A stretch of DNA of 38,419 nucleotides from a virus, in IMG/VR virus record IMGVR_UViG_3300032516_000074, positions 1-38,419 of that record; one strand, 5' to 3'. The position numbers and the translations under genes are program-made. The notes under the pieces are model-generated. The model was not told the origin of the DNA. It saw only the letters and a list, made by a program, of their open reading frames with translations, and did not search any database. Positions 1 to 38,419 of the stretch are shown piece after piece. Each line of letters begins with the position of its first letter. Within the stretch, counting starts at the first letter, position 1.

Positions 1-661
1 TCCAGAGAGGCTCATTTATTGTTGAATAAATAGTATCAGCATATGTTTTATTGAATGTTGCATATGTATTATTCCAATAATTGAATCCAATTACTGCATT
101 TATTGCTGGTATTGTCTGGTTATAATCCCATTCTATTCCTGCATAAAGAGTATCTCCATAGGTCTTGTTAAATGTTGCATAAGTATCATTCCAATATCCT
201 GGTCCGTTTGTGAAATTGAATAAATTTGTATATCCTCTTCCTGAAAGAGTTGAGCATGTTATTGTATCTCCAACTTGAACCAAAAACTCACCTGACGAAC
301 ATGCACTTGGGTAGTTCTGCAAAAACGTCCAATTAAACAATCCAGAGAATTCATTTCCTTTTATCAATCCGCTTGCAGTTATTGTAGAGAATTCCAAAGG
401 AGTATTTATGTTATCCCAAAAATTAGATCTATTCACATTTAAGTTTCCTTCGTTTACTGATGTCAGTACCCCTGTTAATTGACTTCCATTTCCATAATAA
501 AGACCAGTTATATTTATCGTGGTGCCGTTATAATAAGGAACGTTTGTTATGTTGTAAACATCCCTCATATTAATATTTCCCTGTGGTGTGAAATCAGATG
601 CATAAACAAAAACTCCAAGTATTAAAATCATGCTCATTAAAAGAATAATTATTTTTTTCAT
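1..661 (-). CDS. Fibre-like secreted/surface protein, N-terminal part (cut by left edge)
   Basis: An open frame starts at ATG 661, three bases after the adaptor stop, and runs off the left edge (220 codons). It begins with a signal-like segment: MKK, then hydrophobic residues to about 20, ending VYA. The rest is rich in Asn, Thr and Tyr. It contains GNGSQLTGVL, common in phage-type fibres and in surface proteins of uncultivated microbes, and two near-copies of a unit of the form YWNxTYATFNKTYxDT. The right edge of the window holds a matching C-terminus with the NVGIGTTSP motif. I infer one gene split by the ends of the sequence. A signal peptide is odd for a tail fibre; a secreted moron-type surface protein is an alternative. 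Confidence 0.7.
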   Translation of the reverse strand, partial: MKKIIILLMSMILILGVFVYASDFTPQGNINMRDVYNITNVPYYNGTTINITGLYYGNGSQLTGVLTSVNEGNLNVNRSNFWDNINTPLEFSTITASGLIKGNEFSGLFNWTFLQNYPSACSSGEFLVQVGDTITCSTLSGRGYTNLFNFTNGPGYWNDTYATFNKTYGDTLYAGIEWDYNQTIPAINAVIGFNYWNNTYATFNKTYADTIYSTINEPLW

Positions 662-662
662 T

Positions 663-1484
663 TTATACAATATACGACCTAATCTTTATTCTTCCAAGTA
701 AATCATCTCTTTCTTTAATCAATTGACTTGCCGTTTCCCTCCATTGGGTGTACGGTTCTCCTTTTTGAACACTGAATTCCGTCATTGTGTACCCAACTAT
801 ATCTGTATAAGATTGGCCTATAATTCTTGCTACCATTGCAATCCCACAACATATATTCATTATCTTGGTTATGACTGGACTGACTTGTAATTTCACGACT
901 GTGCTTCCTGCCTCGTGTGAATAAACCAATTCGTCCAGGATTATAATTCCTGCACTCGGAGTCCCATTGATTTGTGCCGCCTCTTTATTCCCGTCCATTC
1001 CGTAAATCTCCACCCAGGCGTCATCTGCGAATCCTGTAATTGATTCAACTGCCACGCTCACGTTTGTTCCGGCAACTTCTGCGGCACTTGTTGTGGTGCT
1101 TGTTGAACTCTCCTCAACAAATCCATAAACATATCTAACAACTACTTTATGTGATCCTTCAAGAAACGTGCTGTTTGTCGCGTCAGAGTTTAATTCTATC
1201 TTGCCTGATTCCCTGAATACATGAAGATTTGCAGGATCTTCGTCATCTCCGTCTATCCTCAGTTCCCGGACTGCCAACAAGGGATTCTTATCAAGAATTA
1301 TTCTATATGTTCCATTTCCGTCGAGAGTGTCTATTCTCTGCTTTGGTGTAAATACCGTGTTGTAATATCTTTCTACTTGCGATTCAATTTCTGTAATTAT
1401 TGCTGTTACATCATCATCAGAAATCTCTGAACTGTCTATTCCGACCGTTCTTCTCACAGAAATTATACTAACATAATTTCCCAT
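663..1484 (-). CDS. Head-tail adaptor (connector) protein with inserted beta domain
   Basis: The product is 273 residues. Residues about 1-60 are helical (ISDDDVTAIITEIESQVERY), as expected for gp6/gp15-type connectors that sit under the portal. Residues about 60-125 form a beta-rich stretch with the common adaptor pattern of LLAVRELRIDG followed by VVVRYVYGF. A Ser/Thr linker and a second beta-rich insert follow (about 130-205). A helical C-terminus (PVITKIMNICCGIAMVARI onward) closes it. The position just after the capsid genes fits the head-completion role. Residues 130-205 look like an extra virion-surface domain. The family call rests on pattern and gene order, so it is good but not certain. 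Confidence 0.7.
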   Translation of the reverse strand: MGNYVSIISVRRTVGIDSSEISDDDVTAIITEIESQVERYYNTVFTPKQRIDTLDGNGTYRIILDKNPLLAVRELRIDGDDEDPANLHVFRESGKIELNSDATNSTFLEGSHKVVVRYVYGFVEESSTSTTTSAAEVAGTNVSVAVESITGFADDAWVEIYGMDGNKEAAQINGTPSAGIIILDELVYSHEAGSTVVKLQVSPVITKIMNICCGIAMVARIIGQSYTDIVGYTMTEFSVQKGEPYTQWRETASQLIKERDDLLGRIKIRSYIV

Positions 1485-1485
1485 T

Positions 1486-1722
1486 TTATCCTCCTTTTAA
1501 GAATGCTACTGCAAGCCCAACAACAATACTCGTAAGAAGGGTTATTGTTACTGTGGCCCACATCGGCAATCTATTTGATTGGTGATTAAATAATTCCTGT
1601 TGTCCGGATTCTATTTTTACCAGTCTGTCCGTCACGGATTTAAATCCACTTTTTACTTCTTGAGCCAAGTTATCAACTCTTTCTCTGGTTACTTTTTCGA
1701 AGGCTCCGTTACGCGTTGGCAT
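1486..1722 (-). CDS. Small coiled-coil protein with C-terminal membrane helix (XhlA-like)
   Basis: The product is 78 residues. Residues about 10-45 are charged and coiled-coil-like (VDNLAQEVKSGFKSVTDRLV). One hydrophobic helix follows at about 53-75 (MWATVTITLLTSIVVGLAVAF), ending KGG. This architecture matches haemolysin XhlA-type and other small phage membrane proteins linked to lysis, though similar proteins occur in head modules with no known role. It overlaps the upstream gene by 14 bases and is followed two bases later by the adaptor, so it sits inside the head operon. A lysis or membrane-docking role is inference. Confidence 0.55.
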   Translation of the reverse strand: MPTRNGAFEKVTRERVDNLAQEVKSGFKSVTDRLVKIESGQQELFNHQSNRLPMWATVTITLLTSIVVGLAVAFLKGG

Positions 1723-2119
1723 ATTTTTCCTCCAACTTCTTTACAATATCATCTCTGAATTCTTTTAATAATTGATTATAATTATTTTTTAATGCATCTA
1801 TTAATTCCTCTTTTGAATACTTTTTAACTATCTCTTTTGCTGTTTTGAATCCAATTCCCTTAATTTCCTCTAACTCCTTTAAAAATGCCTCAGAATCCTT
1901 TGCCTGACTTGATATGGGCTCGTTTTCGTCCTTGACCTTGGTCTCTACCTTAACATTTCCTATTTTGCCCTCTATTGCCTTTATTTTCTCAAAACCGTAA
2001 TTAATGCCCTGTTGTTCCGGGATATCAACTTCTTCTCCGGGCCACAAGAGTATCCACTGATATTCTCCGTCTACTTCTATCCTTACTTGGGTTCCTTCCC
2101 CTTTATTCACGAATTTCAT
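1709..2119 (-). CDS. Head-module protein with C-terminal helix-hairpin-helix domain
   Basis: The product is 136 residues. The N-terminal half (about 1-50) is a small beta domain with MKFVNKGEG and WILLWPGEEVDIP, a pattern seen in small phage head proteins of unknown function. After a polar linker, residues about 82-110 carry a helix-hairpin-helix signature (LEEIKGIGFKTAKEIVKKY), normally a sequence-independent DNA-backbone binder. The C-terminus is helical and charged. It starts on the last base of the upstream stop and overlaps the next gene by 14 bases. Binding of packaged DNA or of another head protein is possible but not shown. Confidence 0.6.
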   Translation of the reverse strand: MKFVNKGEGTQVRIEVDGEYQWILLWPGEEVDIPEQQGINYGFEKIKAIEGKIGNVKVETKVKDENEPISSQAKDSEAFLKELEEIKGIGFKTAKEIVKKYSKEELIDALKNNYNQLLKEFRDDIVKKLEEKYANA

Positions 2120-2493
2120 TAGTACTCCTCGTATAAGACGTCAACCGTTACTGTCTGAATAGCTGTTCCTGATGCGATGCTTAATTTCAATCTTCCATTA
2201 ACCACAAATTCAACAGGCACTTCTTCCCCTGTTGTATAAAGTAAAGTTGTTCCGTCTATCTTCTGGGCGAAGGCCCTTGGATAGAATGTTGCGTCTGTAT
2301 TTGCTGCTGCAAGGTCAACTATCTTCTGTGAAGACAATTCTCCGTCTGTGTCAATGTCTACCGTGCATGTTGCTGCAGGATAGTCTACTTGAACTGCCAG
2401 GATTCTTCCTGATATTGGACTGCTATAATCCGTTGCTGTCCCTGCTGCCCCTATCGTTCCGACCATTCTTACTCTTTGTATTTTATTTGGCAT
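2119..2493 (-). CDS. Small virion protein, likely capsid decoration or stabiliser
   Basis: The product is 124 residues and almost entirely beta-strand in character. It has the pattern SGRILAVQVDYPAATCTVDI, then PRAFAQKIDGTT, then a final beta stretch ending VTVDVLYEEY, a layout common in small siphovirus head-module proteins. A GGAG site lies just upstream of ATG 2493. An oligo-T terminator separates it from the upstream beta-helix gene. It contains no catalytic motif. Decoration of the capsid is inferred from fold type and position. Confidence 0.55.
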   Translation of the reverse strand: MPNKIQRVRMVGTIGAAGTATDYSSPISGRILAVQVDYPAATCTVDIDTDGELSSQKIVDLAAANTDATFYPRAFAQKIDGTTLLYTTGEEVPVEFVVNGRLKLSIASGTAIQTVTVDVLYEEY

Positions 2494-2545
2494 TCTTTCT
2501 CCGTTTTGTTTAATTCATGCTCTTGGGCTAAGCCCTCACTTTCTA

Positions 2546-2573
2546 ACAAAAATTAATAAAAAATAAAAAATAA
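2546..2573 (-). terminator. Oligo-T terminator after the beta-helix gene
   Basis: Reading the minus strand just past the stop at 2581, three T-rich runs occur within 28 bases. A short GGGCT/AGCCC dyad (2525-2535) follows. Archaeal transcription commonly ends at such oligo-T stretches. Confidence 0.55.
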
Positions 2574-2580
2574 ACTATTC

Positions 2581-3546
2581 TTATCCTGAGTTGTTACAGT
2601 CAATCACAGTTCCACCAGTTGTTGATCCCAAGAAATTCTGCACACCATGGTCTCCTGTAGAGTTTCCAATAGTAGTGTTGAATGTCCCAGATAACAAATT
2701 CCTTGCCCAGATTGCGTGTCCAGCTGTCAAGTTTCCTGCAGTTTTTATTCCGCAAGTTGCACTTCCTGCCAGTCCGTATATATCGTTATCAGTGATTTCG
2801 GTGTATGATCTTCCTGCTCCAGTCTTGATCACATTGAATCCAATTCCTTCTGCGGGAACTTTTATTGTGTTGAACTTGTGTGTTTCCCTTGTTCCATTGC
2901 ACAATATTGCTGCTGTGACAAATCCGTCGAAGTGATTGTTCTCTGTTATCAAATTCACTGTATCTGCATATGTTCCACTCACATCATGCGGTCTTATCGC
3001 ATATGTTGCAGTTGCGTATGCATCAAAGTTACAATCGTGGATGTAAGTGTCATAGACACCTGCTCCAAGTGCTGCAATCGCATCTGTTCCAATTTGAATG
3101 CATGCTGCTGCAGTCCTCATAGATAATGCAAGGTATGCAATCTCTACACGATCTGCTGCGATTATGAACATTGGTGTCGCTCCGACTGCTTTCTTCACTG
3201 ATGAGTTCTGGTCTCCTGGATGCCTGTTGGATCCGAATATCTTCAACCCTGTTTGGGTGATAGTTATTCCGGCAGTCGCAATTGTCTGAATGGTGTTTTC
3301 TGCAATGAGAATAACATCATAGTTTCCTGCAACTGCTGTAGCTTCCAAAAGTGTCAAGAATGCCTCATCGGGACTTGATCCGTCTCCTGATGCAGCTGGT
3401 CCGGTTTTACCCGAATCAACATACCAGATTTGGGTATCTTTTTTCATTGATCCCAATGCTCCTTCAACTCCCTGGGCGAATTGTGTTCTTCCAGTAAATT
3501 TCAGGTTCCCAGTTACTTCTTCGCTTATATTTCCAAATCTTCCCAT
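2581..3546 (-). CDS. Right-handed beta-helix virion protein (head fibre or decoration)
   Basis: The product is 321 residues. The first 40 residues form a short capsid-docking-like tail (GNLKFTGRTQFAQGVEGALG). A segment beginning WYVDSGKTGP and continuing SGDGSSPDEAF is typical at the start of viral pectate-lyase-like beta-helix proteins. From about 75 to 320 there are repeated short strands with small and Asn residues (for example TENNHFDGF, ITDNDIYGL), as in parallel beta-helices. No lyase active site is obvious. It lies between two small head proteins downstream of the capsid gene, so a capsid-surface role is more likely than a tail-spike role. Confidence 0.65.
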   Translation of the reverse strand: MGRFGNISEEVTGNLKFTGRTQFAQGVEGALGSMKKDTQIWYVDSGKTGPAASGDGSSPDEAFLTLLEATAVAGNYDVILIAENTIQTIATAGITITQTGLKIFGSNRHPGDQNSSVKKAVGATPMFIIAADRVEIAYLALSMRTAAACIQIGTDAIAALGAGVYDTYIHDCNFDAYATATYAIRPHDVSGTYADTVNLITENNHFDGFVTAAILCNGTRETHKFNTIKVPAEGIGFNVIKTGAGRSYTEITDNDIYGLAGSATCGIKTAGNLTAGHAIWARNLLSGTFNTTIGNSTGDHGVQNFLGSTTGGTVIDCNNSG

Positions 3547-3562
3547 GTTATGTTAAGGCAGA

Positions 3563-3856
3563 TTAGTAAGCGTACAAGATTATTGTCTTCTTTCCTGTAT
3601 CAGAACCACCAAGTGTCACAACCAAGACTCCGCTTGTTACAACTGTTGTTGCTGCGGTTAGTACTACGACTGAACCATCTGTAGTCTCATCAAAGACGTG
3701 AATTCCATGAATGTTTTTGCATCCATAATCCCCCAAGTCAATTTGGACTGTATCTGTTCCACCGATTACTGTGTCTGGGAATGTAACTTGCAGAATTTTC
3801 ACACCACTGTTTGGCGAAATCTCTGTTACTGTTCCTATTTCTCCTAATGCTGTCAT
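3563..3856 (-). CDS. Small beta-rich head protein, probable decoration protein
   Basis: The product is 97 residues, beta-rich with few charges, containing QIDLGDYGCKNIHGIHVF and a final TIILYAY. It follows the major capsid gene and has one of the strongest ribosome sites in the window (AGGAGGT about 9 bases before ATG 3856), which suggests high expression. An oligo-T terminator upstream separates it from the capsid gene. I do not recognise the family by name. A capsid-stabilising or decoration role is inferred from size, position and translation signal. Confidence 0.55.
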   Translation of the reverse strand: MTALGEIGTVTEISPNSGVKILQVTFPDTVIGGTDTVQIDLGDYGCKNIHGIHVFDETTDGSVVVLTAATTVVTSGVLVVTLGGSDTGKKTIILYAY

Positions 3857-3923
3857 ATTTTTATACCTCCTATTATTTAGTTCTATTTTAAGGAGTTTTC
3901 TTCTCCGTTTATTTTTCCTGTAA

Positions 3924-3960
3924 ATTTAAAAAAATATTTTAAATCTGAAAAATAAAAAAA
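3924..3960 (-). terminator. Oligo-T terminator after the major capsid gene
   Basis: Immediately past the capsid stop (3966) the minus strand reads CCCTTTTTTTATTTTT, and another run of seven Ts follows about 20 bases later. There is no strong hairpin. This is the form expected of archaeal intrinsic termination after an abundant transcript. Confidence 0.55.
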
Positions 3961-3965
3961 GGGAT

Positions 3966-5099
3966 TTATAGTATGTCGTCGATGAAACTATTGAAAGCCG
4001 TGTTTCTCATGATAAGACATTCGTAGATTTTCAACATGAACTTCTGTGAGTCGTTCGTTATTGCCATTTCCTGGTATGTCATATCAAGTAGAACTCTCAT
4101 CTCTATCCAATCGGTATCTAAGAAAAATATCTGTTTTGCGCCAGATGTATTTGATAGGAACCTGCTGAATATCACTGGTATTGGCCCTGCGATTGTGTGT
4201 AACACAATGCTTGCTGCAATTCCGAATGGTAATGCTCCGCCTGCGATGTCGCTTGGTGCAAATCTGTACGTATCAATAATTATCTTTCTGATGTCCTGGA
4301 CAACTGAGCTTGATGCCACACCCAACTTTGGTCTTCCACCATCGTCGACTGCGTATCTAACTGCTGTCTCAATATCATCGTAAGTTAATTTTGCTCCGTT
4401 CAAATCTACAACGTTAGTTGTTCCTTGCAACTTCACAATTCCTGAGAACTGTGTCGCATCAGTACTTGCATCTCCATTCACAATGAGATTCTCTTCGAGC
4501 TCTCTTAATTCCCTGGCCTTCATTAACACTTCAAACTGCTTTGCGTTTGGAGCCGATTGGTTGCTGAATGTGCTTGTACCTAATCCACCGCCTGATGGCT
4601 GAAAGCCTTCAAGCATGTAACTTGGCATTGCTGCATTCATTGGTCCTGTGACTCTTCCGACTGCGTACAGGAATTTAATCGCTGTACTTGCTCTGTCGGT
4701 TGTGTCGTTGGTCTCTGGTAAAGCTGCATCTTCGTAAGCTGTATAACCGCCGCCTTTTGCGGTTATGATGTTATAGTCAGCTGTCAATCCTTGATTTGTG
4801 ACTCTTGGAATTAACTCCACTAATGGAGTCTCTTTCCTTGTTGTGTCAACAACTCTTGGATCTACGTAGATTGGAACTAAGGCGTATCCTGCTGTTCCTG
4901 CTCCTCCTGCTGTACTGGTTAATGCCTTGATACCGATTTCAAGTTTGTCATTTAAAAATTCTCTCGCATCGTATCCGGTCTTTGGATCAACGTATCGGGT
5001 TCCGGCCTTCAAAGCTCCGAATGAGTGTGCATAGGCGCTTCTATCATTGACATTTTCATATCTGATATCTGCTGTGCCTTTTCCTTCTAATTCTCCCAT
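3966..5099 (-). CDS. Major capsid protein, HK97 fold
   Basis: The product is 377 residues, the usual size for an HK97-fold capsid protein. It follows a protease-scaffold gene by two bases. The N-terminal region is charged and helical. The middle holds VPIYVDPRVVDTTRKETPL, resembling the start of the E-loop/P-domain in this family. Further on come KARELRELEENLIVNGDAS (the long spine helix) and a beta-rich A-domain (DTDWIEMRVLLDMTYQEMA). A C-terminal strand with MLKIYECLIMRN ends it. No decorated insertion is evident. Position, size and spine-helix pattern make this call strong. The region 3857-3965 after it is non-coding and holds a terminator and the ribosome site of the next gene. Confidence 0.85.
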   Translation of the reverse strand: MGELEGKGTADIRYENVNDRSAYAHSFGALKAGTRYVDPKTGYDAREFLNDKLEIGIKALTSTAGGAGTAGYALVPIYVDPRVVDTTRKETPLVELIPRVTNQGLTADYNIITAKGGGYTAYEDAALPETNDTTDRASTAIKFLYAVGRVTGPMNAAMPSYMLEGFQPSGGGLGTSTFSNQSAPNAKQFEVLMKARELRELEENLIVNGDASTDATQFSGIVKLQGTTNVVDLNGAKLTYDDIETAVRYAVDDGGRPKLGVASSSVVQDIRKIIIDTYRFAPSDIAGGALPFGIAASIVLHTIAGPIPVIFSRFLSNTSGAKQIFFLDTDWIEMRVLLDMTYQEMAITNDSQKFMLKIYECLIMRNTAFNSFIDDIL

Positions 5100-5101
5100 T
5101 C

Positions 5102-6097
5102 TTAGTTTAATAAGTCCAGAGGATAAGATTTCTTCTCTTCTACAAAGTCTTTCTTTTGTGTTTCAGGCATACTCTTCTTGATTGGCTTTGAAATTGCTGC
5201 ATTCATTTCCTCAACCTGTGATTTTAATGCCACAAGTCCGGATTTTAATTCAGCATTTTCTTTTGTCAATCTGTCGACTTCGGATTTGAGTTCAAGACTT
5301 TTTTCTTCTTTCTTTTTCTTTGCCTCTTCCTCTTCCTCTTCTTTCTTTTTCTTCTTTTCGTCCTCTTCGACTTTACAATTGTCTGCCTTTCCGGCAACAG
5401 AATCCTCTGCTTTATCCTCTCCCATATTTTTTTTAACCTCCTGTAATTTAATTGAAACATCACTTAAGTGATCATGATTTTTTACTTCCAACAAATCCTC
5501 TGCATGCGGATCTGTCTCTTTGCTTTTTTGATATTCTTCCAACGAATCCAATGACTTTGAAATTATTGACCTCATCTGCGCGGTTGTATTAATAGGATTT
5601 CCTGTCAATGCCGTGTTTAAGATTATTCCGTCTTCGAGATATCTGTATGTAATTCCACTCTTACTTTCCTTTCTGAACTTTGTTGGAATGAATGCTATAC
5701 TTCCTGCATCAAGGAATTTCTCCATAATACTTCCTTTTATATTCTCAAAATCGTTTCTGAATTTGTTGATTATTCCTTTGATATTTAATCTGTGATGAGT
5801 CTCGTTCTTTTCATTTTTGTATTCGCTTATCTCTGGCTCGAGCATCCTTCCTGCTGGTATCTTTGTTTTGTTGATTTCTTTTTCCTCAACTGATTTTCCT
5901 CTGAATGATTCATGTTCTATGTCAAGCTTCACATTACGATCTATAATCTGCCTCTGCATAGATTTCAAGAAGTTAACTGTTACAATATCATTAACCAAAT
6001 CCGGTTCAGTTGTAGAAATATCAAGGCTAATAAATAAATCTCCATTGCTTTTCAGTTCATAAGAAAGCGGTCTTGTAAATATGAACTGATTTTCCAT
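5102..6097 (-). CDS. Prohead protease fused to a scaffold domain
   Basis: The product is 331 residues from ATG 6097; a TTG two codons upstream is less likely. Residues about 20-165 are a HK97-type (S78/U35) prohead protease. The probable catalytic His is H62 (KLDIEHE) and the probable nucleophile is S133 in DAGSIAFIP. The PAGRMLEPEI segment is also typical. Residues about 215-300 are an extreme Glu/Lys-rich stretch followed by a leucine-heptad coiled coil, the expected scaffold. The protease would process capsid and scaffold during head maturation. It has no Shine-Dalgarno and a TATA-like box 25 bases before the start, suggesting a leaderless transcript. It lies next to the capsid gene. Confidence 0.82.
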   Translation of the reverse strand: MENQFIFTRPLSYELKSNGDLFISLDISTTEPDLVNDIVTVNFLKSMQRQIIDRNVKLDIEHESFRGKSVEEKEINKTKIPAGRMLEPEISEYKNEKNETHHRLNIKGIINKFRNDFENIKGSIMEKFLDAGSIAFIPTKFRKESKSGITYRYLEDGIILNTALTGNPINTTAQMRSIISKSLDSLEEYQKSKETDPHAEDLLEVKNHDHLSDVSIKLQEVKKNMGEDKAEDSVAGKADNCKVEEDEKKKKKEEEEEEAKKKKEEKSLELKSEVDRLTKENAELKSGLVALKSQVEEMNAAISKPIKKSMPETQKKDFVEEKKSYPLDLLN

Positions 6098-6116
6098 AAC
6101 CAATTAACACTTTTTC

Positions 6117-6126
6117 AATATTTAAG
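6117..6126 (-). promoter_or_regulatory. TATA-like promoter of the protease/capsid operon
   Basis: The minus strand reads CCTTAAATATTG here. The box centre is about 25 bases before ATG 6097, and no Shine-Dalgarno lies between. That spacing is what a leaderless archaeal transcript needs. Confidence 0.5.
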
Positions 6127-6150
6127 GATTATGGATTATAAGATTAAGTA

Positions 6151-8583
6151 TTATTCCTCATCTTGTATGTAAATTACGGAACTTCTGCAGTTGATATGCG
6201 ATGGGTTGCATGGTCCTTCGAACCCAGACTTCTCATCTTTGAAGTTTTCGTCTATCCCAACAATCTGGCCGTCCATTCTTTTGCATATATCAGTTGTTCT
6301 CGCGTCATGGTAAGTTACCCACTTCTTTTTGTATCCTTTTAATCCGCTTGCCTTGAATGCATGCAGTCTTCCGTTTCCTTCCGCGCGGTTTGTTTCCGTA
6401 CGTGCTATTGCCTCTGCTCTGGCTTCATTAACGTCGAATATCTTATCTACCCTATCTATTATCTTTGGAATTGATTCCCCGTTTATTATTGCTCTTTCAA
6501 GTTCTGCGCGCAAATCATTTTTAATTTCTTCTGCCATGTCTTTGATGTTCCCGAATGTATAACTCTGAAGGAATGTTAAAACAGAACTATTAAGGAATAT
6601 ATTTCTGGCAAGTTGTTTTTCTGTGGACTCCCATCCTATCATGAACCTTTGTTTTATTGTTTCGTCTGATAAGACTTTTAATTCATTCATTGTGAATAAA
6701 TCTTTTATCACCTTTGGCAAATAGGTTATATCCTTCATCTTTATTTTGTGCAACTGTTCATCAGTCTTCTGCTTCTGAATAAAGTCTATTATGCTTTTTG
6801 CTTTTTGTCGCATTAAATAAACCATTCCTTTCTTTAATCTTTCCTCATCAAACCTTTCACCTTCCCGGAGAATAAGTGGATTATCATTTGTGTTCATGGC
6901 TTTTTCTTCCTGTGAATTTGCTATCTTGGCTGCACTCTCTTCCGAGTGACCTTCTTTTTTAAGCGCATGATAAATTTCCCACCACTTGTCTGAATGACCC
7001 ATTCCCGGCTTTGTTTCTATATCCTTTTTCTCAAATGGTTTTGATTCCTCCTTCTTTTTGTTCGCTTCATTTCCTGATGGATTTCCCCAATCGTTGTTTC
7101 CAAAACCCTGATTCAGATTCTCCTTTGGATCCTTGCTCCCCCAATCGAGTTCCTCGAGTCCCTCGTCCTTTCTGATTTCGTTGATTGTCCTGGTTCCGGC
7201 ATCTATTTGTAATTTATACAAATTAGCCTTCTTTGTTTCCTCTTCTACGTCGAACACCATGAACTTGAACTTGAGTCCCTGATATGGAAGTGTCTTTTTC
7301 TTCTCCATTTCATTTACTTGTTCTTTTGCTGCATTTGGATCCAATCCCTTAAGCATGGCCTTTTGGATTTCCTTCTTTTTTGCACTTTCATAAAACTCTG
7401 AAATAAGCTCGTGATTGATTCTGTACTCTTCAAGCCTCAATAAAGGATATATAGTCCTTCTCTTGAATGTGCTTGATTGTACGATCTGATTGGCCATTCC
7501 TTTTGCATCCTCTGTATATCCTAATTCTGATCCGGTCACACCAAAGCATGCCCATACCATCTTTGCCCACCACTTTTGCTTTTCAATTAGTTCCATCTCT
7601 GCACTCGTGAATTGAATTGTTTCGAACTTTGGTATTTTTCCTGTAATCGGTACAGTATGCATCTTCTTCTTCCAGTTTCCGGCATTGTCTTTTACCCTCT
7701 GTTGCTCGACCCACTGCTCCTTGAATGCTTTGATTTCTTCTGTGTTTGATCCTTCAAGTCCGATTATCCCTTTTGGGATTTGATTATCTGAAAAGAATTC
7801 AAGGTCGTTCTCTATTGCGTAAATAAATGTTTGAATCGTGTTCGCGAGGATTTCCACCATTCCTCTTCCGTAGATTGTGTCTGTTCTTTTGTTCTTCTCG
7901 AACCAGACCAATTCCTTTTTTCCGAATGGCACTGGCCTTGCAACAGTACTCCATCCATATTGAAAATATGCAGCACGTTCTCTTACATCTGCCGAACTTA
8001 TCATATTTGGTGTCGTAAATACAAGGCTTTCTTCTTTCTTTCCGATTGCTATGTTATTCTCGAGAATTATGTCGTCACGATCTGTCAACATTCCGTAAAT
8101 GTCTGGGTTTTTTGTGAATGTCGCTCCGTCCCTGGCCACAATTTCAACCATCTCTTCCTTTAGATTGAACATCTTATTTACTACTCCAGTATCTATTTCA
8201 AGCACGTCACGAAGATATTGCCTTCTGATTTCCTCAAAACTTTCCTTATTCGTGTTCGGGTTCTCGAAAAATGTTTTAATATGATCTATCTCTTCCTGCT
8301 TTTGATCATTTAATTCTATCCCATCGTCGGTTACTATGTCCCACTCAATAGGACACATCTCGTCGAGAATAAGATTGATACACATTTCAACATACGGAGT
8401 TCCTGCCAACCTCCTAATTGTTACTAAGTCAGTATATCTTGGATATCCAAATGGCGGTTTGTAGAAAAAATAAGGAATAAATGCTTTTGGGATCCCTTCT
8501 CTTGTTATTTCCTGTATCTGATCAATTGCAGGAACACTCTTTGCGATGAGTCCAAATAGGTTCTTTAGATTTCTCTCTGCCAT
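6151..8583 (-). CDS. Portal protein fused to MuF-type minor head protein
   Basis: The product is 810 residues, far longer than a normal portal (about 400-500). Residues about 1-480 look like a siphovirus portal, with GTPYVEMCINLILDEM early on and YGRGMVEILANTIQTF in the stem region. Residues about 480-560 are a charged linker with a GHSDKWWEIYHALKKEGHS segment found in other phage structural proteins. Residues about 690-810 match the Mu gpF/SPP1 gp7 minor head domain: ARTETNRAEGNGRL, YHDARTTDICKRMDG and a C-terminal CNPSHINCRS. The fusion would tie the DNA entry ring to an internal head protein. It is transcribed from a TATA-like promoter about 43 bases upstream of ATG 8583. Confidence 0.83.
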   Translation of the reverse strand: MAERNLKNLFGLIAKSVPAIDQIQEITREGIPKAFIPYFFYKPPFGYPRYTDLVTIRRLAGTPYVEMCINLILDEMCPIEWDIVTDDGIELNDQKQEEIDHIKTFFENPNTNKESFEEIRRQYLRDVLEIDTGVVNKMFNLKEEMVEIVARDGATFTKNPDIYGMLTDRDDIILENNIAIGKKEESLVFTTPNMISSADVRERAAYFQYGWSTVARPVPFGKKELVWFEKNKRTDTIYGRGMVEILANTIQTFIYAIENDLEFFSDNQIPKGIIGLEGSNTEEIKAFKEQWVEQQRVKDNAGNWKKKMHTVPITGKIPKFETIQFTSAEMELIEKQKWWAKMVWACFGVTGSELGYTEDAKGMANQIVQSSTFKRRTIYPLLRLEEYRINHELISEFYESAKKKEIQKAMLKGLDPNAAKEQVNEMEKKKTLPYQGLKFKFMVFDVEEETKKANLYKLQIDAGTRTINEIRKDEGLEELDWGSKDPKENLNQGFGNNDWGNPSGNEANKKKEESKPFEKKDIETKPGMGHSDKWWEIYHALKKEGHSEESAAKIANSQEEKAMNTNDNPLILREGERFDEERLKKGMVYLMRQKAKSIIDFIQKQKTDEQLHKIKMKDITYLPKVIKDLFTMNELKVLSDETIKQRFMIGWESTEKQLARNIFLNSSVLTFLQSYTFGNIKDMAEEIKNDLRAELERAIINGESIPKIIDRVDKIFDVNEARAEAIARTETNRAEGNGRLHAFKASGLKGYKKKWVTYHDARTTDICKRMDGQIVGIDENFKDEKSGFEGPCNPSHINCRSSVIYIQDEE

Positions 8584-8618
8584 GATTATGAACTAAGGGA
8601 TGAATAATAAACTCTTGC

Positions 8619-8631
8619 TTAATATTTAAAC
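8619..8631 (-). promoter_or_regulatory. TATA-like promoter upstream of the portal gene
   Basis: The minus strand reads GTTTAAATATTAAG in the gap between terL and the portal gene. Its centre lies 43 bases before ATG 8583, predicting a short leader of about 16 bases. Confidence 0.45.
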
Positions 8632-8647
8632 ATTATCATTTCAAAGG

Positions 8648-10123
8648 TTATCTTACAACTGGTCCGAAATGTACCTTTTTGAGTTGCTCCTGCCGTTCTT
8701 CTTCATACTCTTTTGTTCCGAATATTTCTTTTCTCTTATCCTTATCTGATTCTTCCTTTGTCTCCACAAGGTCAAGGAATCCCCAAGCCATCTCATTTGG
8801 ATTAATTTCAAAGAACATTCTCATCATCCAGGAATCTCCAGCATCTGTTGATCTTGTAAGACTTCCTAATTTCTTTAAATCTTCTTTTGTTATTACTTGA
8901 AGTGTTGTGTCTTTGTCTGCGTTGACTTGTTTCATTTGTTCCAAATCTTCTACAAGCATGTTCCGGATATCCATGGGTATCCCTCTATAAACTCCTATCA
9001 ATCCTGAATTAACATAATTTGCAAGCATGAACCAACACTGGCATCTTAGATTTTTGTAGTTATGAATCATTTTGTCGTCGGCAGTTTCTTTAATTTTCTT
9101 AATTGGACTTGCATTTGCCACGAATCCAATGATACCGGGCAGATCCTTAACAAGTCCAAACCCCACTCCTGATTCGTCTACTGCGCATTGACTTCTTGGA
9201 ATTAATCTGTCTGTCAATAATTTATCTAATTCTGCACTGCTTATGTTCTCTTTCATTATCGCTTCTATGACAAACAATCCATCCCAAATTGATATAATGC
9301 ACTTATCTCTTCCAAACCCTGCTTGATCTACTATGCAGTATTTTCTTCCTCTCTTTCCTTCATTTGTGAACATGTCAACGATCTTATCGTAATCAAATAA
9401 TTTAAGAGGATCATCCGAGTATTCCCAGTTTCCATTTAACAATCTCTCTCTATTTACTGTGTCTAATTTTTTAAGGTTCTCTATGTAATGCTCTGAAATA
9501 AATGGATTGTCGTACACACTGGCTCTAATGTATGCCTTGTAATGCTCGAGTTGGTTGTCCTTCCACTTCTTATAAAATTCTCTATAAATAAAAGTTTTAC
9601 ATGGATTCGAACCCATAGCTATTTTTGGTATCAGTCCGAACTCATCCAGTTTAAATCTTATTCTTGATCTGATTATTTGATATGCTTGCTCTGTAATTTC
9701 CGGCATCTCATCTATGAACCCGTCTGTGAACTCTGTACTTCCAAGACTCACGAAGTCTGGGTCGCTTGGATATAAAAATAAATCTTTTAAATATTCCTCT
9801 GATCCGTTTGAGAATTTAATTACACTGGTCATGACATTGTAATTGTAATCTACACCTTGTTTTAATCCAAGCCTTTTGCATACATCAAAAAAAGTCAATA
9901 AAGTACTTTCTTTTAATGTCTTCAATTGTGCCCTGGCCAGAAATCCTCTACTTCCGGGATACATTAACCTTCTTTTTATCTGCCAATAACATCCAGTGAA
10001 TGACTTACTTCCACCTGCTGCTCCACCCATGAATATTTCAGTATGAATCTTGTCATCCAGAACTTGAAGTATTTCCTTCTGTTTTATGCTCAGGATTAAC
10101 ACCTGTTCCTTGATTTTTTGCAT
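8648..10123 (-). CDS. terL: Terminase large subunit (TerL)
   Basis: The product is 491 residues with both TerL domains. The ATPase has a Walker A at 33-41 (GGAAGGSKS) and a Walker B with catalytic Glu at 136-139 (FIDE). A coupling motif GSNP lies at 171-174. The nuclease domain shows an RNase-H-like first Asp at about D266 (CIVDQAGFGRD), a second acidic motif AVDESGVG and a late STDAGDSWMM. The enzyme cuts concatemers and pumps DNA into the prohead through the portal. The start overlaps terS by 71 bases and is supported by a GAGG site about 9 bases upstream. Confidence 0.92.
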   Translation of the reverse strand: MQKIKEQVLILSIKQKEILQVLDDKIHTEIFMGGAAGGSKSFTGCYWQIKRRLMYPGSRGFLARAQLKTLKESTLLTFFDVCKRLGLKQGVDYNYNVMTSVIKFSNGSEEYLKDLFLYPSDPDFVSLGSTEFTDGFIDEMPEITEQAYQIIRSRIRFKLDEFGLIPKIAMGSNPCKTFIYREFYKKWKDNQLEHYKAYIRASVYDNPFISEHYIENLKKLDTVNRERLLNGNWEYSDDPLKLFDYDKIVDMFTNEGKRGRKYCIVDQAGFGRDKCIISIWDGLFVIEAIMKENISSAELDKLLTDRLIPRSQCAVDESGVGFGLVKDLPGIIGFVANASPIKKIKETADDKMIHNYKNLRCQCWFMLANYVNSGLIGVYRGIPMDIRNMLVEDLEQMKQVNADKDTTLQVITKEDLKKLGSLTRSTDAGDSWMMRMFFEINPNEMAWGFLDLVETKEESDKDKRKEIFGTKEYEEERQEQLKKVHFGPVVR

Positions 10124-10571
10124 TTTTTATTTCCTCGTTTGATAGAACAGTCTCATGAAATATCGCAGGGGGGATATTCCCTGAATGCATTACTTCAGTT
10201 CTTTCAACATAACCTCTGTCTTTTGCCCTGGTCTTTAAAAAGAATATTAAACTTGCTTCTTTTCCTAAGGAGATATTCTTCTGTAGATGCACCTCTGCCG
10301 CATCCAAGATGCCCTCCCAGATCTCACTGCAGGCCCTATCAAATTCTGAATCGGTTTGTTGCCATCTCTTGAAGGATCTTCTTTGTATACCCATCTGGGC
10401 ACATACCCAAGCTATGTTGTGGAAGGATTCGTCCAAGAGTCTTATAGCGTCCTTTTTTCTGCTTATTGTCTGCTTACCCCCAGAAAAGTCATATCGAGCT
10501 ATTTTTTCCTTTTTAGCTGTCTTTTTGGACAATTCAGACAATTTCTTTGTTGATTTTGGGTTGTCTGCCAT
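10053..10571 (-). CDS. terS: Terminase small subunit (TerS)
   Basis: The product is 172 residues. It sits immediately upstream of and overlaps terL. After a Lys-rich N-terminus, residues about 45-75 form a helix-turn-helix of the TerS type (HNIAWVCAQMGIQRRSFKRW). A helical oligomerisation region follows (ACSEIWEGILDAAEVHLQ), then ASLIFFLKTRAKDRGY, a phrase typical of small terminase subunits. The C-terminus is polar and likely disordered. It would recognise viral DNA and deliver it to TerL. The GAGG site is somewhat distant from ATG 10571. Confidence 0.85.
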   Translation of the reverse strand: MADNPKSTKKLSELSKKTAKKEKIARYDFSGGKQTISRKKDAIRLLDESFHNIAWVCAQMGIQRRSFKRWQQTDSEFDRACSEIWEGILDAAEVHLQKNISLGKEASLIFFLKTRAKDRGYVERTEVMHSGNIPPAIFHETVLSNEEIKNAKNQGTGVNPEHKTEGNTSSSG

Positions 10572-10587
10572 TTTATTTTTTTAAGAA

Positions 10588-11895
10588 TTACCTCAATTTC
10601 ATAGGCTCATTTAATTCAGTGACTGCTTTTTTACCACATAAATTCTCCCAGCGTTCTATAGCATGAGAGCAAAAATTCGGATCAATTTCAACACCAAAAA
10701 ATTTACGTTTTTTATTTTCACAGGCAATGAGGGTAGATCCACTACCAAAAAACATGTCAAGTACGTTCTCATTAAGTTTCGTGCTGTTTACAATGAAGTG
10801 CTCTGCGAGCTTGACTGGTTTTTGTGTTGGGTGCACGTAGTCTTTTGTAGGATCCTTCTCGAATCTGTTTGTTGTGGAATTATCTATAATCTCCTTTAAA
10901 ACTGCTTGTAACTCTTCCTTTTCCATTTGGCTTATCGATTCTGGATGAAGAAGTGCTGTATCTATTATTGTTTTGTTGTCCCTGGTCCCGTAATACTTAG
11001 CTGTCTCTTCATTCCTGCAGCAGTAGAAGATTGGTTCGTGGTTCCAGTGGTAGTGACTATGTCCAAGTACATGATGTTTCTCCCATATAAGTTGTTGCTT
11101 GACCTGAAAACTTGCATAGTTTAATGCTCTCTCATAAATCATCTGTGTTGCGCTGGCATGAAACACGTAAAGTGCAGAGTTCTTTGATAGATACTGGTTA
11201 ATCTCTTTAAAGGCTTTGCTAAGTAAATCAAATAGTTCATCTCCTCTGAGTTGATCTCCGGCAATAACATCCCAACTTCTTCCATTTTCATTGTTTGTTC
11301 CTGAATAACTGACTCCATATGGTGGGTCTGTATACACACATTGCATCTCTGTCTTTGTTGGAATTAATTTTATGTAGGTCATTGGATCTGTTGAATCTGC
11401 GCAGATTATTCTGTGATCTCCTAAGACGTAGACTTTGTTTGGATCGATCTGATATTTTCCAAGTCTGTTTCCTTTCGAGTCCATGGCTGGTAAGCCCATG
11501 ATTTTGTCTATTTCGGCTTCTCTGAATCCGGTAAATTTCATATCTATTTTTCCTTTCAAAAATTCAAACTCGTGCTTTAAAAGAATTCTGTCCCATCTTG
11601 CGTACTCTGTGGATTTGTTATCCATTAACCTGAAGGCTTTGATCTGTTCTTCTGTTAAGTTCTCAACTTTGATTGTTGGGATTTCTATGATTCCAAGCAG
11701 TTTGGCTGCTTCTATTCTTGTGTGTCCGGCAATTAGTTCGTTGTCCTGGTCAATTACTACCGGAACTAAGAACCCGAATTGCCTTATCGAATCTGCCACT
11801 ACGCTTATTGCCTTTTCGTTCTTTCTTGGGTTAAACTTGTAAGGTCGGACTTCGTTGATGTTTCTGTACTCTATCTTAATTTTTTCTGTTTCCAT
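10588..11895 (-). CDS. ParB-domain DNA methyltransferase (N6-adenine or N4-cytosine)
   Basis: The product is 435 residues. Residues about 1-100 form a ParB/Srx-like domain with the motif GHTRIEAAKLLG at 57-68. Residues about 150-420 form an amino-methyltransferase. Catalytic motif DPPY is at 190-193, and the AdoMet-binding motif FGSGST is at 383-388. The order (catalytic before AdoMet motif) indicates a beta-class permutation. HPTQKP lies between. Such ParB-methyltransferases are often found just upstream of terminase genes in phages, as here. It would methylate viral DNA for restriction evasion or to mark DNA for packaging. The first base overlaps the upstream stop. Confidence 0.88.
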   Translation of the reverse strand: METEKIKIEYRNINEVRPYKFNPRKNEKAISVVADSIRQFGFLVPVVIDQDNELIAGHTRIEAAKLLGIIEIPTIKVENLTEEQIKAFRLMDNKSTEYARWDRILLKHEFEFLKGKIDMKFTGFREAEIDKIMGLPAMDSKGNRLGKYQIDPNKVYVLGDHRIICADSTDPMTYIKLIPTKTEMQCVYTDPPYGVSYSGTNNENGRSWDVIAGDQLRGDELFDLLSKAFKEINQYLSKNSALYVFHASATQMIYERALNYASFQVKQQLIWEKHHVLGHSHYHWNHEPIFYCCRNEETAKYYGTRDNKTIIDTALLHPESISQMEKEELQAVLKEIIDNSTTNRFEKDPTKDYVHPTQKPVKLAEHFIVNSTKLNENVLDMFFGSGSTLIACENKKRKFFGVEIDPNFCSHAIERWENLCGKKAVTELNEPMKLR

Positions 11896-12134
11896 TAGTT
11901 CACCATTGCTATTTTTTTCTTCTTTTTCTTAATTAGCATGACCAACTTTCTGAATTTGTCATCTGGTACCTGATCCACTATCTGGTCGCAGGCCTTTTCC
12001 TTGTCTGAAGATTTTGCTATGATTCCCCCTGCTGCAAGGTACAGCTTCTCCAAGGCCGCATCCAGTTCCATCCTTTGCTCGTGCGTCATTTCAATTGCCA
12101 TCCTTCTGAGTCTTTCCTTAACTTTTGTGCTCAT
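11895..12134 (-). CDS. Small basic helical protein, unknown
   Basis: The product is 79 residues, with two helical stretches (ERLRRMAIEMTHEQRMELDA, then DDKFRKLVMLIKKKKKK) and a Lys-rich end. It overlaps the C5 methyltransferase stop by 4 bases (ATGA) and abuts the ParB-methyltransferase, so all three are probably co-translated. I recognise no domain. Its charge suggests a nucleic-acid or partner-binding role, but that is inference. Confidence 0.6.
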   Translation of the reverse strand: MSTKVKERLRRMAIEMTHEQRMELDAALEKLYLAAGGIIAKSSDKEKACDQIVDQVPDDKFRKLVMLIKKKKKKIAMVN

Positions 12135-13726
12135 AATATTTTTTCTATAATTGCTTTAATAACATTGACTGTTACTGCATTGCCCATCATCTTGTATCTA
12201 TGTGTGTCGCTGAAATACGAAATATTCTCCATTCTTAAATCCAATAATCCCTCGTTTGTATAATTCTGCTCCAACTTTTTGTAGACTATAATGGCTTTGG
12301 TTATGGGATTTCCTGTCTTTACTGAGATGAAGGTTTGTGATTTTATTATTTCTTTTATCCAAGTCAATATGATGAATAAGTTCTCCCTTGATAAGTTTTC
12401 TTCCAAGGTGATCTTCAAAAATTCTGAGATGTTCCTCTTTTCCATTAATTCTAAGATAAGGTTCTTTTTTGTTATTGCTTCTATCTTTGAGATATTGTTC
12501 GGATTGTAAAGGATTGCCATACCTTTTCCATGATTGGTAATGTCGCATACACCATCCTCTACAGAAACTATCTCTATCACACCCTGTGCATTTACATTTT
12601 CCTGAATTGATTCTATCTCTTCCATAGGTAATGTTTGGATCTCCCCACTTTTTCCATCGTTTATAATGTTTGAGACATAGTTTCTCTTTTCGGATAACAA
12701 TTGATTTTCCGCATTCTTTGATTTTACATCTTTCCATATCTTGCTTATTAATTTGACAGAGTTCTTAAAACTTGTGTTTTCTGTCCAATTGTCAGGGAAG
12801 GATTGAAGTCTCTCACATTCCTTGGGTGTAAATCTTCGGAGTGATCCATCAAAAAGGTAGTTGTCCTTTTCAACTGAGGTCAGGGTGTTTGTTACATCCA
12901 TCCTTGGTTCGAATTGTTGGATGTGCTCTTCATTCTTTCCATGGCGATCTCTTTGCCTCATTGCAACCACCATTGGAACATTGTTTCCTCCGGTTCCCAT
13001 CTTTGTACTTAAGGTTGGGCTTATCAGACTTTCTCTGAATCCTTTTGTTCTTGAGTCAAATCCTTTTCTATCATACACAACTTGTCCTCTTGATTTTTTG
13101 ATGTCTCCAAGAGTACAATGCCCTGGATATCTGGCTGTGAGGCAGTTTGCAATTTGCTCTTCATGTATTCCTTGAATCTGTTCTGCATAATTTCTGAAAG
13201 GTAATATTTCGGATCTACTTGTTCCTCTAATATTTCCGATAAGGAATACCCTTTCTCTGTTCTGGGGCACTCCAAAAAACTTGCTGTTAAGAACCATCCA
13301 CTGAATGTTATACCCCAATTCATTAAGCGTTTGAATGATGATGGAAAAAGTACGCCCTTTGTCGTGATTGAGTAAGCCCTTGACGTTTTCAAGCAGTATA
13401 ATTTGAGGTCTTTTAACTTCAACAATTCTTGCAACTTCAAAAAACATTGTGCCCCGTGTATCCTCAAATCCTTTTCTTCTTCCAGCGATTGAGAATGCTT
13501 GACAAGGAAATCCTCCACAGAGCATATTAAATTCTGGTAGTTCTCTTGGATTAATCTCTCTTGCGTCTCCATAGTTTTTGATGCCTGGCCATTTTGCGCA
13601 GAGGAGTTCAGAGGCATATTTGTCGATTTCACTGAATCCAATGCACTCTGCGCGATTTCCAATTCCGAGTTCGAATCCTCCGACTCCGGAGAACATACTG
13701 AAGTATCTGATTTTTCCATCTTTCAT
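12131..13726 (-). CDS. DNA (cytosine-5) methyltransferase carrying a large in-frame insertion
   Basis: The product is 531 residues from ATG 13726, which overlaps the upstream stop (ATGA) and has GAGGAG just before it. Motif I is FSGVGGFELG (12-21). Motif IV is GGFPCQ (71-76) with catalytic C75. Motif VI is ENV (113-115) and motif VIII is QNRER (155-159). Motif IX is FTPKECERLQSFPDNW (299-314) and motif X is YKMMGNAV near the C-terminus. Motifs IX and X are normally nearly adjacent. Here residues 318-501 (184 codons, about 12224-12775) are an insertion that reads through without a stop. Removing it restores a normal junction, WTEN joined to ISYFSDTHRY. The insertion also encodes an HNH endonuclease in another frame. 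Whether the inserted enzyme is active is unknown. Confidence 0.88.
   Translation of the reverse strand: MKDGKIRYFSMFSGVGGFELGIGNRAECIGFSEIDKYASELLCAKWPGIKNYGDAREINPRELPEFNMLCGGFPCQAFSIAGRRKGFEDTRGTMFFEVARIVEVKRPQIILLENVKGLLNHDKGRTFSIIIQTLNELGYNIQWMVLNSKFFGVPQNRERVFLIGNIRGTSRSEILPFRNYAEQIQGIHEEQIANCLTARYPGHCTLGDIKKSRGQVVYDRKGFDSRTKGFRESLISPTLSTKMGTGGNNVPMVVAMRQRDRHGKNEEHIQQFEPRMDVTNTLTSVEKDNYLFDGSLRRFTPKECERLQSFPDNWTENTSFKNSVKLISKIWKDVKSKNAENQLLSEKRNYVSNIINDGKSGEIQTLPMEEIESIQENVNAQGVIEIVSVEDGVCDITNHGKGMAILYNPNNISKIEAITKKNLILELMEKRNISEFLKITLEENLSRENLFIILTWIKEIIKSQTFISVKTGNPITKAIIVYKKLEQNYTNEGLLDLRMENISYFSDTHRYKMMGNAVTVNVIKAIIEKIL
12198..12737 (-). CDS. HNH homing endonuclease nested out of frame inside the C5 methyltransferase gene
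   Basis: The product is 179 residues. The N-terminal half has two zinc-finger-like repeats of the C-x4-C...C-x2-HY type, each followed by a W-x-x-x-GDP or R-YGNP tail, as in HNH proteins of phages. Residues about 95-150 form the HNH core: EPYLRINGKEEHLRIF, then GELIHHIDLDKRNNKITNL. Its frame is offset by one from the methyltransferase. Its last residues overlap methyltransferase codons ISYFSDTH and its stop lies inside RYK of motif X. There is no strong ribosome site before ATG 12737. A mobile gene that kept the host frame open is the simplest reading. Confidence 0.8.
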   Translation of the reverse strand: MERCKIKECGKSIVIRKEKLCLKHYKRWKKWGDPNITYGRDRINSGKCKCTGCDRDSFCRGWCMRHYQSWKRYGNPLQSEQYLKDRSNNKKEPYLRINGKEEHLRIFEDHLGRKLIKGELIHHIDLDKRNNKITNLHLSKDRKSHNQSHYSLQKVGAELYKRGIIGFKNGEYFVFQRHT

Positions 13727-13995
13727 TGTCTCCTCAATCCCCTCATAATTGCTGCACCCTGAGCAATGTACCATTGAGTCTGTGCTTTCATTAATTGGAT
13801 TTCCAGTCTTAATTTTTCATTTGTTAGTTTCATGTTCTCGATTGCTTCCTTTGGATTGTGATGATATCCCCATGATGCTATTGCAAGTAAAATTAAAAAG
13901 AATATTCCGAGTATTCCATACCATCTGAATTCATTGCTAATAAGAAAATAAACACATCCAAGCAGTAGTATTGCCTCTCCTATGTTATTTTTCAT
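13723..13995 (-). CDS. Small membrane protein with cytoplasmic coiled tail
   Basis: The product is 90 residues from ATG 13995, two bases after the upstream stop. Two hydrophobic helices lie at about 6-20 (GEAILLLGCVYFLI) and 27-45 (YGILGIFFLILLAIASWGY). A helical, charged C-terminal region follows (ENMKLTNEKLRLEIQLMKAQ). It is the only membrane protein in this DNA-modification operon and overlaps the C5 methyltransferase start. The family is not recognised; superinfection exclusion or membrane anchoring is possible. Confidence 0.6.
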   Translation of the reverse strand: MKNNIGEAILLLGCVYFLISNEFRWYGILGIFFLILLAIASWGYHHNPKEAIENMKLTNEKLRLEIQLMKAQTQWYIAQGAAIMRGLRRQ

Positions 13996-13996
13996 T

Positions 13997-14260
13997 TTAT
14001 CCGAATAGAACAGTATAACTCCTTTTAAATGTTTGAATGATATGTTTCTCCATGCACTCTTTTGAGCAGAAGTGTTTATCATCTTCTTTCAATCTTCCAG
14101 TCTGAGCAAGTTTAAATTCAAAATTATAAAGATAACACCAATCCTTATCATATGGGAATTTCTCTTCTGGTTGAGATTTCTTTCCACATTGATCACACGT
14201 GAAAATTGTCATTAAGACTTCTTCTTCTCTCATCACTTTGATTGTTTTTCTTTCTTTCAT
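13997..14260 (-). CDS. Zinc-ribbon mini-protein
   Basis: The product is 87 residues. It has CDQCGKKS in the middle and HFCSKECMEKHI further on, so two Cys pairs and nearby His could bind one or two zinc ions. The second part resembles treble-clef or MYM-like fingers. A shorter start at the second or third Met is possible. It overlaps the upstream gene by 4 bases. The function is unknown; nucleic-acid or protein binding is likely for this class. Confidence 0.6.
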   Translation of the reverse strand: MKERKTIKVMREEEVLMTIFTCDQCGKKSQPEEKFPYDKDWCYLYNFEFKLAQTGRLKEDDKHFCSKECMEKHIIQTFKRSYTVLFG

Positions 14261-14442
14261 TTTATTTTAAATTTGGGTGTTCCTGGCTGGTATTTTCTTC
14301 CTGTCTTATGCTCTCTAATCCCATGAATCTCATTGTGGCATTTCCTACACACTCTTTCGAATGGAGGCCAGTGATGTCCTATCTTGGAATGTTTAGTAAG
14401 CCACTTTTTCTTTCTGCAATATAGGCATATACCCCTTATCAT
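14257..14442 (-). CDS. Minimal HNH-type zinc protein
   Basis: The product is 61 residues. The pattern is CLYCRKKK, then TKHSKIGHHWPPFERVC, then CRKCHNEIHG. This is the C-x2-C...HH...C-x2-CH arrangement of compact HNH nucleases. It is shorter than a usual free-standing HNH enzyme, and no separate DNA-binding domain is visible. It may be a nicking enzyme or a remnant. It overlaps the next gene by 4 bases. Confidence 0.55.
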   Translation of the reverse strand: MIRGICLYCRKKKWLTKHSKIGHHWPPFERVCRKCHNEIHGIREHKTGRKYQPGTPKFKIK

Positions 14443-14443
14443 T

Positions 14444-14875
14444 TTAATTCAAGTTCATTCTTGAATTGATTGCCTCTTTGATCTCTCTTAAATCCTTTTC
14501 GACCTTTTTCAGATTCTCCTCGTTCTGCTTCAAATCTTCTTGGTCTTTTTTGAGCATCTTTTCGTCTTGCTTTCTCTTGTAGTTTATGAGGTTCAGTTCT
14601 TTGATTTGAACCTCTAATCTCTGCAGTTCAAGGGTCATCTCTGGAGCCGATTCTATTCTCTCATTCAAGACTTCAATATTCTTCTCGAAATTCTTTTTCT
14701 GTTTTTCCAGGTCTCCAACTACTTTCTTGATTCCTTCTTCATGATATACTCCTTCGGTTCTTATTTTTAGAATTCCAAGTTCCGTCTCTTTGGTTTCTGT
14801 CCTTGTGTTGATCAGTTCCTTTCTTCTCTCGTCGAATCTTGTTGTGCTGGTTTCTTCTTGATTTTCTGCTTCCAT
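14444..14875 (-). CDS. Long coiled-coil protein, unknown
   Basis: The product is 143 residues, almost wholly alpha-helical and charged. Repeated Glu/Lys/Leu heptads run from about 45 to 135 (for example KMLKKDQEDLKQNEENLKKV). There is no hydrophobic segment and no cysteine motif. Its start codon shares one base with the stop of the upstream winged-helix gene. It could be a partner for that regulator, but this rests only on adjacency. Confidence 0.6.
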   Translation of the reverse strand: MEAENQEETSTTRFDERRKELINTRTETKETELGILKIRTEGVYHEEGIKKVVGDLEKQKKNFEKNIEVLNERIESAPEMTLELQRLEVQIKELNLINYKRKQDEKMLKKDQEDLKQNEENLKKVEKDLREIKEAINSRMNLN

Positions 14876-15156
14876 TATTTGCCTCCTTTTTGAATTCTAT
14901 TTATTTGCTCGTTCGCAAAATCATCAAATTTTTTAATGATTGTAACCCATTCCTTGCCTTTTTCAGTGAGTCTTATTTCTATCTCGCGACCTTCTTTTAC
15001 TTTTTCTATCAATCCGAGTTTCTCCCAATAGTCAGTTACTGCAGACAGATGATTTGTTGTCATGTCTACATCCTTGCTATAATCACGAATATTTTTTCCT
15101 TCCCTGATTGAAAAAATAAACTTCGAATATCTTTTTCCAAAAAAACGGTAACACAA
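14875..15156 (-). CDS. Winged-helix transcription regulator with TTG start
   Basis: The product is 93 residues. It has a MarR/PadR-like winged-helix: helix-turn-helix at about 25-50 (IRDYSKDVDMTTNHLSAV), then a wing with GLIEKVKEGREIEIRLTEKG, then a helix. No ATG suits the start. TTG 15156 has an AGGAG site six bases upstream. A TATA-like box and an 8-bp inverted repeat lie just before it, a good arrangement for autoregulation. It may control the early or accessory operon. Confidence 0.65.
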   Translation of the reverse strand: MCYRFFGKRYSKFIFSIREGKNIRDYSKDVDMTTNHLSAVTDYWEKLGLIEKVKEGREIEIRLTEKGKEWVTIIKKFDDFANEQINRIQKGGK

Positions 15157-15167
15157 GTTATTCTCCT

Positions 15168-15206
15168 ATCTGCATATTTTCATGCAGATCTAATTTATTT
15201 ATATGT
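15168..15206 (-). promoter_or_regulatory. Promoter and dyad operator of the winged-helix gene
   Basis: A TATA-like run (ATATAAATAAATT on the minus strand, about 15191-15204) is followed by a perfect 8-bp inverted repeat, ATCTGCAT/ATGCAGAT (15168-15175 and 15182-15189). The repeat overlaps the predicted transcription start and precedes the ribosome site. Confidence 0.5.
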
Positions 15207-15446
15207 TTAGGCATTTTTGTTCCTCTTGATTGATATTCTTCCTTTCTCATCTGTATTAAATTTTATCATTGTCAGTGCGAGGTTCAATGAATTTGCATCC
15301 ACTCCGCAATTTCTGATTATTTCTGATTTATAAATTGGTGCAATCTGTTCGTTAAGAAAACTCTTTATTTTGTTCAATGTTGCAACGTGAATATCTTTTC
15401 TTATCGCCGGATTTGGCTTTTTAATCATGTCCTCTTTTGTATCCAT
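15207..15446 (-). CDS. Small putative helix-turn-helix regulator
   Basis: The product is 79 residues. A helical stretch (DIHVATLNKIKSFLNEQI) is followed by PIYKSEIIRNCGVDANSLN, which looks like the recognition part of a winged-helix domain, and a short strand region (DEKGRISIKR). It has its own leaderless-type promoter and a palindrome that includes the start codon, so autorepression is plausible. It is shorter than most named regulator families. Confidence 0.55.
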   Translation of the reverse strand: MDTKEDMIKKPNPAIRKDIHVATLNKIKSFLNEQIAPIYKSEIIRNCGVDANSLNLALTMIKFNTDEKGRISIKRNKNA

Positions 15447-15477
15447 ATAATTATATGAATAGAATTATATATTTAAA
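15444..15477 (-). promoter_or_regulatory. Leaderless promoter with start-codon palindrome
   Basis: The minus strand reads TTTAAATATATAATT, centred about 25 bases before ATG 15446. The 14-base perfect palindrome CATATAATTATATG (15444-15457) covers the start codon and the predicted transcription start. No Shine-Dalgarno is present. Confidence 0.55.
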
Positions 15478-15995
15478 CCTTTCCACCTATCTCGAATTTG
15501 CCTTTTGATTGAATTCGTAAGTCCGAATTGTCTTATCTTCGCGTGAAATTTCATGTGCTCTGAATGGCTGGGAAAAACCATAAGGTTCTCTATCCTGTTA
15601 TCAGATTTAATCTCGTTTATATGATGCACTTGCTCTTTTCTATCCAAGTATCTTCCTATATACGCTTCAACAATTAATCTATGTTCTGGTAAATAATTGT
15701 CTTGGTTAGCACTGGGATGTTTTGGACAATAAGACAAAACATATCCTTGGACGGTTTTATACTTTCCACCTTTCCAAAAATTATTTTTTTCCCCTCTCAG
15801 ATTCTGCGACATCCACTCACTCCTGCATTTTCCTTTACAAACAAATGTTTTCGTTTTTTCAATTCTATAATGATAAACTTCGCTCTCTTTTCCGCACACT
15901 ACACATTTCACCTTAATCTTTCCATATTTTGTATTCGCAAATCCGATTTTCTTTTTTGTATCCTCAGAATGAATAAAACCACTTTTTCTTGACAT
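15465..15995 (-). CDS. HNH endonuclease, NUMOD-containing
   Basis: The product is 176 residues. The N-terminus (FIHSEDTKKKIGFANTKYG) resembles a NUMOD3 DNA-binding helix. Residues 29-60 have CVVCGKESEV and CKGKCRSEW zinc motifs. Residues about 103-155 are the HNH core: EHRLIVEAYIGRYLDRKEQ, then VHHINEIKSDNRIENL. It is a free-standing homing-type endonuclease. A TATA-like box (16031-16041) gives it a separate promoter, typical of a mobile gene. Its last bases overlap the promoter of the next gene. Confidence 0.82.
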   Translation of the reverse strand: MSRKSGFIHSEDTKKKIGFANTKYGKIKVKCVVCGKESEVYHYRIEKTKTFVCKGKCRSEWMSQNLRGEKNNFWKGGKYKTVQGYVLSYCPKHPSANQDNYLPEHRLIVEAYIGRYLDRKEQVHHINEIKSDNRIENLMVFPSHSEHMKFHAKIRQFGLTNSIKRQIRDRWKGLNI

Positions 15996-16030
15996 TACAT
16001 TAATTCCTCTACAAGAAGGTAGATTACTCT

Positions 16031-16041
16031 ATTTAAAAAAC
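16031..16041 (-). promoter_or_regulatory. TATA-like promoter of the HNH gene
   Basis: The minus strand reads GTTTTTTAAATAG in the 123-base gap upstream of the HNH gene, 41 bases before ATG 15995. A small TCTAC/GTAGA hairpin lies between. The rest of this gap shows no gene. Confidence 0.4.
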
Positions 16042-16118
16042 TTATCTATCCAAGGATCCATCCATTTTTTGTCTTTGAATACTTGTGATCCTGTTTAAGA
16101 ATTCGTAAGTATCCTTTC

Positions 16119-16340
16119 TTATCTATCTTTTTTTGCATCTCTTCTCCTGGCTATGTCCGCACTGATCATTGCCTGTTCAAGGTGCTTACAGATTTTTTCT
16201 TCTTTCTTCCATGCATGCTGATGTACTTGGCCCCATTTACAATTGCATTCCATGTCCTTAATTTTTCCATCTTCTATGATTAATTTTTGATTGTAAAATC
16301 CATCCTTACTTGGCCAGATGTATTTTTTTACTGTTATCAT
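16119..16340 (-). CDS. SWIM-type zinc-finger mini-protein
   Basis: The product is 73 residues. The C-x-C...C-x-H pattern typical of SWIM fingers is present as CNC (32-34) and CKH (51-53) with a 16-residue spacer. The N-terminal part (VKKYIWPSKDGFYNQKLIIE) forms short strands. It overlaps the MT-A70 gene by 4 bases and would be co-translated with it. A second SWIM protein lies on the other side of that gene. SWIM domains bind DNA or proteins; the target here is unknown. Confidence 0.7.
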   Translation of the reverse strand: MITVKKYIWPSKDGFYNQKLIIEDGKIKDMECNCKWGQVHQHAWKKEEKICKHLEQAMISADIARRRDAKKDR

Positions 16341-16894
16341 AATTCTTCCTGCCTTTCTTTTGGTGCCTCATCTCCCCATGCATCAAATCCTGCAATGACT
16401 CTTCTGCTGAATATATCTACTCTTGGTTCCGGACTCATGCTCTTAATTAAATTATAAAAGTCTGTTGGCTTTTTGCTATGCTCTCCTGGCTTGTTGAATC
16501 CCTTAACCCAGTTTACTTTTCCTGTTCCTATAAACTCCTGCATCGGAGGTTCAAAAAATCCTAATACACAAAACTCGACTGCAAATTGATATCCTTTTAA
16601 TGTTGGTATCATTCCACTTGGTTTTATGAATGGCATCAACAAAAAGTATCTTACATCCCATGCTTTGAATATTTCAGGTATCTCCCATATCATTTTGTTT
16701 GTTGTCCAGCAATAAACGTGTGCACCAGGATTAGCAAAGTCCTTTAATGGAAAATTCTTTATTTCCTCTATACTCATAGTTTTATAAGGCAACTCTTGAG
16801 CTTGATTTGGTCTGTCTCTTCTTTTTCCCCCCATAGAAATGTCCCAAGGTGGATCAATAACGATTGTGTTGTATTTTTTCTTTTGGTTTTCCAT
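16337..16894 (-). CDS. MT-A70 family DNA N6-adenine methyltransferase
   Basis: The product is 185 residues. Catalytic DPPW is at 14-17, within YNTIVIDPPWDI. The family's typical later elements follow: PYKTMSIEEIKNFPL, a GAHVYCWTTN strand, and a HSKKPTDFYNLI motif (the S-x-KP signature). It is a compact, complete MT-A70 enzyme that transfers a methyl from AdoMet to adenine N6, presumably in viral DNA. The gene sits between two SWIM-finger genes and overlaps both (40 and 4 bases). It has no visible partner restriction enzyme. Confidence 0.88.
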   Translation of the reverse strand: MENQKKKYNTIVIDPPWDISMGGKRRDRPNQAQELPYKTMSIEEIKNFPLKDFANPGAHVYCWTTNKMIWEIPEIFKAWDVRYFLLMPFIKPSGMIPTLKGYQFAVEFCVLGFFEPPMQEFIGTGKVNWVKGFNKPGEHSKKPTDFYNLIKSMSPEPRVDIFSRRVIAGFDAWGDEAPKERQEEL

Positions 16895-17366
16895 ATATCT
16901 CCCTCATCGAGTCTTGTTTTATTTCTTTGAGTGTTCTTGGATTCTTTTCTATCTTTTCTCTTGGTTCTGATTTTTTTCTTTTATTATAGTTGAGTATCTT
17001 CAAGAAAAGCCATAAAGCTGTTATGTGAGAACATTGCGCTTTTGTTGTTTGATAAAATTGACAACTACATTCGAACTCTCCGTTTTTGTGCCACATTCTG
17101 TAAGTCGTAGAATTGTATCCTGGAATCGGTTTGCAGATGAACTTATGGTCCTCGTAGTCTCCTGGTGTTCTTTCTGCGTATTTCTCTCCAGCAGGATCAT
17201 ACTCTATGCATTTGTTTCTTAGAAATGATCTGGCCTTTGATTGTATTGTCTTCTCTCCTTTCGTGCCCTCAAGCCTCTTGTAATGTTCGCTCCATCTGAT
17301 TACAGTCCTTTCGTTGAGTTCTATCGGAGGCAATTCTATGACTTCTGGACTTTTGATTGTTTTCAT
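16854..17366 (-). CDS. SWIM-type zinc-finger protein
   Basis: The product is 170 residues from ATG 17366, which overlaps the upstream stop (ATGA). The SWIM pattern is C100-x-C102 ... C112-x-H114 within FECSCQFYQTTKAQCSHI. The N-terminal 75 residues contain ERTVIRWSEHYKRLEG and a basic stretch. The C-terminal 45 residues are Lys-rich and likely disordered. It is upstream of and overlaps the MT-A70 gene, so the two are probably made together. A role in guiding or regulating that methyltransferase is inference. Confidence 0.7.
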   Translation of the reverse strand: MKTIKSPEVIELPPIELNERTVIRWSEHYKRLEGTKGEKTIQSKARSFLRNKCIEYDPAGEKYAERTPGDYEDHKFICKPIPGYNSTTYRMWHKNGEFECSCQFYQTTKAQCSHITALWLFLKILNYNKRKKSEPREKIEKNPRTLKEIKQDSMREIYGKPKEKIQHNRY

Positions 17367-17551
17367 TTTCCCCTCCAAAGATAACCTCTTCCTGGTGCTT
17401 TTTCCATTCTGAATACTTCGTTCCATTTGAAAAGTATGGCAAGACTTCTGTTAACTAATCCGACATTCTTAGTTCCTATCTTTTTTGCTATTTCCTTAAC
17501 ATCCATCCATTCTCCTTTTTTCAGTGCTTTGATTATTTCTGCTTGGCTCAT
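17363..17551 (-). CDS. Small winged-helix DNA-binding protein
   Basis: The product is 62 residues from ATG 17551, which overlaps the upstream stop and has GGAGAG six bases before it. A single winged-helix domain is visible: SQAEIIKALKKGEWMDVKEI, then AKKIGTKNVGLVNRSLAILF, then a wing RMEKAPGRGYLW. It is likely a regulator or DNA adaptor. Longer upstream starts are less well supported. Confidence 0.65.
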   Translation of the reverse strand: MSQAEIIKALKKGEWMDVKEIAKKIGTKNVGLVNRSLAILFKWNEVFRMEKAPGRGYLWRGK

Positions 17552-17754
17552 TTGAACTCTCCGCATCTTGAACACCTTATTATTCCTACTGCTCCTTTGA
17601 TGTCTATAGTAATCCCTTCACACTTGTGACAGAAACTTATCTTCTTTTTTTGTTTGAAATCGTCAAGTGTCTTTTGTGGTTTCTTCTCCGGCTCGTGGTC
17701 ATTCCAACCTCGTGGCATGTCTCTGTGCTTGTGTCTCTCTGCTAATGACCCCAT
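17548..17754 (-). CDS. Zinc-ribbon protein with a PIP-box-like motif
   Basis: The product is 68 residues. A C-terminal zinc ribbon is clear: FCHKCEG at about 42-48, then IIRCSRCGEF at 58-67. Before it lies QKTLDDFKQ (about 27-35), which resembles the PCNA-binding consensus Q-x-x-hydrophobic-x-x-aromatic seen in archaeal proteins, although only one aromatic residue is present. The N-terminus is polar. It overlaps the upstream gene by 13 bases. PCNA binding would link it to host replication, but this is only a motif match. Confidence 0.6.
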   Translation of the reverse strand: MGSLAERHKHRDMPRGWNDHEPEKKPQKTLDDFKQKKKISFCHKCEGITIDIKGAVGIIRCSRCGEFK

Positions 17755-17951
17755 GTTTCCTCCGAACCCTTGCAGGTGTCAAGAGTAGGTAACTCTCCTA
17801 CGCCGTCTGCACTCTTAGCAATTTTTTCTTGACTTTGATTTTGTACTACTTTTTCAGGTACCGATACCGCGAAGCATTTTTCGTTTAAGCAGAGGATCTC
17901 TCCTGCGCTTAATACAAATATGTCTTCACTTTGGCATTTTGGGCATTTCAT
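17742..17951 (-). CDS. Zinc-ribbon protein, small
   Basis: The product is 69 residues. The N-terminus is a zinc ribbon of the form MKCPKCQSED ... ILCLNEKCF, like the ribbons of archaeal transcription and RNA-modification proteins. The C-terminal half is polar (EKVVQNQSQEKIAKS) and likely disordered. It overlaps the upstream gene by 4 bases and the next by 13 bases. The function is not recognised. Confidence 0.6.
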   Translation of the reverse strand: MKCPKCQSEDIFVLSAGEILCLNEKCFAVSVPEKVVQNQSQEKIAKSADGVGELPTLDTCKGSEETWGH

Positions 17952-18355
17952 ATTTTATTCCTCTCATACCATTCATGTGCTTTCTTTGCTTGCTTTCTTT
18001 CTTCTTTTTCAAGTCTCTTCCATTCTTTATCTTCTTTTTTTGTCATCTTTAATTTTATTGCATTATCCCATTCTTTAACTGCCTCTCCGATATAATCCAA
18101 TCCTTCTCTGAATTTTTTGAATTGTTCGTTATCAAGATGTATATGGCATAAATTTCCAAAATGTAAAGTTATACTATCTGCGAAATCTTCTATCATAATG
18201 CAAGATATTGGAATCTCTTCTGTGAATAAGGCATTATCTGTCTGGGTTTTTGTAAATTCCAAAGTTTTATAATCAAAATCAGACATCTTAAATATTCTAC
18301 TTGCTCCTCTGTAGTCTGGATCATCAGTAGACATTTCTTTCTTTGTTATTTTCAT
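17948..18355 (-). CDS. Unknown early protein with charged helical tail
   Basis: The product is 135 residues. The middle part is beta-like (PISCIMIEDFADSITLHFG). The C-terminal 45 residues are a Lys/Glu helix (LEKEERKQAKKAHEWYERN). It has no motif I can name. It overlaps both neighbours by 4 bases, as part of the operon that starts with the annealing protein. Confidence 0.6.
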   Translation of the reverse strand: MKITKKEMSTDDPDYRGASRIFKMSDFDYKTLEFTKTQTDNALFTEEIPISCIMIEDFADSITLHFGNLCHIHLDNEQFKKFREGLDYIGEAVKEWDNAIKLKMTKKEDKEWKRLEKEERKQAKKAHEWYERNKI

Positions 18356-18555
18356 TGTTCCTCCTCTGCCTGACAGAGGTCATTTAAGACCTCCTCGGCA
18401 GTTGGCAAGGTTCTTGTCCTGGCTTCCATGTTCATTTCAAGCCCTCTTTCTTGGATCTGTTGCAACTCTTCTCTTTCTCTTACTTCTTCTTCCCAAGCAG
18501 GATGCACTTGGCTAAACGCATTCTCTACCATCTGTATGTGCCTACTTCTTTCCAT
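18352..18555 (-). CDS. Small acidic helical protein, unknown
   Basis: The product is 67 residues, rich in Glu and Gln (AWEEEVREREELQQIQERG) and predicted helical. It overlaps the end of the OB/annealing gene by 14 bases and the next gene by 4 bases. No domain is recognised. A small partner of the upstream recombination protein is possible. Confidence 0.55.
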   Translation of the reverse strand: MERSRHIQMVENAFSQVHPAWEEEVREREELQQIQERGLEMNMEARTRTLPTAEEVLNDLCQAEEEQ

Positions 18556-19261
18556 CTTTCTTTGCCTCCTTGTCTTCCTTTACTTTTCTCAGGTCCTCTC
18601 CGGCTTGTGCTGCAATTAATCCACCGCCAATCTTCTGTCCACCAGTCTCTTCCACCTCATTTTCTTCTTCATTTGTTTCTTCGATGGCCACAGAGGCGTC
18701 ATTCGTAGCAAATCTCAAGGCTCTTACATAAGCTCTTGTCTGCGCCATTCTTAACCAATGGGGTTTTATTTTGTCTCCTGTTACATTGTCCCCTATGGCA
18801 TCCCCAACCGCTTCAAACACCTGGGTGTTTTGGGCATCTCTTCTTATGTAGACTTGTGCGTTGAAGACAGCTATCTTCTTCTCAAAGTCTACTAATGGTT
18901 TTCCGTTTTCATCCCTTACAAAATCCGATCTCATATGCATCTTTTCTCCAAACTTCTCATGTGCACTGGCAAGCAATTGTTTAAAGCTTGTCATTTCTGT
19001 TGCCCAATCCCCTTTTTTCTCATCTTTCTTAGGCAGGCTTACCAGAGTTATGGTGCCTACTTGCTTTCCCTTCTCTTCGTACTCGAAGCTAATCTCTGCG
19101 CCTTTCGTGACTACTGCCTCTCTTAATTCAATCAAGGCTTCTTCTTCTCCCTGGACGTTGTACCATCTTTTGGTATCCGCCATCAGAGTGAACCCAATCT
19201 GCATCACTCCCATGAACTCTTTTGGCGCGCTCGATCCGTTTACTATTCCTTGTATTTTCAT
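18542..19261 (-). CDS. OB-fold plus Rad52/ERF-like single-strand annealing protein
   Basis: The product is 239 residues. Residues about 1-75 are beta-rich and OB-like (IGFTLMADTKRWYNVQGEEE, ISFEYEEKGKQVGTITLVS). Residues about 130-195 hold the pattern of phage single-strand annealing proteins: FNAQVYIRRDAQNTQVFEAV, then HWLRMAQTRAYVRALRFATN (168-187). The C-terminal 45 residues are an acidic-then-basic disordered tail. It would coat or anneal single-stranded viral DNA in recombination-dependent replication. Its start overlaps the upstream gene by 4 bases, and it is the best candidate for a core replication/recombination factor here. The fold assignments are from pattern only. Confidence 0.65.
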   Translation of the reverse strand: MKIQGIVNGSSAPKEFMGVMQIGFTLMADTKRWYNVQGEEEALIELREAVVTKGAEISFEYEEKGKQVGTITLVSLPKKDEKKGDWATEMTSFKQLLASAHEKFGEKMHMRSDFVRDENGKPLVDFEKKIAVFNAQVYIRRDAQNTQVFEAVGDAIGDNVTGDKIKPHWLRMAQTRAYVRALRFATNDASVAIEETNEEENEVEETGGQKIGGGLIAAQAGEDLRKVKEDKEAKKDGKK

Positions 19262-19560
19262 TTTCCGTTTGCCACCTCCAAGGCTTTAACTATCTGTTCT
19301 TTGCTTGGCTTGATGCCTTGCTTCTCAAATTCCCTTAAAACTTTTTGTTTGTTAAGGGTCTTTTGTATTCTCTGTGCGATGCTTTTTATTGCATCATCGC
19401 TGGATAGGATTTTTCCATCCATCCAATTCAGAAGTCTTTGTGCTTGTTCTGTCGTTAAGGCCAGAACCACTCTGTCTTTTATCTCACTTACCTCGAGAGA
19501 AACTCCCGGTGCAAGCTCTATCTTTTTTGCCGTCTTTCCGGCTGTCTTTTTTCCTGTCAT
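19258..19560 (-). CDS. First gene of the recombination operon, unknown
   Basis: The product is 100 residues. The N-terminus is basic (TGKKTAGKTAKKIELAPGV), followed by a mixed region (DRVVLALTTEQAQRLLNWM) and a C-terminal helical bundle with KVLREFEKQGIKPSKEQIV. It has a perfect ribosome site (AAGGAG, five bases before ATG) and a hairpin just upstream. It overlaps the annealing protein by 4 bases. No family is recognised. Confidence 0.6.
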   Translation of the reverse strand: MTGKKTAGKTAKKIELAPGVSLEVSEIKDRVVLALTTEQAQRLLNWMDGKILSSDDAIKSIAQRIQKTLNKQKVLREFEKQGIKPSKEQIVKALEVANGK

Positions 19561-19571
19561 GTTGTCTCCTT

Positions 19572-19632
19572 GAGGGCGTTTTGTATCCCTCTAATTTATG
19601 TGAATCTAACACGCATAATCCCTTTAAAAAAC
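19572..19632 (-). promoter_or_regulatory. Early promoter with leader hairpin
   Basis: The minus strand has GTTTTTTAAAGG (19622-19632), a TATA-like box. The predicted start is near 19602. The leader contains GAGGG/CCCTC arms (19572-19576 and 19587-19591) that end right next to the AAGGAG ribosome site (19566-19571), so folding could modulate translation. Confidence 0.45.
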
Positions 19633-19693
19633 CTGCTATAAATTGCTAAGTATCCTATTTTATGATTACTACACGTCGGTTACAGAATTACAC

Positions 19694-19751
19694 CAGGATG
19701 TATGAAGGACATTGAACACTCCTTTCCCGCATTACTGTTAGGGACATCCTG
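19694..19751 (-). terminator. Stem-loop between the nuclease and the recombination operon
   Basis: Arms CAGGATGT (19694-19701) and ACATCCTG (19744-19751) are perfect complements, with a smaller AAGGA/TCCTT hairpin nested inside. The stem begins a few bases past the nuclease stop (19756). It may end or slow transcription or be a protein site. The rest of the 195-base gap 19561-19755 holds a promoter but no gene. Confidence 0.4.
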
Positions 19752-19755
19752 ATTA

Positions 19756-20259
19756 TCATTTAAATTCATCGTAGATGATCTCTCCGCGCTTTTCTCCTTT
19801 TCTTGCAATTAATATTTTACTGAATATATTATTTTCCAATAGCCATTTGCATTTCAGTTTTTCTTCTTTGTCAAGATATCCATTCAATTTTGCTTCAACT
19901 CCTATCCAACATCTTACTCCAGAAAGACCAAAAGTTCCATCTTCATTCTGTATTGGCCATGTAGCATTAGAATCTGTTCTTGTTAAAGCAATAAAATCTG
20001 GAAATCCTGTCCCTAACCCCAATGCCTTCTTGAATGGGTTAAATTTTCTTTTGGTAGGGATTAATCTTCCTTGAATATGCATTTTTTTTATCAAAATTCC
20101 CTTCCCTTTTTTTTCTGATTCGTCAATTATTCTATCAAATTCAACATTGTTCTGCCATTTTGAAACGATCCATCCACTCTTCTCAAGATCCTTTCGTACG
20201 CTTAATTCGAATCTGGCCCCTGCAACTCTATTCTTCTTTCCTTGTGTTTTTTTGTCCAT
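19756..20259 (-). CDS. PD-(D/E)XK nuclease, Hjc-resolvase-like
   Basis: The product is 167 residues. The expected motifs are in order: RFELSVRKDLEKSGW with Glu at 18, GFPDFIAL with Asp at 88, and VEAKLNGYL with E122 and K124. A final helix and strand follow (KWLLENNIFSKILIARKG). This is the layout of archaeal Holliday-junction resolvases and related viral nucleases, though it is longer because of a roughly 30-residue insert before the catalytic Asp. It would resolve recombination intermediates before packaging. A VRR-NUC-type or restriction-like nuclease is an alternative. The gene lies alone between two structured gaps. Confidence 0.75.
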   Translation of the reverse strand: MDKKTQGKKNRVAGARFELSVRKDLEKSGWIVSKWQNNVEFDRIIDESEKKGKGILIKKMHIQGRLIPTKRKFNPFKKALGLGTGFPDFIALTRTDSNATWPIQNEDGTFGLSGVRCWIGVEAKLNGYLDKEEKLKCKWLLENNIFSKILIARKGEKRGEIIYDEFK

Positions 20260-20267
20260 TTTCTTTA

Positions 20268-20325
20268 AGATACCCTACCCTTCCGAACTACCACGCTTGG
20301 GAGTTCGCATTCATTTAGGGTGTGG
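20268..20325 (-). other. Structured intergenic hairpin upstream of the nuclease gene
   Basis: A 6-bp perfect stem CGAACT/AGTTCG (about 20283-20306) is nested inside ACCCTA/TAGGGT arms. The hairpin sits just before the nuclease start, with no clear Shine-Dalgarno. I tried to fold it as a tRNA and it does not fit; it could be a terminator of the upstream cassette or a translation control element. Confidence 0.35.
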
Positions 20326-20332
20326 GAGTATG

Positions 20333-20779
20333 TCATTTCTTCTCTCCTAAAATCTCTTTTTTCAAAGCTTCTATTTTCTGCTCTAATCTCTTTACAACTA
20401 TTCCTTTACTTCCTTTAAGATAAACACTTAAACCTATTAGGAAATCTAAAATCCTTTTTTGTTCGGCTTGCTTTCCACTTTCTTTTGCCATTTCCATTAA
20501 TTTTAAAACCTCTTTTGATTGTTTATTTAAATAATACTCTTTATCACATTCCTTTCTTGTTAGGGAGATTGCTTTTTCCCCTTTTTCTATTTTTTCCTTA
20601 TGATAATCAATAACTTTCTGATTATTTTCTCTCATCTTAATTATTGCTTCTTTTGTCTCATTATCTTTTGCTCTTCTGAATAATTCAATATCTTCACCAT
20701 CTTTTATCTCAAACACTTTTATTATCTTAAAATCATCAGCATAAACTTCTTTTAAAATATTATCATCGTCGGTTTTCAT
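20333..20779 (-). CDS. Cassette gene of the MKTD family, coiled coil
   Basis: The product is 148 residues from ATG 20779, which overlaps the upstream stop (ATGA). It starts MKTDDDNILKEV, and later has KAISLTRKECDKEYYLNKQS and KQAEQKRILDFLIG. The upstream gene at 20988 starts MKTDEDILKEV and has KAISLTRQAEQKRILELI, so the two are paralogues with different insertions. The rest is helical. The function is unknown. Confidence 0.6.
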   Translation of the reverse strand: MKTDDDNILKEVYADDFKIIKVFEIKDGEDIELFRRAKDNETKEAIIKMRENNQKVIDYHKEKIEKGEKAISLTRKECDKEYYLNKQSKEVLKLMEMAKESGKQAEQKRILDFLIGLSVYLKGSKGIVVKRLEQKIEALKKEILGEKK

Positions 20780-20991
20780 ATTAATTTCTTCCCCCTGCAA
20801 AAATAATAAATCCCCTTTACAATTCTAACAGGTTTCTTACACTTATGACACCAAAAAATATTATGTTTACATTTACAATGACACCAACTTCCATCTTTTA
20901 AGGGAGATTTTCTTCTGCTACAATACTTTTTACATTTTGGACAAGCATAATTATAAAATAACTTATGTTTTATATTATAACAAGTTTTCAT
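20776..20991 (-). CDS. Multi-zinc-finger mini-protein
   Basis: The product is 71 residues with many Cys: ACPKCKKYC, then WCHCKCKHNIFWCHKC, then YYFCRGKK. Two or three zinc sites are likely. It overlaps both neighbours by 4 bases, and its last codons are formed by the recurring GGGGGA-type element that also serves as ribosome site for the next gene. It is a small nucleic-acid-binding or scaffold-type protein; the target is unknown. Confidence 0.6.
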   Translation of the reverse strand: MKTCYNIKHKLFYNYACPKCKKYCSRRKSPLKDGSWCHCKCKHNIFWCHKCKKPVRIVKGIYYFCRGKKLI

Positions 20992-21251
20992 ATCAGCTTC
21001 TCCCCCGCCAGAGTGTCTATTTCATCTAATTCATCTGCGAGTTGTTCTGCTTTACTTATACTTTCCCCAGAATTCTCTTGTAAAAGATAATCAATTCTTC
21101 TTTGTTTCTTTTTATTAATCAACTCCAAAATCCTTTTTTGCTCGGCTTGTCTTGTTAGGGAGATTGCTTTTTTAACAATTTCATCTATATTTATATATTT
21201 ATCATAACCAAAACTCTTAACTTCTTTCAAAATGTCTTCGTCGGTTTTCAT
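20988..21251 (-). CDS. Cassette gene of the MKTD family, short paralogue
   Basis: The product is 87 residues, starting MKTDEDILKEVKSFGYDKY and containing KAISLTRQAEQKRILELI. It is a paralogue of the gene at 20333-20779. The C-terminus ends LAGEKLI, encoded by the boundary element. It overlaps the genes on both sides by 4 bases. No known domain is visible. Confidence 0.55.
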   Translation of the reverse strand: MKTDEDILKEVKSFGYDKYINIDEIVKKAISLTRQAEQKRILELINKKKQRRIDYLLQENSGESISKAEQLADELDEIDTLAGEKLI

Positions 21252-21415
21252 TTTGTTAATTTCTCCCCCGCCAGTTTTCTTTTTAATTGTCTATAAGCAT
21301 TCTTCCATACTTCACTTTCCTCTTCTCTAAACTTTGTTTCTTCAATCCAGTCATCTCTATTTGCTTTTAAAGAAACAATCTTTCTTTTCAAATCATTAAT
21401 TGTAGTTTTCTTCAT
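21248..21415 (-). CDS. Small coiled-coil cassette protein
   Basis: The product is 55 residues from ATG 21415, which overlaps the upstream stop (ATGA). It starts MKKTTINDLKRKIVSLKANR, and the remainder is a charged helix ending LAGEKLTK. A longer version from a start at 21460 would run back into the boundary element, so I prefer the shorter one. The function is unknown. Confidence 0.5.
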   Translation of the reverse strand: MKKTTINDLKRKIVSLKANRDDWIEETKFREEESEVWKNAYRQLKRKLAGEKLTK

Positions 21416-21741
21416 TTCAGTTTCTCCCCCGCCATTCTTTCTGTTGTGGGTCCAAGCCAATCAACATCTAAATCTGTTATGGTTTTCCTATCTGTTAGTT
21501 TTCCCCCTGCCAGTTTTCTAACTTTGGAAATTAGATTATTTTTAACTCCTCTTGAAATTAAAGAGGAAATATCTATTTGAACCTTTAAAAGACGCACAAA
21601 TTCTTTTACATCTTCTTCTGCAAAATTCTTATATCTGTAATACTTCCCTACATTTCTTTGATAAATTTGATTTATTCTAATTCTATCACTCAATACAAAC
21701 TCATCAGACAAACAAAAATCCCCCGAATTACTTTTCTCCAT
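21412..21741 (-). CDS. Cassette protein with a fossil gene boundary inside it
   Basis: The product is 109 residues, ending MAGEKLK. Inside, residues about 77-83 read KLAGGKL, encoded by a copy of the boundary element that elsewhere ends genes. The following residues (DRKTITDL) resemble the MKKTTINDL start of the next gene. The gene thus looks like two cassette genes fused in frame. It overlaps the HNH gene upstream by 14 bases. The N-terminal part is helical with no known domain. Confidence 0.5.
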   Translation of the reverse strand: MEKSNSGDFCLSDEFVLSDRIRINQIYQRNVGKYYRYKNFAEEDVKEFVRLLKVQIDISSLISRGVKNNLISKVRKLAGGKLTDRKTITDLDVDWLGPTTERMAGEKLK

Positions 21742-22312
21742 TGTGTAACCTCATATGACATTTATGACAAAGAGAAACAAACTCTAATGGTTTATTGTAG
21801 TCTGGGTGGTGTAAATCAACATTTTCAGAACTACCACATTGAGAACAATTTTCTATAATAATCTTATTTGATTTAATATAATTCCATAATAAATTCCTTG
21901 CTCTTGCTTTCAGAGGGTCTTTAGTATAAGTCTTAGCATATTCTTTCCTTTCTGCTCTTTCACATTCAAGGCAATAATTAGTTGTCTTCTTATCTTCTCT
22001 ATTTCTAAAATCATTTATAGATTTAAAATGATAACAACTTTTACAAAGTCTTTTGTCTTCAAGAATTTGAGTGTCAGGACTACCACCCCGTTTATTGCTC
22101 TTGGGCTTTAAGGCGTAACCAGTCACTCTGTTAAAAGTGCTATCTGCCTTTCGGCTTCTCGCCTGTTCGTCCTGACTTTGAGCGCCAGCGTCAGATAAAC
22201 TTTTCAGTGTGTGACCGTCTGTTTTATCCAAAGGCTGACTATTAGGTTTGAATTTCTTCCATTCTCCTGAAACTTTGATAGGATGTTTTGGAGAAGTATT
22301 ATCTTTTCCCAT
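21728..22312 (-). CDS. HNH endonuclease with zinc fingers
   Basis: The product is 194 residues from ATG 22312, with GGAG about 8 bases upstream. The first 85 residues are polar, probably disordered, and look unlike the rest. A zinc motif CKSCYHFKSINDF ... YCLECE follows, then the HNH core near the C-terminus: NCSQCGSSENVDLHHPDYNK, then LCHKCHMRLHNG. The DNA encoding the polar part is less AT-rich than its surroundings, which may mean a composite gene. It overlaps the next cassette gene by 14 bases. Confidence 0.75.
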   Translation of the reverse strand: MGKDNTSPKHPIKVSGEWKKFKPNSQPLDKTDGHTLKSLSDAGAQSQDEQARSRKADSTFNRVTGYALKPKSNKRGGSPDTQILEDKRLCKSCYHFKSINDFRNREDKKTTNYCLECERAERKEYAKTYTKDPLKARARNLLWNYIKSNKIIIENCSQCGSSENVDLHHPDYNKPLEFVSLCHKCHMRLHNGEK

Positions 22313-22313
22313 A

Positions 22314-22610
22314 TCAATCGCTCCTTCCACAAGTTGGACATTTAGTTTCTTCTTCAGCATCAATTTCCTCACACTTTTCACAAAAACAATTATTTGCTCC
22401 ACATACCTCTGTTCTTCTTGGCTGATAAAAATCTATTATTTCTCCACAACCAACCTTTTTATCTTTTATCTTATTTTCAATTTCCTTACACTTTTTCTTA
22501 TACTCTTTCCAAGCTGTGTCTTTTATTTTCTGATACTCGTTCAAAGCTGTGTCTCCTATTTTATCATACTCTTCATAAGCTTCAACTTTTCTTTCTTGTT
22601 TAGTTTTCAT
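22314..22610 (-). CDS. Hendecad-repeat zinc protein, short paralogue
   Basis: The product is 98 residues from ATG 22610, which overlaps the stop of the longer paralogue (ATGA). It starts MKTKQERK, has two full 11-residue repeats (EEYDKIGDTAL, NEYQKIKDTAW) and a degenerate third. It then has a Cys-rich part with GANNCFCEKC and a final TKCPTCGRSD. The neighbour starts with the same words and ends EIDAEEETACPICGK, so they are a tandem duplication that differs in repeat number. The repeats should form a right-handed coiled coil. The function is unknown. Confidence 0.65.
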   Translation of the reverse strand: MKTKQERKVEAYEEYDKIGDTALNEYQKIKDTAWKEYKKKCKEIENKIKDKKVGCGEIIDFYQPRRTEVCGANNCFCEKCEEIDAEEETKCPTCGRSD

Positions 22611-22933
22611 TTTCCACAAATTGGGCATGCAGTTTCTTCTTCAGCATCAATTTCATTACACTTTTTCTCATACTCTTTCCAAGCTGTGTCTTTTATTTTA
22701 TCATACTCTTTCCAAGCTGGGTCTATTATTTTATTATACTCTTTCGAAGCTGTGTCTCTTATTTTATTATACTCTTTCGAAGCTGTGTCTCTTATTTTAT
22801 TATACTCTTCCAAAGCTGGGTCTCTTATTTTCTTATACTCTTCCAAAGCTGTGTCTATTATTTTCTTATACTCTTCCGAAACTTCATCTTTTCTTTCTTG
22901 TTTAGTTTTCATTTTGTTTTTTAAAAATTCCAT
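22607..22933 (-). CDS. Hendecad-repeat zinc protein, long paralogue
   Basis: The product is 108 residues from ATG 22933, one base overlapping the upstream stop (TAATG). After MEFLKNKMKTKQERK it has six consecutive 11-residue repeats of the form EEYNKIRDTAS and one degenerate repeat, then EIDAEEETACPICGK. Eleven-residue units form long right-handed coiled coils. The C-terminal CPIC half-site may pair with another chain to bind zinc. It is a tandem paralogue of the next gene. Repeat number probably varies between relatives. Confidence 0.65.
   Translation of the reverse strand: MEFLKNKMKTKQERKDEVSEEYKKIIDTALEEYKKIRDPALEEYNKIRDTASKEYNKIRDTASKEYNKIIDPAWKEYDKIKDTAWKEYEKKCNEIDAEEETACPICGK
22669..22884 (-). 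repeat. 33-base tandem repeat (coding)
   Basis: About six and a half copies of a 33-base unit with the core CTCTTTCGAAGCTGTGTC on the plus strand. Each unit encodes one 11-residue coiled-coil repeat. A shorter array of the same unit lies at about 22505-22580 in the paralogous gene. Units differ at several positions, so this is not a recent assembly artefact. Confidence 0.7.
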
Positions 22934-23169
22934 TATTTTGCCCTCTCCTTCTGCCATACAAGCGTCCTTCCGACTGTAAATCCCTTAATCAACCCTTTCT
23001 GTTGCAGTTGTTCTAACAACCTTTTTACTGTCTTAGGATGTATTTTACTATAATATTTTTTCCTGGCTAATAATGTTATTGCATTGTTTGTCCTGGGAGT
23101 ATGACTCACTAATCTGAATATTCTGGCCGCGGAATCATCTAAGTATTCAAAGGATCCTTTAGTTTTCAT
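22933..23169 (-). CDS. Small winged-helix DNA-binding protein
   Basis: The product is 78 residues. A winged helix is visible: SAARIFRLVSHTPRTNNAIT, then KIHPKTVKRLLEQLQQKGLI as recognition helix and KGFTVGRTLVWQK as wing. It overlaps the upstream gene by 4 bases and shares one base with the next start. With the upstream protein it forms the head of the leftward early operon, so it may be a regulator. Confidence 0.65.
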   Translation of the reverse strand: MKTKGSFEYLDDSAARIFRLVSHTPRTNNAITLLARKKYYSKIHPKTVKRLLEQLQQKGLIKGFTVGRTLVWQKERAK

Positions 23170-23612
23170 ATTCCATCTCCTTCAATTTTCTTTTGGGCTT
23201 GTATGATTAGACTTACGGCAGGAACGCCCGTCATTCGACTCCATGCCTTTGCAGCAGTTTCGATTCCATCCATATCTTTTTGTAGGATTTTTTCAGATAT
23301 AAATTTCAATGCTGTTGGAAGTTTGTTTCGCTTGGCTTCTTGAAATCGATGAACCCAAGTCGCGTGATCTACTGCTTCCTTTTCCTTCTTGTCAAGTTCA
23401 GTTATCTTGACTTGTAATTGCTCTTTTTTCAGTTGGATGTCTTTAATCTGCGCAACGGGATTTTGAGATAAATTTTCTTTTTGTACTAAGAAGTCAACGT
23501 ACTGGCTTTCCGACATTTCATTAATTGATGCATTTCTTTTTATTTGTTCTATCGTTTCAGCGTCGAGATAAAATCCTTTTCTGCTGCCCTGTTTTAATTT
23601 TGGTCTTGCCAT
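23166..23612 (-). CDS. Putative regulator with short DNA-binding N-terminus and coiled coil
   Basis: The product is 148 residues from ATG 23612. A TTG two codons upstream is an alternative, with a TATA-like box about 23 bases before it. Residues about 1-48 (GFYLDAETIEQIKRNASINE, SESQYVDFLVQ) resemble ribbon-helix-helix proteins. Residues about 55-90 form a Gln/Lys/Glu coiled coil. The C-terminal part is helical with KAWSRMTGVPAVSLII. It is the first gene of the early operon, next to a cluster of inverted and direct repeats, so self-control or origin binding is plausible. Confidence 0.6.
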   Translation of the reverse strand: MARPKLKQGSRKGFYLDAETIEQIKRNASINEMSESQYVDFLVQKENLSQNPVAQIKDIQLKKEQLQVKITELDKKEKEAVDHATWVHRFQEAKRNKLPTALKFISEKILQKDMDGIETAAKAWSRMTGVPAVSLIIQAQKKIEGDGI

Positions 23613-23635
23613 CTCCAAACTTCTACGTATTTCTC

Positions 23636-23646
23636 CTTTTTAAAAT
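23636..23646 (-). promoter_or_regulatory. TATA-like promoter of the early operon
   Basis: The minus strand reads CATTTTAAAAAGG, centred 23-29 bases before the possible starts at 23618 and 23612. The transcript would be nearly leaderless. Confidence 0.45.
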
Positions 23647-23712
23647 GTGCTACTCATCTCACTTTTTGGACACACCTTCATTTCCACTGCAAAATCTCTT
23701 CCTCTTAAATTA

Positions 23713-23776
23713 GTTAACGACATAAGTTATGTCATATATGTTATATGTTATGTCATTAACATACATACATACATAC
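23713..23776. promoter_or_regulatory. Iteron/operator-like repeat cluster, possible origin
   Basis: Three copies of the 7-mer TTATGTC or its complement occur here. GACATAA and TTATGTC face each other with one base between (23719-23733). GTTATGTCAT is repeated directly exactly 21 bases apart (23726 and 23747), about two helical turns. A longer GTTAACGACATAA/TTATGTCATTAAC pair has one mismatch. Four CATA units follow (23757-23775). This lies upstream of the early operon in an otherwise gene-free 430-base gap (23613-24045). It could be an operator for the adjacent regulator or a replication origin. Confidence 0.5.
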
Positions 23777-24004
23777 CCACTTTCCACAGGAAGTCAAGGA
23801 CAGAGGGTCTTTCTTTCCTTTAAATGCTCATTGCAGAAATCGTTTAAATGGTTGTTTGAATGGTACCCCCTAAGTTGTGCCCCCATTCTGGGTTCAAACC
23901 TCTAACCTTGCCCATCCTGGTCTGTTTTTCAATGCCTTTCTGGCTTAATAATGCCTTTTCATGGGTTTCTATCATTAATCTGAATAAAGCTGTTGCTAAG
24001 GTTC

Positions 24005-24057
24005 AAAAAAATAAAATAAAAAAATAAAGAAGTAGATTAAGTCTACTAATTGTAGAC
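24005..24057 (-). terminator. Hairpin plus oligo-T terminator
   Basis: GTCTAC/GTAGAC arms (24052-24057 and 24041-24046) straddle the stop codon of the 24046 gene. They are followed on the minus strand by ATTTTTTTATTTTATTTTTTT. It ends the transcript of the membrane-anchored acidic protein. The part of the gap between this and the repeat cluster (about 23780-24000) shows no gene. Confidence 0.6.
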
Positions 24058-24645
24058 TCTCAATACCTCAAGATCATCAAGGTATGCTTCGTCGACTTCT
24101 GCATCTGCGAATTCCTCATCAAAGTCAAGGTCATCTACTGTGACCACAAACTCAGTAAGTCTTGCGGATTCTGTCTCGTCTGCATCTCCATCAAGGAAAT
24201 AAAGAACTTTGATATCAAATGTGACTTCGTCACCATCTGCATCAACATCCAAAACCTTTAAGGTTATGTCCCTGTAGCTTTCTACTCCGGTAACATTGAA
24301 ATCTTCAAGGGCCACAAGTGCAGCTTTCTTGAAATCCTTGGAATTTACAGATTCTGTTGCAAGTCTCAAAGCTTCTACTTCAACTGCCTGGTCCTCGAAT
24401 TCAACCTGTGTCAAGGTGTATGCACCTGGACTAACTTGGACTGAAGTCTCGGTTCCAGAGTCTGTCTGGCCAAGACTGGCTATTGCAACGGTATTTACAC
24501 TTGTTTGCTGTCCAAGTGTGATAAGCTTTGATTCTATGCCACTTAAGTCGACGTCTGGGGATCCTCTTGGCACGAACAATGTTGCCCCACTAACCAGTAA
24601 CACTGCAACGAGCAAGGCGTATATCCAAACGTTTTCTTTTCCCAT
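24046..24645 (-). CDS. Membrane-anchored acidic surface protein
   Basis: The product is 199 residues. A signal or anchor helix lies at about 6-26 (VWIYALLVAVLLVSGATLFV). The rest is extracytoplasmic and strongly acidic, rich in Asp and Glu (DLDFDEEFADAEVDEAYLDD near the end). The middle has beta character (YRDITLKVLDVDADGDEVTF), where DVDADGDEV may bind calcium. The strong AGGAGG site and the terminator after it suggest high, separate expression. I recognise no family. A lysogen-surface or exclusion protein is possible. Confidence 0.65.
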   Translation of the reverse strand: MGKENVWIYALLVAVLLVSGATLFVPRGSPDVDLSGIESKLITLGQQTSVNTVAIASLGQTDSGTETSVQVSPGAYTLTQVEFEDQAVEVEALRLATESVNSKDFKKAALVALEDFNVTGVESYRDITLKVLDVDADGDEVTFDIKVLYFLDGDADETESARLTEFVVTVDDLDFDEEFADAEVDEAYLDDLEVLRVYN

Positions 24646-24765
24646 ATTTTTTAACCTCCTATTTTGTCCTTTTCAGGCACATTTAATTTACCCATGGGTT
24701 GGGATTGCGAAGAATGGCTTGTTTCTGCCATCTATTATTCAAGAAACCAGTCTTTAAAAAACTAT

Positions 24766-24969
24766 TTAATCCTGAAGATTCCCCGTTCTGGCCCGGAGCC
24801 TCAAATAAAGGCATATCTCATAACCATCCCTCTGGCTTGAATAACATCTCTTCCTATAAAACATGCGAGGATCCACCGAATCCTCATGTTTCTCGCAATA
24901 AAGGATCCCTTGGCTGGCTAATATCTCGAGTGCCTTCCGTTTCTCCCTGAAATTATCCTTTTTGACCAT
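24766..24969 (-). CDS. Small possible zinc protein, uncertain gene
   Basis: The product is 67 residues from ATG 24969 (a TTG at 25014 would add 15). It has REKRKALEILASQGILYCEK followed by RMFYRKRCYSSQRDGYEICL, with Cys and His that could bind a metal. There is no good ribosome site, and a TATA-like ATATTTAAATG lies only about 14 bases upstream of the ATG. It is flanked by non-coding DNA on both sides (24646-24765 and 24970-25083). The charge and Cys/His distribution look protein-like, but it could be a chance frame. Confidence 0.4.
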   Translation of the reverse strand: MVKKDNFREKRKALEILASQGILYCEKHEDSVDPRMFYRKRCYSSQRDGYEICLYLRLRARTGNLQD

Positions 24970-25012
24970 GGGAATACATTTAAATATTGATTTTCCGTAC
25001 TGAAAACATGCC

Positions 25013-25078
25013 AATTGACGGAATAATCACTCAAATTAACCAGCCTTCCAGCTTGGAGAGTTGTTATTCCGGTCAATT
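25013..25078. other. Long inverted repeat downstream of the late operon
   Basis: Arms AATTGACGGAATAA (25013-25026) and TTATTCCGGTCAATT (25064-25078) pair over 14 bp with one bulged base and a 37-base loop, which itself contains a small CCAGC/GCTGG-like dyad. It starts just after the stop of the holin-like gene. It may be a terminator for the tail operon, an operator or a recombination site. Confidence 0.5.
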
Positions 25079-25083
25079 AAAGT

Positions 25084-25344
25084 CTATTTCTTCTTGAATG
25101 CTTTAAGGATAAAGTCCAGGACTACTGCGCTTGCGCTTGCTCCAAGTGCGCTGACATCTATTCCCAGGCCGCTAAGCCCGAAGAATGCTGCAGCTCCCAT
25201 GAATCCTACCCTGAAAACTGTTGCTCCAAGTTGCTGCCATTCAAATGCGCTGATTTTTCCGTCATCCAGTGCATTCTCAACCCATCCGGCAACTGATCTT
25301 ACAACAGGCAATCCGACAATAGGCCACAATTCTGTGATTTCCAT
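25084..25344 (-). CDS. Holin-like small membrane protein
   Basis: The product is 86 residues. A central amphipathic part (ENALDDGKISAFEWQQLGAT) is followed by hydrophobic stretches at about 42-58 (VFRVGFMGAAAFFGLSG) and 62-78 (VSALGASASAVVLDFIL), with a Lys-rich end. The DDGKIS...E phrase occurs in other small viral membrane proteins placed after the tail genes. Its ribosome site is strong (AGGAGG). No lysis enzyme is visible next to it, so the holin call is by position and topology only. Confidence 0.55.
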   Translation of the reverse strand: MEITELWPIVGLPVVRSVAGWVENALDDGKISAFEWQQLGATVFRVGFMGAAAFFGLSGLGIDVSALGASASAVVLDFILKAFKKK

Positions 25345-25353
25345 TTTTTCCTC

Positions 25354-26784
25354 CTATGAATATAACAAAGCAAGGCTGTCTAATTGCGCGCTTGCTGAAC
25401 TGAATTTGACTTTCAACCTTAAATATCTTCCTGATGTGATTGTAAAATCCTGGTTTATCTGAGAAACTTGGTGCCAGACTGCCCCTCCATCTGTTGCAAG
25501 ATAAACTACCGCATTGGTTAACTGCTCTCCGGCGGTCCTTAACTCGAATGCTGTTGCAGGGGTTGTTATTGTTCTAATCGGGCTTATCCAAGTTCCTGAT
25601 GAGGATCCGTCTGTCTTTAAAACTCCTCTGGTGATCACTGTGTTGCTATGGCTGCCTGAATCTGAATCAAAATCAAAGTTATAAGAATAATTCAATTTGT
25701 GCACGTTTTGTGATTCTACAATTTGCTGGCTTGTGACTGCCTGGTTCTGGATTGCCGTGAATATTCCTGTCTCCTGCTCTTCTATCTCAATCTCGGTTCG
25801 CCAGCCTCCTTGTTTCATTCCAAATTTATGGGTGATTTGGATGAGCTTGTATTGTCCGGCTATTTTCTGCCGGGGGATTATAATCCAGATATTATCTCCC
25901 GGTTTGATTGTCTCCAATCCAAATGAGATTATTTTTGCCTGGATGTTTCGATTTGTCACTTCTGCTAATTTTGCCTCGGCAATATTCTGGACTTTTTCAT
26001 AAGTGTTTGCAGATGTATTTTTTATGAAAATTTCCCGGATATCTCCTTCTGTTGAGCTTATCGCTGTGTAGATTATCGGCAATCCGGATGAGTCCTGGCC
26101 CATTGCAATTACTCTGGTTTTTTCATAATAATCGTTTGTTCCAAGATCCTTCCCTGTTATAAAATTGTCTCCTTCTGATACTGCGTCTGCATTGTTTACT
26201 ATTGAATTCTCCTCAAAATAATGGAAATCGAGGTTATTATCTACGTAGCAATCAAATCCGGCTTTATTGCTTAATTCAACCACACAGTCCCAAAATGGCT
26301 TATAGCTCCATTCAACGTTCATTGTTGTAGTGTCTGTCTGGACGTTTGTATAAGTGAATCCATAACTTTCAGGGAGGCTGTCAATGATATCCTTTAATAT
26401 CTGTGATGTGGCAGTATTTGTGGCCGAATGGTTTATCAGGTATTCATTTAAAAGGAATGCTCTGTGCCGTCCCTCTATATTAAGAAACTGGCCATCTTCA
26501 CTGATATCATCTTTTACATAATCTATTCTTCCCCAGAATTGAAGCGTTGTTCCGTCGGTATTGTCTGCATAAAATTTAACCGTATCTCCAGGGCTATAAT
26601 TCCCAGAGAACTGGCTTTTTGCGTTGGATATTTTAATTGTAAATGTCCCTATTCCGTTTGTCACAGGCAAGACCCAAGAGCTGTCTATTACTCTTTTTGT
26701 GACATCCACTCCTGCAATTGTCACAATACAATGTGTATTTCTGGTCTTTGGAATTGGAATTAATATCTGATTAGATTTTATCAT
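25354..26784 (-). CDS. Tail hub / baseplate protein
   Basis: The product is 476 residues from ATG 26784, which has GAGG seven bases upstream. The N-terminal 340 residues follow the gp27/gpD hub pattern: TFTIKISNAKSQFSGNYSPG, then FWGRIDYVKDD and FLNIEGRHRAFLLNEYLIN, later YSYKPFWDCVVELSNKAGFD and IKPGDNIWIIIPRQKIAGQY. Residues about 370-476 form an extra beta-sandwich with SGTWISPIRTITTPA. It would close the tail tube at the tip and anchor receptor-binding proteins. The C-terminal domain may bind carbohydrate. The family call is from pattern and from its place after the distal-tail and surface proteins. Confidence 0.75.
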   Translation of the reverse strand: MIKSNQILIPIPKTRNTHCIVTIAGVDVTKRVIDSSWVLPVTNGIGTFTIKISNAKSQFSGNYSPGDTVKFYADNTDGTTLQFWGRIDYVKDDISEDGQFLNIEGRHRAFLLNEYLINHSATNTATSQILKDIIDSLPESYGFTYTNVQTDTTTMNVEWSYKPFWDCVVELSNKAGFDCYVDNNLDFHYFEENSIVNNADAVSEGDNFITGKDLGTNDYYEKTRVIAMGQDSSGLPIIYTAISSTEGDIREIFIKNTSANTYEKVQNIAEAKLAEVTNRNIQAKIISFGLETIKPGDNIWIIIPRQKIAGQYKLIQITHKFGMKQGGWRTEIEIEEQETGIFTAIQNQAVTSQQIVESQNVHKLNYSYNFDFDSDSGSHSNTVITRGVLKTDGSSSGTWISPIRTITTPATAFELRTAGEQLTNAVVYLATDGGAVWHQVSQINQDFTITSGRYLRLKVKFSSASAQLDSLALLYS

Positions 26785-26786
26785 GT

Positions 26787-29700
26787 TTACCTCAAGCAAT
26801 CTATGCAATAAGATTCTATGTCCACTCTTGGTTGCAGGATCCTTTGGTTCGTTGCGTTGCAGTTGTTTAAGTCAGCCCATATAAAGATGCTTTTATTATG
26901 CAGATATCCTATATTGCTTTCTATCTGCTGATTTGTTGTGTTTATAATATTTCCAGTCAGTGGCTTCGTGCCATTGCCTGCCCATGTCAGATTCAGGCAT
27001 GCAAATGTTTCATTTATTCTTATTGATAAATTGGCATTCTTTGCATAATTTGTCATTGTGATATTAATTAAAGGAATTGTTGATGTCTGTCCGAATGCCG
27101 ATACATTCTTTGAGCTGTTTGTCCTTGGCAGGAAGAAAATCAGGTCTGTCCAAGTATAAGGCAATCTCTGAAGGAAACTGGATCTGTAAAAAGTTATATT
27201 ATGTGTCTGGTTTACTGTGTAATTTGTATCATGCGCAGTTACGTTAAGAACCCATCTTCCTCCCAGATAAGCATAAACCATGTTTGATATGTTGATCCGG
27301 GCCTGGCTTGTCGTTGAATTTATTGTTGCTATTGGGATCCTGAATCCTGATTCATTTGCTGTTGAATTTCCCAAAACATTTGACAAATTCCTGCTTACAT
27401 TTATTTCTATCGGGTTCGGATCATAAGTCATGTTAAAATTCTCCACTACAAGCAATCCCAGTGAATCAGAGGCTATCTTCAAAGGAATTGAATATGTATG
27501 CCCATAATTGATTGATGTGTTCTTGTTTGTCGAGATAAATAAATCAGATATATCTATGTTTGAAAGATTGGCTTGCTGCGTGCCATTTGCTTGCCCGAAA
27601 TATCCTGAGTAAGTGTAATCAATTATTCCGTCATCTCCCCAGTCTATTGTGATGTTTGATGTATTTCCTGCCGGCACAGATAAGTTGACTCCCCATAAAT
27701 GTGTAGTTGAGTTGTAGTTATCTGGTGCAGTAATATTTATTGTCATTCCCCATCTCAGATGCTGCCCTGGATTAACAAAAGTATGAGACACTCCGTTTGT
27801 GACGGTTTCCCAATTTGCTCCGTCGTCAGCGCTTGCATAAAAGGTTAATGATTCTCCGGCTACATTTTGCCCGAAGAAGTTTGCAATAACTGATTCTATT
27901 TTTCCCCCGGTATCATAAACCGAGTTAGATACCACTGTTGAATTTGCCCTTGTCGATTTTGTGTGTTTCACTTCTCTTGTTGTTATATTAATTATTATTA
28001 CAGGATCATCTTGTTCTATTATTGCATCTGCATCAAATGCAAATCCTGCCGAATTATTTGTTATCGTGAAGTATGATGCTTCTCCGGAGAACATATAATT
28101 CGTGCTGGCGTTTGAGCTTGGTGGATCCAGCGTTGTTTTATTTTCATATCCCCATAGCCTTCTCTCGGCAGTGGTTCTATTTACTTTTGTAATCATAATT
28201 GTTAAATTTGTACGTGTCTGCTCGTCTACATTTATACTTTCAACAGATGCGTTGGCAAACCATATCTGAGTTCCACCATACTTAAGGTGCCAAGTTGCTT
28301 GTCCATCATCATTAGAATCTTTTTCAACAACCAATGTAGAATTTATGGATAAGTTTACTATATCTGATTCAGGATAACTTAAAGAGTTGTATCTTGATAC
28401 AACTGTTGTTCCAAGTATTCCTGTCCCATCAATGGTGTACACAAAAGTGTTCATTCCTCTTGCTCCTCCAGTGGGTCCGCTTCCACTAACTTCTGCTGTA
28501 CAACTTGTTGGGGGTCCTATAACACATGATGTATTTTTCCAGAGTGTTGTATTAACTCCGCTGCTATCTGTAAGATTGTCATAAAGGTACATTTGTCTTG
28601 AAACATTCTTTGCCATGATAACTCCTGAAAAATCCTGATGTGTAGTGCTATCTGTGCTGATATTTATATAACTATCAAATCCAACTGATCCAATCGTATT
28701 ATTTCCTTCCTTGTATTCAACTCCTGATGGGAATCCGATCAAGTTTAAAAGGAAGCTGTAAACATCCCTTATTTTAAAGATGTCATCCAGGACAAAATAA
28801 ATGGTATAATTATATCCGAATGCATAAGTAAGGTTTTTCTGTGTATTTCCATCCTGATCCGCGTTCAGGTAAATCCTTGAATTATTCAAATATCCATCAT
28901 ACCATCTGTCAATTAATGGGATATACTGCGTGCTGTTTGATAAATTTGGTGTTGAATTTGCATAGAATATTGTTGTATCATATGGGTTGCTTACTCCGGT
29001 GATGTTGAATTTTAATGATTGTGGTTCATCATATTTGTGCGATGCAATTGTTATACTGTTGGAACTTAAATTTGAGAAATTGAATCCCTGGCTTAATGTT
29101 CCATCTGAGAATAATTGCTTTGTGAAATTGGGGGTTATATAAATTGTTTCTCCTCCAGTGCAGAAATAATTTGTGCTGTATTCTGGTCCGTCTATATCAA
29201 AGCATATTGTAACATTCCCTGTCCCATTTGCCTTTATGGAAATATTCCCCCTTTCTGCCGTCACGTTTCCAAGGGTATTATTAAAATAAACACTAATGCT
29301 TGTTATTAAACTAATTTCCCTTGTCTCTGTTGAGTTTGAATTGTTTACCATATCGAATGTGGTTGCATTGTAATAATAAATGTCGTTTGCTAATCCCGTA
29401 ACATTGATTTGTCTCGTTGAATTCGTAAAAGTTATAGAGGTAATTGATGTCCCATTTAAGTGATAAAGATTGAATGTGAGGTTCTGGAAATTTGTTTCTG
29501 TTACACTTACATTCATAAATATCCAATTTCTATTAAAAATCGTTCCATTTGCTGCCGTTGGGTTTACAAAAGATATTAAATTTGGTGGGGTATACCATAT
29601 TGTTCTATTATTCACTGCAAATCCGCAAGCCCCATCTGTGTCACATGCTTGAACATTCCATGTTGTGTTCGTTGTTGGAATTATCTTTGAGAAGTTCTGA

Positions 29701-31328
29701 ACGGAGAATGTCTGTGGTGTTGTGGCATTAACTGTTATGCTTAAAATCTCTCTTATTACATTTTCTGTTGCCCCAAAATCATCACAATGAACTCCATTTG
29801 TAAAATTCACATAAGTATCATTATAAGGATAAGTAGGTGATGCTTTCCATGAGGTATGTGTCAATCCTCCTGCACAAAGCCAATAAGTTTGTCCTGCAAC
29901 CAATGGAATATTAAAAGAGGCATTTCCACTCGTCAATGTTGCATTTGCAATTGATGTTCCGTTTGAATAGTATAAATCCATTGTTGCAGCAGTGGTGAGA
30001 GCAAACTTTGTTGCTTTTACTAATGTAACATTTTGATTGACAACAAACTTGAACCCTCTTCCAAGTGGTTGAGTTTCAGTTACATCATTTGTTGTTGCTT
30101 GATTATGAGATTGAATTACAGAAGATATACCTTCTCCAATAGTTTTTGTTTCATTTAAGTGCCATGTTCCTGTTGAATTTGTCCATAAGGACATATTTAC
30201 CAATCCCGCACCTCCTGTTATGTTGGCTGTGGCATTATAAAAAACAGTGTTAATTGTTGTAATATTCTTATCGGCAGGAGAAATTAAAATTACTTCTGCC
30301 TGACTACCTGTTGAGATATTACCCCAAGTTGCCCATTCTGTGATTTTAAAATCATAAAAGGTAGGAATCCATTCTATATAATCTCCTTTTTCAACATTGG
30401 TGAAAATTCCCATGTTTTTATTTCCTGAATTAAAAAATGATTTATTAAAATCTTTCCATATAACAACTTTTTCAATATGGTTTCCAGTTATTTCCTGGAC
30501 ACATTCCTGAATTTCTGTTCCATTAACAAGGATTGATTTATCACAAAAGATTTCATAATCATAAATTAATTTATCTTCATAATCCATATACTTAAAATAT
30601 AAAATTCTGTTTATTATTCTACTATTATTATTTAGATCATATAATTCTATATTTGTCATAAAATTATCCAAATTTACAGAACTATTTACTTCAAATTCAG
30701 CGACTTTTTGATAACCAATATTAACTTTTAAATGAGTATCTGAAATAAGTTTCCCAGAGAAAAGAATGGTATTAAAATTATTATCTTTTATAAAAAATTC
30801 CCTATTTTTTTCTGAATATTCTTTATATTGATTGTCTATTCCATAAAAAATTGGGTCAAGATTAGCAAATCCCCACTTAATACTTTCATTTGGATTATTC
30901 TTTAAAACTTCAAACTTCAGCTGGTATTCTTTGTTATTTCTGAATGCAAATGAATAAACTGTTTTTCCTGAATTATCTGGAGCTCCGCACCAGGTTCCTT
31001 TGCAATTTGTTGTAAGATTTATTTCTCTCCATCCAGTGCCCCAGCTACGGTATAATTTTGTTGATTTGACCGAACCATTCATATAAAATCCGCCTGACCA
31101 ATTCTCGTTTGGATAGATGAATATGTCCTCTTTGGCAGTCATATTAATGTATGCTATGCAAGGATCCTGAACTGTTCCTGAGCAGATCTGATCTCCGGAG
31201 AATCCAGTTATGGTTATCGCACCCAAAGATGAAAGATACCAAAATAAAAGAATTGCCAAAGGTACGCCAGTCACGCCTGCTCCGATCGCCCATTTCTTGA
31301 CTGCTGAACTATAAACTCTTTTTGCCAT
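26787..31328 (-). CDS. Giant sequon-rich membrane-anchored surface/adhesion protein
   Basis: The product is 1513 residues, the largest in the window. An N-terminal hydrophobic helix lies at about 12-37 (WAIGAGVTGVPLAILLFWYL). The next 300 residues contain a Cys pair (ICSGTVQDPC) and a module with YRSWGTGWREINLTTNCKGT, a pattern seen in uncultivated archaeal surface proteins. Several Ig-like or fibronectin-like repeats follow with motifs such as TTWNVQACDTDGACGFAVNN. N-x-S/T sequons are very frequent throughout, suggesting N-glycosylation or mimicry of the host surface. It lies between the distal tail and hub genes, the usual place of receptor-binding proteins. The membrane helix is unusual for a tail fibre, so it might sit on the infected cell. 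Confidence 0.7.
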   Translation of the reverse strand: MAKRVYSSAVKKWAIGAGVTGVPLAILLFWYLSSLGAITITGFSGDQICSGTVQDPCIAYINMTAKEDIFIYPNENWSGGFYMNGSVKSTKLYRSWGTGWREINLTTNCKGTWCGAPDNSGKTVYSFAFRNNKEYQLKFEVLKNNPNESIKWGFANLDPIFYGIDNQYKEYSEKNREFFIKDNNFNTILFSGKLISDTHLKVNIGYQKVAEFEVNSSVNLDNFMTNIELYDLNNNSRIINRILYFKYMDYEDKLIYDYEIFCDKSILVNGTEIQECVQEITGNHIEKVVIWKDFNKSFFNSGNKNMGIFTNVEKGDYIEWIPTFYDFKITEWATWGNISTGSQAEVILISPADKNITTINTVFYNATANITGGAGLVNMSLWTNSTGTWHLNETKTIGEGISSVIQSHNQATTNDVTETQPLGRGFKFVVNQNVTLVKATKFALTTAATMDLYYSNGTSIANATLTSGNASFNIPLVAGQTYWLCAGGLTHTSWKASPTYPYNDTYVNFTNGVHCDDFGATENVIREILSITVNATTPQTFSVQNFSKIIPTTNTTWNVQACDTDGACGFAVNNRTIWYTPPNLISFVNPTAANGTIFNRNWIFMNVSVTETNFQNLTFNLYHLNGTSITSITFTNSTRQINVTGLANDIYYYNATTFDMVNNSNSTETREISLITSISVYFNNTLGNVTAERGNISIKANGTGNVTICFDIDGPEYSTNYFCTGGETIYITPNFTKQLFSDGTLSQGFNFSNLSSNSITIASHKYDEPQSLKFNITGVSNPYDTTIFYANSTPNLSNSTQYIPLIDRWYDGYLNNSRIYLNADQDGNTQKNLTYAFGYNYTIYFVLDDIFKIRDVYSFLLNLIGFPSGVEYKEGNNTIGSVGFDSYINISTDSTTHQDFSGVIMAKNVSRQMYLYDNLTDSSGVNTTLWKNTSCVIGPPTSCTAEVSGSGPTGGARGMNTFVYTIDGTGILGTTVVSRYNSLSYPESDIVNLSINSTLVVEKDSNDDGQATWHLKYGGTQIWFANASVESINVDEQTRTNLTIMITKVNRTTAERRLWGYENKTTLDPPSSNASTNYMFSGEASYFTITNNSAGFAFDADAIIEQDDPVIIINITTREVKHTKSTRANSTVVSNSVYDTGGKIESVIANFFGQNVAGESLTFYASADDGANWETVTNGVSHTFVNPGQHLRWGMTINITAPDNYNSTTHLWGVNLSVPAGNTSNITIDWGDDGIIDYTYSGYFGQANGTQQANLSNIDISDLFISTNKNTSINYGHTYSIPLKIASDSLGLLVVENFNMTYDPNPIEINVSRNLSNVLGNSTANESGFRIPIATINSTTSQARINISNMVYAYLGGRWVLNVTAHDTNYTVNQTHNITFYRSSFLQRLPYTWTDLIFFLPRTNSSKNVSAFGQTSTIPLINITMTNYAKNANLSIRINETFACLNLTWAGNGTKPLTGNIINTTNQQIESNIGYLHNKSIFIWADLNNCNATNQRILQPRVDIESYCIDCLR

Positions 31329-31732
31329 TATGCGTTCTCGCTTGATTGAACCAGTTTAATTGTCCATGAGACTTTGCTCGGATCTGCTTCGACCCATGTC
31401 GAACTGAAGTCTATGACTTTGACCTTTATTGTTCCCCTCAAATCATCCACAAAAGTATACGGAGCTCCTGCGCCGGTATCCTGATGGCCCTGTTGCAATG
31501 CTTCCAATGAATCAATCCAAGTCTTTAAATTTGCAGTCGAAGTATCTATGTGATATCCAGTCAGAGTTATTGTCTTGACCACCCCACCAAAATCCATAAC
31601 ATCTGTTGCATCGGAATCTGATAAATAAAGAGGCAAAACAGCCAGAACAGATTCTTTTCTTACTGTGTTGTCTGTGATTATGTCATCTGTTCCATCATGT
31701 ATTGTGATCCCTCCAAGAGTTGTGTTTCCCAT
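31328..31732 (-). CDS. Distal tail (Dit-like) or tail-tip protein
   Basis: The product is 134 residues, beta-rich. It begins GNTTLGGITIHDGTDDII, continues with VVKTITLTGYHIDTSTANLK and WIDSLEALQQGHQDTG, and ends with a strand (KVSWTIKLVQSS). This is similar in layout to small baseplate proteins that follow tape measure genes. It shares one base with both neighbours' codons. The exact family is uncertain. Confidence 0.6.
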   Translation of the reverse strand: MGNTTLGGITIHDGTDDIITDNTVRKESVLAVLPLYLSDSDATDVMDFGGVVKTITLTGYHIDTSTANLKTWIDSLEALQQGHQDTGAGAPYTFVDDLRGTIKVKVIDFSSTWVEADPSKVSWTIKLVQSSENA

Positions 31733-32862
31733 TAAATTATTCCCCTCCTTTTAAGGTCCATCTCAACCATTCTTCCAGATCTCCTGGCCATCTCGTCTAT
31801 GTCTATTTCAGACATTCCTCCAGTACTTATTTGGAATGTTGGTTTGAATATGACTGATCTTTCTCCGACTCTTGATCTTGGGATTACCTGCTCTCCTGGA
31901 TGCAATTTGTAAAGTCCCTCTGATTGCACTCTTGCTATTCCAGTTTGGCCTTCTCCACTTTCTATACCAAGAATTTTTTTAATTCTATCGGGGAATATGC
32001 TTGTTATTTTTCCCCACAACCATGCTCCGAAATCATAGGTCCAATTCCAGATGCTTGTTATTTTATCCCATATCCATGTTCCGAAATCAAAGGTCCAGTT
32101 CCATATTGTCATAATTTTACTCCACAACCATGCACCTACATCATTTTCCCAATTCCATATTGTTGTGATCTTTCCCCATAACCATGCACCTATATCCTGT
32201 GACCAGTTCCAGATGCTCGTGATCTTCTCCCAGACCCATCCCGGAAAATCCTCGATCCAGTTCCAGATTTTAATGATTTCTTGTGCCAATGCTATTCCTG
32301 TTGGGACTATTATCTCATCATAAATCCACTGCCCTATCTTCCCTCCAAGGCCAAGGAATGCATTTGCGATCTTGATTGGAATGTCTGCAAATAAATTTCC
32401 TATTTCCGGTATCTGCGGAGTTCCCTCTGGAAGTGGTTTTCTTACAAATGCAAGCCATTTCACAGCTGCTCTCAGAAGTAATATAGCAAGTGGTCTCAAT
32501 AATGTGGCCAGGAAATCCCCAAATGGCCTGAAAAATATCATCATTGCCCTTCCAAAAACATCCAATATTCCCTTAAGATATGGGCTTGCTTTCGCAAGGA
32601 ATTTGACTGCAACTACTAATGCTCCCAAGACTGCTCCAAGAATAAGTGTTGATCTTCCCAAAAGTTTCCCTATCTTCTCGAATCCGAATCCACCAGGGCT
32701 TGTGGCTGTCTTTCCTATTGCTGTGCTTGCTCCCTTTCCAAAACCAAGGGATCTCATGGATTTCTCTATTTGCTTTGCTATGTTTTCTCCTATCTTTTGT
32801 CCTTCGGTCCTTCCACCTTTTATGGTGATCGGGACTTCAATTTTGAATGTTCCGTCTGTCAT
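31732..32862 (-). CDS. Short tape measure protein with five 18-residue Trp repeats
   Basis: The product is 376 residues, short for a tape measure. The N-terminus is basic and helical. Hydrophobic stretches lie at about 70-90 and 100-140. Residues 199-288 are five tandem copies of an 18-residue unit of the form IWNWxxDxGxWLWxKITS, followed by a C-terminal segment with GLYKLHPGEQVIPRSRVG that recurs at the end of many tape measures. It sets tail length and is threaded inside the tube; at about 1.5 angstrom per residue this predicts a tail of roughly 55 nm. It starts one base before the GT stop ends, with no Shine-Dalgarno. Repeat number may tune tail length. Confidence 0.75.
   Translation of the reverse strand: MTDGTFKIEVPITIKGGRTEGQKIGENIAKQIEKSMRSLGFGKGASTAIGKTATSPGGFGFEKIGKLLGRSTLILGAVLGALVVAVKFLAKASPYLKGILDVFGRAMMIFFRPFGDFLATLLRPLAILLLRAAVKWLAFVRKPLPEGTPQIPEIGNLFADIPIKIANAFLGLGGKIGQWIYDEIIVPTGIALAQEIIKIWNWIEDFPGWVWEKITSIWNWSQDIGAWLWGKITTIWNWENDVGAWLWSKIMTIWNWTFDFGTWIWDKITSIWNWTYDFGAWLWGKITSIFPDRIKKILGIESGEGQTGIARVQSEGLYKLHPGEQVIPRSRVGERSVIFKPTFQISTGGMSEIDIDEMARRSGRMVEMDLKRRGII
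31999..32268 (-). repeat. 54-base tandem repeat inside the tape measure gene
   Basis: Five consecutive 54-base units encode residues 199-288. The plus strand shows ATTTTCCCACATCCATG-like blocks recurring at that interval. Units have diverged by point changes but have no indels, so the 18-residue period is under selection. Confidence 0.7.
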
Positions 32863-33416
32863 TTATTTTGCTCTCTCTAATTTGTTTTGTTCCTGCTCGA
32901 GTGCAAGCATGTAAACCATCCTGTCGTACGGAAGTTTGTCTACTTGTTCTGGTGTATAACCAAAGCAATGCGCAAAGGTCCAATACATCAATTCCCTTGA
33001 TATCTCGTGATCATCAAGATGGTGCCCCTTCAAAGCCTCGGTTATTCTTCTTTTTTTTTAATAGATGGTTCTGCGAATTCCTGGTATTCATCAAACAAGT
33101 AATCGCTGACTTCTGCCGGCAGTTTCTTTATTCCGTTGACTGTCACATCGAACGGTGCTTTTATGATGCATGCGTTCAGGATCTTCTCTTGAATTTCCTG
33201 GTCATTCACTATCACCTGCGGCTGGCCCCCAACAATCTTGGTCTGCGTACATTCTGCCTTAATCTTGTTCCTGGCCCCCGTGCTAAGCTTCTTTATTGAA
33301 ACAAAAGCCTGAGTTCCGTTTATTATTATTGGAACGTCCTTTGTCTCTTCGATTACCTCGTTCTTATCATTCAGTCTTAATGTAGGCGCTTGCCTTTCTA
33401 CCTCTTGGTTTTCCAT
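32863..33416 (-). CDS. Tail assembly chaperone GT (minus-one frameshift product)
   Basis: If ribosomes slip back one base at A9G (33051-33059), the G protein continues for 62 residues to a stop at 32863. The 122 zero-frame residues plus 62 give 184 in total. The extension contains ALKGHHLDDHEISRELMYWT, a Gly-Tyr-Thr-Pro segment (CFGYTPEQVDKLPYDRM) and a final charged helix, the type seen in T domains of tail chaperones. It begins downstream of the slip site without its own suitable start codon and ends at the tape measure ATG. Such G/GT pairs guide tape measure and tube assembly. I checked the base-by-base frame arithmetic by hand. Confidence 0.75.
33042..33416 (-). CDS. Tail assembly chaperone G (zero frame)
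   Basis: The product is 124 residues, ending PSIKKKEE. It contains IIINGTQAFVSIKKLSTGAR and a C-terminal SDYLFDEYQEFAEPSIKKK. It lies between the major tail protein and the tape measure, the standard place for a G-type chaperone. Its AGGAGG ribosome site is strong. The final codons (AAA AAA AAA GAA GAA TAA) form the slippery stretch used for the GT fusion. The annotation depends on this architecture more than on direct sequence recognition. Confidence 0.75.
   Translation of the reverse strand: MENQEVERQAPTLRLNDKNEVIEETKDVPIIINGTQAFVSIKKLSTGARNKIKAECTQTKIVGGQPQVIVNDQEIQEKILNACIIKAPFDVTVNGIKKLPAEVSDYLFDEYQEFAEPSIKKKEE
33051..33059 (-). other. A9G slippery site for minus-one frameshift
   Basis: Nine A residues followed by G on the minus strand, read in zero frame as AAA AAA AAA G. 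This contains A AAA AAA and A AAA AAG type heptamers. A stop in zero frame lies nine bases downstream, and the minus-one frame stays open for 62 codons. I saw no obvious pseudoknot. Confidence 0.7.
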
Positions 33417-33447
33417 ATTTTTTCCCTCCTGGATTTAATTTTTGCAG

Positions 33448-33463
33448 ATTAAAAAAATAAAAA
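33448..33463 (-). terminator. Oligo-T terminator after the major tail protein
   Basis: Immediately past the stop at 33464 the minus strand reads TTTTTATTTTTTTAAT. Like the terminator after the capsid gene, it follows an abundant virion protein. A new strong ribosome site for gene G follows at once. Confidence 0.5.
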
Positions 33464-34468
33464 TTAAACGTTTGTTGCCTCTGCTGGGGCTGTTTGGATA
33501 TCATTTGTATAAATGATATTCGTGCATGCTCTTGCCCATCCGGTTACATCTTCCTTGACCACTTCTCCGATGTTTTGAGGCAGACTCTCTTCATTCAATT
33601 TAACTCCAGTCAAATTAATGTCAAGAATATCCCCATCATCATTTGTGAAAGTGAGCTCAAGGGTTGCTATCTCTGTTCCGCTTCCTGTTGATGGATTTGT
33701 TGCTGAACTTGTTCCGTTAAGGAAATAAGTCAGCAAGTCTGTATGATCCTGGAATGCTGCAGTCATCGTGAAATTGTACTCTCTCTGCAATGCTACAATA
33801 TCACTTGGGAATCTTGATCCCACCCCATAAACAGCTGATAAAGTATTTGTTACTGTCAGTTCAAAACTCTGCACTGCTGCGATGTCTGTCCCGTCTGGCA
33901 ATTCTATGCTTCCATGCGCAAATGTGAATACCGGTTCAACGTCCGCAGTATCTGCGATTGCTGTTGTTCCCAATGATTCATATCTGTAAAGTGCCTCAAG
34001 GCTGAATTTCAAGGGCTCATTTACTGCTGCGCTTATTGTAAGTGTGTTAACCCTGCATCCAAGTATTATGCTTCCAACATCCGTTGTTCCGAGTTCATGC
34101 GATAACCATGCTGTAAAGCTTGGCAACACATTATTCTCAGTGTATGTGTGTGTGTAAGTCCCAGCAACTCCTCCATCTGTATTAGCTCCCAAAACTCCAA
34201 GTAACCAGTAGGCATTTGAAAGCACTCCACTCACAGTCAATGTTCCTCCATATTGCTTGTTCACTGTGGCTGTTGCGTTTCTTGCTCCGACTCCATAGAC
34301 CCTCTCTGCATTATTGTTTCTCGCGATGTTTATCTCAACTCCCTGGCCGAATGGTACTTTTGTCGCGTTGCTCGCAGTATGACTCGTTGCAGCAGCTGCC
34401 CAATTGTCTGGATCCTCAAAAGCATACAAAGCTGTTGACTCTGCTCCGCTAATATACGAATTTACCAT
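33464..34468 (-). CDS. Major tail (tube) protein
   Basis: The product is 334 residues, beta-rich with Thr, Ala and Val. It includes ARNATATVNKQYGGTLTVSG and SIILGCRVNTLTISAAVNEP, then QSFELTVTNTLSAVYGVGSR, phrases that recur in siphovirus tube proteins. It is followed by the tail chaperones and a terminator. Its strong GGAGG site is 24 bases upstream of ATG 34468 and instead fits a 12-codon ORF that overlaps the start. The protein would polymerise into the tail tube. Confidence 0.78.
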   Translation of the reverse strand: MVNSYISGAESTALYAFEDPDNWAAAATSHTASNATKVPFGQGVEINIARNNNAERVYGVGARNATATVNKQYGGTLTVSGVLSNAYWLLGVLGANTDGGVAGTYTHTYTENNVLPSFTAWLSHELGTTDVGSIILGCRVNTLTISAAVNEPLKFSLEALYRYESLGTTAIADTADVEPVFTFAHGSIELPDGTDIAAVQSFELTVTNTLSAVYGVGSRFPSDIVALQREYNFTMTAAFQDHTDLLTYFLNGTSSATNPSTGSGTEIATLELTFTNDDGDILDINLTGVKLNEESLPQNIGEVVKEDVTGWARACTNIIYTNDIQTAPAEATNV

Positions 34469-34487
34469 TATCTATTTTTTTCTTCAT
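34449..34487 (-). CDS. 12-residue upstream ORF overlapping the tail tube start
   Basis: ATG 34487 has AGGAGGT about 7 bases upstream, then reads MKKKIDNGKFVY and stops at 34449, inside the tail tube gene and one frame off. The tube ATG (34468) lies within it. Translation of this leader could allow reinitiation at the tube start. The alternative is that the ribosome site simply acts at a distance. Confidence 0.4.
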   Translation of the reverse strand: MKKKIDNGKFVY

Positions 34488-34518
34488 TTGTATTACCTCC
34501 TGATTGATTTAATTATCA

Positions 34519-35175
34519 TTAACTTTCCGTATTGAACATGCTCATAAAATCCTGATTTCTTTGCATGATTTCATCTCTCTTTTCAGGATCACTTATCATG
34601 GGCCCCGTCAATGTTGGTTTAATGAATTTGAGATAATAAAAACTTTTCGCATTTGAAATGAATTTGTTTCTTACTGAATAAATGTAAGAATCAATGTCAT
34701 CTGAATTGTCATCATAAATAACAACTGTGAAATTAATGTCAGAAATAAACTGGCTTCCTCCAATCCCGAATGCATCCGATGGCATGTTCAGTATATCTAC
34801 TGCGATTCTTGGATAACTGCTTATGCTCAGATCATCCCTTGGAAAGTCTGGCCATATTTTGTCCGTTCCGTAATCGTAAGTTATAACAAGTGCCCCTGAT
34901 TGATTTGATGCAAAGGTTACCACACAGTTTGATCCTGTGGCTCCGGTTCCATAGTTGACTGTGTAGTCTGTACCAAATGCCAATGTTGTTGCATCAACCG
35001 TGATGCTTCTTATGTTCTTGACGTTTATCCTGGTGATTGTTGCAGTTCCAGCACCTGCAATTGTTGCTGCATATGTTGTGGTTGTGACTCCTCTTTGTGT
35101 AATTGTTAATATGTCCTGGTTTCTGAGAAATACCACAAGTTCAGATTTAATCTGATTGGGGTTAATTACGGTCAT
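34519..35175 (-). CDS. Tail terminator protein with inserted beta domain
   Basis: The product is 218 residues. The N-terminal 30 and C-terminal 105 residues form a tail-terminator-like fold (SSYPRIAVDIL, then INFTVVIYDDNSDDIDSYIY, later KFISNAKSFYYLKFI). Residues about 40-108 are an insert with TITRINVKNIRSITVDATTL and a final ALVITYDYGTD, resembling a domain in the neck protein at 36328-36921. Terminators cap the tube and join it to the head. It overlaps the HNH gene by 14 bases. Confidence 0.7.
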   Translation of the reverse strand: MTVINPNQIKSELVVFLRNQDILTITQRGVTTTTYAATIAGAGTATITRINVKNIRSITVDATTLAFGTDYTVNYGTGATGSNCVVTFASNQSGALVITYDYGTDKIWPDFPRDDLSISSYPRIAVDILNMPSDAFGIGGSQFISDINFTVVIYDDNSDDIDSYIYSVRNKFISNAKSFYYLKFIKPTLTGPMISDPEKRDEIMQRNQDFMSMFNTES

Positions 35176-35800
35176 ATTTTATCTCCAATTTTATCTCTTG
35201 ATTTTCTGAATAGTTATATCCATATTTTTCTGAAAGTAAAGACTGGAAAAACTTAATCCAATGTTTTCTATTAAAATTAACTTCCCCATTGCATTTATTA
35301 CAAATAGTACAACAATTCTGAGGGATAGTTAATTGCTTGTCATAATTTATATGGTGTATTGTCAATGCTTTTCTCTCCATTTCCTGGTGTTTTCCGCATT
35401 TCAAACAGATATAATTATCTCTTTTCCTGATTGTCTTTTTAAATTTATTATTAAACTCTTTTGTATATGGTTCAAAACTCTTTCCCCCTTGCCAATTAGG
35501 ATTTTTATCTCCAGAAAATAATTCCGACCTATTTTTTAAATATTCTTCAGTCCTTTTCTTTCCCAAAAATCCCCTTGGATGAGGATTATTTTTATGCCAT
35601 TCTTTCATTAATTCAGATTGTTTTTTCTTAGTTTCTTCAGAATGTTCTTTTCCTTTCCTTGATAAACCTATCTTCAATTTACTCTCTTCAGAACGTCTTT
35701 CTCCTCTACCATTATGCCCTGGTATATATTTGGGGATATACCATTTATACTTTTGAATTAATTCTTTTCCACATCCGCACTTGCAGTATTTTATTGTCAT
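35162..35800 (-). CDS. NUMOD-HNH homing endonuclease in the neck module
   Basis: The product is 212 residues. A Cys-rich N-terminus (CKCGCGKELIQKY) is followed by NUMOD3-like helices at about 33-62 (SEESKLKIGLSRKGKEHSEE). The HNH core is at about 130-185: RDNYICLKCGKHQEMER, then TIHHINYDKQLT and CCTICNKC. It lies between the gp10-like and tail terminator genes and overlaps the latter by 14 bases. It has its own TATA-like box and a GAGG ribosome site, as mobile genes usually do. Confidence 0.82.
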   Translation of the reverse strand: MTIKYCKCGCGKELIQKYKWYIPKYIPGHNGRGERRSEESKLKIGLSRKGKEHSEETKKKQSELMKEWHKNNPHPRGFLGKKRTEEYLKNRSELFSGDKNPNWQGGKSFEPYTKEFNNKFKKTIRKRDNYICLKCGKHQEMERKALTIHHINYDKQLTIPQNCCTICNKCNGEVNFNRKHWIKFFQSLLSEKYGYNYSENQEIKLEIKYDRN

Positions 35801-35828
35801 CTTGATCCCTCTTGGGAGCTTTCTCTGA

Positions 35829-35839
35829 TTTAAAAAATT
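35829..35839 (-). promoter_or_regulatory. TATA-like promoter of the HNH gene
   Basis: AAATTTTTTAAATC on the minus strand, centred about 32 bases before ATG 35800, giving a short leader. The gap 35801-35947 otherwise shows only a weak 46-codon frame. Confidence 0.4.
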
Positions 35840-35947
35840 TGCCTCTTGGCTTTTTCATCCAGTGACCCTCTGTTTTTGTCTCCATGGAAACTCTGGCTTC
35901 AACGGATCACTGGGGAATATGTTAAAATTAAGAAATGTCTTAATTAT

Positions 35948-36331
35948 TTAAATCTTTGGATTAAGAACATTATTCAATTCTTCAATAATTATCTTTTTAA
36001 CCTTGGTCTGAAATGTTTCTCTGATGAATGGGTTCGGTCTGACTGCTCCTTGTTTTACTTTTTTGACTATAATCTCTTTTCCACCTACCTTAAATTTCAA
36101 TGCTTTCTTGTTCACTGGCACAATTGTCCTTGGATTTCTGCCAAATTCTACATATTTAGCGTATTCAACCATAAATATTTCCAGTCCTGTTTTATTTGGA
36201 ATTACTTTAATACTGTTTCGAAGACGTCCCGTTCGCACTGGTGCACGCAAGACGAGTTCTGTCTGGATCCTATTTCCTATTGCTGGCATGGCCTGTTCTA
36301 ATGCATTTTTTAATTGCAAATCTGTTGTCAT
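35948..36331 (-). CDS. HK97 gp10-like neck/tail completion protein
   Basis: The product is 127 residues and a clear family match by eye: APVRTGRLRNSIKVIP, then EYAKYVEFGRNPRTIVPVNK and KALKFKVGGKEIIVKKVKQG, then NPFIRETF. This family acts at the head-tail joint or tail completion. Its start overlaps the upstream neck gene by 4 bases. It is followed by a short non-coding gap and the HNH gene. Confidence 0.82.
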   Translation of the reverse strand: MTTDLQLKNALEQAMPAIGNRIQTELVLRAPVRTGRLRNSIKVIPNKTGLEIFMVEYAKYVEFGRNPRTIVPVNKKALKFKVGGKEIIVKKVKQGAVRPNPFIRETFQTKVKKIIIEELNNVLNPKI

Positions 36332-36921
36332 GTGATGAGAAAGAGAATAGCTGATTTAAATTGTGTTGTCCCTTCGAATATTCTTGGACTAACTGCATCA
36401 ACTCTATATGTCTGTGAATTATATCCTATCTTGTCGTGCTTGTTTATTGTCGTATCTGGATCAACCATCAATAAAGCGTCTGCTCTTATTGTTTCTCCTG
36501 CCTTGTCTAAGAAGTATCCTTTTGTTATATTTTTAATAACTGCTGTGAACATAATTGTTGTTCCGTCGGTGTATGTTCTCTGGCCTCCTATGTTGGAATC
36601 ACTCTCTGTTACAGGCGTTCTTGTAACTGTTACTCCCAAATCATTCAATGGTCCATTCTCGAAATCATTGCCTGAGCCTGCTTTTATTCTGTAAACTACA
36701 ATTACTTCAAGATCATTCCATAACCCGTTTAAAAATGTCACCTGACTTCCACTTGTGCTATGTGTTACTGTATATTCGTCTGTTAATGCCAATAACAGTC
36801 CACTAACATAGACATAGAAATCATTTTGTACTGTTAATGATGTATTCGCAAGGGTCAGAACTCTATTTGTTGCTCCATTAACCCCCGATGCACTTGATCC
36901 ATTCGCATATTCAACCGGCAT
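36328..36921 (-). CDS. Head closure (neck) protein with N-terminal beta appendage
   Basis: The product is 197 residues from ATG 36921, which overlaps the upstream stop (TAATG). Residues about 15-75 form a beta domain with TVQNDFYVYVSGLLLALTDE and LNGLWNDLEVIVVYRI. The C-terminal part resembles head-closure adaptors of the gp16 type: ADALLMVDPDTTINKHDKIG, then YNSQTYRVDAVSPR. Its order before gp10 and the tail terminator fits. A related appendage is seen in the tail terminator, so both may be decorated in the same way. Confidence 0.65.
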   Translation of the reverse strand: MPVEYANGSSASGVNGATNRVLTLANTSLTVQNDFYVYVSGLLLALTDEYTVTHSTSGSQVTFLNGLWNDLEVIVVYRIKAGSGNDFENGPLNDLGVTVTRTPVTESDSNIGGQRTYTDGTTIMFTAVIKNITKGYFLDKAGETIRADALLMVDPDTTINKHDKIGYNSQTYRVDAVSPRIFEGTTQFKSAILFLIT

Positions 36922-37286
36922 TATTTCACCTCTACACAACTTATTTGACCACAGATATATTTTTTCCCTATGTTCTGTGGCAGGATTATTTCTTCCTCTG
37001 GCAATTGTTCCATCAATTGTTCCGGCGTAATGCCTAACTCAGCAGCATAATCAACCAATTTGACCCACGTCGATTTCGTGCATCTGACATAATTTGTCTT
37101 GTTTTCTGCGTAAGGATAAGCTGTCAATCCAGTAGAACTAACTCCCCCATAGAATATTCCCCATTGACTTGTTGAAGGGCAGTAATATGAATTATCTACT
37201 TCTTCTTGTGTGAGAAGTATTGTTCCTCCAAATATTGCAAGTAAACTCAATACTCCAATAATTCCTGCTTTTAGTTTGTCTACCAT
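36921..37286 (-). CDS. Small membrane-anchored protein next to the integrase
   Basis: The product is 121 residues from ATG 37286, just after the integrase stop. A membrane helix lies at about 7-25 (AGIIGVLSLLAIFGGTILL). The rest is extracytoplasmic with four Cys (NSYYCPST, YVRCTKST, KKYICGQISCVEV) that could form disulfides. The family is not recognised. With the fibre-like gene and integrase it forms a non-morphogenetic group inside the neck genes, so a lysogeny or surface-modification role is possible. Confidence 0.6.
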   Translation of the reverse strand: MVDKLKAGIIGVLSLLAIFGGTILLTQEEVDNSYYCPSTSQWGIFYGGVSSTGLTAYPYAENKTNYVRCTKSTWVKLVDYAAELGITPEQLMEQLPEEEIILPQNIGKKYICGQISCVEVK

Positions 37287-37287
37287 T

Positions 37288-38238
37288 TTATAAATATGCT
37301 GGTTTGTAAACCTCAAACTCTGCTTTAATTCTATTAGGAAATCTTGATAAATAAGTCATTGTGCTTTCAATCCAATCCTGCCCAAGCTGTTCTTTTATAA
37401 GGATTATATCCGCTCCTCTTCCTCTCATGTTGGAAGCCAAGGCGTGCCTTAATAAATGAGGATATACCCTCTTTTCTAATTTGATTCTTGATCCGAGAGT
37501 CTTAACAAATTTCCTTATATCAGAAGTTGTATACTGATTATTTCTTATTTTTGTTGTAAATAAGAAATCATTTTCCTTTTTGTTGTATTCTTGAATATAA
37601 TTTGATAGAATCCTTACTGCTTCAGAAGGGATATTTGCAGGATATTCTTTTTTCCCTTTTGCTTTTTTGACAAATATAACATTGTTCCCAAAATCTATGT
37701 CCCTTACTTTAAGTTCACAAAAGGATCTATTCCTCATTCCAGTATAAGCCAATACAACCATCATCGCTTTTTCTTTTAAATTCTTGCATGCACTGATCAT
37801 TCTTGAGATCTCTGCTTCAGTTAAGATTTCTATAATTAATCTTGTTATTCTTTTCGGTTTGGCGAATCTCATTAATTGCCTTTTGAAATCCATATATTTC
37901 TCAACAGAAGATATTGTATTACACATATAAGAAGAACTCTTGTCTGAATTTCTAATCTCGTAGACATAATCCGTTATTTCTTCCTTTGTGGGATTTGTGG
38001 TTTGTATATTTTGAATCATTCTCCTTATATTCGCCAGGTGCCCTTTTATCGTAACTTCCCTTAAGGAATAATGCAAAACCAAATCCTTTTTAAAAGATTC
38101 AATTTCTTCTTGTATTTTTTCCTGCTCCATAATTGCTGATATAAAGTATGTCTTTTTAAAACTTTCTATTTGTATTAACTCAAAAGTTACACTGACTGGT
38201 GGCGACTTTTCCTTAAGCAGCCGTGCAGTTTGTTCCAT
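37288..38238 (-). CDS. Tyrosine recombinase (XerA/XerC-like integrase)
   Basis: The product is 316 residues from ATG 38238, which has GGAGGG eight bases upstream. A later ATG at 38130 (280 residues) is also possible and has a TATA-like box about 25 bases upstream. A SAM-like N-terminal domain precedes the catalytic domain. Catalytic residues are R169 (TGMRNRSF), Lys at about 196, H261 and R264 (HLLRHALA), and Y296 (STMTYL). The usual second His (LGH) is replaced by Q287 (LGQDW). It would integrate or resolve the viral DNA. No attachment site is identified nearby. Confidence 0.85.
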   Translation of the reverse strand: MEQTARLLKEKSPPVSVTFELIQIESFKKTYFISAIMEQEKIQEEIESFKKDLVLHYSLREVTIKGHLANIRRMIQNIQTTNPTKEEITDYVYEIRNSDKSSSYMCNTISSVEKYMDFKRQLMRFAKPKRITRLIIEILTEAEISRMISACKNLKEKAMMVVLAYTGMRNRSFCELKVRDIDFGNNVIFVKKAKGKKEYPANIPSEAVRILSNYIQEYNKKENDFLFTTKIRNNQYTTSDIRKFVKTLGSRIKLEKRVYPHLLRHALASNMRGRGADIILIKEQLGQDWIESTMTYLSRFPNRIKAEFEVYKPAYL

Positions 38239-38419
38239 AAGCTATCCCTCCTTTATATGCAACCCAACAAGAACCCATAGAAAAGTTCCCTGTCATTCCT
38301 GTTGATGAATTGACTATAAATCCTAATGTTGAATTGATATAACCTACTACATTAAGGGGATTCTGCGGACTCGTCGTCCCGATGCCGACGTTGCCACTTT
38401 TGATATACAGACGATAAGC
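38213..38419 (-). CDS. Fibre-like protein, C-terminal part (cut by right edge)
   Basis: Sixty-eight codons are visible, from the right edge to the stop at 38213. The motif SGNVGIGTTSPQNPLNVVG is the widespread repeat found before the C-terminus of phage-type fibres, usually next to a chaperone or trimerisation region. Here the protein ends early after VAYKGGIAYGTNCTAA, with no peptidase S74 domain visible. It overlaps the integrase start by 26 bases. It is probably the end of the gene cut at the left edge, but an exact join would be out of frame. Confidence 0.65.
   Translation of the reverse strand, partial: AYRLYIKSGNVGIGTTSPQNPLNVVGYINSTLGFIVNSSTGMTGNFSMGSCWVAYKGGIAYGTNCTAA

Follow-up and report, generated by a model that had tools for sequence, protein, structure and literature searches.

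The methyltransferase gene and its insert

The window, which is the whole stretch of DNA analysed here, is a virus record of 38,419 bases. Its minus strand encodes a C5-cytosine DNA methyltransferase (MTase), and an HNH endonuclease gene is nested within the MTase gene in another frame. The features of the locus are listed below, with the evidence for each in brackets.

12131..13774, minus strand: C5-cytosine DNA MTase, 547 aa, the host gene, open across the insert (ORF, PF00145 and Foldseek)
12779..12838, minus strand: MTase motif IX and 5' host flank, RRFTPKECERLQSFPDNWTE (comparison with homologues)
12212..12778, minus strand: in-frame insert that extends the native 21-nt gap by about 561 nt, with ends uncertain by about 6 nt (comparison of uninserted homologues)
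12198..12737, minus strand: HNH endonuclease ORF nested in the other frame, 179 aa and a stop codon (PF13392, E=1.7e-7; family alignment; AF2)
12291..12374, minus strand: HNH catalytic region, with the family-conserved H122-H123, N131, N135, H145 and H149 (family alignment)
12198..12200, minus strand: stop codon TAG of the HNH, built from host SDTHRY codons (sequence)
12134..12211, minus strand: MTase motif X and 3' host flank, SDTHRYKMMGNAVTVNVI... (PF00145 piece and homologue comparison)

The PF00145 match to the MTase ORF is in two pieces, one covering aa 23-339 and the other the motif X end at 12134-12217. Motifs I, IV, VI, VIII, IX and X of a C5 cytosine methyltransferase are all intact, with motif X reading SDTHRYKMMGN, and the solved structure best matched in Foldseek is M.HhaI. 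The closest uninserted homologues (L058, L059, L060 and L065) are 56-60% identical to the window MTase. The gap from ERLQxFP to SDTQRYKM is 21 nt in these four homologues and 582 nt in the window, counted from the end of ERLQSFP; therefore, the insert is about 561 nt (about 187 codons) long. An earlier reading, made from the sequence alone, had described an HNH gene nested out of frame within an in-frame insertion of a C5 MTase, and the ORFs, PF00145 and PF13392 all agree with that description. The separation of motifs IX and X that it reported also stands, while its count of 184 extra codons is corrected to about 187.

In the AF2 model of the MTase, the pLDDT is about 88-97 over the motif X helix and the greater part of the catalytic core, and mostly 27-68 over the insert. 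A confident core with a low-confidence insert in an AlphaFold model fits a loop that is tolerated, which is short of proof of activity, and such a loop could still harm the enzyme.

The HNH ORF is shifted by 2 mod 3 from the MTase frame and accounts for 540 nt of the insert of about 561 nt. Two zinc-finger-like pairs precede the HNH domain, and the domain (PF13392) and conserved H/N/H catalytic residues of an HNH homing endonuclease are both present. The AF2 model of the nuclease has a mean pLDDT of 81. A Foldseek search with this model gave nothing significant, the single-protein match to I-HmuI having an E of about 1. The C-terminus of the nuclease does use host codons, as the sequence-only reading held, since its final codons, like its TAG, are made from those of the host SDTHRY. 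The HNHs of L004, L012, L164, L165 and L166, which belong to the same family (A), also stop at host S-[DN] codons.

Recurrence in other viral methyltransferases

Relatives were collected by alignment queries of viral contigs; single-protein searches gave few. About 30 non-redundant nested HNHs are found. They fall into at least five sequence families, between them use both alternative frames, and all have zero host-frame stops across the HNH. Family A, the relatives of the window HNH (L004, L012, L164, L165, L166 and L211), has the same MTase site and the same frame relation. Family B (L056, L079, L149, L151-L155, L157, L159 and L161) is unrelated to family A and occupies the same MTase site. 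Members of family C (L066, L144, L181, L184 and L186) are nested in the other alternative frame, and those of family D (L007, from an Omegavirus, L167 and L168) lie after motif VIII. In L091, an adenine-type MTase (580-1914) has an HNH nested at 839-1333 in the shift-2 frame, with a permutation P of 1e-4. L219 (3857-5277) has a nuclease-like ORF nested after motif VIII, which is distinct from the other families and matched no Pfam family. The host frame of L219 is open over this ORF, yet the MTase resumes in another frame. This is the sole exception found, and it may reflect a frameshift, decay or a sequence error.

Searches seeded with the HNH of family B or C used the nuclease sequence alone and were blind to the host frame. 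They gave 16 loci (about 12 distinct) for family B and 8 loci (about 5 distinct) for family C, and every copy is nested with 0 host-frame stops. Two MTases, L181 (1652-4177, 842 aa) and L167 (2620-5088, 823 aa), have two nested HNHs in a single ORF; these pairs come from families D and C and lie in two different frames, all of which are open. Family C includes a cultured example, gp45 of Staphylococcus phage CUB-EPI_14 (L144 1842-3647; ON325435.2 36629-38434), which is annotated only as a DNA-cytosine methyltransferase, its HNH being unannotated. The C5 MTases of Omegavirus (L007, L009, L010 and L143) have a nested HNH after motif VIII, and their annotations vary: Omegavirus MTases are annotated as two ORFs, and the annotators of Schatzie remark that they were 'unable to determine intron boundaries'. 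Candidates that were set aside are L058, which was flagged wrongly by a loose regex and is uninserted, L116, whose MTase is degenerate, and L248, which has a frameshift without an HNH, probably a sequence error.

Uninserted alleles are common among the relatives. Among the 80 nearest MTases, 64 lack the insert and have an open frame, and 11 could not be scored because their motif X was not recognised. The window element thus has both a patchy distribution and uninserted homologues. HNHs of one family occupy the same site even in MTases with no more than 27-32% identity. A higher identity between HNHs than between their MTases was considered as a sign of horizontal transfer, but this argument is weakened by the correlation of HNH and MTase-core pairwise identities (r 0.63-0.89; 0.89 in family B and 0.65 in family A) and by the small difference in family A. 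Since the identities are correlated, transfer from lineage to lineage is not proven by these distances, and within a family the elements may also have been inherited vertically from old insertions.

The host frame is kept open by selection

In the nested families, divergence is fastest at the third codon positions of the HNH frame; therefore, the HNH is the frame that is constrained at the amino acid level. Amino acid conservation in the host frame is slightly above that of synonymous shuffles (0.325 versus 0.289 in family A). Because host-frame residues barely exceed the shuffles, what is maintained is an open host frame and not its amino acid sequence, and the small conservation beyond stop avoidance may be inertia. 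A comparison of substitution in both frames, which had been put forward with the earlier reading, accordingly finds the HNH frame constrained and the host frame merely open. In L162, around 3498-3653, the family B HNH is truncated at residue 51 but the MTase frame stays open over 854 aa, which is the opposite order of loss.

The MTase frame has no stop across the insert, as had been claimed, and the 547-aa ORF is continuous; the third frame across the window HNH has 21 stops. When the codons of the window HNH were permuted synonymously, the MTase frame was open in 11 of 20000 permutations in one run and in 0.075% in another, and when they were redrawn from the virus's own codon usage it was open in 0 of 20000. 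Three free-standing HNH-type ORFs of the same virus serve as controls:

15465-15995: free-standing HNH-type ORF, control
21728-22402: free-standing HNH-type ORF, control
35162-35800: free-standing HNH-type ORF, control

In these controls, shift 1 is interrupted by 10-14 stops and shift 2 by 16-30. Codon choice accounts for the open frame. Leu, Ile and Val codons that end in A or G feed stops into the host frame of the window. Such codons make up 6 of 30 in the window HNH and 55 of 97 in the three free-standing HNHs (P=7e-4), and 41 of 193 in family A HNHs versus 225 of 431 in the upstream parts of the MTases (P=2e-13). All 26 tabulated non-redundant nested HNHs have zero host-frame stops across the HNH, versus 7-34 in the third frame; their P values are not multiplied, since the members of a family are related. 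Zero host-frame stops are also found in L211, in the second HNH nested in each of L181 and L167, and over the HNH span of L219. The open MTase frame is kept by selection through codon choice and not by chance.

Signals for the separate expression of the nuclease differ among the families. The Shine-Dalgarno-like motif AGGAGG lies 8 nt before the HNH ATG in L144 (CUB-EPI_14) and L186, both of family C, and in L168 of family D. In family B, a TATAAT-like hexamer lies exactly 6 nt before the ATG in 8 of 12 starts, versus 2.7% of all ATGs at those loci, although the eight starts come from related members and are not independent. A TG is often found upstream of this hexamer, as in an extended -10 element. 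Judged by its position, the hexamer probably sits where the promoter of a leaderless transcript would lie, which makes it a candidate signal. Upstream of the window HNH start, no promoter and no Shine-Dalgarno sequence was recognised.

Alternative explanations, probable mechanism and known systems

It is scarcely credible that the host frame is open by chance, through the composition of the HNH or a bias in nucleotides, even though shift 1 has fewer stops than shift 2 in most HNH controls and a few single nested cases have a permutation P near 0.1-0.2. Similar HNHs outside MTases nearly all have many stops; the exception is the GC-rich free-standing L043, with 0 stops in shift 1. The AT-rich free-standing HNHs have 7-51 stops in their alternative frames, the permutation P of the window is 0.0005-0.00075, and in family C, which uses the other frame, it is below 1/4000 in each of the five members. 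A self-splicing intron that escaped detection, either a degenerate group I intron or one of an unknown class, could also carry the HNH and restore the MTase by RNA splicing. Phage group I introns commonly hold HNH homing genes, and the annotators' remark on Schatzie speaks of intron boundaries. Such an intron is nevertheless very unlikely. In its permissive e-value mode, Rfam detected no intron of group I or any other class in the window at E<=5 and nothing at E<=0.5 at five other nested loci, while the T4 td intron, the positive control, was detected at E=2.5e-8; the Rfam gathering threshold misses even T4 introns, so that its lack of hits carries no weight. A ribozyme core has no room, because HNH sequence takes up 540 of the roughly 561 nt, and no core is found around the ORF as it would be for a group I intron-encoded endonuclease. 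The RNA fold is ordinary (z -0.92), and splicing needs no open host frame, yet the frame is open in all 26 tabulated cases. The earlier statement that there is no visible intron is therefore borne out, both by the Rfam screen for group I elements and by the fold. The other checks suggested with that reading which computation can answer, among them the comparison with uninserted relatives, also came out in its favour.

An intein of a non-canonical kind, by which the host-frame insert would be excised at the protein level, would agree with an insertion that is in frame and adjoins conserved motifs. It is highly improbable, since a Pfam search with the full MTase ORF matched no intein family and thus no splicing domain in the host frame, host-frame residues are conserved only slightly above synonymous shuffles in family A, and the insert has no confident predicted fold. 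More weight is due to the possibility that the gene is in pieces, the MTase being inactive or working as two fragments and the element being a plain insertion, but this too is unlikely. Aeh1 NrdA, which is split by mobE and works as two fragments, is a precedent, and the frame break after the HNH of L219, the degenerate MTase of L116 and the two-ORF annotation of Omegavirus MTases point in the same direction. Against it, the catalytic motifs of the window MTase are all intact, stops are avoided across the insert, and almost all relatives have one continuous frame.

The window element is thus probably an intron-free, frame-transparent homing element in a viral C5 MTase, located between motifs IX and X. 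In the mechanism that we propose, the HNH gene would insert between these two motifs, with codons chosen so that the host frame reads through without a stop, which would let the element persist. The MTase product would contain a loop of about 187 residues outside the catalytic core, which the enzyme would tolerate, while the nuclease would be translated in the other frame, beginning at an internal start, so that both proteins would be expressed. The HNH would then cleave alleles that lack the insert, at their conserved motif IX/X DNA, and repair would copy the element in.

Although the sequence-only reading regarded the arrangement as unusual among the homing genes of introns and inteins, its kind has already been described. 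In 2025, Arsenault, Gosselin and Gogarten reported the ShiLan domain, an HNH hidden in the DNA methylases of mycobacteriophages, with Pacc40 as a second case; the authors argued against an intron and an intein and proposed leaderless translation (PMC11855218). An earlier related report (Gosselin 2023, PMC9957025) and a further phage with a hidden HNH arrangement (PMC12613952) are also available. Like ShiLan, the window has a nested out-of-frame HNH, a methylase frame without a stop, no detectable intron or intein signature, a patchy distribution and uninserted homologous alleles. It is not the ShiLan domain proper, since neither the HNH nor the methylase site is the same: Mantra, the ShiLan copy examined and one named in the 2025 paper, is in a DPPY-type (N6/N4) MTase, whereas the insert of the window separates motifs IX and X of a C5 MTase, and the HNHs of the window and Mantra match only over 48 aa of the HNH core. 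The window element is a new member of the ShiLan-type arrangement, with a different HNH, site and MTase class. The MTase class of L091 looks like that of the ShiLan host Mantra.

Other homing endonucleases share some of these features. The free-standing phage enzymes, such as T4 mobD and mobE, have the HNH fold and presumed cleavage of uninserted neighbours in common with the window HNH but, unlike it, lie between genes and keep no second frame open. The HNHs encoded by group I introns, such as I-HmuI and I-TevIII, are likewise homing genes inside a conserved gene, whereas the window has an open host frame and neither an intron core nor space for a ribozyme. Inteins that contain homing endonuclease domains are also in-frame insertions at conserved motifs that are translated with the host; in the window, the nuclease is in another frame and no splicing domain is found.

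We lean towards the view that frame-transparent homing genes make up a broad class of mobile elements, convergent and free of introns, that specialise on MTase genes. Such a class would comprise at least five HNH families in either alternative frame, with codon sets that keep the host open and with their own internal start signals, and several could be stacked in one gene. It would offer a third route besides introns and inteins, in which a selfish nuclease sits inside a gene whose own frame can still be read. Unrelated nuclease families show the arrangement, in both frames, which makes it a natural experiment in dual coding, with many testable copies. The present analysis adds to the earlier reports a quantitative test of frame keeping, a nuclease-seeded collection, the recurrence in several HNH families and both frames across many unrelated viruses, the stacking of two HNHs per gene and candidate internal start signals. 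It also carries a warning for annotation, as the nested nucleases are usually unannotated, or entered as a methyltransferase, a hypothetical intron or a split gene.

Elsewhere in the window, the terminase of the virus is nearest to that of Flavobacterium phage 11b (40%). At 26787-31328, the virus encodes a 1513-aa, repetitive, surface-like protein rich in Asn, Thr and Ser.
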